The position numbers and the translations under genes were made by a program. Below, one piece after another: positions 1-33,766 of a stretch of DNA of 33,766 bases. This DNA comes from an uncultured Bacilli bacterium. Its GTDB lineage: Bacteria > Bacillota_I > Bacilli_A > RF39 > UBA660. How positions within the stretch are numbered: the stretch's first letter is position 1; the number at the start of each line of letters is the position of its first letter. The stretch spans positions 1 to 33,766 of the forward strand of contig CALVQX010000006.1 in NCBI GenBank assembly GCA_944358405.1, given 5' to 3'. The notes beneath the pieces are model-generated. The model did no database searches and had not been told where the DNA came from. It worked only from the letters and a program-made list of their open reading frames with translations.

Positions 1-425
1 GTGGACGTCGTAGAAGATATTCAGCAACTGTTGTCGTAGGTGATCGTAAAGGTAAAGTTGGATTAGGTATTGGAAAAGCAAACGAAGTACCTGATGCAAT
101 AAAGAAAGCAATTCAAGATGCAAACAAAAAAATGATCACAATACCTCTAATTGAAGGAAGAACAGTAGCTCATGAAATGATAGGAACAAGTGGTGCTGCT
201 AGAGTAATTATTAAACCTGCTCCAGCTGGTACTGGTATCATTGCTGGTGGATCTGTTCGTGCTATCTTAGAATTAGCAGGAATTCGTGATGTTGTCTCTA
301 AATCACTAGGAGCAAGAACAAAACTAAATATGGCGACTGCTGCATTAAATGCATTAAAGTCTATTAAGACTCCAGAGCAAGTAGCAGAACTACGCGGAAA
401 AACAGTAGAGGAGATATTAGGATAA
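1..425 (+). CDS. rpsE: 30S ribosomal protein S5 (5' partial)
   Basis: Ribosomal protein S5 is a small-subunit protein involved in decoding accuracy. The reading frame is open from base 3, so the gene enters from the left edge and lacks its N-terminal part. The visible residues begin [19 protein letters not shown], the typical S5 dsRBD-like region, followed by the C-terminal domain with the [12 protein letters not shown] and [11 protein letters not shown] stretches. The TAA stop at 423-425 shares one base with the ATG of rplO, so translation is probably coupled. In most Bacillota rpmD (L30) sits between these two genes, and here there is no room for it. Identification is secure; only the start is missing. 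Confidence 0.97.
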
Positions 426-868
426 TGAAGTTACATGAATTAGAAAAAAATATCGGTGCTACTCATGCTAAAAAACGTCTAGGAAACGGTCCAGGTAGTG
501 GTCATGGAAAAACATGTGGACGCGGACAGAAAGGACAAAAAGCACGTAGCGGTGGTAGTATCAACCCTGTATTTGAAGGTGGACAATTACCATTATATAG
601 AAGAATCCCAAAAAGAGGATTTTCAAATCATATGTTTAAAACACAATATGCAGTAATTAATCTTGATCAATTAAACATTTTCGAAGATGGTACTGTAGTA
701 ACTCCTGCCTTATTGAAAGAAAAAGGTATTGTAAAAAAACAATTAGATGGAATCAAAGTATTAGGAACTGGAAAATTAGAGCATAAAATAACAATTCAAG
801 CAAATAAATTTTCAACTAGTGCTCTAGAAAAGATTAAAGACTCAGGAAGCAAAGCTGAGGTGATCTAA
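425..868 (+). CDS. rplO: 50S ribosomal protein L15
   Basis: L15 is a large-subunit protein that binds 23S rRNA late in assembly. The 147-residue length is normal for the family. The N-terminal basic, Gly-rich region ([25 protein letters not shown] split over residues 20-45) and the [17 protein letters not shown] segment are diagnostic. The ATG overlaps the rpsE stop codon by one base, and secY follows after one base, as in the classical spc operon. Nothing looks unusual apart from the absent rpmD upstream. Confidence 0.98.
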
Positions 869-869
869 T

Positions 870-2144
870 ATGTTTAGTACTATGAAGCAATTATTTACTC
901 CAACGAATAAAGATTTACGTCATAGAATTTATTTTACACTTGGAGCATTAATGATCTTCATATTAGGAATTTCAATTAGAGTTCCAGGAACAGAGGATTT
1001 AACAAGCAATTTAGGATTCTTAGAATTAATTAATACGATGGGTGGAGGGGCATTAAAGAATTTTTCTATCTTTGCTTTGGGAGTAATGCCATACATTACA
1101 GCATCCATCATTATGCAATTATTACAAATGGATATTATTCCATATTTTTCAGAATTAAGAAAACAAGGAGCAACTGGCCGTCAAAAGATAAATCAGATTA
1201 CCAGATATGTAGGAATTGCCTTTGCTTTTATTGAAGGATATGCATTCTCTTTTGCTTTTATAGGAAAAACAGGGAATGTAATGCAATATTTATATATTGC
1301 AACAATTCTAACTGCAGGTACCGCTTTCCTTTTATGGTTAGGCGATCAAATCACTCAAAAGGGAATTGGTAATGGGATAAGTTTGATTATTATGGCCGGT
1401 ATTATTGCAACCCTTCCCCAAATGTTTATTGATGCATTTAATGGATTAATAGCATTCGATGGGACAGCTCAAGTAATTACATTAGGAATTATTAAATTTA
1501 TACTTTTTGTAATTATTTACTTTGCAATTATTATTGGAGTAATATTTGTTCAAGAATCAGAAAGAAGAATCCCAATTCAATATTCCAACAAATCAACTAG
1601 TGCTTATGGAAGTGCAGCACAAAGCTTTATGCCAATAAAGATTAATTCAGCTGGAGTAGTTCCAGTCATCTTTGCATCAAGCTTATTATCTATTCCTAGT
1701 ATTATTGCACAAGTAATTAATAATGAATCATTTACCTTATTTGTACAAAAATACCTAACTTATACAACACCAGTTGGTTTCATTATCTATGTAATATTTA
1801 TTTTCTTCTTTGCTTATTTTTATACATTTATTCAATTAAAACCAGATGAATTTGCAAAGAATTTACAAGAAAATGGTGGGTATATTCCTGGAATTAGACC
1901 TGGAGAGGAAACAAAAAAACACGTAAGTAAGGTACTATCTAGATTAACCATTTTAGGAGCAACATTTTTAGTAGTAATTGCCGGATTACCAATTCTATTC
2001 TCTAAAGTTACAAGCTTACCTACTTCAGTATCCATTGGTGGTACCGGATTATTAATCGTTGTAGGTGTTGCTTTAGAAACATATAAGCAATTGGAAGGAA
2101 GTATTTTAACTAGAAGTTATAAAAGAGGATATAGTAGAAGGTAA
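870..2144 (+). CDS. secY: Preprotein translocase channel subunit SecY
   Basis: SecY is the membrane channel of the Sec translocon, working with SecE, SecG and SecA. The 424-residue protein has the expected ten hydrophobic segments. Recognisable landmarks are the N-terminal IRVPG segment, the plug-region glycines around GGGALKNFSIFALGVMPYI, the QKGIGNGISLII loop, and the C-terminal GTGLLIVVGVALETYKQLE segment. The ribosome-binding site GAGGTGAT lies at the end of rplO. It is co-transcribed with rplO and adk, the usual spc operon order. Confidence 0.98.
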   Translation: MFSTMKQLFTPTNKDLRHRIYFTLGALMIFILGISIRVPGTEDLTSNLGFLELINTMGGGALKNFSIFALGVMPYITASIIMQLLQMDIIPYFSELRKQGATGRQKINQITRYVGIAFAFIEGYAFSFAFIGKTGNVMQYLYIATILTAGTAFLLWLGDQITQKGIGNGISLIIMAGIIATLPQMFIDAFNGLIAFDGTAQVITLGIIKFILFVIIYFAIIIGVIFVQESERRIPIQYSNKSTSAYGSAAQSFMPIKINSAGVVPVIFASSLLSIPSIIAQVINNESFTLFVQKYLTYTTPVGFIIYVIFIFFFAYFYTFIQLKPDEFAKNLQENGGYIPGIRPGEETKKHVSKVLSRLTILGATFLVVIAGLPILFSKVTSLPTSVSIGGTGLLIVVGVALETYKQLEGSILTRSYKRGYSRR

Positions 2145-2148
2145 TTAT

Positions 2149-2805
2149 ATGAAAAATATCATGTTTATTGCTCCTCCCGCAGCAGGGAAAGGAACACAAG
2201 CAGAGCTAGTGGTAGAAAAATATCATATTCCTCATATATCAACTGGCGATATCTTAAGAGAAATATCAAAAGAAGATAGTGAATTAGGAAATTATGTTTT
2301 TGAAACCTTAGCCAGTGGGAAGTTAGTAAAAGATGAAATTACCTATCAATTAATCGAAGAAAGATTAAAGAAAAAAGATTGTCAAAATGGTTTTATTATT
2401 GATGGCTTTCCAAGAAATATAAACCAAGCAATAGAATATGACAAAATTTTAAATAAATTAGGTTATAAGATAGGGTATGTAATTTCAATTAAGATGGAAG
2501 AAAAAACATTAGAAAAAAGAATTACAGGCAGACGTATTTGTGAAGACTGTCATTCCATCTTTAATATCAATGACCCATCCAGTGCTCCACAAGTAGAATC
2601 TGTTTGTGATAACTGCGGAGGAAAACTTTACCAAAGAAATGATGATAATTTAGAATCCTTTCAAACAAGGTATCAAATGTATCTAGAAAAAACCGCACCA
2701 ATTGTACAACATTATCAACAACAAAATGTTTTATATGAAGTTAATGGAGAAGATACTGTAGAAAATGTATTTAAACAAATAGATAAGATTATCCAAGAAA
2801 ATTAA
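2149..2805 (+). CDS. adk: Adenylate kinase with zinc-type LID and altered P-loop
   Basis: Adenylate kinase interconverts ATP, AMP and ADP. The 218-residue long form carries a LID with four cysteines (C131, C134, C153, C156) that would bind zinc, common in Gram-positive enzymes. The AMP-binding region (STGDILR, residues 31-37) and the IIDGFPR segment (83-89) are intact. The P-loop is odd: residues 8-17 read APPAAGKGTQ where the family normally has GxPGxGKGTQ, so two glycines are alanines while K14 and T16 remain. It sits between secY and map as usual. The kinase identity is secure; the effect of the altered loop is unknown. Confidence 0.97.
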   Translation: MKNIMFIAPPAAGKGTQAELVVEKYHIPHISTGDILREISKEDSELGNYVFETLASGKLVKDEITYQLIEERLKKKDCQNGFIIDGFPRNINQAIEYDKILNKLGYKIGYVISIKMEEKTLEKRITGRRICEDCHSIFNINDPSSAPQVESVCDNCGGKLYQRNDDNLESFQTRYQMYLEKTAPIVQHYQQQNVLYEVNGEDTVENVFKQIDKIIQEN

Positions 2806-2818
2806 AGGAGATGATAAA

Positions 2819-3565
2819 TTGATTACAATTAAGAGTAAGAGAGAAATAGAGCTCCTAAGAATTGCTGGTAATATTGTCTATCAGACGCATCAGTATTTAA
2901 AACCATATATTAAAGAAGGAATCACAACTAAAGAATTAGACAAATTAGCAGAAGCGTTTATTAGAAGCAAAGATTCTACCCCTTCTTTCAAAGGATATGA
3001 AGGATTTCCAACCGCACTATGCATCAGCGTAAATTCAGAGGTAGTACATGGATTTCCTAGTGATAGAGTGCTAAAAAATGGAGATATCGTATCAATTGAT
3101 ATTGGTGCATGTTATAAAGGATATCATGGAGATTCAGCTTGGACTTATGCAGTAGGAGAGATAAACGAAGAAAAGAAGTTTTTGTTAGAACATACAGAAA
3201 AGTCTCTATTTGTAGGGTTAGAACAAGTAAAACCAGGCAATAGAATTGGAGACATTGGATATGCTATAGAACAATACGCAAAAGAGCATCATCTAGGAGT
3301 CGTAAGAGAATTATGTGGCCATGGTGTAGGAACTTCAGTACATGAAGATCCAGAAGTTCCAAATTATGGGAGAAAGAATACTGGGCCAAGATTAAAAGAA
3401 GGCATGGTGATTGCTGTAGAACCAATGTTAACATTAGGCAGTCCAAGAATTTTTATACATGATAACAATTGGACCGTAGATACAGAAGACGGTCGTCCAT
3501 CAGCTCATTTTGAACATACAATTGTAGTAACTAACGATGGATATCAAATCTTGACAGGAGAGTGA
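2819..3565 (+). CDS. map: Methionine aminopeptidase, type I
   Basis: This enzyme removes the initiator methionine from new proteins. The 248-residue length fits type I. The metal-ligand segments of the pita-bread fold are visible: [13 protein letters not shown] (two Asp), [15 protein letters not shown] (His), VIAVEPML (Glu) and FEHTIVV (Glu). The start is a TTG at 2819, supported by the AAAGGAGATGATAAA site just upstream; no in-frame ATG lies close. The stop is TGA, evidence that TGA is not reassigned. It lies in the usual adk-map-infA order. Confidence 0.97.
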
Positions 3566-3569
3566 AAAG

Positions 3570-3785
3570 ATGGCTAAGGAAGATACAATTGAAATTGAAG
3601 GCAAAGTTCTAGAAATTATCCCTGGAGGGAAATTTAAGGTTCAACTAGAAAATGGACACATTGTGGAGGCCCACGTTTCTGGTAAAATACGAATGAACTA
3701 TATTCGCATCTTAGCAGGAGATACCGTAATGATAGAACTATCGCCATATGATTTAACACGTGGGCGTATAACCTATCGTAAATAA
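3570..3785 (+). CDS. infA: Translation initiation factor IF-1
   Basis: IF-1 is a small OB-fold protein that binds the ribosomal A site during initiation. The 71-residue length and the sequence ([55 protein letters not shown]) match the family throughout. It starts four bases after the map stop and precedes rpmJ, the conserved order. Confidence 0.98.
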
Positions 3786-3799
3786 TAGGAGGGATATAA

Positions 3800-3913
3800 A
3801 TGAAAGTACAAAGTTCAGTAAAGCCAATTTGCGAAAAATGCAAAGTAGTAAAACGTAAAGGTACAATAAGAATAATTTGTGAAAATCCAAAACACAAACA
3901 AAAACAAGGATAA
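3800..3913 (+). CDS. rpmJ: 50S ribosomal protein L36
   Basis: L36 is the smallest large-subunit protein. The 37-residue reading frame starts [20 protein letters not shown] and ends KHKQKQG. It keeps the three cysteines and one histidine of the zinc-binding (C+) form: CEKC near residues 11-14, C27 and H32. The AGGAGG ribosome-binding site lies nine bases before the ATG. It fits between infA and rpsM, as in other Bacillota. Confidence 0.97.
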
Positions 3914-3935
3914 TTTATAGGAGGTGTACAAATAA

Positions 3936-4304
3936 ATGGCACGTATTAAAGGTGTAGATATTCCAAATGATAAACATATTTGTATTTCATTAACTTATAT
4001 CTATGGAATAGGAAGAAGTTTAGCAAAGAGAATTTTAAAGGATGTAAATATTAATCCTGAAACTAAAACAAAAGATTTATCACAAGAAGATTTAGTAAAA
4101 ATTCGTGACGAAATTAACAAATACTTAACAGAAGGTGACTTACGTCGTGAAGTTAATATGAATATAAAAACCAAGATGGAAATTAATTCATACCAAGGAA
4201 GTCGTCATAAAAAAGGATTACCAGTAAGAGGTCAAAGAACTAATCGTAATGCCCGTACTCGTAAGGGTAAAGGAAAAACAGTAGCAAATAAAAAGAAAGT
4301 TTAG
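3936..4304 (+). CDS. rpsM: 30S ribosomal protein S13
   Basis: S13 sits in the head of the small subunit and contacts the P-site tRNA and the large subunit. The 122-residue protein begins [19 protein letters not shown] and has the helix-hairpin-helix [12 protein letters not shown] and the basic C-terminal tail with [17 protein letters not shown]. The start has the strong site AGGAGGTG. It opens the alpha operon portion with rpsK, rpoA and rplQ downstream. Confidence 0.98.
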
Positions 4305-4339
4305 TGAACATAGAGAAATAAAAAAAGGAGGTAAGACTT

Positions 4340-4723
4340 ATGGCTTATAAGACGAGAAAGAAAAAAGTAAAAAAGAATGTCCCAGAAGGAATTGCACATA
4401 TTCATTCAACATTTAATAATACAATCACAACAATTACTGATAAAGATGGTAATGTAATTAGTTGGGCATCAAGTGGAGCAATTGGATTTAAAGGTAGTAA
4501 AAAATCAACTCCATTCGCTGCTGGAATGGCTGCTGAAGCAGCAGGAAAAGCTGCATTCGATATGGGAATGAGAAAAGTAGAAGTTCGAGTTAAAGGATTA
4601 GGACCAGGACGTGAAACTGCAATTCGTTCTTTACAAACTGCAGGATTAGAAGTAACTGCAATTTCAGACGTTACACCAATACCACATAATGGATGTCGTC
4701 CACCAAAACGCCCACGTGGATAG
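4340..4723 (+). CDS. rpsK: 30S ribosomal protein S11
   Basis: S11 forms part of the small-subunit platform next to the E-site mRNA. The 127-residue protein shows the family hallmarks [27 protein letters not shown] and the C-terminal [18 protein letters not shown]. The start ATG follows AAAAAAGGAGG. Its position between rpsM and rpoA is the conserved one; rpsD is not present between them. Confidence 0.98.
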
Positions 4724-4777
4724 TGGATAAAAAGAATAAATAAGTTTGTGGCTAATAAATAAAGGGAGGTTAGTTTC

Positions 4778-5728
4778 ATGTTACAATTTGAAAAACCAAT
4801 TTATAAAATAACAGATTCTGTAGAAAGTAATTTCTATGGAAGATTTGAACTAGAACCATTAGAAAGAGGATTTGGAACTACAATTGGTAATGCCCTAAGA
4901 AGAGTAATGTTATCATCTCTTCCTGGAAGTGCAATTAGTAGTATCAAAATTGATGGAGTTCTACATGAATTTCAGACGATGGATGGTGTATACGAAGATG
5001 TAACTACAATCATTCTAAATCTAAAGGGAGTAGTATTCAAAAATCATTCAAATGAAGCAAAGGTAGTACGTATTCATGCTGCAAAAGAAGGAGAAGTTAC
5101 TGCTGGAGATATTGAGCATGATGCCGATATTGAAGTAATTAATAAGGATAAGGTAATTGCCACTTTATCAAAAGGTGCCACTTTAGATATGGAAATGACA
5201 GTTACCAATGGTCGCGGCTATGTAAGAAGCGAAGAAAACAAAAAAATACATGATATTAAAAAACCAGGAGTAATTGCAATTGATTCAATATATTCTCCGA
5301 TTGAAAGAGTTTCATATGAAGTGGGAAGTGCTAGAGTTGGACAAGATGAAAGTTATGATAAATTAACATTGGATGTATGGACCAATGGTTCAATCAAGCC
5401 AGAGGAAGCGATCGCTTTAGCATCAAGAATTTTAATTGAACATTTTACAATTCTTACTGATTTATCAGCAATAGCAGATGTAAGTGGAATGATGATCGAA
5501 AAAACGGAAGATCCAAAAGTAAAAGCATTAGAAACTTCAATTGAAGATTTGGACTTTTCAGTAAGAGCATATAACTGTTTAAAAAGAGCAGGAATTCATA
5601 CATTGCAAGATCTTGTAAATAAAAGTGAATCTGATATGATGAAAATACGTAATTTAGGTAAAAAATCTCTAAAAGAAGTATTAGATAAAATTAGAGATAT
5701 GGGTCTAATTTTACGTGATGATGACTAG
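4778..5728 (+). CDS. rpoA: RNA polymerase alpha subunit
   Basis: The alpha subunit dimerises to nucleate RNA polymerase assembly and contacts UP elements and activators. The 316 residues hold a complete N-terminal domain (residues about 1-230, with [23 protein letters not shown]) and a C-terminal domain (about 245-316) with the helix-hairpin-helix region [19 protein letters not shown]. The acidic end LRDDD is normal. It follows the AGGGAGGT ribosome-binding site and precedes rplQ. Confidence 0.98.
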
Positions 5729-5745
5729 AAAAAGGAGGTATAACA

Positions 5746-6162
5746 ATGGCATATAGAAAGTTAGGAAGAGACAACAAGCATAGAAGAAGTATGCTAGCAA
5801 CCATGACCAAACAACTAGTAGTAAATGAAAGCATTCAAACAACAGAAACTAGAGCAAAAGAAGTACGCAAATTTGCTGAAAAAATGATTACTTACGGAAA
5901 AAAAGGTGATTTAGTTTCTCGTCGTAAAGCATTGGCTTTTTTACACAATGACAAAAAAGTAGTAGATAAAATCTTCCATGATTTAGCAGCTCGTTATGAA
6001 AATCGTAATGGTGGATATACTCAAATTTTAAAATTATCAGAAAGACGTGGAGATGACGCTTTAATAGTAATTTTGAAATTTGTAGAAACGGAAACTCCAT
6101 CAGAAGAAAAAAAAGATAAGAATGAAAAGAAAACTACAAAGAAAGAAGCAAAGGAAAAATAG
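5746..6162 (+). CDS. rplQ: 50S ribosomal protein L17
   Basis: L17 is a large-subunit protein near the peptide exit tunnel. The first 115 residues match the family ([58 protein letters not shown]). The last 24 residues are a Lys/Glu-rich low-complexity tail that many Bacillota L17 proteins lack. It is the last gene of the alpha operon here; a hairpin near 6209-6236 probably ends the transcript. Confidence 0.98.
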
Positions 6163-6208
6163 ACCTTAAGCTTTCTTTTTTTATTCGCAAGAAAAATCCT
6201 ACATGACG

Positions 6209-6238
6209 AAAGGAATTAAGTTTACTTCATTCTTTTAT
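6209..6238 (+). terminator. Probable intrinsic terminator after rplQ
   Basis: Arms 6209-6220 and 6225-6236 can pair with one T/C mismatch around a four-base TTTA loop; the distal part of the 3' arm is T-rich. It lies 47 bases after the rplQ stop and before the next promoter-like element. A second weaker helix (6138-6145 with 6171-6178) overlaps the rplQ end and is followed by seven Ts. Confidence 0.5.
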
Positions 6239-6260
6239 TCTAGATATTTTTACTTATTTT

Positions 6261-6269
6261 TGCTATAAT
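6261..6269 (+). promoter_or_regulatory. Extended -10 promoter for the SDR gene
   Basis: TGCTATAAT is a TGn extended -10 element, 20 bases before the start codon of the dehydrogenase gene. I see no good -35 hexamer at 16-18 bases upstream, which is tolerated by extended -10 promoters. Confidence 0.5.
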
Positions 6270-6289
6270 AAAAATGATGAGGTGATAAG

Positions 6290-7045
6290 ATGAAAGTACT
6301 AATTACTGGAGCCTCTTCTGGAATAGGATTAGACATGGCTAAATATTTAGCAAGTAAAAAATATGAATTAATCTTAGTTTCCAGAAATAAAGAAAAATTA
6401 GAGCAAATTCAAGAAAAACTACCTACCAAGGTAACAATTATCGTAGCAGATCTTTCCAATGAGCAAAAAGTAAAAGAATTATATGTATTAACAAAGAAAG
6501 AAGATATTGATATATTAATTAACAACGCTGGTTTTGGTGATTTTGGCTATTTTACCGAAACAGATTTAGCAAAAGAGTTAGATATGATTAATACAAATAT
6601 TAAAGCTGTACATATCTTAACTAAATCATTTTTAAAAGATATGGAAAAGAAAAATTCTGGATATATCTTAAATGTAGCTTCTTCTGCGGCTTTTCAACCA
6701 GGACCATTAATGAGTACCTATTATGCCACAAAATCATATGTATATCAGTTATCTGAAGCAATTTATTATGAACAAAAAAAGAAAAAAAGTAACGTTCATA
6801 TATCTGTTTTATGCCCTGGACCAGTAGATACAAATTTCAACAATATTGCAGGTGTAAAATTTGGAGTAAAACCATTAAAAAGTAGTTTTGTAGCTAAATA
6901 TGCGATCGATAAAATGTTCTCTAAAAAATTACTAATTATCCCAGGATTTAAAATGAAATGTGCCAAATTTTTCAGTAGATTTTTATCAGATAAATTTCTA
7001 CTTCGAATTACATACCGAATTCAAAAGAAAAAAGTCAACGAATAG
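6290..7045 (+). CDS. Short-chain dehydrogenase/reductase (SDR family)
   Basis: This is a classical SDR, an NAD(P)-dependent oxidoreductase whose substrate cannot be told from sequence. The Rossmann nucleotide site TGASSGIG is at residues 6-13, NNAG follows the DIDILI strand, and the active-site Ser (VASSAA) and YxxxK (YYATKSY) are all present. The 251-residue length is typical, with a basic C-terminal extension that resembles the membrane-associated DltE/YqjQ-like group. The start follows GAGGTGATAAG. It interrupts the usual rplQ-ecfA order and appears to be its own unit, with a hairpin around the stop codon. Confidence 0.9.
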   Translation: MKVLITGASSGIGLDMAKYLASKKYELILVSRNKEKLEQIQEKLPTKVTIIVADLSNEQKVKELYVLTKKEDIDILINNAGFGDFGYFTETDLAKELDMINTNIKAVHILTKSFLKDMEKKNSGYILNVASSAAFQPGPLMSTYYATKSYVYQLSEAIYYEQKKKKSNVHISVLCPGPVDTNFNNIAGVKFGVKPLKSSFVAKYAIDKMFSKKLLIIPGFKMKCAKFFSRFLSDKFLLRITYRIQKKKVNE

Positions 7046-7054
7046 TTGGCTTTT
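7033..7054 (+). terminator. Probable terminator overlapping the SDR stop codon
   Basis: AGTCAAC at 7033-7039 pairs with GTTGGCT at 7045-7051 (one G-T pair) around a five-base loop, followed by TTT. The TAG stop codon of the dehydrogenase gene falls at the loop and the base of the 3' arm. Confidence 0.5.
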
Positions 7055-7075
7055 AATCTACTTTTATTATATAAT
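7046..7075 (+). promoter_or_regulatory. Promoter of the EcfA-like operon, -10 inside a palindrome
   Basis: TTGGCT at 7046-7051 and TATAAT at 7070-7075 are separated by 18 bases. The -10 lies inside the perfect 20-base palindrome 7061-7080. The ribosome-binding site CGGAGG follows at about 7087. Confidence 0.5.
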
Positions 7076-7080
7076 AAAAG
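7061..7080. repeat. Perfect 20-bp palindrome (operator-like)
   Basis: The sequence CTTTTATTATATAATAAAAG equals its own reverse complement. It covers the -10 element of the EcfA-like operon, so a dimeric repressor site is possible. It is entirely AT apart from the two ends, so chance in AT-rich DNA is a real alternative. Confidence 0.6.
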
Positions 7081-7098
7081 ACATATCGGAGGTAGTAT

Positions 7099-7896
7099 AT
7101 GAAAGAAAATATAATAGAAATCAAAGAGTTAACTATTCCTAAAATTTTTGAAAACTTTAATATTTCTTTCGCCGAAAATAAATTTATAACTATCTCAGGT
7201 CCTAATAATTGTGGTAAAACAACATTAATTAGAATATTATCAAAAAAAATATCAACAAAAGATTCGGTTATGGTACGATCTAAAAAAATAGAAGATTATA
7301 AACCTATAGAGTATTCTTCTATGGTTCAGGTAGTCATTCCAAAAGAGATGTTTTTTCAAGAAGAAACAGTAGAAGAATTTATAAAAAGGCACATAGAGAA
7401 TTTAAACATAAAAAAAGAAGAAAAACCTCAACAATATACTCTACTAGTAAAAAAATTTAAATTAGAAAAATTTCAAAAAAACAAAATGATAGAGTTAGAA
7501 GACTCTACTTTACTTAGAATTCAGCTTGCAATATCTTTATATGAAAGGCCGAAGATTCTTTTACTAGATAATGTATTAGCAGAAATGTCTAAATTAGAAA
7601 AAAAACAGATACTAAAAGAATTAAAGGAATTTCAATTAGAAAATAACATGACTATAATTATGACAACTATGAATTTAGAAGAAACATTAGAAAGTGATTA
7701 TTTATATATTATTGCAGATAGTAAAATTATTTTAGAAGGAGCACCACAACAAGTATTAGAACATGACAATGTACTGAACAAATTAGGATTAGAATTACCA
7801 TTTATGATGGATTTGTCTGTAAAATTGAGAGATTATGATGTACTAAAAGAAATAGAATTAGACATGGATAGGATGGTAGAAAAGCTATGGAAATAA
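7099..7896 (+). CDS. EcfA1-like ABC ATPase with degenerate catalytic motifs
   Basis: By position (after rplQ, before truA) and by its C-terminal EcfA hallmark (GLELPFMMDLSVKL), this is the positional counterpart of EcfA1, an ATPase of ECF vitamin/metal transporters. Walker A is intact (GPNNCGKTT, residues 34-42) and the Q-loop Gln is likely Q77. The signature LSGGQ is replaced by LEDST (about 133-137), the Walker B pair is D157-N158 in place of Asp-Glu, and the switch His is missing (MTTMN, 188-192). Efficient hydrolysis by this subunit is therefore unlikely. It overlaps the next gene by 10 bases. No EcfT follows. Confidence 0.8.
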   Translation: MKENIIEIKELTIPKIFENFNISFAENKFITISGPNNCGKTTLIRILSKKISTKDSVMVRSKKIEDYKPIEYSSMVQVVIPKEMFFQEETVEEFIKRHIENLNIKKEEKPQQYTLLVKKFKLEKFQKNKMIELEDSTLLRIQLAISLYERPKILLLDNVLAEMSKLEKKQILKELKEFQLENNMTIIMTTMNLEETLESDYLYIIADSKIILEGAPQQVLEHDNVLNKLGLELPFMMDLSVKLRDYDVLKEIELDMDRMVEKLWK

Positions 7897-8678
7897 TTGT
7901 TCAAAACATAAACTATCAAGATTGGAATTTAGATTTTTGCCTTCCTGATGCATCAATTGTAGGAATCACAGGAGAAGGAAAAAGCTTGGTGAGTAAAATA
8001 ATTTCTTTTCAAATTATTGGAATGGGAACATGGATAGTAAATGGAGAAAAAATAGAAAATGAAAATCTATATAAAATAGCTAAAAAAATAAGTTACGTAT
8101 CTAAAGATTTGTATTATTATCCATATCTGAGAACAGTAAAAGAGTATATGAATGAAATAATTAAATATAATAAATTACAAATAAGAGACCCAGATAAAAA
8201 AGAAAGAGATTCTCTAAAAATTGTAAATTTACCATCATCTTATCTAGAAAGAGAACTTTTTACCTTATCCAGTTCTGAAAAAAAATTAGTTCAAATTGCC
8301 ATGAGCCTACTATCGAATCCCGAAATAATCGTATTTGACGAACCATTTCTAAATTTAGACTTGCACCAAGAAAAAAAATTTTATATGTTGATAACAAGAT
8401 TAAAAGAGCAATATCATAAAACCATAGTATTAGCAACGAATAATAGTAATTTGCTGTATAAATATACGACAGATATGCTATTTTTAAAAAAGCATAGAGT
8501 ATTTTTTTATGGACCAACTTCCGATGTCTACTTAAGAGTATCCTATTTAACAAAAAATAAATTTGAAGTACCCGATATTGTAAATTTTACTTATAAAGCG
8601 AAAAAAAAGTATCAAGTGAAAATAGACTATCACAAAGATATTAGAGATATTATTAAAGATATTTATAAACACATATAA
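7887..8678 (+). CDS. EcfA2-like ABC ATPase with degenerate signature
   Basis: This is the second ATPase at the ecfA2 position. Walker A is GITGEGKS (residues 26-33) and Walker B with the catalytic Glu is intact (IIVFDEP, D151-E152). The Q-loop Gln appears replaced (YVSKD), the signature is LSSSE (127-131) instead of LSGGQ, and the switch His is N185 (VLATNN). The protein is 263 residues, close to usual. The start ATG lies inside the upstream gene (10-base overlap), so the two are probably translated together and pair. The expected membrane partner EcfT is absent; truA comes next. Confidence 0.78.
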   Translation: MEIIVQNINYQDWNLDFCLPDASIVGITGEGKSLVSKIISFQIIGMGTWIVNGEKIENENLYKIAKKISYVSKDLYYYPYLRTVKEYMNEIIKYNKLQIRDPDKKERDSLKIVNLPSSYLERELFTLSSSEKKLVQIAMSLLSNPEIIVFDEPFLNLDLHQEKKFYMLITRLKEQYHKTIVLATNNSNLLYKYTTDMLFLKKHRVFFYGPTSDVYLRVSYLTKNKFEVPDIVNFTYKAKKKYQVKIDYHKDIRDIIKDIYKHI

Positions 8679-8680
8679 AA

Positions 8681-8697
8681 TCCACAAAAATTGTGGA
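8681..8697 (+). other. Small hairpin before truA
   Basis: TCCACAA at 8681-8687 pairs perfectly with TTGTGGA at 8691-8697 around AAA. It is followed by A-rich sequence, not Ts, so it is not an intrinsic terminator on this strand. It lies just upstream of the truA ribosome-binding site AAAGGAGG and may stabilise the mRNA or act as a processing boundary. Confidence 0.4.
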
Positions 8698-8717
8698 AAA
8701 AATAAAGGAGGAGAAAT

Positions 8718-9449
8718 ATGCGATTTTTATTAAAATTTGCTTATGATGGAAGTAATTATAGTGGTTACCAAATTCAACCTGGGAAAAATACAATCCAAGA
8801 GCAATTAGAAAATGCCCTGAAAAAGATTAATAATGGAGAAAAAACACCCTTAGTAGCAACAGGGAGAACGGATAAAGGAGTTCATGCACTATGCCAATAT
8901 GGACATGTAGATATGAATGTTAAAATTAATGAAAAGCAAATGAAAAGAGCAATGAATAGTAATCTTCCTCCGGATATTCATGTAATAGAAGCAAAAACAG
9001 TAGCGGATGATTTCCATGCCAGATATCAAGTAAAAGAAAAAGAATATCAATACGATATAAATGTTGGTGAATATAATCCATTAGAAAAAAATTACAAATT
9101 TCAATATAATCATCAGTTAAATATAGAAAGTATGCAACAGGCAATCCAATATTTTTTAGGAACTCATGACTTTAGAGCCTTTGTAACAGAAAATAAAGAG
9201 AGAAAAAATTGTATTAGAACCATAAAAAAAGCCACAATAAAGCAAAAGAAAGAAACTGTAACAATCACATTTTGTGGAGATGGATTTCTTCGCTATCAAG
9301 TGCGAAACATGGTAGGTTTATTAATTAGAGTAGGTGAAAATAAAATTCCTCCACAGAGTGTAGAAAAAATACTAGAAAGTAAAGATAGAACAAAATCAGG
9401 AAAAACTGCACCAGCCGAAGGATTATATTTAACCAAAGTAAGATACTAA
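8718..9449 (+). CDS. truA: tRNA pseudouridine(38-40) synthase TruA
   Basis: TruA makes pseudouridine at positions 38-40 of the tRNA anticodon stem. The catalytic aspartate is D52 in the motif GRTDKGVHA (residues 49-57). The C-terminal FLRYQVRNMVGLLIRVGE and the TAPAEGLYLTKVRY ending are typical. The 243-residue length is normal, and the start follows AAAGGAGGAGAAAT. Position after the EcfA-like pair and before rplM-rpsI matches the conserved Bacillota order. Confidence 0.97.
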   Translation: MRFLLKFAYDGSNYSGYQIQPGKNTIQEQLENALKKINNGEKTPLVATGRTDKGVHALCQYGHVDMNVKINEKQMKRAMNSNLPPDIHVIEAKTVADDFHARYQVKEKEYQYDINVGEYNPLEKNYKFQYNHQLNIESMQQAIQYFLGTHDFRAFVTENKERKNCIRTIKKATIKQKKETVTITFCGDGFLRYQVRNMVGLLIRVGENKIPPQSVEKILESKDRTKSGKTAPAEGLYLTKVRY

Positions 9450-9470
9450 AAAAATTGATAGAAGAATCAA

Positions 9471-9535
9471 AAAAGCAAATCATTATGAACTGAATCTCAA
9501 AAGTTGAACAGTTTATATTAATATGATTTGCTTTT
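9471..9535. terminator. Bidirectional terminator between truA and the DUF5661 gene
   Basis: AAAAGCAAATCAT (9471-9483) and ATGATTTGCTTTT (9523-9535) form a perfect 13-bp stem, with a smaller inner AACTG/CAGTT stem in the 39-base loop. T-rich sequence follows the stem on both strands, as expected between convergent genes. Confidence 0.7.
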
Positions 9536-9546
9536 AAAAATTTTAA

Positions 9547-9813
9547 TTACTTTTCCCAGGATTTCTTTTTCAAAAACATTTCAAAAACTTTTAATCCATA
9601 ATTTTTATTATAATAATTAGGAAATTCATTTAAATGTGCTAGAGCAATCTTTGCTGTTGTAATTAAATCATTATTGGTTACATTAGTTTGAGGATGCACA
9701 GTACCGTGTTCCGATTCTATATTAATACCCTCTAGAAATTCTAATGGAGTATACTTATCGAAAGAAACACCTAGTACTGCTGCTGCATACATGGCATCGT
9801 TCATATTAAACAT
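9547..9813 (-). CDS. DUF5661 family protein (unknown function)
   Basis: This 88-residue soluble protein carries the sequence pattern LEFLEGINIESEHG ... NVTNNDLITTAKIALAHLNEFPNYY, which I recognise as the DUF5661 family. That family is small, found in bacteria and phages, and has no established role. His and Glu residues in the EHG and AHLNE segments are the conserved features visible. The gene is transcribed away from the next operon and ends at a shared terminator with truA. A 14-base inverted repeat (9838-9851) sits upstream. Family call is from memory of the motif. Confidence 0.7.
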   Translation of the reverse strand: MFNMNDAMYAAAVLGVSFDKYTPLEFLEGINIESEHGTVHPQTNVTNNDLITTAKIALAHLNEFPNYYNKNYGLKVFEMFLKKKSWEK

Positions 9814-9837
9814 AGTATCACCAATATATTATATGTT

Positions 9838-9851
9838 TAACCACTTGGTTA
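9838..9851. repeat. Inverted repeat upstream of the DUF5661 gene
   Basis: TAACCA and TGGTTA are 6-base arms around a CT centre. It lies just upstream of a minus-strand TATAAT (9828-9833), about where a repressor or activator could bind. No regulator gene is adjacent. Confidence 0.35.
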
Positions 9852-9952
9852 GTTTTATCAATATTCTCTTTTTATTCTGTAAACTTTTTCAATTTAAAGT
9901 AGATTTTCCTCTATAAGATTGCTCCCTTGAAATAACAAATCCTACAAAATAA

Positions 9953-9981
9953 TTGATTTTTTTTGTGTTTTATGGTATAAT
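9953..9981 (+). promoter_or_regulatory. SigA-type promoter of the unknown two-gene operon
   Basis: TTGATT (9953-9958), a 17-base spacer and TATAAT (9976-9981) preceded by TGG give a near-consensus vegetative promoter with an extended -10. It is about 40 bases before the start codon. Confidence 0.8.
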
Positions 9982-10021
9982 AAGCACACTCAAAAGAAAT
10001 GAGTAAAAGGGGTTGTCGGAA

Positions 10022-10873
10022 ATGGAAAAAGAGGTCAAAGAAGAAGGTAGAAAATCAGATATAATAACGCAGAGTAAAAACTGGATAAAAAATAAATTGG
10101 CAAAATGGAATAGTACTGAAAACAAAATAAGAATATGTGAAAAATTAGGTGCTACAAAATTTCAAAGAGTGGTGTTCAAAGCAGAAGAAAAAAAATTCAA
10201 AATACTAAAGAAAATATGTCCAAATTTCATACAACATTATGATAATTGGTGTAATCGAAAAAGAGACAAACTATTGAAAAAATATCACTCAGAAGAGAAT
10301 CAAAGAAAAATTATAGAGTATTATCGAAGCCAAAAACTACTAGCAAGAAAAGAATGGATAAGGGAAGAAAATAGAAACTATCACATGGATCAAAATAACC
10401 CAATGGAATTCATAGAGTACTTAGAATGGAACAAAGAAATTCATCAAAATGGACTCAAAAAAAATATAATTACGCTCCCATTATTAAGTGCTGCAACCAT
10501 ATGTGGATTTGCACCAGCAATACCTTTTTTAATGCTAGAAGCAGGTAGCACTTTTATTAATTTTCAATGTGTAAATATTCAAAATTATAATATCTATCGT
10601 TTTCGTCAAAAAGAAGAAAAACTAAAGAAATTACAAGACCAAAAGCATAAAAGAGATCTCAAAAAATATGGAGAGGCAGCAAAAATAATTGGAGAAAGCT
10701 TAGATAAAACAACAGAAATTCCTAGCTTAGAAGAGATAATAGATAATATAAAAACCCCTGAGCAGTTACAACAGCTAAGAAATTTAAGACAAGCAATTTT
10801 ATCTACTATGGTAATAAATGATCGAATCAAAGAATCAAATATAAAAGGAGGAAAAAAATATGGACGTAATTAG
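10022..10873 (+). CDS. Hypothetical basic protein with a central hydrophobic segment
   Basis: I do not recognise this protein. It has about 283 residues, is very rich in Lys, Glu and Arg, and is predicted mostly helical or coiled. One hydrophobic stretch (LPLLSAATICGFAPAIPFLM, roughly residues 155-180) could be a hairpin or single membrane segment. The ATG at 10022 is chosen because AAAAGGGG lies about 9 bases before it; a TTG at 10013 would add three residues but has no spacing to that site. The next gene overlaps by 14 bases, so the two form an operon of unknown role between truA and rplM. Confidence 0.75.
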   Translation: MEKEVKEEGRKSDIITQSKNWIKNKLAKWNSTENKIRICEKLGATKFQRVVFKAEEKKFKILKKICPNFIQHYDNWCNRKRDKLLKKYHSEENQRKIIEYYRSQKLLARKEWIREENRNYHMDQNNPMEFIEYLEWNKEIHQNGLKKNIITLPLLSAATICGFAPAIPFLMLEAGSTFINFQCVNIQNYNIYRFRQKEEKLKKLQDQKHKRDLKKYGEAAKIIGESLDKTTEIPSLEEIIDNIKTPEQLQQLRNLRQAILSTMVINDRIKESNIKGGKKYGRN

Positions 10874-11159
10874 AACGACAACAACATTTGGAGGAGTAAC
10901 GACTACTGGTGCACTTTGTCTTGATAAGGAAGGACAGATAAGACCAAAAGGAGTAGGAACAACTCTTGGAACAACAGCAACCACTTCTACTTCTATGGTA
11001 TTACAAGAAATTAGTTCTCAACAAGTAATAAACAACGCATATGCCTACTTAGAATCACTATCAGTAGAAGAGTTAGCTGAACTAGATGAACTAATGAATC
11101 ATAAGGAAAAAGAATTTACATCTGATGTGCCAAAAGAAGAAATTACAAGACATATATAA
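10860..11159 (+). CDS. Hypothetical Thr-rich small protein
   Basis: I do not recognise this 99-residue protein. The first 47 residues are unusually rich in Thr and Gly, with two similar patches (RTTTTFGGVTTTG and VGTTLGTTATTSTS). The second half is acidic and probably helical (LESLSVEELAELDELMNHKEKEF). There is no signal peptide or membrane segment. The start ATG follows AAAGGAGG and lies inside the upstream gene, which suggests coupled translation and a shared function. A terminator follows closely. Confidence 0.7.
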   Translation: MDVIRTTTTFGGVTTTGALCLDKEGQIRPKGVGTTLGTTATTSTSMVLQEISSQQVINNAYAYLESLSVEELAELDELMNHKEKEFTSDVPKEEITRHI

Positions 11160-11190
11160 AAGTCGAAAAAATATAGGAGTTTTTCTTGAT

Positions 11191-11227
11191 AAAAGAATAA
11201 AAAGTATTGCTTTTTCATTCTTTTTTT
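11191..11227 (+). terminator. Strong intrinsic terminator overlapping the rplM promoter
   Basis: AAAAGAATAAAAAG (11191-11204) pairs with the segment 11210-11224 in a 14-bp stem with one bulged C, then T residues continue to 11227. The -35 element of the rplM promoter (11207-11212) lies in the loop and 3' arm. Confidence 0.75.
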
Positions 11228-11235
11228 AGTATAAT
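11207..11235 (+). promoter_or_regulatory. SigA-type promoter of rplM-rpsI
   Basis: TTGCTT (11207-11212) and TATAAT (11230-11235) are separated by 17 bases. Transcription would start near 11242, giving a leader of about 70 bases before rplM. Confidence 0.8.
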
Positions 11236-11241
11236 CATAAT

Positions 11242-11309
11242 CGGTACATTCGACATCCCCACATAAATTAGGCCCTGGGAAAGCCTGATTTAAGTTAAAA
11301 GGAGAGAAA
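11242..11309 (+). promoter_or_regulatory. Structured rplM leader (candidate L13 leader)
   Basis: The leader contains a 9-bp hairpin, AAATTAGGC (11265-11273) with GCCTGATTT (11283-11291), one G-T pair, loop CCTGGGAAA. The loop GGGA can pair with TCCC upstream at about 11246-11249, suggesting a pseudoknot or alternative fold. Leaders in front of rplM are known in low-GC Gram-positives (Rfam L13_leader) and are thought to allow autoregulation. Whether this one belongs to that family I cannot confirm by eye. Confidence 0.5.
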
Positions 11310-11312
11310 TTT

Positions 11313-11744
11313 ATGAAAAGTTATATTCAAAAGAAAGAAACTGTAGAACGCAAATGGTATGTGATCGACGCAGAAGGAAAATCTTTAGGACGTGTAGCTT
11401 CACTTGCAGCTACATATTTACGTGGTAAACATAAACCAACCTATACGCCACATATTGATTGTGGAGATAATATCATCATTATCAATGCAGAAAAAGTAAA
11501 TCTTACCGGAAATAAATTAAATGATAAAATTTACTATAACCATTCAATGTATCAAGGTGGATTAAGAGAAAGAACTGCCAAAGTAATGAGAGAAAAATAT
11601 CCAACGGAAATGATCGAAAGAGCAGTGAAAGGAATGCTTCCACACAATAGATTAGGAAGACAAATGTACAAGAAACTATTTGTATATGCAGGAAGCACAC
11701 ACAAGCATGAGGCACAAAAGCCAGAATTGCTTGAAGTGAAATAG
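11313..11744 (+). CDS. rplM: 50S ribosomal protein L13
   Basis: L13 is an early-assembling large-subunit protein. The 143 residues include [35 protein letters not shown] and the [21 protein letters not shown] stretch, all typical. The start has the site AAAAGGAGAG. It forms the conserved two-gene operon with rpsI 13 bases downstream, transcribed from its own promoter through a structured leader. Confidence 0.98.
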
Positions 11745-11757
11745 GAGGGTTTAAGCT

Positions 11758-12183
11758 ATGGCAAAAGAAAAGAAGAATGTTTACACTGGAACTGGACATA
11801 GAAAAACAAGTGTAGCACGTGTTACCTTAACTCCAGGAACTGGAAAAATCACAGTAAATGGAAGAGATGTAAGAGAGTATTTTCCATCTGAAATTTGTGT
11901 AATGGACTTATCTCAACCATTAGTATTAACAAATACAAAAGATATGTTTGATGTAGATGCAAAAGTAAGTGGTGGTGGATATACTGGTCAAACTGGAGCG
12001 ATCCGTCATGGTATTACAAAAGCATTATTACAATACGATTCAACGACACCAGCTGATTCAGAAAATAGTTTTAGAAAAGTACTAAAGGTAGCTGGATTTA
12101 TTACTAGAGATCCTCGTAAGAAAGAACGTAAAAAACCAGGATTGAAAAAAGCACGTCGTGCACCACAATTCTCAAAACGTTAA
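11758..12183 (+). CDS. rpsI: 30S ribosomal protein S9
   Basis: S9 is a small-subunit head protein whose C-terminal tail reaches the P-site tRNA. The diagnostic features are the [13 protein letters not shown]-terminal region, [17 protein letters not shown] in the middle and the basic end RRAPQFSKR. The 141-residue length is slightly above the usual 130, due to about ten extra N-terminal residues ([10 protein letters not shown]). AGGAGG precedes the ATG, and a clear terminator follows. Confidence 0.98.
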
Positions 12184-12194
12184 AAAACAGTTTC

Positions 12195-12221
12195 AAGAGT
12201 GTTTATCTACACTCTTTTTTT
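12195..12221 (+). terminator. Intrinsic terminator after rpsI
   Basis: AAGAGTGT and ACACTCTT form an 8-bp stem around a six-base loop, followed by an uninterrupted T run to 12221. Confidence 0.85.
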
Positions 12222-12247
12222 GATCCGAAAGAGCAAAAATATAAAAT

Positions 12248-12258
12248 TTGCATATAAT
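12248..12258 (+). promoter_or_regulatory. Possible promoter element for the lysis-type cassette
   Basis: TTGCATATAAT contains a consensus -10 (TATAAT, 12253-12258) but no clear -35. The identical 11 bases occur in front of the CwlD-like amidase gene at 14252-14262. Confidence 0.35.
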
Positions 12259-12275
12259 ACTACGAGGAGGTCAAA

Positions 12276-12620
12276 ATGTTGAAATTAGAATACTTACAAC
12301 AACTTCTTGTGATAGCAATCGCACTAAGTGTAATAACGTGTGCCTTTATCCAAAAAACAAAAAGTTGCTTTAAATGCAGTAAATATTTATGTTTCTATTC
12401 ATTTATAGTAAATATGTTATTTGGAATAGTTTTTTGCATTAGCTTTACAGAAATTAATTTTCCAACAAGCCTATGGGTAGGTTTTTTCTCTTATGTAGGA
12501 GCAGACACAATCTATAAAAGCTTAGAAGGAAAACTATCCTCTCATAGTGATATTGTTAACAAAAAAACAGTAACAATTTCAACAGATAATTTAATTAATA
12601 AGGAGGAAGAAGAAAGCTGA
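12276..12620 (+). CDS. Holin-like membrane protein
   Basis: This 114-residue protein has an N-terminal membrane segment (LLVIAIALSVITCAFI), a short Cys-containing loop (CFKCSKYLC), a second segment (IVNMLFGIVFCISF) and a third weaker one ending GFFSYVGADTIYKSLEGKL. The last motif is typical of holins found in Bacillota phages. Holins permeabilise the membrane so a cytoplasmic endolysin can reach the wall. The stop TGA overlaps the ATG of the endolysin-like gene in ATGA-like fashion, and GAGGAGG precedes the start. Holin identity rests on size, topology, the C-terminal motif and the neighbour. Confidence 0.65.
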   Translation: MLKLEYLQQLLVIAIALSVITCAFIQKTKSCFKCSKYLCFYSFIVNMLFGIVFCISFTEINFPTSLWVGFFSYVGADTIYKSLEGKLSSHSDIVNKKTVTISTDNLINKEEEES

Positions 12621-13327
12621 TGGAAAAACCAATCTATCCAAGTAGCAATATGCGCATTACTCAAGGTTATGGGGAAGGAACGCATAAAGACAGTTATGCC
12701 ATAGATGATGCTGGAAAAGATACAGGAATTGATCCAATCAAAGCACCATTTACAGGTATAATAAAAAAGATCTACACAAATGATGCAAATGAAGTATGGC
12801 TAGAAAGTGCAGAAGAAGTTGAATATCCAGATGGAACAATAGACTATATGACGGTAATGTTTGCCCATTGTAATGATGTAAATAGCTTATTTGTAGGAAA
12901 AAGAATTGAACAAGGAGAAGAGTTCTATTCAGAAGGGACAAAAGGAAATGCTTCAGGAAACCATTGTCATATCGAATGTGGACAAGGAAAATTTACTGAT
13001 CCCGGATGGTATAAAAATAATTCGGGATACTATTCGATGAATAATGGAAAACCTCCAGAAGAATGTCTGTGGGTGGATGATAGTATAAATGTAATAGATA
13101 ATCATAATTACAATTTCAAGTTAATAGAAGAAAAGGAAGAAGAATCATCTTTAGAAAATGAATCAGCAACCGAGGAAGGTTCCAATGATTTACAAAATGC
13201 TCCAGAAGAGGATGAGATTATATCAAAAGATGAATCTGAGAAAAAAGCAAAATTAATATATACCTGTAAAAAGACAGATTTATATGGAATTTATCTAAAA
13301 GAAAATCAAAATGTCTACATCGACTAA
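12620..13327 (+). CDS. M23-like peptidase / endolysin
   Basis: The N-terminal 150 residues look like a LytM/M23 zinc peptidase, which cuts peptidoglycan cross-bridges. The expected metal and catalytic residues are visible: H22 and D29 (GTHKDSYAID), the His of FAHC near residue 83, and the HxH pair GNHCHIE near 115-117. There is no signal peptide, as expected for a holin-dependent endolysin. A Glu/Ser-rich linker (about 165-205) leads to a short C-terminal module (LIYTCKKTDLYGIYL) that might bind the wall. The start overlaps the holin-like gene by one base. No other phage genes are nearby, so the pair seems domesticated or a remnant. Confidence 0.75.
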   Translation: MEKPIYPSSNMRITQGYGEGTHKDSYAIDDAGKDTGIDPIKAPFTGIIKKIYTNDANEVWLESAEEVEYPDGTIDYMTVMFAHCNDVNSLFVGKRIEQGEEFYSEGTKGNASGNHCHIECGQGKFTDPGWYKNNSGYYSMNNGKPPEECLWVDDSINVIDNHNYNFKLIEEKEEESSLENESATEEGSNDLQNAPEEDEIISKDESEKKAKLIYTCKKTDLYGIYLKENQNVYID

Positions 13328-13357
13328 AAATGAAGTGATTATCACCTCATTTTTTTA
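13328..13357. terminator. Terminator between the endolysin gene and the ZIP gene
   Basis: AAATGAAGTG (13328-13337) pairs with CACCTCATTT (13343-13352) with one mismatch around a five-base loop, then Ts to 13357. It serves the + strand gene best and overlaps the end of the convergent ZIP transporter gene. Confidence 0.65.
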
Positions 13358-14167
13358 TCCTAACGCAACATCTAAAATCATCATAATAGAAAAGCCAATT
13401 AAAGTAAATAAAGCCATCAAATCCTTTTTCTTATTAGTTTGGCTCTCAGGAATTAACTCTTCTACAACAACATAGATCATAGCTCCTGCGGCAAAAGCTA
13501 ATAAAAAGGGTAGTAGGCTCTGAATTTTTAATACTAAAATCGCACCAATAACTGCCGAAATCGGTTCTACAAATCCACTTAACTGTCCGAAAAAGAATGC
13601 TTTTTTTCTAGATAATCCTTCTCTACGCAAGGGAAGACTGACAGCACTACCTTCTGGAAAATTTTGTAGACCAATTCCTAAAGCTAAAGTTAAGGCAGAA
13701 GCTAAGGTTGCTCCTTCCAAGTGATAAGCCAAAGAACCAAAAGCCACCCCAACTACAAGACCTTCTGGAATATTATGAAGTGTAATAGAAAAGACGAGCA
13801 TCAAACATCTCTTCAAACGACTAGTAGTTGCTACAGAGGAGTCTTTTTTTTGTCTTTTAGAGCAAAAATCATAAATTTTATCTCCTAAAAATAACAATAA
13901 TCCTCCACTAAAAAATCCTAAAAATACTATAAGACAAGCTATCATTTGCATATTTTGTGCCATTTCGATCGCTGGGCTTAATAAAGACCAAAAGGAAGCA
14001 GCGATCATAACACCTGCAGAAAATCCCAACAAGGCATCCATAATTCCTTTTTTCACTTCTTTAAAAAAGAAAACAATACTAGCCCCAAGCATCGTAACAC
14101 CCCAGGTAAATAAAGTAGCAAGCAATGCCTGATAAACTGGAGATAAGTCATGAAAAAAATTAACCAT
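13355..14167 (-). CDS. ZIP family divalent metal transporter
   Basis: This is a 270-residue integral membrane protein of the ZIP (ZupT/GufA-like) family, which brings Zn2+, Fe2+ or Mn2+ into the cytoplasm. The metal-binding motifs of the central helices are present as HNIPEGLVVGVAFG and QNFPEGSAVSLPLRREG; the second has Asn where many ZIPs have His, as in GufA-type proteins. A Ser/Lys-rich loop (SKRQKKDSSVATTSRLKR) lies between helices 3 and 4 and carries a single cysteine. The gene is monocistronic on the minus strand, convergent with the endolysin-like gene. Confidence 0.9.
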   Translation of the reverse strand: MVNFFHDLSPVYQALLATLFTWGVTMLGASIVFFFKEVKKGIMDALLGFSAGVMIAASFWSLLSPAIEMAQNMQMIACLIVFLGFFSGGLLLFLGDKIYDFCSKRQKKDSSVATTSRLKRCLMLVFSITLHNIPEGLVVGVAFGSLAYHLEGATLASALTLALGIGLQNFPEGSAVSLPLRREGLSRKKAFFFGQLSGFVEPISAVIGAILVLKIQSLLPFLLAFAAGAMIYVVVEELIPESQTNKKKDLMALFTLIGFSIMMILDVALG

Positions 14168-14251
14168 TAAACTTCACCATTATAAAGTATTCTATTAAGC
14201 AAAACAAAGTATGGGCACGTATCATAAGAGAGGAAAGAAATTCCATATAAA

Positions 14252-14262
14252 TTGCATATAAT
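14252..14262 (+). promoter_or_regulatory. Possible promoter element for the CwlD-like gene
   Basis: TTGCATATAAT carries a consensus -10 but no recognisable SigA -35, and no SigE or SigG -35 at the spacing those factors need. The same 11 bases precede the holin-like gene. Confidence 0.35.
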
Positions 14263-14277
14263 TAATAGGTGATGAAG

Positions 14278-14961
14278 ATGTTAAAAAGAAAATATTATAC
14301 TCTGATTATTACAATATTAATCTTATTACTTTTATCAATTCAAATGATTTCTGCCAAAACTTTGCCCTTAATGGGAATAATAATAACGATTGATCCAGGA
14401 CATGGTGGAAGAGATTCCGGAACTCTTTATGGAGATATATTAGAAAAAGATCTAAATTTAGCAATATCGAAACAATTAGAAGAAGAGTTAAGTAAAAATG
14501 GAGCTATTACATATATGACTAGAAATGATGACATTGATTTATCTTCGATCTATGATTCTAGAAAGAAAAGAGGAGATTTATATAGAAGACTTTTATTAAT
14601 AAAAAACAATAACAGTGATCTATATTTATCAATTCATATTAATTGGTATCAAAATAGTACTTATAAAGGAGCTGAAGTATTGTATCACTCAATTAATCCA
14701 GAAAATGAACTCCTAGCAAACTCTATTATGAAAGAATTTGAAACAACATTAGGAAGTACAAGAGAAGTAAAAAAAACAGATCTTTATATGTATAAAAACA
14801 CAACAACTCCAGGAGTTTTAATAGAATGTGGCTATCTTTCGAATAGTACAGAAAGAAGTTTATTACAAGATGAAAAATATCAAAAAAAGATTGCCTCTGC
14901 TATTACAGAAGGTGTGATTAATTACCTAAAAGAACAAAAAAAATTAAAATATATTGTTTAA
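14278..14961 (+). CDS. cwlD: CwlD-like N-acetylmuramoyl-L-alanine amidase (Amidase_3)
   Basis: Amidase_3 enzymes use zinc to cleave the bond between muramic acid and L-alanine. Zinc ligands and the catalytic Glu are visible: DPGHGGRDSG (His), EKDLNL (Glu), SIHINWY (His) and VLIECGYLSN (Glu). A signal anchor (YYTLIITILILLLLSIQMISA) leads the protein. B. subtilis cwlD, a spore cortex amidase gene, also lies just downstream of rplM-rpsI, so this is a positional match. ATG 14278 is chosen because AGGTGA at 14267 is properly spaced; GTG 14269 and ATG 14272 are alternatives. A sporulation role is uncertain here. Confidence 0.82.
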   Translation: MLKRKYYTLIITILILLLLSIQMISAKTLPLMGIIITIDPGHGGRDSGTLYGDILEKDLNLAISKQLEEELSKNGAITYMTRNDDIDLSSIYDSRKKRGDLYRRLLLIKNNNSDLYLSIHINWYQNSTYKGAEVLYHSINPENELLANSIMKEFETTLGSTREVKKTDLYMYKNTTTPGVLIECGYLSNSTERSLLQDEKYQKKIASAITEGVINYLKEQKKLKYIV

Positions 14962-15083
14962 AATAAAAATAAGAAATAAAATGAGAGTAAATACAGAAAA
15001 AATTGAATTCATTTTATTTTGTTCCAATCATTTTTAAAATAGTATCATAGTAAAAATTATAAATAAATCCGAAAAAATATATG

Positions 15084-15112
15084 TTGTAAAAACAGTAAAA
15101 AAAAGATATAAT
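15084..15112 (+). promoter_or_regulatory. SigA-type promoter of the type VII secretion operon
   Basis: TTGTAA (15084-15089), a 17-base spacer and TATAAT (15107-15112) lie 38 bases before the GTG start of essC. The gap from the amidase gene (14962-15083) holds only a weak AT-rich inverted repeat (14974-14984 with 15009-15019). Confidence 0.75.
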
Positions 15113-15150
15113 TAAGCTAGAGTAAAAAGATAAGCAAGGTTGGTGATAAA

Positions 15151-18100
15151 GTGATTGTTAGATTAATAAAAAAGACAAAAATCTATAATTTTACTTTGCC
15201 AACGAAAATATCAGGAAATTATTGGATCACTGACAACGATTATCTAGGAAATAACAGAAACCTTATTAATGTTGAAGAATGTGATGGAAAGTGGAAGATT
15301 AAAAGCGATTTTGAAACAAAAATCATGTCTGGTGAAAGAGAGATAGAATCTGCCTTTTTAAAAGAGTATAATCTTTACTTTTTAAAAATTAATACGGATA
15401 ATGAATATGTAATATTATACTGTTCTCCTACTATTGATCCGGTCGTTAGCAGACTACATTTAAAAAAAGAAGGAGAGCTTATCATTGGAAATGATTCTAG
15501 TGCACATATTAATTATAGCTATCCATTAGTATCAAAACAACATGCTAAATTAACTTATAATAATAATAAATGGGTCATTCAAGATCTAAATAGTAAATAT
15601 GGAACTTATGTAAATAATACTGCAATTACAACAAAAGAGCTAGAATATGGAGATATTATTTTTATCATGGGATTAAAGATCATTGTTTTAAAAGGATCGA
15701 TCATCGTAAATAATATTGGCAACTCCATAAGATTAGATAGCAACAGTTTTGAATTGGAAAGTCCGATTATCCAACATCAAATAGAAATGGATAACCCAGA
15801 AGAAGAAAATATAGAGTTTTATAAAGAGGAAGACTATTTTTATCGTGCTCCAAGATTTAAAACAAGAATAGAAGATGCAAATATAAAAATAGATCCACCA
15901 CCAGGAAAAGAAGCAGAAGATAAAACTCCAATGATTTATACAGTAGGTCCGATGATGACTATGGCAATGATGTCTGTATCCATGGGATATTCTTCTTTAA
16001 GTGGAGTAATTGATGGATCAAGAGACTTATCAGAGGCATTGCCAACTTTACTTATGTCTTTTGCCATGCTGATGACGATGTTATTATGGCCAATTTTAAC
16101 GAAGAGATATCAAAAAAGACAGAAGAAGAAAAGAGAAAACTTACGTCAGACAAAATACACAGACTATATAGAATCTAAAAGAGAAAAAATTCAAGCAGAG
16201 ATGAAGATTCAACGCCAAATTTTAATTGATAATTATCTTCCTTTATCGGAAACAAAGGATATCATTTATTCAAGAAAAAGAAATTTATGGGAAAGAGAAA
16301 TAGAACAAGAAGACTTCTTGACTCTTCGATTAGGAATTGGTACAACGGAATTAAGAGGAACAATTAGTTTCCCGGAAGAACACTTTTCACTAGATGATGA
16401 TAATTTATTACAAGAAGTATATAAATTAGGTGCAGAATCCAGAATGTTAGAAGATGTTCCAATATCTCTATCTTTTATTACTAACAATATTACAGCAATC
16501 ATTGGTACAGCAAACAATAAACAACAATTTATTGAAGGATTATTATTGCAAATGATGACTTATCATAGCTATGAGGATTTAAAAATTGTCATTTTAACAA
16601 ATGAAAAAAATAGTACAAATTGGGATTATTTAAAAGTATTACCACATTGCTGGAGTAATGATAAATCAATTAGGTATTTTGCAAGCAATCTAGATGAGGC
16701 AAAAGAGATTTCTCTAGCCTTAGAACAAGAACTACAAGCTAGAAAATATAGAGATGTTAATGGAAAAATGGAATTAAATACAGCAGATTATAGAAGATAT
16801 AAACCCTATTATGTTTTAATTACCGATGATTATAAATTAGTAAGAGATGTAGAGCTAGTAAAAGATGTAGCAGAAATGCAAATAAATATTGGATTTAGTT
16901 TGATTGTAATTAGTCCAAGATTAGTAAATTTACCTAACGAGTGTAAAACATTTATCAGTATCGGAGATAAAAAATCAGGAGTGTTTGAAAATGAATTAGT
17001 TTCCAATAAACAAAAAGAATTTGTAGCAGATTTTGATCCTACCTTAAATATGCATGAATGCTGTCAGATTCTAGCAAACATTCCTATTGATATTGCAAAA
17101 GAAAACCGCAGCTTACCAGCCAGCTTGAGTTTTTTGGAAATGTATAATGTTGGTATGGTAGAACAATTAAATATTACAAATCGTTGGAAGCAAAATGATC
17201 CAACGAAATCATTACAAGTTCCAGTAGGAGTAGATAAGTCTCAGGAATTATTCAAATTAGACTTACATGAAAAGTTTCACGGACCACATGGCTTAATTGC
17301 AGGTATGACCGGTAGCGGTAAATCAGAATTTATTATGACCTATATTTTATCTATGGCCATCAACTATCATCCATATGAAGTTTCCTTTGTTTTAATCGAC
17401 TACAAAGGTGGAGGACTTGCTGGAGTATTCCAAAATAAAGAAACAGGAATGAAATTACCTCATCTTGCCGGAACCATTACCAACTTAGATACAGTGGAGA
17501 TGAATCGTTCCTTAGCATCCATTCAAAGTGAACTTAGAAAACGCCAAAGAATATTTAATGAAGCAAGAGATAAATTAGATGAGAGTACAATAGATATTTA
17601 TAAATATCAAAGTCTTTATCGCAAAGGACTAGTAGATAAACCAGTTTCTCATTTATTTATTATTAGTGATGAGTTTGCAGAATTAAAATCTCAAAGGCCA
17701 GAATTCATGGACCAACTAATATCAACTGCTCGTATTGGACGTTCTTTGGGAGTTCACTTGATTTTAGCAACACAAAAACCAGCAGGGGTTGTTAATGATC
17801 AAATTTGGTCCAATTCAAAGTTCAGAGTATGCTTAAAAGTACAAGATAAATCAGATAGTATGGATATGATAAAATGCCCAGATGCAGCAGCATTAAAAAA
17901 TCCAGGAAGATTTTATCTGCAGGTAGGTTACAATGAACTATTTTCGCTAGGACAAGCAGCATGGGCAGGAGCACAATATTACCCAACAGAGAAAAGAAAG
18001 AAAAAAGTAGATCACGGAATTGACTTCATCGATAATGTTGGAAATACAATAAAGACGATGGAAAATAAACAAAATGAAATTCAAATACAATCTAAAGGAG

Positions 18101-19728
18101 AAGAGATCACGAATATTGTAAAATATATTGTAGATGAAGCAAAAAAAGAACAAATTTATATTGATCAACTATGGCTAGATAGGATTCCTAATGTAATTTA
18201 TGTAGACAATTTAAAGAAAAAATATAATTTTGTTCCACAGAAAAATAATATCAATCCAGTAATCGGAGAATACGATGATCCAGATAATCAAAAACAAAAT
18301 ATTTTGACTCTACCACTTTCTCAAGAAGGAAATACAATTATATTTGGAACAGCGGGAAGCGGAAAAGAACTAATGATATCAAGCTTGATTTATTCTACAA
18401 TAGTAGCTCATGATTCTAAAGAAATCAATTTTTATATCTTAGATTTTGGAGCAGAAACACTAACCATGTTTAAGAATGCTCCACATGTAGGAGAGGTATT
18501 ATTATCAACAGATGTAGAAAAAATAGCGAACTTATTTAAGTACATTTATCAAGTGATTGAAGAAAGAAAAAAAATCTTTGTAGATTATAATGGTTCTTAT
18601 GATTTTTATATTAATCATGGTGGCAAACAAATTCCAATGATTGTTATTGTAATTAATAATGTAGAGGGATTCTTAGACATTTATAAAGAGTATGAAGAAT
18701 TAATTGGACAAATTACTAGGGATTGTTTAAAATATGGAATTGTCTTTATTTTAAGCACTAGTGGTCCAAATACAGTTCGCTATCGTTTAAGACAAAATTT
18801 CCGTCAAAATATTGTCCTACAATTTAATGATCCATCTGACTATGGTTCTGTTTTAGCCGGAGCCAGAAAAAAAGAACCATCTAAAGTTTATGGAAGAGGA
18901 TTAGTAGACAAAGAGGGAATCTATGAATTCCAAACAGCATATCCATATAAAGAAGAAAAAATGATCGATTATATCAAGATCATTTGTTCAAAATTAAATT
19001 ATATTTGTGACTATAAGGCAAAGAAAATTCCAACTTTACCAGAAACTGTCACAGAAAGAGAAGTAGCCGAAAAAATTGGAAGTCTAAAAGAGATTCCTAT
19101 TGGTATTGAAAAAGAGAGCCTAGCAATCGCAACAATTAATTTAGAAAAAAATGCAATATTCAATATTACTGGAGAAGATATTAGTGCAGAGCCAAGAATG
19201 ATCCGAGGAATCATGCAAATTATATCTAAAATTCCAAATGTAAATTGTATAATTCTAGATGCGATAAGTATTTTGAATGGAATTACAGCGGAAAATATTT
19301 TATATGATAAAGAAAATTGCTCCATAGGAATTGAAAAGTTAACAGAGATTTATCAGCAAAGCTTACAAACACCAACTACCTCAACTACCGTCTGTATGAT
19401 TGTAGGAATTAGTAATTTATTATCAAGAATGGATATAAACACAAAAACAAAATTCACTGCCATGATAGAAAAGACATACAAAACCAATATGGTGAAGTAT
19501 ATTTTTGTAGAAACCATTGATAATATTAAATCAATTAATTTTGAAATGTGGTATAAGAGTGGTGTCGATTTATCAGAAGGTATCTGGATCGGCAATGGAT
19601 TAGCAAATCAATTTACCCTAAAAGTTACAACTAGTGCTAGAATACTAAGAGCAGAAATAGAACCAAACTTTGGATATATAATTAGAAAAGGAAAAGCTAC
19701 TTTAATCAAGTTCATTTCTGATGAATAG
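15151..19728 (+). CDS. essC: Type VIIb secretion motor ATPase EssC
   Basis: EssC is the membrane motor of Bacillota ESX/type VII secretion. The 1525-residue order fits: an N-terminal region with one clear FHA domain (about 105-185, VSKQHAKL and DLNSKYGTYVN), two membrane segments (about 262-287 and 299-318), a degenerate ATPase-like domain, then three FtsK/SpoIIIE-type domains. D1 is canonical: Walker A GMTGSGKS (718-725), LIDYKGGG (748-755) and IISDEFAE with D840-E841. D2 has GTAGSGKE (1066-1073), with Glu where Ser/Thr is expected, and D3 has no P-loop Lys (NITGEDIS). The GTG start is supported by GGTTGGTGAT. It leads an operon of four genes. Confidence 0.93.
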   Translation: MIVRLIKKTKIYNFTLPTKISGNYWITDNDYLGNNRNLINVEECDGKWKIKSDFETKIMSGEREIESAFLKEYNLYFLKINTDNEYVILYCSPTIDPVVSRLHLKKEGELIIGNDSSAHINYSYPLVSKQHAKLTYNNNKWVIQDLNSKYGTYVNNTAITTKELEYGDIIFIMGLKIIVLKGSIIVNNIGNSIRLDSNSFELESPIIQHQIEMDNPEEENIEFYKEEDYFYRAPRFKTRIEDANIKIDPPPGKEAEDKTPMIYTVGPMMTMAMMSVSMGYSSLSGVIDGSRDLSEALPTLLMSFAMLMTMLLWPILTKRYQKRQKKKRENLRQTKYTDYIESKREKIQAEMKIQRQILIDNYLPLSETKDIIYSRKRNLWEREIEQEDFLTLRLGIGTTELRGTISFPEEHFSLDDDNLLQEVYKLGAESRMLEDVPISLSFITNNITAIIGTANNKQQFIEGLLLQMMTYHSYEDLKIVILTNEKNSTNWDYLKVLPHCWSNDKSIRYFASNLDEAKEISLALEQELQARKYRDVNGKMELNTADYRRYKPYYVLITDDYKLVRDVELVKDVAEMQINIGFSLIVISPRLVNLPNECKTFISIGDKKSGVFENELVSNKQKEFVADFDPTLNMHECCQILANIPIDIAKENRSLPASLSFLEMYNVGMVEQLNITNRWKQNDPTKSLQVPVGVDKSQELFKLDLHEKFHGPHGLIAGMTGSGKSEFIMTYILSMAINYHPYEVSFVLIDYKGGGLAGVFQNKETGMKLPHLAGTITNLDTVEMNRSLASIQSELRKRQRIFNEARDKLDESTIDIYKYQSLYRKGLVDKPVSHLFIISDEFAELKSQRPEFMDQLISTARIGRSLGVHLILATQKPAGVVNDQIWSNSKFRVCLKVQDKSDSMDMIKCPDAAALKNPGRFYLQVGYNELFSLGQAAWAGAQYYPTEKRKKKVDHGIDFIDNVGNTIKTMENKQNEIQIQSKGEEITNIVKYIVDEAKKEQIYIDQLWLDRIPNVIYVDNLKKKYNFVPQKNNINPVIGEYDDPDNQKQNILTLPLSQEGNTIIFGTAGSGKELMISSLIYSTIVAHDSKEINFYILDFGAETLTMFKNAPHVGEVLLSTDVEKIANLFKYIYQVIEERKKIFVDYNGSYDFYINHGGKQIPMIVIVINNVEGFLDIYKEYEELIGQITRDCLKYGIVFILSTSGPNTVRYRLRQNFRQNIVLQFNDPSDYGSVLAGARKKEPSKVYGRGLVDKEGIYEFQTAYPYKEEKMIDYIKIICSKLNYICDYKAKKIPTLPETVTEREVAEKIGSLKEIPIGIEKESLAIATINLEKNAIFNITGEDISAEPRMIRGIMQIISKIPNVNCIILDAISILNGITAENILYDKENCSIGIEKLTEIYQQSLQTPTTSTTVCMIVGISNLLSRMDINTKTKFTAMIEKTYKTNMVKYIFVETIDNIKSINFEMWYKSGVDLSEGIWIGNGLANQFTLKVTTSARILRAEIEPNFGYIIRKGKATLIKFISDE

Positions 19729-19737
19729 GAGGATTAT

Positions 19738-19995
19738 ATGCATAGAAATAAAATATTAGTAGAATTATATATACCTCTAATCGAAAAATCATATGATTTA
19801 TATATTCCAATTAATAAAAAAATAGGAACAGTAAAAAAGTTAATTGAAGAAGGATTAGTACAACTAACAGACAACTCATATGAAATAAAAGAAGAGACCA
19901 ATTTCTATAGTAAGGAAACAGGTCTGGTATATGATGTGAACAAAAGTGTTCGAGAAACTGATTTAAAAAATGGATCAAGAATTATCCTAATTTAG
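19738..19995 (+). CDS. esaB: YukD/EsaB-like ubiquitin-fold protein
   Basis: The 85-residue protein resembles the small ubiquitin-like YukD/EsaB components of type VIIb systems, which are cytoplasmic and regulate or support secretion. The pattern of strands (ILVELYIPLIEKSYDLYIP), the helix (IGTVKKLIEEGLVQL) and the end NGSRIILI fits a ubiquitin fold. The last residues LKNGSRIILI are typical. It starts 9 bases after essC with an AGGAGG site, and the WXG-like gene follows at once. The gene symbol rests on fold and context. Confidence 0.75.
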   Translation: MHRNKILVELYIPLIEKSYDLYIPINKKIGTVKKLIEEGLVQLTDNSYEIKEETNFYSKETGLVYDVNKSVRETDLKNGSRIILI

Positions 19996-20004
19996 GAGGA
20001 AATT

Positions 20005-20202
20005 ATGTCAGAATATGATAAATATGTCAAAGCAGTGAACAAAATTTTTGAAGTCATTGCTAAGATGAAAGAAAATTGGAAAGGACAAGATAATCTAAAT
20101 TATATTGCATCAGTAGAAGATTACAAACAAATTGTAATTGATAGCAGTAAGAATTTCTCTACTAGCATCAAAACTTCTATGGAGGAATTAGGAAATGATT
20201 GA
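20005..20202 (+). CDS. Short WXG100-like protein
   Basis: This 65-residue protein has a helix-turn-helix pattern with WKG at residues 24-26 (ENWKGQDNLNYIASVEDY), the hallmark of WXG100/ESAT-6 proteins, which are small helical hairpins secreted by type VII systems. It is much shorter than the usual 90-100 residues, and both helices would be cut down. AGGAGG precedes the ATG. Its 3' end overlaps the next gene by 8 bases, suggesting a co-translated pair. Substrate or structural partner of EssC is the likely role. Confidence 0.65.
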   Translation: MSEYDKYVKAVNKIFEVIAKMKENWKGQDNLNYIASVEDYKQIVIDSSKNFSTSIKTSMEELGND

Positions 20203-20413
20203 TAAATTAACATATGATGAAATATTAGAAGCATCTAGAATACTAAAAGAAAATAGTGACATCATTGATAGTTTAATTAAAAATAAAAATTTAAATGATC
20301 TAGAAGACTTTGTCTCCACCGTAGAGGGATATTCAAAATATTTAGAGACCGTAGTAGAAATAAACAAAGATGCTGATTTAGCCTTGCAATTTTTAGTAAC
20401 TCAAAAAGAATGA
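20195..20413 (+). CDS. Small helical partner of the WXG-like protein
   Basis: This 72-residue, all-helical acidic protein has no WXG motif. Its second half (LEDFVSTVEGYSKYLETVVE) resembles the second half of its neighbour (NYIASVEDYKQIVIDSSKNF), with a shared pattern [FY]-[VI]-[SA]-[TS]-V-E-[GD]-Y. The two may be paralogues that pair like EsxA-EsxB. The start overlaps the upstream gene by 8 bases with GGAGG nearby. A terminator follows directly. The role is inferred from context only. Confidence 0.6.
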   Translation: MIDKLTYDEILEASRILKENSDIIDSLIKNKNLNDLEDFVSTVEGYSKYLETVVEINKDADLALQFLVTQKE

Positions 20414-20439
20414 ACTTCCAAATTTATGGAAGTTCTTTT
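20412..20439. terminator. Terminator shared by the T7SS operon and the SpoIID-like gene
   Basis: GAACTTCCA (20412-20420) and TGGAAGTTC (20427-20435) form a perfect 9-bp stem with a six-base loop, followed by TTTT on the + strand and TTC-ATTCTTTTT on the minus strand. The minus-strand stop codon at 20424-20426 lies in the loop, so the hairpin encodes the last residues ELP of the SpoIID-like protein. Confidence 0.75.
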
Positions 20440-21494
20440 ATATATTTATTTAAAGTTACCTTAGGGAAATAATATTTTAAAATATTAGCATAATCACAAT
20501 CATTCTTAGCCAATTCATTTGCACCAAAAATACTTAATCCTAAAAAATTTCCCCAGCCCTTAATAATAAAACGAATGAAATTTTTATTGACAATAATACT
20601 AATATTTTTAGAACGTAAATTAAGTAAATTACGAAGTTCATCCCCTGTAAAAACAACATTTCCTATCTGAATCTTCTTAACTAAGTGATGATCATCTACA
20701 TCAAGAATTTCAATATTCGTATTAGAAGTCACTGTAGTTTTCATAATCTTACTAAAATCAAGATAAGAGTAATCTTGAATTCCAATATAATAAGGAGAAG
20801 CTAAATCCCATAAACTAGCAACACTAGATAGATAAGGATAAGAATCAGAAGTAAGTGTTTTTCCATGATTAGAAAAATGAATAAATGGCAGAATATAATA
20901 ATGGTTGTAAGTTAAAAATAAACAATCAGTATCTACAATTGCTGTTTGCAATTTTTGTACGATATCATCATAATTTTGAATCCAAGATAATTTATAGTAA
21001 GAAATAGGCTTATAAATCACATAATCGTTGATTGCTGGTATTTTCTTATTTTCATTCATTTCTTTAAAAGCATAAGTACGAAATAAAATAGCCAAAGCTT
21101 TTAAAGTCTCAAGTTCTAATTCCGGAATAATCATAGTTGCTAAAGAACCTAAAAGATAATCCTTTAAAGATATTTCTACTAATGCATTATTTTCAAGTTC
21201 TACAGTAACAAAGTAATAATCATTAGAATAGTACAAATTCTCTTTTAAAACTTCTACTTCTTGTTTTTCCTCTTGCACATCTAAGGTTTTTACAACAATC
21301 CCATCAATAACTAAATATACCTTATTTCCCTGAAACTGAATCCCATTATTTTTAATAAAATTTTTTGTTCTTCTAGTAAGTTCTTGATCATCAGAATTTA
21401 GTCCTAATTCTTTAGAAAATTCATAAGACATAGTTAAATATAAATACAAGATATCTTCAATCCCATTATTTTTAATTTCATACTTATAAAACAT
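20424..21494 (-). CDS. SpoIID-like protein lacking the catalytic glutamate
   Basis: SpoIID is a lytic transglycosylase that thins septal peptidoglycan in sporulation. The family core is recognisable as ISLKDYLLGSLATMIIPELE followed by LETLKALAILFRTYAF, and near the end as KGWGNFLGLSIFGANELAK. The catalytic Glu (normally in AAEMP) is replaced by Met in an ungapped alignment, and the GWGHGVGMSQ motif has lost its His and Gln. It is therefore probably not an active transglycosylase. The start at 21494 has AGGTGATATT before it; extension to 21590 would add 32 residues with a poly-Phe hydrophobic stretch that might be a membrane anchor but overlaps the upstream gene. Confidence 0.72.
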   Translation of the reverse strand: MFYKYEIKNNGIEDILYLYLTMSYEFSKELGLNSDDQELTRRTKNFIKNNGIQFQGNKVYLVIDGIVVKTLDVQEEKQEVEVLKENLYYSNDYYFVTVELENNALVEISLKDYLLGSLATMIIPELELETLKALAILFRTYAFKEMNENKKIPAINDYVIYKPISYYKLSWIQNYDDIVQKLQTAIVDTDCLFLTYNHYYILPFIHFSNHGKTLTSDSYPYLSSVASLWDLASPYYIGIQDYSYLDFSKIMKTTVTSNTNIEILDVDDHHLVKKIQIGNVVFTGDELRNLLNLRSKNISIIVNKNFIRFIIKGWGNFLGLSIFGANELAKNDCDYANILKYYFPKVTLNKYIKELP

Positions 21495-21546
21495 AATATC
21501 ACCTAAAAATAGTATGGGAAAAAAGAAAAAAAATATACAAAAAAAC

Positions 21547-22518
21547 TTAAAATTCAAAATATTTAAGTTCTTTATCCATATTACAGTCAAGACCAGTAAC
21601 GTAACTTTTATTAAGAAAGATCTTATCTAATTCGATATCTTTCCCACTAATATAATCAAAACTGGCACAAATTAACACTTTTGCTAATTTAATAGCTTTT
21701 AAATATAAGTCTACAAAAGATTCTGTACTAGTCATATCATAAGTGGTTGGATTCCTCCATAAAGAGTGATTTGTATTCAGAAAATTATGTCGATCTTTTA
21801 ATGGATAATGGTAACTAACCGCTTCAAAACGAAATACATTACGTGGAGTAAAAGTATCGATCAGCTGATAACAAAACTTTTTCCATCCTAATGGATCTCT
21901 TCGAAATAAAACTAAAGCATGCTTCATGTCTGTCAATGCTTGATAATAAGTTTTACTCATATTTTTCAAATGAAAGGTTCGATCAAAGCTAGCATCAATA
22001 ATTACATTAAGAGAAGAAGAAAAAGGTCTTGTATCGAAACAAAATTTTCCAATAGGAAAAGAATACGGAGAGTTTTTTTCTCTACGTGAAATCATATCAT
22101 TATCGATAAAAGTTTCCATAAAAGTATGAACATTATTATATTTATAGGTAGAAGGATCTTTTCGATTAAAACATCCGGTTTTATAATAAACATAAGGATG
22201 AATCGTGGAATCTAAGACATAATGACAGATCATTCCAGCTAGATAAGAACATACATCAGAATCAGTTTCTAAATGATTTGTTTTAATATAATTAATTAAA
22301 TGAATAAAATATTCTTGACTTTGATTTCTATGAAAATATCTTGCAAACTGTCGAATTTTTTTACCAGGACGGAAAGAAAACATATGATAAAACATCAAAG
22401 CATCCATACTTTGACCAAATGTTTTAATCCTACTACAAGAGATTCGTTTTTGAATGTCTTCAGGTAAAATATCTAAAACATCTTTAGCAAAATAAGCATG
22501 AGTAACTGTAGCTGGCAT
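21547..22518 (-). CDS. Zinc-dependent phospholipase C family protein
   Basis: The 323-residue protein begins MPATVTHAYFAKDVLDILP and has HMFSFRPGKK, LAGMICHYVLDSTIHPYVYY and FMETFIDNDMI, the His/Asp-rich pattern of PF00882-type zinc-dependent phospholipase C proteins. Members without a signal peptide, like this one, are common in Bacillota and their substrate is unknown; membrane lipid hydrolysis is possible. AGGAGAG lies before the start. It appears to share a transcript with the SpoIID-like gene downstream. Confidence 0.82.
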   Translation of the reverse strand: MPATVTHAYFAKDVLDILPEDIQKRISCSRIKTFGQSMDALMFYHMFSFRPGKKIRQFARYFHRNQSQEYFIHLINYIKTNHLETDSDVCSYLAGMICHYVLDSTIHPYVYYKTGCFNRKDPSTYKYNNVHTFMETFIDNDMISRREKNSPYSFPIGKFCFDTRPFSSSLNVIIDASFDRTFHLKNMSKTYYQALTDMKHALVLFRRDPLGWKKFCYQLIDTFTPRNVFRFEAVSYHYPLKDRHNFLNTNHSLWRNPTTYDMTSTESFVDLYLKAIKLAKVLICASFDYISGKDIELDKIFLNKSYVTGLDCNMDKELKYFEF

Positions 22519-22537
22519 AAAAACTCTCCTTTCCTAG

Positions 22538-22566
22538 ATTATAATTACAAATATAATAATCATGAA
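22538..22566 (-). promoter_or_regulatory. Possible promoter of the phospholipase-like gene
   Basis: On the minus strand TTCATG and TATAAT are 17 bases apart, about 20 bases before the start codon. The -35 is a weak match. Confidence 0.4.
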
Positions 22567-22761
22567 ATATTAATCAATAACATAATAAAATAATATAATT
22601 TATCAGATTCTATAAAAGAAAAATTCTTTTGTAAAATCATAAAAAATTGAGATAACTCACCTTTTTGTTATGTATATAATAACATATTTTATGATATTTG
22701 ACAAAACTTAATGAATCATACAAATTCATCAAATTTTCATACTTTTCTGTAAAGAATATGA

Positions 22762-22767
22762 TATAAT
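22762..22767 (+). promoter_or_regulatory. -10 element of the Abi/HtrA operon
   Basis: TATAAT lies 17 bases before the start codon of the Abi gene, and GTAGGTGAG is its ribosome-binding site. No good -35 is seen at normal spacing; a TTGACA at 22698-22703 is too far upstream. The 266-base gap from 22519 holds no gene, only AT-rich sequence and a TGTTAT/ATAACA inverted repeat near 22667-22685. Confidence 0.45.
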
Positions 22768-22784
22768 CAATAGTAGGTGAGATT

Positions 22785-23738
22785 ATGATAGAGAAACAAT
22801 TTAAAAATTTAGATGAGCAAATTGAAATATTCAAACATAAAGGACTAATCATAACAGATGAGAAATATACAAAGAATGTTCTTTTACGTGAAAATTATTT
22901 CTTTTTAAATGGATATCGTCATCTATTTTTTAAATCAGCAACTGACAAAACATTTATTAAAGGAACTAGATTTGAAGAATTATACAGTGTTTTTTTATTT
23001 GATCGCTCTATTAGAAATGTCTTCTTTAAATATCTTTTAGTAATTGAAAACAACTTGAAGTCAATCACTTCTTATCAATTATCTAAAAAATATGGATATA
23101 GAGAAAGAGATTACTTAAGAGCAAAGAACTTTACTAGTGCTCCAGAGAAGCAAAAACAAGTAAATGATCTTTTGAAAAAAATGAAAAGACAAATTAGAGT
23201 TAATGGTTCACAACATAGTGCTACTCTACATTATGTATCAAATTATGGATATATTCCACTATGGATTCTAGTAAAAGTACTTTCCTTTGGTATTGTTAGT
23301 GAAATGTTTTCTATTTTAAAACCTGAAGATCAAAAAGAAATAAGCAAAGTGTATCATATTGAACCAGAAACATTTATGGTTTATCTACCAATTCTCGCTA
23401 ATTATAGAAATTTATGTGCACATGAGGATATTCTATATGAAAATAAAACTCAAAAAGAAATCGATAATACGATCTACCATCAATTATTAGATATACCAAA
23501 AGAAAATGGGGAATATATATATGGGAAAAATGATTTATTTGCTCTATTAATTATTATGAAACAAATGTTACAAGCAGAGGAATATAAGAATATGACGATG
23601 GAATTAGATAATATAATTCAAACTCTAAATTATAATTTAACAACAATAAAAATTGGAAAGGTATTAAAAAAGATGGGCTTTCCTATGAATTGGAAAGATC
23701 TAACAAAGATCGAAAGGAGTGTAGATATTGATGAATAA
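22785..23738 (+). CDS. Abi family protein (AbiD/AbiF type, HEPN ribonuclease-like)
   Basis: Abi_2 family proteins are found in phage abortive-infection loci and are predicted HEPN-domain ribonucleases. The 317-residue protein shows the N-terminal pattern NYFFLNGYRHLF, the FEELYSVFLFDRSIRNVFF helix, YIPLWILVKVLSFG and the HEPN active-site RxxxxH as R208-NLCA-H213. It is complete, with no damage seen. Its last 8 bases overlap the start of the HtrA-like gene, so the two are translated together. Antiphage activity is plausible from the family but not shown by the sequence. Confidence 0.85.
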   Translation: MIEKQFKNLDEQIEIFKHKGLIITDEKYTKNVLLRENYFFLNGYRHLFFKSATDKTFIKGTRFEELYSVFLFDRSIRNVFFKYLLVIENNLKSITSYQLSKKYGYRERDYLRAKNFTSAPEKQKQVNDLLKKMKRQIRVNGSQHSATLHYVSNYGYIPLWILVKVLSFGIVSEMFSILKPEDQKEISKVYHIEPETFMVYLPILANYRNLCAHEDILYENKTQKEIDNTIYHQLLDIPKENGEYIYGKNDLFALLIIMKQMLQAEEYKNMTMELDNIIQTLNYNLTTIKIGKVLKKMGFPMNWKDLTKIERSVDIDE

Positions 23739-24843
23739 AAAAGAAAGTGTAAAATTTGTCTCCCTAGCTATTTTCTCATTTGTAATTGGTGGAGTAGTCA
23801 TGTTTGCTTTATTGAAATGGACTCCATTAATTAGTGAAGTAATAGGTAGTACCAACACAGTAATTACCAAAGATGGAACACAAGTATATGAGAAATCCTC
23901 TTTAGCAGCCTCAGTGAACAAAATATATGATGCTGTTGCAGTAGTGCAAGGATACCAAAGAGATGAATTGGCATCTACTGGTACAGGATTTGTATATAAA
24001 ACAGATGAGAACTATGGATATTTGTTAACCAATCAACATGTAATTACTGGAATGGACAAAGTGACATTAATCATGACTAACGATGAAGAAGTAGAAGCAA
24101 CAGTATTAGGCGGAGATGAATACCTAGATTTAGCAGTTTTACGAATCGATAAGTCAAAAGTAACTCAAGTTGCTCAAATTGGTAGTAGTGAAGATATGAA
24201 TATAGGAGACACGATATTTACAGTAGGATCACCAATGGGAGTAGCTTATCGTGGCAGTGTAACAGCAGGAATTTTATCTGGAAAAGATCGTATGGTTTCA
24301 GTTAGTGTTTCTAATGCTAGTAGTAATGACTGGGTAATGAGAGTATTACAAATTGATGCTTCAATTAATCCAGGAAATAGTGGAGGACCATTATTAAACG
24401 TAAATGGAGAAGTAATTGGTATTTGTTCTTTAAAACTAGTTGATGATGATATTGAAGGAATGGGCTTTGCTATACCAATTGAATATGCAATGAATCATGT
24501 AGAATCACTAGAACAAGGACAAGAAATAGAATGGCCAGTATTAGGAATCAGCATGTCAAATGTAACAGATACTGTAACCTTATATAGAAATGGAATCTTA
24601 ATAGATAGTGATATCACAAAAGGAGCTGTAGTAGTTAGTACAACAGATGGTTCTGGAGCTGCAAATGCAGGTCTAAAAAAAGGAGATGTCATTATAAAAC
24701 TTGATGGAAATGAAATCAAAGATTCTGCTTACTTAAGATATGAATTATATCAACATCAAGCAGGAGATACGATCGAAATAACTTATATCAGAGACAATAA
24801 AGAACATACAACTCAAGTTACCTTAGGAAAAAGCTCTAGTTAA
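23731..24843 (+). CDS. htrA: HtrA/DegP-like serine protease with PDZ domain
   Basis: HtrA proteases degrade misfolded proteins at the membrane or wall. A signal anchor (FVSLAIFSFVIGGVVMFALL) leads a trypsin-like domain with the catalytic triad H103 (LTNQHVI), D133 (LDLAVL) and S217 (GNSGGP). A PDZ domain follows (about residues 270-365, GAANAGLKKGDVIIKLDG). ATG 23731 is chosen, with AAAGGAG 11 bases upstream; TTG 23728 is possible. It overlaps the Abi gene. A hairpin with its stop codon in the loop ends the unit. Confidence 0.93.
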   Translation: MNKKESVKFVSLAIFSFVIGGVVMFALLKWTPLISEVIGSTNTVITKDGTQVYEKSSLAASVNKIYDAVAVVQGYQRDELASTGTGFVYKTDENYGYLLTNQHVITGMDKVTLIMTNDEEVEATVLGGDEYLDLAVLRIDKSKVTQVAQIGSSEDMNIGDTIFTVGSPMGVAYRGSVTAGILSGKDRMVSVSVSNASSNDWVMRVLQIDASINPGNSGGPLLNVNGEVIGICSLKLVDDDIEGMGFAIPIEYAMNHVESLEQGQEIEWPVLGISMSNVTDTVTLYRNGILIDSDITKGAVVVSTTDGSGAANAGLKKGDVIIKLDGNEIKDSAYLRYELYQHQAGDTIEITYIRDNKEHTTQVTLGKSSS

Positions 24844-24854
24844 TAGAGTTTTTT
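24828..24854 (+). terminator. Terminator at the end of the HtrA-like gene
   Basis: AAAAAGCTCTA (24828-24838) pairs with TAGAGTTTTTT (24844-24854), one G-T pair, around a five-base loop holding most of the TAA stop codon. Confidence 0.75.
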
Positions 24855-24925
24855 CTATGTAAAAAGAGACAAAATAAATAATTTATGATAAAATAAAAAA
24901 ATTAGAAAAGAAAGGAGCCAGAAAA

Positions 24926-25870
24926 ATGTTAAAAATATACAAAACAAGTTCAGTAGAAAAAAAATTAAAGAAAGTAAAAAAGATGACAGCAGATTGCTGG
25001 CTCGATCTAATTATGCCAACACAAGATGAAATCGATAAAGTAGTTACTAAAACAGGAGTAGATAAAGATTTAATTATGAAAATGCTTGATGATGAAGAAC
25101 TACCAAGAGTAGAACAAAGTGGTAATGGAACATTAGTTGTCATTGATACCCCATACTTAAAAGAAGGTGAAAAAGATCATAAATATAAAACTTATCCATT
25201 AGGAATTATCATCACAAATAATAATTACTTTATTACGATATCTCCCAAAAGAACAAAAGTATTGAATGATTTTAAAAGAAACTTAATAAAGGATTTTAGA
25301 ACTGCCAAAAAAACTAGATTTCTAATTCAAATATTATTGAAAACATCATCCTATTATTTAAAAGCCTTAAAAGATGTAAACAAAGATATTGCTCTCAAAG
25401 AAGAAGTGCTAAAAAAATCAACAGAAAACAAAGATTTGATTGATTTATTAGAAATTGAAAAAACCCTAGTTTATTTTATTACTTCATTAAAAGCAAACGA
25501 TTTAGTTTTAGAAAAATTGTCCAAGGGAGTGATGCTTCCTTTATATGAAGGTGATTATGACTTATTAGAAGATGCCATGATTGAAAATAAACAGGCTATT
25601 GAAATGAGCAATATTTATAAAGATATTTTATCATCTATTACAGATACTTATGCAACAATTGTTTCAAATAATTTAAATATAGCGATGAAATTTTTAGCAG
25701 GAATTACCATTGTATTATCTGTTCCTACGATGATTTCATCATTTTTAGGTATGAATGTCCCCCTAGGACAAATTAGTAGTCAGGCGAATGCTTTTATTTT
25801 AGTAATTGTTCTATCTTTTGCAACCGCACTTTTTATTGCTTATCTTTTAAAGAGAAAAAATATGTTATAA
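24926..25870 (+). CDS. corA: CorA family Mg2+/Co2+ transporter
   Basis: CorA proteins form pentameric channels for Mg2+ uptake. The 314-residue protein has a large cytoplasmic domain with long helices, then the two C-terminal membrane segments. The first ends in the selectivity motif GMNVPLG (residues about 273-279) and the second (AFILVIVLSFATALFIAYLL) is followed by the basic tail KRKNML. AAAGGAG precedes the start. It seems to be in an operon with the next gene, 21 bases downstream. Confidence 0.93.
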   Translation: MLKIYKTSSVEKKLKKVKKMTADCWLDLIMPTQDEIDKVVTKTGVDKDLIMKMLDDEELPRVEQSGNGTLVVIDTPYLKEGEKDHKYKTYPLGIIITNNNYFITISPKRTKVLNDFKRNLIKDFRTAKKTRFLIQILLKTSSYYLKALKDVNKDIALKEEVLKKSTENKDLIDLLEIEKTLVYFITSLKANDLVLEKLSKGVMLPLYEGDYDLLEDAMIENKQAIEMSNIYKDILSSITDTYATIVSNNLNIAMKFLAGITIVLSVPTMISSFLGMNVPLGQISSQANAFILVIVLSFATALFIAYLLKRKNML

Positions 25871-25891
25871 AAATTCAAGGAAAATAAAAAA

Positions 25892-26470
25892 ATGAAAATC
25901 AAGATAAATAATTGCTATCAAAAGAAAATATTCAATCTCTGCTTACCACTATACCGTAGTATCTTATTTCAGAGGATAAAGTTTGAAACAGAAAATACTA
26001 CTGAGGAGAATGAATTAATTAAAGCATTAAATATCAAAAAAAGAAAAGAACGAATTACTTATATTTATGATAGAGTTTATGAAAAAATTGAAGAACAAAC
26101 CAAAAATATAAATCCTTGTAATTTTAAAAAATCAAAATGTGAGATTCAAAGAAAAATTAAAAAAGGAAAACATGGTTGTTGCAGAAAATGTTATTATCGT
26201 ACAGAAAAAGGATGCAAAACACAAAATTTAACTTGCAAAATGTTTTATTGTGCGACAATAAGAGAAAAATACAATTTACCAAATTGGAACGATTTTGAAA
26301 TTTTGAAAGTTTTAACATTACGTCAAAGAATCTTATTAAAGTCAGAATACTTCAGCTTAAAAGAAGATGTATTAACAGACTTATATATTGGTAGTTTGAT
26401 TATAGGAACAGGAAGAATAATATATCGATTAATTAGAAATAGCCTAAGAGAAAAGAAAAGTAAAAGTTAA
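25892..26470 (+). CDS. Hypothetical Cys-rich protein, probably metal-binding
   Basis: I do not recognise the family with certainty. The 192-residue protein has ten cysteines, eight of them in the central block CNFKKSKCEIQ ... GCCRKCYYRTEKGC ... LTCKMFYC (about residues 73-127), which suggests a zinc or iron-sulphur site. Regions on both sides are basic and helical, and a hydrophobic segment near the C-terminus (LYIGSLIIGTGRIIYRL) could touch the membrane. It has only a weak AAGGA ribosome-binding site and follows corA closely. Confidence 0.65.
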   Translation: MKIKINNCYQKKIFNLCLPLYRSILFQRIKFETENTTEENELIKALNIKKRKERITYIYDRVYEKIEEQTKNINPCNFKKSKCEIQRKIKKGKHGCCRKCYYRTEKGCKTQNLTCKMFYCATIREKYNLPNWNDFEILKVLTLRQRILLKSEYFSLKEDVLTDLYIGSLIIGTGRIIYRLIRNSLREKKSKS

Positions 26471-26518
26471 AAAGTAGCCAAAAAAATATCTTTTCATAGA
26501 CTATTATAGGTGATAAAA

Positions 26519-26809
26519 ATGTATGAAAGAGCAACCAAAAAGGTAATAGTAGATGCTGGACATGGGGGAGATGATCCTGGTGCAATAGGGAATGGACTAC
26601 AAGAAAAAGATCTAAATTTACAAGCGGCACAATATATGTATAAGAGATTACAAGAGTTAGGAATACCATCAACAATCATAAGGGATAGTGATGAAACTCT
26701 ACCAAAAGATTCTAGAATTGAAAGAGTACAAGAAGTATTAAATAGCTATGGAAATACCCCTGATGTAATATTAATTTCTAACCACATAAATGCGGGAGGA
26801 CATACTTAG
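26519..26809 (+). pseudogene. Truncated N-acetylmuramoyl-L-alanine amidase (Amidase_3)
   Basis: The first 90 residues match the N-terminal half of an Amidase_3 domain: VIVDAGHGGDDPGAIG (zinc His), QEKDLNL (zinc Glu) and LISNHINAGG (zinc His). The frame then stops after GHT, where a complete enzyme would continue for about 80-120 residues including the catalytic Glu (as in VLIECGYL of the CwlD-like protein in this window). It is therefore cut off and very likely inactive. The start ATG follows AGGTGATAAA; a GTG at 26510 overlaps that site. What follows has no similarity, so the break is probably the left edge of an inserted or recombined segment. Confidence 0.8.
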
Positions 26810-27013
26810 CTCATACAACGATTAAATTTATAAGGGTATTAAGACGGCTGTATTTGAATAAATCGATTAATTAGTATAAAGAATTAAATTGATGTGGTAA
26901 ATTGAATAAAATAGCGTTTATATTAGAAATAAAAGCTATTTTAAATTCTTTAAAGAAAAGATTTGATAAATCTACAAGAGAGGTAACATGCAATAAATTG
27001 TAGGATGTTTCTT

Positions 27014-27256
27014 ATGAAAAGCGTAAATAAATTTATTCAAGAAGAAAATAAATTGAGAATGGAAAGCAATTCAAGATTATTAGTTAATTTAATTTGTTTA
27101 AATTATGAATATTCAAATGGTAGACCTATAAATATTAATCATATTTATAACATACTACATGATGTAATTAACTATACAGAATAAGAGGTAGAAAAGATTT
27201 TTGAAAATGCTTTTAAATACATAAGAGTTGACTATAGATTGAAATTGAATAAATAG
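27014..27256 (+). pseudogene. Small ORF interrupted by one in-frame stop
   Basis: From ATG 27014 (or 27005) the frame encodes 56 residues starting MKSVNKFIQEENKLRMESNS and ending INYTE, then TAA at 27182-27184. The same frame stays open after it for EVEKIFENAFKYIRVDYRLK and three more residues before TAG. The joined product of about 80 residues looks like one helical protein, so a nonsense mutation is likely. I do not recognise it. It sits directly upstream of the methylase gene. Confidence 0.5.
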
Positions 27257-27276
27257 TTTTTAATATTGTCATTTTA

Positions 27277-27305
27277 TTGTTTGATTTATCAAAATATGAT
27301 AAAAT
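27277..27305 (+). promoter_or_regulatory. Possible promoter of the methylase operon
   Basis: TTGTTT (27277-27282), a 17-base spacer and TAAAAT (27300-27305) preceded by TGA. The start codon follows 27 bases later, with AAGGAG between. Confidence 0.4.
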
Positions 27306-27332
27306 TAGTGTAAAGAAGGAGTTGGTTCTGCT

Positions 27333-28757
27333 ATGAAAATGAGTGATGATTGTAAAAAAAAATGTCAGATTTTTACTCCTAAAAACAATGTAAAAGAGAT
27401 GTTAGATTGGGTTGGATATATAAAGAATTTATATGGAAAAAAAATAATTGAACCAAGCTGTGGACAAGGTAATATACTTGTTGATGTAATTGAAAGGTAT
27501 ATTGTAGACGCTATTAATAATAATTATACAAAGGATGAAATTAGAAAAGGATTATCACAAGATATTTATGCTATTGAGTATGATCCGAAACACTATAATA
27601 AATGTATAGATAATATTAACCTAATTCTAAAAAAGTATAATATTGGAAAAGTTGATTGGAATATATATTGTGGAGATTCTTTAAAAATTAATTTAAAAAT
27701 GAAATTTGATTACGTCGTAGGAAATCCGCCTTATATTAGTTATAAAATGTTAGATGAACAAACAAGAAAATATGTTAGAGAAAATTTTAGAACATGTACA
27801 AAAGGCAAATTTGATTATTGCTATCCATTTATTGAAAAAGGGGTTGAACTTTTAAAAAAAGGAGGAAAAATAGCCTTCTTGGTTCCTGGTAGTATTTTTA
27901 AAAACGTATTTTCAAGTAATTTAAGAGAATATTTAAAAGAGGATATAATTGATATTTATGACTATGCTACGAAGAAATTATTTAATGAATATGCAACAGG
28001 AGAAAAGAAAAAAATTCTTACGTCTTCTATAGTTTTTATTTTAGAAAAAGGAAGTAAAAATGGCACATTGAATTATTACAATTTAGATAATAAAAACAAG
28101 ATAGAAGTTGAAAAGAAAAAATTGGGAAATAAATGGATTTTTAATGAAATTTATATTGGTCAAAAAAGATTTGGAGATTATTTTAAGGTTTCAAACTCAA
28201 TTGCAACTTTGTGTAATAAGGCATATGTCATCACCGAAAAAGATGATTTATTTTATAATAAGTCAGAAAAGAAGATTATAAAAAATGCAGTTAGTCCAAA
28301 AAGTATAGAGCTAAACAAAAAAGAAAAAATAATATTTCCATATTATTATAATTCAAAAGAAAGACTTGTAAGAATAAATGAACAAAATTTTTCTGCAAAT
28401 TTTCCTTGCACGGAAGAACATTTAAAGAAATTTATTACTGAATTAAATAATAGAAAATCTGATAAAAATATACAATGGTTTGAATATGGTAGAAGTCAAG
28501 CTTTGAATGATATGGATAAACCTAAATTATTATTATCAATTATAGTTACTGGGAAAATTAAACTATATATTTTATCTAAAGATACTATACCTTATTCTGG
28601 TATATATATAATACCTAAAAAAAATATGACATTGGATATGGCAAAAGAGATTCTTGAATCAAATGAATTTCTTGATTATATAAAAAGTGTGGGAATCAAT
28701 GCAAGTGGTGATTCATATAGAATTACAAGTAAGGATATAAGTAATTACTATTTTTAG
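27333..28757 (+). CDS. Eco57I-like adenine-specific DNA methyltransferase
   Basis: The protein is a class I N6-adenine DNA methylase using S-adenosylmethionine. The N-terminal FTPKNNVKEMLDW is the lead-in found in such methylases, motif I is EPSCGQGN (residues 40-47) and the catalytic motif IV is NPPY (131-134). Motif VI-VIII type sequence follows (LLKKGGKIAFLVPGSIFK). Residues about 200-474 are a compact target-recognition region (FKVSNSIATLCNKAYVI, YYYNSKERLVRI) typical of Eco57I-type single-chain enzymes, but without a fused nuclease. It is the first gene of the island operon; the GHKL gene follows 11 bases later. Self-protection methylation is the likely role. Confidence 0.9.
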   Translation: MKMSDDCKKKCQIFTPKNNVKEMLDWVGYIKNLYGKKIIEPSCGQGNILVDVIERYIVDAINNNYTKDEIRKGLSQDIYAIEYDPKHYNKCIDNINLILKKYNIGKVDWNIYCGDSLKINLKMKFDYVVGNPPYISYKMLDEQTRKYVRENFRTCTKGKFDYCYPFIEKGVELLKKGGKIAFLVPGSIFKNVFSSNLREYLKEDIIDIYDYATKKLFNEYATGEKKKILTSSIVFILEKGSKNGTLNYYNLDNKNKIEVEKKKLGNKWIFNEIYIGQKRFGDYFKVSNSIATLCNKAYVITEKDDLFYNKSEKKIIKNAVSPKSIELNKKEKIIFPYYYNSKERLVRINEQNFSANFPCTEEHLKKFITELNNRKSDKNIQWFEYGRSQALNDMDKPKLLLSIIVTGKIKLYILSKDTIPYSGIYIIPKKNMTLDMAKEILESNEFLDYIKSVGINASGDSYRITSKDISNYYF

Positions 28758-28768
28758 GAGATGATAAA

Positions 28769-31222
28769 ATGGAAAAGATAAAATTTAATGTTTCTTCAAA
28801 GACAGCACGACTAATAGGTAGAGAAAATATTTCTGATTCAAATGGTGCAATAATAGAGTTAGTAAAAAATGCATATGATGCTGATGCGGATAGTGTATAC
28901 ATAAAATTTGATATAATTTTTGAAAATATACCAGAAAAAATTATTGCTTCCGAAGTCAAAGATTATTTTAATAAAGAAGAGTATAATGTATTAACATCTT
29001 TATATGATCAAAAAGGTGATGTTTTAATAAGAAGAAACAATTTGACAGACGAACAGGAACAAACTTTAAAAAGTTTATTATTTAGTAAAAATAGTATTAT
29101 TATATTAGATAATGGTACAGGTATGAATGAAAACATAATTAAAACTATATGGATGAATATCGGTACAAGTGACAAAGAAATAAATGCATATAGTAAAAAA
29201 GGAAGAATAAAAACAGGTGCTAAAGGAATAGGAAGATTTGCTTTAGAAAAACTATCTCAAACAACAACAGTTTATTCAAAAACAGAAAATGATAAGTTAG
29301 TGTATTGGAATCTTGATTGGATGCAATTTGATAAAAAGAATTTATTAGATGAAATAAAAGCTGATGTTGGTGTTCTTGATTCTAATTTTTATGATATTGT
29401 ATCAAAATATATTGATCCAACTGAATTAAACCAAAGAAATATAAATATTAATTCAGGTACTTTAATTATCCTTTCTGGAACAAGAGAGGTTTGGGGGGAT
29501 AGGATATATAATAGAATTAATAATAATCTAAATAGTATAAATCCCTTTGGTAATGTAGATACATTTAATGTTTATATTAACAATATTGTAAAAAAAGATT
29601 ATAATTATTCGCCACAAAATACATTTTTATCTGAAGAAGATTATGATTACATAATAAGTGCAGAATATGATGGCAGTAACAATATTATTATTAATTTAAC
29701 AAGAAATGAGGTTGACTTAACAGCAACTGATGACCAAAGAGTAATAAATGATAAAGTATACAAATTTGATATAAATGATTTTTGGAGAAGAGATGCATTT
29801 AAGAAATCACCATATAAAAAAGAAGAGTATTCATCTACTTTAGTTGAAAAATATGATGTACTTGACTTAATGAATAAAACAACACTTGAAGAAATTAAGA
29901 AAATAGGTAAATTTAATCTTCAATTTTATTTTTTGAAGTCAGGTAAAAGTGAATTTAACATTATTAAAAATATAAAAGTAAGCCGAAGAAAAAAACTTTT
30001 ATCATCATTTTCAGGTATTAAAATATATAGAGATAATTTTAAAGTTAGGCCATATGGTGAAGAAGGCCCAATGTATGATTGGTTACAATTGGGATCTCGT
30101 GTTCAAAGTAGTCCAGCAGGAATTGCTCATCCAACAGGCTCTTGGAGAGTTAATACATATCAATTAATTGGTAATGTAAATATAAGTAGAATGAATAATC
30201 CGAATTTAGTAGATATGGCGAATAGAGAAGGTCTTGCATTAAATGATACTTACTATTTATTTGTCGAATTAATACAAAATATTATTTCAAAATTTGAATA
30301 TGATAGACAGTATATATATAGAGAATATGGCTCATGGCTAAAAAAAAATATTGATGCTATAACTCCAACTGCTGTGATACAAAAAAGTATAGTTGATGAA
30401 AAAGAAAAAAATCAAAAAAATGAACTTGATTTTTCAGATGAAGAGTATAAAGAAGCTATTTATCAAACCATAAATGATAAGAGAAAATCTGTTGATACAC
30501 AGAGAATTATGATGAATTTTAGTTCTGTTGGTGTAACTGCAAATACTTTTGCACATGAAATGAAAAGTATAGCTACAAATTTATCAAGTAGGAATAAACA
30601 ATTAAAAATATGTATTGATAATATTTTACAAAACAAAGAATTTGATGGTCCTGATTTTTTAAATCCATATATTCCGTTAGAGAACGGAGAGCAAAATGAT
30701 ATTTTATTAAGTAAATGGCTAAAATTAATTATGGATAGTGCAAGTAAAAAAAATTCTAAGGTTGAAAAAATATCATTGTTAGATTTCTTTAGAGAGTTAT
30801 ATGATGATTGGGACGGTTTATTAGAAAAAAAATCGATAAAACTGAATGTTAATAATGAGAATGATTGTTACGTTAATTGTGAAAAAACAGATTTATATTT
30901 GGTTTTTAATAATCTCATATTAAACTCGGCATATTTTTTAGAACAAGAAATAAATGGAAGAGAACGCTCAATTGATATATCTTTTATTGAAGAAAAAGAT
31001 GATGTTGTTTTTACATTTCAAAATAATGGCCCAAAATTAGACAAAAAATATACTAGTACTCCTGATATAATATTTGAAGCAGGAGAAACAACAAAAGAAA
31101 ATGGCACAGGACTAGGCTTATGGATATGCAAAGATTCAGTTCAAAGAAATAATGGTGAAATTCATGTTATACCTTGCGATGTTGGATTTAAAATTAAAAT
31201 AAAATGGCCAAAGGTGGATTAA
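28769..31222 (+). CDS. Large ATPase with two GHKL domains (MORC/Hsp90-like plus histidine-kinase-like)
   Basis: This 817-residue protein has two GHKL (Bergerat) ATP-binding folds. The first, at the N-terminus, has N-box E30-LVKNAYDADA, DNGTGM with D114, and GAKGIGR (150-156), like MORC, MutL and Hsp90 ATPases, which dimerise on ATP. The middle (about 200-560) is unassigned. Near residue 596 is an H-box-like FAHEMKSI with H596. The C-terminal domain has a kinase N-box (NLILNSA, N715 and N719), a G1-like QNNGPK with Asn for Asp, and G2 GTGLGLWICK. AGGAGATGAT precedes the start. The receiver gene follows after one base, so a phosphotransfer pair is likely. Confidence 0.88.
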   Translation: MEKIKFNVSSKTARLIGRENISDSNGAIIELVKNAYDADADSVYIKFDIIFENIPEKIIASEVKDYFNKEEYNVLTSLYDQKGDVLIRRNNLTDEQEQTLKSLLFSKNSIIILDNGTGMNENIIKTIWMNIGTSDKEINAYSKKGRIKTGAKGIGRFALEKLSQTTTVYSKTENDKLVYWNLDWMQFDKKNLLDEIKADVGVLDSNFYDIVSKYIDPTELNQRNININSGTLIILSGTREVWGDRIYNRINNNLNSINPFGNVDTFNVYINNIVKKDYNYSPQNTFLSEEDYDYIISAEYDGSNNIIINLTRNEVDLTATDDQRVINDKVYKFDINDFWRRDAFKKSPYKKEEYSSTLVEKYDVLDLMNKTTLEEIKKIGKFNLQFYFLKSGKSEFNIIKNIKVSRRKKLLSSFSGIKIYRDNFKVRPYGEEGPMYDWLQLGSRVQSSPAGIAHPTGSWRVNTYQLIGNVNISRMNNPNLVDMANREGLALNDTYYLFVELIQNIISKFEYDRQYIYREYGSWLKKNIDAITPTAVIQKSIVDEKEKNQKNELDFSDEEYKEAIYQTINDKRKSVDTQRIMMNFSSVGVTANTFAHEMKSIATNLSSRNKQLKICIDNILQNKEFDGPDFLNPYIPLENGEQNDILLSKWLKLIMDSASKKNSKVEKISLLDFFRELYDDWDGLLEKKSIKLNVNNENDCYVNCEKTDLYLVFNNLILNSAYFLEQEINGRERSIDISFIEEKDDVVFTFQNNGPKLDKKYTSTPDIIFEAGETTKENGTGLGLWICKDSVQRNNGEIHVIPCDVGFKIKIKWPKVD

Positions 31223-31223
31223 T

Positions 31224-31886
31224 ATGAAAGAATATAAAATTGGAATTATTGAGGATGATTCGGAGGAATTAAATTCAATTAAAAGGACTATATATACTCA
31301 TCTATATTCCAATCATACAATTATATATAAGGATTATGATTTGAATAATAAAACTTTAAATTATGCTGATATTATAGATGAAATCAAAAAAGATATTCTT
31401 GATGATAGAATTATGCTATTAATTATTGATAATAAATTAGTTGTTGAAGGCAACAGATTAAAAGGCACTTCAATTTATGAAGAAGTAAAAAAGATAGCTA
31501 GTGATTTCCCAGTTATCATTATGACTAATTATAGAGATGAAGCTTATGATAGTGACTATGTAGATCCGGATAAAGTTTATGACAAGGAAAAATTCTTTTT
31601 GAATGGGGAATATACTAATGAAAAGATTAATTCAATTTGCTTGTCAATTGAAAAATATAGTAAATTAAAGAAAAATATAATTGCTGAAAAAAATAGACTT
31701 ATTGATGAATATAAGAAAGAAAATGTTGATGATGGTCAAGATAAATTAAATGAATTATTAAAAGTTGAGTTAGAAATGAAAAAATACACTCCGGTAGAAA
31801 CAACATATTTGGAACAGTTAATATCTCCTGAATATGTGAAAGAAATAGTTGAATTATTGGATGAAATAAGGGGTAAATTAGATTAA
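31224..31886 (+). CDS. Receiver-domain protein without output domain
   Basis: The first 125 residues fold like a response-regulator receiver: acidic pocket E10-D11-D12 (GIIEDD), putative phospho-acceptor D69 (LLIIDNKL), Thr101 (VIIMTNY) and a candidate Lys in the DKVYDKEKF segment. The insert GNRLKGTSIYEEV after D69 is normal. The rest (about 130-220) is a helical, charged tail (KKNIIAEKNRLIDEYKKEN) with no DNA-binding or enzymatic domain that I can see. It starts one base after the GHKL gene, so it is probably its partner. It could gate the nuclease or helicase. Confidence 0.8.
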   Translation: MKEYKIGIIEDDSEELNSIKRTIYTHLYSNHTIIYKDYDLNNKTLNYADIIDEIKKDILDDRIMLLIIDNKLVVEGNRLKGTSIYEEVKKIASDFPVIIMTNYRDEAYDSDYVDPDKVYDKEKFFLNGEYTNEKINSICLSIEKYSKLKKNIIAEKNRLIDEYKKENVDDGQDKLNELLKVELEMKKYTPVETTYLEQLISPEYVKEIVELLDEIRGKLD

Positions 31887-31907
31887 ATTATAGAGTGGTG
31901 TAGTATA

Positions 31908-32540
31908 ATGAAGTATAAAGATTTTAGAGATTTTAAGATAGTTAGAAATTGTAAAAGAGAGTATAAAAATTATAAATCATATCTACCGAATTTGGCTGAT
32001 GATTTTAAACATAGATGTGCTTACTGTAATATGCTTGATAAATATATAAACCAAGGTTATCCAATAGATCATTTTATACCTCGCGAAGTTTATGAAAAAG
32101 CAAAATTAGCGGAGTTAGAATATGATTATAATAATTTGATGTATTGCTGTCCGAAATGCAATAATTCTAAAAGTTCTCAGTATGAAGGTAATATATATGA
32201 TGGTAGTTACAAAAATGAAATGTTTTATAATCCTGTTGATATTGATTATAATAATATTTTTTACAGAAACGAATATGGTGGAATATCATCTGAAGATGTT
32301 AAGGGAAAAGATATGATAATTAATTTAAAATTATTTTCTCCAATATATCATTTTTCATTTTTAATTGAAGAAGTAACGGATGTAGTTGATAAATTAGATA
32401 AAAAAATTGAAGAGACAACAGATCCAATTGAAAAAGAGTATTATAACGAAGCATATATAAAGTTAAGTAAATTTTTAAGAAAAATAACAGTTTTATTTAA
32501 TTGTAATTATTATAATAATTCTGTAAAAAAGGATAATTAA
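31908..32540 (+). CDS. HNH endonuclease
   Basis: An HNH nuclease of 210 residues with zinc-binding cysteines: C37 and C40 (CAYC), the metal His in IDHFIP (D54-H55), the Asn of YNNLMYCCPKCN (N76) and C81, C84, then K88 (SKSS). This order is classic for McrA-like and GmrSD-linked HNH domains. The C-terminal 100 residues carry helices and no further recognised domain. It lies 21 bases after the receiver gene in the same operon, and it is the best candidate for the cutting or effector activity. The ribosome-binding site is weak (GAGTGGTG). Confidence 0.88.
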   Translation: MKYKDFRDFKIVRNCKREYKNYKSYLPNLADDFKHRCAYCNMLDKYINQGYPIDHFIPREVYEKAKLAELEYDYNNLMYCCPKCNNSKSSQYEGNIYDGSYKNEMFYNPVDIDYNNIFYRNEYGGISSEDVKGKDMIINLKLFSPIYHFSFLIEEVTDVVDKLDKKIEETTDPIEKEYYNEAYIKLSKFLRKITVLFNCNYYNNSVKKDN

Positions 32541-32545
32541 TATAT

Positions 32546-32768
32546 TTGATAGCAATAGAATATAAAGGCGTTTAAATTATATCTGAAAAAGAGATAAATA
32601 GTGATTAAGTAGTATATTGGGACAATAAGACTCTGACTAAATCTTCAAAATATGATATATCTTCAGAAAAAGAAAAGAGTTTTAAAGAATAATTTAGGCA
32701 AAAGTAATTATTTAGATATAAAAAAAGATAGTGGTTATTTAGTTAAGATTTATGAAAATTTCCATTAG
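32546..32768 (+). pseudogene. Remnant of an unknown gene
   Basis: One frame reads LIAIEYKGV, stop, IISEKEINSD, stop, VVYWDNKTLTKSSKYDISSE and on to KSFKE, stop. The next frame then continues GKSNYLDIKKDSGYLVKIYE before its stop at 32766-32768. The amino-acid makeup is gene-like, and two in-frame stops plus a shift suggest decay. I cannot name the family. Confidence 0.4.
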
Positions 32769-32858
32769 TTAAGAACAATAAATTATATTCAAAATATTTA
32801 ATGATTGAAAAATTGTTTTGATAAGAAAGATTAATTTAAGAACGAAAAATAATTATTC

Positions 32859-32891
32859 AAGGGTATCATAGTTAAATGATGCTCTTTTTTT
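32859..32891 (+). terminator. Strong intrinsic terminator before the helicase gene
   Basis: GGGTATCAT (32861-32869) and ATGATGCTC (32876-32884) pair over 9 bp with two G-T pairs, flanked by AA/TT, loop AGTTAA, then Ts to 32891. Confidence 0.8.
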
Positions 32892-32930
32892 ATAAGTTTG
32901 TTTAAAAATAAGGGAAATATTGAAGAAACA

Positions 32931-32939
32931 TGGTATAAT
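32931..32939 (+). promoter_or_regulatory. Extended -10 promoter of the helicase gene
   Basis: TGGTATAAT is a TGn extended -10, 18 bases before the ATG at 32958. No good -35 is present. The helicase can thus be expressed apart from the methylase operon. Confidence 0.6.
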
Positions 32940-32957
32940 TATACTGGAGGTTATACT

Positions 32958-33766
32958 ATGTTTCATGAATTAATTAAAAAAATATGTGATGAATGGTATA
33001 GTTCGGATAAATGTAAAATAAAGAACATTATAAATTACATGATAGAGCAAGATAAATTAAGAGATGCTCAAATAGAATCAATAAAATTATATTTGTTCTT
33101 TAAAATATATTGCAAAAATCAATCTTTAGAGAGACTTTTTAACGAAGGATATTTTTTACAAAATATAGATTTAGATGAATTACCTATATCTAAAAAATTA
33201 AATGATTTTTTATGTGATAATACTGCTGCAAGACAATTATATGAAATATCATTAACTGATGATAATTACAAAGAATTACAAGAAGAAATAGAGAAAAATT
33301 ATTTAACATTAGATTTTAAATCAATCTTTAAAAATTTTTTTCATAATACTGATTATGCTAATTACATTTACTCATTGCCAATGGGAGCAGGTAAAACTTT
33401 TTTAATGTCGGCTTTTATATATCTTGATTTGTATTTTGCTATGAATGAGCCATATAATAAAGCATTTGCACATAATTTTATTATTCTGGCTCCATCCGGA
33501 TTGAAGAGCTCTATTGTACCTAGTTTAAAAAAGATAAAAGACTTTAATGTGACATGGATTTTTCCTGAACCAATAGCAAGTAATTTAAAGAAAATTTTAA
33601 AATTTGAAATATTAGATGCTGTTAAAACTGATAAAAAAAGTAACAAAATAAAAAATCCCAATGTTGCTAAAATAGCCCAATATCAACCATATAAAGATAT
33701 GTTTGGAGTAATATTGTTAACAAATGCCGAAAAAGTTATATTAGATAAAGTAAAAATAGAGAATGA
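32958..33766 (+). CDS. DEAD/DEAH-type helicase (3' partial)
   Basis: The frame is open from ATG 32958 to the right edge, 269 codons. CTGGAGG lies 7 bases before the start. After about 130 helical residues it shows motif I as LPMGAGKTFLMSA (Walker A G143-AGK-T147) and motif Ia-like FIILAPSGLKSSIVPSL, the layout of superfamily 2 helicases in type III and other restriction systems. The rest (DEAD box, helicase C) lies outside. It is a separate transcript from the methylase operon yet is likely part of the same system. Confidence 0.82.
   Translation, partial: MFHELIKKICDEWYSSDKCKIKNIINYMIEQDKLRDAQIESIKLYLFFKIYCKNQSLERLFNEGYFLQNIDLDELPISKKLNDFLCDNTAARQLYEISLTDDNYKELQEEIEKNYLTLDFKSIFKNFFHNTDYANYIYSLPMGAGKTFLMSAFIYLDLYFAMNEPYNKAFAHNFIILAPSGLKSSIVPSLKKIKDFNVTWIFPEPIASNLKKILKFEILDAVKTDKKSNKIKNPNVAKIAQYQPYKDMFGVILLTNAEKVILDKVKIEN

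Follow-up and report, generated by a model that had tools for sequence, protein, structure and literature searches.

A compact four-gene set encoding a DNA methyltransferase, a MORC-like ATPase fused to a kinase core, a receiver and an HNH nuclease, found within a mobile element of an uncultured Bacilli bacterium

The closest described systems

In the portions of the literature available to us, the closest prior work concerns two kinds of proteins. The HEF_HK/Response_reg_2 pair is two-component-like, with HNH genes reported among its neighbours (Bellieny-Rabelo 2021, PMC8011034), and paraMORC1, found in restriction-modification (R-M) operons, 'might also co-occur' with HNH endonucleases according to the sections seen of Iyer 2008 (PMC2292703). 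The former study also speculates on signalling that controls R-M and notes that restriction systems can act as selfish stabilisers of mobile elements (PMC8011034). A GHKL ATPase and a nuclease are joined in VcSduA, a type I-D Shedu protein that loses its anti-phage activity when either the ATPase or the nuclease is mutated (PMC12137116, part of the text).

Here we describe a compact and apparently unnamed set of four genes that is shared by many bacteria and some viral sequences, with at least one archaeal case. One copy lies in the window, by which we mean the whole stretch of DNA analysed, namely the complete contig C6 of 33766 bases from genome G000, an assembly of 1.32 Mb in 72 contigs. 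The features of interest are the following.

26510..26809, + strand: N-terminal part of an Amidase_3 gene interrupted by the element in which the system lies (Amidase_3 profile, boundary sequences)
27333..28757, + strand: MT, 474 aa, N6-adenine DNA methyltransferase with an NPPY motif, the presumed self-marking enzyme
28769..31222, + strand: HK, 817 aa, with a MORC-like GHKL+S5 ATPase at the N terminus, then a coiled coil, the His596 helix and a C-terminal HATPase_c
31224..31886, + strand: RR, 220 aa, receiver domain (Asp69, Thr101, Lys121) and C-terminal helices
31908..32540, + strand: HNH nuclease, PtuB/TIGR02646-like, 210 aa
32958..33766, + strand: partial, possible SF2 helicase (weak NF046055 match), 3' of the four-gene unit and outside it

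As in the HEF_HK pair, HATPase_c_3, a His helix and HATPase_c are combined in one soluble protein, with a receiver gene adjacent and an R-M neighbourhood. Both ATPase families were matched by all 52 HK rows examined, 50 of which come from the four-gene unit or contig-cut relatives while L040 represents another subfamily. None of these rows, the window included, matched the HEF_HK model (PF19191) at E ≤ 0.01; as a control, the same model found matches in 6 of 198 genomes. Likewise, Response_reg_2 (PF19192) had no match to the window RR at E ≤ 0.1 and was absent among the 25 most frequent families listed for 77 RRs, although an individual RR other than the window's may match it among the 50 rarer families. 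The control partner in L260 matched at 3.4e-14, and 1 of 66 partners from viral contigs matched as well. The control HEF_HK loci encode an HK of about 990-1000 aa next to a C5 methylase and a partner of ~590-640 aa (neighbours Pfam-checked in one of three loci, L260, as PF00145 and Response_reg_2), whereas the four-gene unit has an N6 methyltransferase, a 220 aa receiver and a separate HNH. With a profile of the HK family, the HEF_HK controls scored 154-187 bits compared to 997 for the window. The unit is a variant related to the already described dual-GHKL/receiver/R-M kind that leaves the HEF_HK model unmatched.

The other comparisons are more distant. ParaMORC1 shares the GHKL+S5 ATPase with a conserved C-terminal extension and the location in R-M operons, but the sections of PMC2292703 that we saw give neither a kinase or receiver reading nor a four-gene unit, a distinction by description only. 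MORC ATPases have the fold of HK residues 7-517 and differ in that HK carries a fused histidine-kinase core. HNH is related to the PtuB of Septu (PtuAB) and retron Ec78 (PADLOC, E = 2.4e-13), but the Septu nuclease has a PtuA-type partner where the unit has MT, HK and RR; HK and RR had no PADLOC match to PtuA, which was also missing from the 25 of 42 MT matches listed. VcSduA resembles the unit in using a GHKL ATPase with a nuclease for phage defence, but is one protein with a PD-(D/E)xK nuclease, and no methylase, kinase core or receiver is described in the part of PMC12137116 seen.

The original prediction held that no named system (it listed DISARM, BREX, Mza and Detocs) has exactly this set. 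In agreement, HK and RR were unmatched in PADLOC 2.0.0 at E ≤ 0.1, but the prediction overlooked that dual-GHKL proteins and receivers linked to R-M had already been described (PMC8011034; for the GHKL part, PMC2292703). The four-gene unit itself is not described in the passages seen of these two papers, nor in those of PMC12839542 and PMC7824862, and no name for it was found in the open-licence PMC literature, most subscription journals being beyond reach. No phage assay for this HK family is reported in the literature examined.

Gene content and linkage across genomes

The genes, strand and spacing of the first four genes are as originally described, with gaps of 11, 1 and 21 bases between MT, HK, RR and HNH, and the Pfam searches bore out the domain readings of an Eco57I-class N6 methyltransferase, HATPase_c_3 plus HATPase_c, and HNH. 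MT matched PF07669 (3.2e-23) and the PADLOC family MTase_II (2.5e-47), and its nearest solved structures are 8cxz/7lni, which we take to be C. difficile CamA, and M.TaqI. The NPPY motif is present in 76 of 78 family MTs longer than 400 aa. HNH matched PF01844 (1.7e-6) besides the PtuB family of PADLOC, with NCBIfam PtuB and TIGR02646 matches below cut-off, and its Cys37, His55, Asn76 and Cys81 are kept in 78 of 78 sequences.

To collect relatives, genome contigs were searched with an alignment of five HKs (the window, a relative of 82% identity and three plasmid homologues), which yielded at least 589 candidate stretches, at least 420 of them with a relative. Our dataset of 85 loci consists of the window, the best 80 of these 420 or more genome relatives and 4 plasmid loci. 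The nearest relative, L041, is from a metagenome-assembled genome (MAG) of an uncultured Bacilli bacterium with an HK that is 82% identical. All four genes are found together in 77 of the 85 loci. Iterated profiles built on the same 85 loci labelled HK in 85, RR in 83, MT in 81 and HNH in 79, and placed all four near HK in 76; the 77th is L043, where an overlapping frame call masks the RR (30% identity, 216 residues aligned). In a few loci (L045, L057 and L083) a gene is split into two frames. Of the eight loci without the full set, five (L063, L070, L072, L075 and L113) end within or just past the unit at a contig end, and L040, a Campylobacter plasmid of the other subfamily, has a cytosine methylase. 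Linked methyltransferase and endonuclease genes, as in type II R-M systems, are the rule with the exception of L051 and L052 (Lachnospiraceae), which keep HK, RR and HNH while no MT was found in the fetched 18.5 kb; this is odd for a plain restriction system.

The hosts include Bacillota, Bacteroidota, Spirochaetota, Pseudomonadota, Verrucomicrobiota and one Methanolobus MAG. MT is the first gene in the window, most Bacillota and Treponema, and the last in Bacteroidota, Pseudomonadota, Verrucomicrobia, Methanolobus and Sulfurovum, among others. Beyond these genes, each neighbour cluster is shared by 5 of 82 loci at most. An independent sample of 19 viral-contig loci with HK scores of at least 376 contained all four genes in 17 cases, and the other 2 stop at contig ends. 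Among 392 genomes drawn from the phylum, three besides the window's own had an HK match at E ≤ 1e-60: G674 with all four genes, and G601 and G760 with MT, HK and HNH in place and an unlabelled small frame at the RR position.

We also examined the co-variation of the genes. Pairwise distances in 73 loci were correlated at 0.93 for HK and RR, 0.87 for HK and HNH, and 0.89 for RR and HNH, while those of MT with each of the three gave r values of 0.66-0.69 overall and 0.30-0.35 in the MT-last loci. Wherever they are labelled, RR and HNH occupy different frames and no frame bears both labels, so that the tie between them comes solely from neighbourhood and co-variation. A FastTree phylogeny of 154 HKs, from which 11 close relatives and short rows were left out, was rooted on three HEF_HK proteins. 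All HNH-linked HKs fell into a single 96-leaf group with an SH-like support of 98, whose 5 leaves without HNH are all contig-cut, and the clade of the window was recovered with 38 rows and a support of 100. Long branches meet elsewhere in this tree, and it was therefore used only for these two groups. The idea that the target-recognition part of MT is a fast-changing specificity module was unsupported, since identity in the C-terminal bins of 40 residues is 43-53%, similar to that of most catalytic bins (465 pairs in the window's clade).

The original prediction also included a terminator, a promoter and a helicase as fifth gene. The fifth frame, with a start at 32898 (TTG) or at 32958 (ATG), is cut by the contig end at 33766, and a weak match to NF046055 alone (E = 0.0018, 51 residues) speaks for a helicase. 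One terminator-like hairpin (32859-32886) compares with an average of 0.9 in shuffled sequences and 61 promoter-like sites with 63.4 expected from shuffles, so neither signal stands out. The original prediction named homologues that separate in other genomes as its refuting condition. Genes one to four remain linked in different phyla, but the helicase fails this condition and was rejected as a fifth member: a phmmer search with the 270 residues available found only the fragment itself in the 85 loci at E ≤ 1e-5. At the same position the 82% relative (L036 1-3391, G230) has a NUDIX gene followed by a 998 aa helicase (PLDc, ResIII, Helicase_C, DUF3427), the two being perhaps a second defence module. 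A profile of the 998 aa helicase found relatives beside only 3 of 82 loci and left the window fragment unmatched; the helicase counts thus cover two families, that of the fragment and that of the 998 aa protein.

An amidase gene as a recurrent insertion site

The four-gene unit of the window lies within a serine-recombinase element inside an amidase gene, which is a recurrent insertion site. The amidase frame in the window stops after 99 residues, and the left edge of the element is located near 26797-26809. Amidase_3 profile positions 1-79 are covered in the window and positions 85-173 on contig C26 (L137). By eye, the amidase half on C26 has LysM-like repeats. It is preceded by a frame of 187 residues, itself without a Pfam match, that is 97% identical to residues 369-555 of a large serine recombinase, confirmed with Pfam, that the G069 element (L242) carries, and the left end of the G069 element shares the first 22 bases of the window's element after GGAGG at the break. 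C6 and C26 are probably the two ends of one element.

Among 78 genomes of the same family, the open frame is 150 residues or shorter in 25 of 57 amidase matches, the window's own copy and two contig-edge cases included. The sequence AAYGCNGGWGG was present at the break in all 20 fetched short-frame sites (L234-L253). In 8 of these 20 the second amidase half was found 6.3-17.2 kb further on, always with a recombinase homologue in between, and one further site also has a recombinase homologue.

To quantify the cargo, 91 proteins of at least 150 aa were extracted from 17 of the 20 sites, leaving out recombinases; this stretch may overrun the element where the right edge was not found. Compared to 91 control proteins, the cargo had 6 versus 2 C5 methyltransferases, 6 versus 1 D12 methyltransferases, and 6 ResIII and 5 AAA_21 domains versus at most 1 each, all small counts against controls that were taken from contig starts and themselves contain restriction genes (2 C5 methyltransferases, DpnII). 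The number of PADLOC families matched was 469 in the cargo and 182 in the control.

At E ≤ 1e-12, HK occurs in only 2 of 385 genomes of the order, the window's own included, as expected for mobile DNA. Several other copies of the unit are located on plasmids, on viral contigs or beside large serine recombinases, as seen in the smaller part of the loci that was examined for such a context. At one four-gene copy (L139 12751-16817, G674) three recombinase genes, one of them shortened, lie in a row.

Protein folds, conserved residues and proposed function

The original prediction offered a phospho-relay or a MORC/MutL-like clamp as alternatives, and structure matches indicate that both occur in one polypeptide. 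HK matched HATPase_c_3 (9.1e-15) and HATPase_c (8e-14), and its AF2 model has a mean pLDDT of 83.9, with a poor segment at residues 585-594 adjoining His596. Mouse Morc3 (5ix2) is matched by residues 7-517 with Z 18.3 and rmsd 3.5 over 310 residues, so that at fold level this is the GHKL+S5 ATPase of MORCs, and the kinase core of HK853 (6azr) by residues 595-817 with Z 19.9 and rmsd 5.9 over 195 residues. Foldseek also lists MORC2 solved with DNA. Glu30 and Asn34 of the first ATPase are present in 83 of 83 sequences, one truncated row aside. His596 and, in the second ATPase, Asn715 and Asn719 are kept in 84 of 84, and glycines 779, 781 and 783 are invariant except in one truncated row. The residues assigned to the kinase His, N box and G2 box of two-component proteins are in place.

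The G1 box differs. Its Asp is Asn (Asn752 in the window, 31022-31024) in 40 of 40 members of the window's clade (the window and L041-L080 without the short L075) and Asp in 44 of 44 others. Among 61 HKs from viral contigs there are 58 with Asp, 2 with Asn and 1 with Ser, and one of the Asn rows, L142, belongs to the clade of the window. In other GHKL proteins a substitution of this kind impairs the binding of nucleotide. Kinase activity and canonical autophosphorylation are therefore uncertain in this clade, for which the Asn is the strongest evidence against plain kinase activity; it may mark a phosphatase-biased or altered-nucleotide kinase domain.

For RR, the predicted receiver did not emerge from Pfam, in which the window protein matches no family at E ≤ 0.1, but from its AF2 model and its relatives. 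The model (mean pLDDT 90.9) has a receiver domain followed by about 90 residues of helices and matches receiver structures in Foldseek (best E 2.3e-4), and Response_reg is matched by 50 of 77 family RRs at E ≤ 0.1 (best 1.1e-5). The receiver residues are conserved, with Asp69, Thr/Ser101 and Lys/Arg121 each in 81 of 81 sequences and acidic residues at positions 10 and 11 in 80 of 81, the remaining one having a gap. No DNA-binding domain was found in RR with Pfam, the AF2 model or Foldseek.

The best explanation, to which we assign a probability of about 0.55, is a restriction system that is mobile and guarded by methylation, its nuclease being phospho-gated. It draws directly on the linkage of the four genes, their predicted folds, the conserved catalytic and phospho-acceptor residues and the mobile context of the window's and several other copies, and VcSduA offers an analogue. 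MT would methylate the recognition sites of the host and HNH would cut unmodified phage or plasmid DNA. HK would act as the gate: its MORC-like N-terminal ATPase would close around DNA or a DNA-bound partner, and the ATPase state would pass via the coiled coil to the histidine-kinase core, which would set the phosphorylation of RR, which in turn would license or restrain HNH. That HNH is the cutting arm, DNA state the signal and HNH the target of RR is what we infer from these data, and an anti-phage function is likewise presumed. That the unit is of restriction type is highly probable; given this, phospho-gating is reasonably likely for the family and less so for the clade of the window. A more far-reaching version is less likely than not. 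In it, a MORC-type DNA clamp fused to a histidine kinase would read the state of the DNA and phosphorylate a receiver, which would switch HNH, and the change from G1 Asp to Asn in the window's clade would have re-tooled the kinase pocket for another nucleotide or for phosphatase output.

In a rather unlikely alternative, HK of a restriction system would solely be a MORC/MutL-like ATP-driven DNA clamp or loader, and in the window's clade its kinase core and the receiver would dock to each other with no transfer of phosphate. The matches of the N-terminal half to MORC ATPases, including MORC2 with DNA, the retained catalytic Glu30 and the loss of the G1 Asp throughout the clade are all consistent with this, as is the DNA looping proposed for MORCs and paraMORCs in the sections seen of Iyer 2008 (PMC2292703). 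However, His596 and the RR residues Asp69, Thr101 and Lys121 are invariant or nearly so in the same rows, which would be needless for a mere scaffold. The kinase-receiver architecture, the R-M linkage and the R-M-controlling signalling speculated on in PMC8011034 could also suggest an ordinary cytoplasmic two-component regulator of the expression of a type II methylase-nuclease pair, but such a regulator is improbable given an RR made up of a receiver and helices without a detected DNA-binding domain, and an HK in which a MORC-like ATPase takes the place of the sensor domain. Equally improbable is a selfish stabiliser of mobile elements, with killing by HNH upon loss of MT and defence as a by-product. 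Restriction systems can behave in this manner (PMC8011034) and several copies, among the part of the loci examined for this, are on plasmids, viral contigs or recombinase elements, but the nuclease is kept without a linked MT in L051 and L052 and the ATPase-receiver pair is left unexplained.

If the phospho-gated reading is true, restriction would be governed by phosphorylation, beyond target methylation alone, and a small bacterial model of MORC-type ATPases would become available, with nuclease activity as its read-out. The four-gene set is compact, occurs in many phyla and can readily be cloned.

HK also belongs to a wider family on viral contigs. A search of these with a single HK protein found no relative, while the HK alignment found 92, of which 80 were kept. 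All four genes are present in 17 of these, among which L154 and L155 nearly duplicate L153. HK was present in 79 of the 80 loci and in 73 the next gene followed within 120 bases on the same strand. These partner genes have one invariant Asp (66 of 66, after seven near-copies were dropped) and the HKs one invariant His (61 of 61 in a length- and size-limited set). The Pfam receiver model was matched by only 7 of the 66 partners at E ≤ 0.001, and the term receiver-like therefore refers to the aligned motif for most of them.

Two single loci are of separate interest. In Salipiger (L039 6422-10406), an IS66 transposase gene ends ~110 bases before HK and the N-terminal ATPase motifs are absent from the HK frame. 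On a Chlorohelix plasmid (L129 1-12349), a distant dual-GHKL protein and a 714 aa partner are encoded next to genes for a cysteine desulfurase, a DUF4007 protein and a PAPS reductase, a setting suggestive of a modification island of the phosphorothioate type.

Follow-up and report, generated by a model that had tools for sequence, protein, structure and literature searches.

We put at an even chance the reading that the ORF at the centre of this analysis serves a mobile, restriction–modification-like cassette of four genes as its sensor kinase, with a nuclease gated by a phosphorelay and a DNA clamp as the sensor. The stretch of DNA analysed here (the window; 33,766 nucleotides) comes from the fragmented genome of an uncultured Bacilli bacterium (about 90% completeness) and ends, together with its contig, 1.2 kb past the HNH nuclease gene of the cassette. 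The four genes lie on the + strand, separated by 11, 1 and 21 bp (Table 1). All four are intact, the catalytic residues of all four proteins are invariant among relatives and the linkage of the genes is conserved. A fuller reading is that of phosphorelay-licensed restriction, in which a MORC-like clamp senses, a His–Asp relay turns on the HNH nuclease and the methyltransferase protects self DNA, making up a hitherto undescribed defence cassette of bacteria and archaea; this we hold tentatively, at somewhat below an even chance. The new part is the four-gene cassette around the kinase, not the layout of the kinase itself.

Table 1. Features of the cassette in the window (positions are those of the window; aa, residues of the protein concerned).
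Feature	Position	Strand	Basis or remark
Eco57I-type DNA methyltransferase, 474 aa, first cassette gene	27333..28757	+	Pfam, PADLOC
Methyltransferase NPPY motif	27723-27734	+	Conservation
Double-GHKL sensor histidine kinase, 817 aa	28769..31222	+	ORF, Pfam, conservation, AF2, Foldseek
N-terminal MORC/paraMORC-type GHKL module, about aa 1-203	28769..29377	+	HATPase_c_3, invariant motifs, Foldseek MORC2/MORC3
E30 codon	28856-28858	+	N-terminal GHKL module of kinase
D114 codon (in DNGTGM)	29108-29110	+	N-terminal GHKL module of kinase
GAKGIGR, aa 150-156	29216-29236	+	N-terminal GHKL module of kinase
Middle (S5/transducer-like) region, about aa 204-530	29378..30358	+	Conservation, MORC2/3 alignment length, hhalign
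Dimerisation/histidine-phosphotransfer (DHp) helices, about aa 557-658	30437..30742	+	H596 conservation
H596 codon	30554-30556	+	Within FAHEMKSI, 30548-30571
C-terminal histidine-kinase catalytic (CA) domain, about aa 660-817	30746..31219	+	HATPase_c, PDB profile, conservation
N715; N719	30911-30913; 30923-30925	+	Kinase catalytic domain
G1 Asn752; GTGLGL (aa 779-784)	31022-31024; 31103-31120	+	Kinase catalytic domain
Stand-alone receiver, 220 aa: REC domain + helical C-terminal extension	31224..31886	+	Conservation, AF2, Foldseek
Receiver D69 codon	31428-31430	+	REC domain; also T101, K121
PtuB-like HNH endonuclease, 210 aa	31908..32540	+	Pfam, PADLOC, profile
HNH H55 codon	32070-32072	+	Catalytic residue

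Relatives of the kinase were collected by scanning GTDB genomes with a four-sequence profile; 420 were confirmed and the best 80 of these were kept as loci. Conservation was calculated from an alignment of 82 proteins, the GTDB loci in it coming from those best 80 of the 420. The initial annotation had proposed two different GHKL modules in one protein with an H-box between them. Both modules were identified in Pfam above the curated cut-offs, as HATPase_c_3 at residues 107–194 (E = 9.1e-15) and as HATPase_c at residues 706–814 (E = 8e-14). The motifs named for each module are present in the sequence and are strictly kept among these best-scoring relatives: E30, D114, G116, G118, G150, K152, G153, G155 and R156 of the N-terminal module in 82/82 (A151 in 81/82), and N715, N719, G779, G781 and G783 of the C-terminal module likewise in 82/82. 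Free variation of H596 had been named as the observation that would count against an H-box; the residue is invariant in all 82 proteins, residue 597 is Glu or Asp in each of them, and in an alignment with a bona fide HEF_HK protein H596 falls on the phosphoacceptor His. These data support a true H-box. This conservation is not due to chance. In the middle region, the alignment of homologues has a near-invariant stretch, GIKIYRDNFKVRPYGE, at residues 416–431, together with D437-W438. The protein combines the features of a two-component histidine kinase (a His with a neighbouring acidic residue, N and G2 boxes and a partner REC domain with an invariant Asp) with those of a MORC/paraMORC GHKL ATPase (N-terminal GHKL motifs, an S5-type transducer and a restriction–modification neighbourhood).

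The Asn reported at the position of the G1 Asp is indeed there (N752) and is a character of the lineage, with Asn in 40 homologues and Asp in the other 42. All 40 belong to a single clade of 41 rows, fully supported and including the window, one viral row being unscored for this residue. The G1 Asp of histidine kinases is thus replaced in every member tested of the window clade (Bacillota/Spirochaetota), and because Asn752 is shared across a supported clade it is an inherited character and not a sign of decay of the window copy. The single published-type HEF_HK example also has Asn at G1, reading NNGP. This Asn may reduce the binding of ATP by the kinase domain in the window clade.

A monomer of the window kinase was modelled with AF2 from 72 sequences (mean pLDDT 83.8, pTM 0.77). 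Stretches within residues 536–594, the linker into the H-box helix, have low confidence, so that the coupling between the two halves falls outside the reach of the model. Foldseek searches of the PDB returned both folds and not only one: histidine-kinase cores, namely ZraS (best E = 2.5e-12), CpxA and HK853, some of the matched structures having been solved together with a response regulator, and the ATPase modules of MORC2 and MORC3 (E = 1.6e-11 to 1e-10), including MORC2 with DNA. The MORC alignments extend over 557–591 columns and are long enough to take in the middle region of the kinase. From the two sets of matches it follows that the protein resembles MORC over its first two thirds (GHKL and transducer-like), with long helices joining this part to the DHp/CA core. 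A sequence-profile search of the PDB with the kinase family reaches kinases only (profile positions 575–837), and it is therefore the fold and the GHKL motifs that relate the N-terminal half to MORC. The earlier suggestion that this half is an ATP-gated clamp standing in for a sensor domain agrees with the fold match to MORC2/3.

The N-terminal module also resembles the GHKL part of the BbrUII/HgiDII restriction enzymes, and distant members of the family match PADLOC REase_II. Because of this resemblance, the likeness to MORC2 (solved with DNA) and the example of VcSduA (PMC12137116), the MORC-like part may sense DNA; the evidence points weakly to moderately to DNA as the ligand of the kinase and to an anti-phage action of the cassette. 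The N-terminal module might instead be the working DNA-looping MORC/MutL-like ATPase of a restriction complex, with the kinase half and the receiver only switching it on and off. Looping of the DNA that lies between the recognition site and the cleavage site has been proposed as the task of paraMORCs in restriction–modification operons (PMC2292703), and such a role would suit both the N-terminal catalytic residues, which are as strictly invariant as those of the kinase half, and the likeness to HgiDII-type enzymes. We nevertheless consider it unlikely, as the N-terminus holds the sensor position of a kinase and carries no fused nuclease or helicase, and as the sister families keep the N-terminal GHKL module, kinase and receiver with quite different partners, which suits a conserved input device.

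The sister families were compared using a FastTree phylogeny of 115 kinases, which is unrooted and has some long branches; in it a supported branch (95) separates the HNH-cassette kinases from the HEF_HK, Campylobacter-plasmid and other viral-contig types. Kinases beyond this branch are accompanied by longer receivers, mostly of about 340–650 residues, with unrecognised C-terminal parts. Many further double-GHKL kinases outside the HNH clade are found on viral contigs (L109–L172), mostly followed by longer receiver-like proteins, and some of them sit behind a methyltransferase; they probably make up a group of sister systems whose effectors differ.

Bellieny-Rabelo, Pretorius and Moleleki (2021) described soluble proteins consisting of HATPase_c_3, a DHp-like domain (HEF_HK, PF19191) and HATPase_c, linked them to paraMORCs and already proposed HATPase_c_3 as the sensor; their genes adjoin a Response_reg_2 receiver (PF19192) and are enriched near type II restriction–modification genes (PMC8011034). 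The single-protein double-GHKL layout is therefore already known. The window pair shares this layout (HATPase_c_3, His box, HATPase_c and an adjacent receiver) and its restriction–modification neighbours, and in an hhalign profile comparison the cassette kinase and HEF_HK are homologous along their length (692 columns, E = 2.9e-32), the middle region of the kinase included. The literature led us to expect that the window pair would be HEF_HK/Response_reg_2, but this assignment was rejected for want of a PF19191 or PF19192 match. None of 47 kinase family members matches PF19191 at E<=0.01, and a search of 23 genomes or plasmid records gave no PF19191 match at the cassette loci. The PF19191 model itself works, since a true HEF_HK was found in the genome of locus L088 at a separate position, where it is accompanied by a C5 methyltransferase and a PF19192 receiver. 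PF19192 is absent among the 25 of 75 families listed for 73 receiver relatives; the control locus L092 matches it at 6.9e-37. The pairs differ further in that the window receiver has 220 residues and no detectable relation to an example Response_reg_2 protein, and in that HEF_HK neighbourhoods contain C5 methyltransferase, Vsr and HNH_2 among others, whereas the cassette has an Eco57I-type methyltransferase and a PtuB-like HNH protein.

The methyltransferase, an adenine methyltransferase by type, matches Pfam Eco57I (E = 3.2e-23) and PADLOC MTase_II (E = 2.5e-47), and its residues N131, P132, P133 and Y134 are kept in 73–74 of 76 relatives. The nuclease matches Pfam HNH (E = 1.7e-6) and PADLOC PtuB (E = 2.4e-13); C37, H55, N76, C81, N85 and K88 are present in 78/78 relatives, and the family profile matches solved PtuB chains (Septu/retron effectors). 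For the window receiver there was no Pfam match at E<=1, and Response_reg (PF00072) is matched by 47 of 73 relatives. In the receiver alignment D69 is kept in 73/73, K121 in 72/73 and T101 in 70/73 (family equivalents T/S101 and K/R121), with acidic residues 10 and 11 in all. The AF2 model of the receiver (pLDDT 91) is closest among solved folds to the PorX and XynC receivers by Foldseek. A single-sequence tblastn search of plasmids with the receiver gave no matches, which indicates that the family diverges fast and that a profile is required. One cassette receiver, from Segatella copri (L060, 9535–10185), matches the PADLOC candidate PDC-M60B (E = 4.5e-7), which may mean that a receiver related to it is already listed among unverified defence candidates.

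The invariant residues of kinase and receiver argue strongly for His–Asp phosphotransfer, in which H596 would donate to D69. What the receiver would do with the phosphate bears on a regulatory reading, namely that the two-component system controls the expression (transcription or timing) of an ordinary restriction–modification pair and not the activity of the nuclease. The sister system has been suggested to control restriction–modification systems directly or indirectly (Bellieny-Rabelo et al., 2021; PMC8011034), and the GHKL kinase of CapK/CapS directs the transcription of immune operons upon DNA damage (PMC13373217). We regard transcriptional control as quite improbable for the cassette, since the families listed for the 73 receiver relatives include no DNA-binding domain and the AF2 model has a helical extension that is not an HTH. 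Lacking a DNA-binding domain and being followed directly by the nuclease gene, the receiver would rather act on the HNH protein by contact, and these data argue moderately for gating of the nuclease by the receiver.

Cassette loci were collected by the kinase alone, and the partner genes were then sought using three partner profiles. The complete four-gene cassette, which like type II restriction–modification systems encodes a methyltransferase and an endonuclease together, was found in 77 of the 82 kinase-selected loci (from the best-scoring relatives). Three of the exceptions (L032, L039 and L082) are explained by contig ends. The other two, the sister loci L020 and L021, have kinase, receiver and HNH genes with no methyltransferase within about 7 kb, and the methyltransferase is therefore not strictly required; the nuclease there may be tolerable or inactive in the absence of self-methylation. 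Kinase and receiver are adjacent in 82/82, and the genes abut or overlap, with median gaps of 1 bp (kinase–receiver), −1 bp (receiver–HNH), −2.5 and 9 bp. The order methyltransferase–kinase–receiver–HNH occurs in Bacillota, Spirochaetota and a few MAGs binned as Bacteroidota. The order kinase–receiver–HNH–methyltransferase occurs in Bacteroidota, Pseudomonadota, a few Bacillaceae/Paenibacillaceae, Campylobacterota, Verrucomicrobiota, Kiritimatiellota, Myxococcota, Thermodesulfobacteriota, Auribacterota and an archaeal MAG (Methanolobus). The cassette spans at least 11 phyla, including this one archaeon, in addition to IMG/VR viral contigs, 17 of which carry kinase, receiver, HNH and methyltransferase genes together (L093–L095, L097–L108, L115 and L124).

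The place of the methyltransferase also bears on a further alternative, programmed cell suicide (abortive infection), in which the relay-activated HNH nuclease would attack host DNA and the methyltransferase would be a partial antidote or an epigenetic input. The HNH protein is closest to the PtuB effectors of Septu/retron systems, signalling ahead of cutting is typical of abortive systems, and two loci are without a methyltransferase. A suicide role seems improbable to us, since nearly all loci have a methyltransferase at fixed positions, like self-marking restriction–modification systems. Taken together, the data suggest a DNA-restriction, probably anti-phage, system that is switched by a signalling relay.

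The kinase is sparsely distributed, being present in 2/241 genomes of the order of the window, in 5/395 of its class (window included) and in 5/295 of a Bacteroidota class sample (seed included). In these whole-genome samples the HNH gene adjoins the kinase gene in 9/9 matches (four class relatives and five from Bacteroidota, one of them a seed). Such a patchy distribution fits a mobile defence system. Close relatives of the window copy are in an uncultured Bacilli MAG (L010; 82% identity) and on a viral contig (L093; 48%). No close copy of the Enterobacter cassette was found in the E. coli genomes searched, and the GenBank phage collection gave distant relatives only, on unverified scaffolds. 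On a Rhizobium phaseoli plasmid (L005, 6941–9568) a frame break splits the kinase gene into two ORFs; downstream of it lie cassette genes and a transposase-like ORF.

Just upstream of the window cassette (26510–26809) lies a truncated N-acetylmuramoyl-L-alanine amidase of 99 residues. In other members of the same bacterial family its homologues often end at about residue 97–99, and several of the fragments have a large serine recombinase no more than a few kb away. At L010 an amidase fragment (5069–5305) and a serine recombinase are directly upstream of the cassette; further fragments were found at L183, L184, L187, L191 and L192. This suggests that the truncated amidase site is a recurrent integration hotspot of mobile elements. 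A helicase-like ORF on the other side of the cassette (32898–33764, open-ended at the contig end) was rejected as a cassette member by inference, as its place at L010 is taken by a NUDIX-like and a different helicase-like gene. This ORF contains a P-loop-like GAGKT motif and weakly matches NF046055 (a restriction endonuclease family; E = 0.0016), and is perhaps another restriction–modification gene of the island. Elsewhere, the window encodes an Abi_2 (abortive-infection type) protein about 4 kb upstream of the cassette (22785–23738; E = 6.4e-41) and a 1525-residue FtsK/SpoIIIE protein with an FHA domain (15151–19728) that resembles the EssC ATPase of type VII secretion systems. Promoter and terminator predictions in the window were set aside because their counts were at or near chance (55 promoters found versus 54.8 expected; one terminator versus 0.7).

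In the mechanism that we favour, phosphorelay-gated restriction, the kinase would be a soluble dimer whose N-terminal MORC-type GHKL module and middle domain form an ATP-gated clamp loading on DNA; the ligand could alternatively be a DNA-processing intermediate of the kind that infection or unmodified DNA gives rise to. Clamp closure would be relayed by the long helices to the DHp/CA core, leading to phosphorylation of H596, and the phosphate would pass to D69 of the neighbouring receiver. The phosphorylated receiver would then release or activate the PtuB-like HNH nuclease by protein contact, and the Eco57I-type methyltransferase would mark self DNA. Weighing against this mechanism are the two loci that do without a methyltransferase, the G1 Asn with its possible effect on ATP binding, and the lack of a PADLOC model of either the kinase or the window receiver. 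Control of restriction enzymes normally lies with DNA methylation alone. If the proposal is correct, a nuclease placed behind a two-component relay links signal transduction in bacteria directly with DNA restriction. The cassette would then also be a natural example of a MORC-type clamp serving as sensor, and so bear on the way in which MORC, MutL and their relatives among the clamps report on DNA. With the four genes so strictly linked and the residues invariant, every step can be tested by single-residue mutants.

No family in PADLOC, Pfam or NCBIfam covers the window kinase–receiver pair, and no description of the cassette was found in the open-access literature, a scope that leaves most subscription papers and all preprints outside. 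Several known systems share parts of it. Detocs is a two-component phosphorelay in phage defence with a receiver-linked purine nucleoside phosphorylase. Its sensor is another one and its effector a phosphorylase, whereas the cassette has an HNH nuclease and a methyltransferase; neither the kinase nor the window receiver has a PADLOC match, and the effector gene is HNH. Septu and the type I-A retron (PtuA with PtuB) likewise partner a PtuB-like HNH nuclease with an ATPase, but the ATPase of the cassette is a GHKL kinase and not PtuA, and a receiver and a methyltransferase are added. PtuA beside PtuB, as in Septu, was not found, the window cassette having no PADLOC match to PtuA apart from the HNH stretch.

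The paraMORC and prokaryotic MORC ATPases of restriction–modification operons (Iyer, Abhiman and Aravind, 2008; PMC2292703) share with the cassette kinase an N-terminal GHKL module followed by a transducer-like region, DNA methylase and HNH neighbours and mobility; the cassette kinase differs in being fused to a complete histidine kinase with a receiver next door, and the conserved cassette has no SFII helicase. In CapK/CapS and VapKSC a DNA-activated GHKL kinase phosphorylates a partner and an effector is released, ssDNA-activated CapK/VapK freeing a nuclease toxin in this way (PMC13373217). There, a serine of a STAS domain is phosphorylated, and there is neither a histidine box nor a REC domain (PMC13373217); by analogy, we take CapK/VapK as a precedent for the proposed logic and not for the cassette kinase family. 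In VcSduA (paraMORC3-Shedu), the ATPase and nuclease residues are both required for anti-phage activity (PMC12137116). Like the BbrUII/HgiDII enzymes and VcSduA, the cassette ties an N-terminal GHKL ATPase to DNA cleavage; the nuclease is fused in those proteins, whereas in the cassette it would be coupled in trans through the kinase and the receiver.
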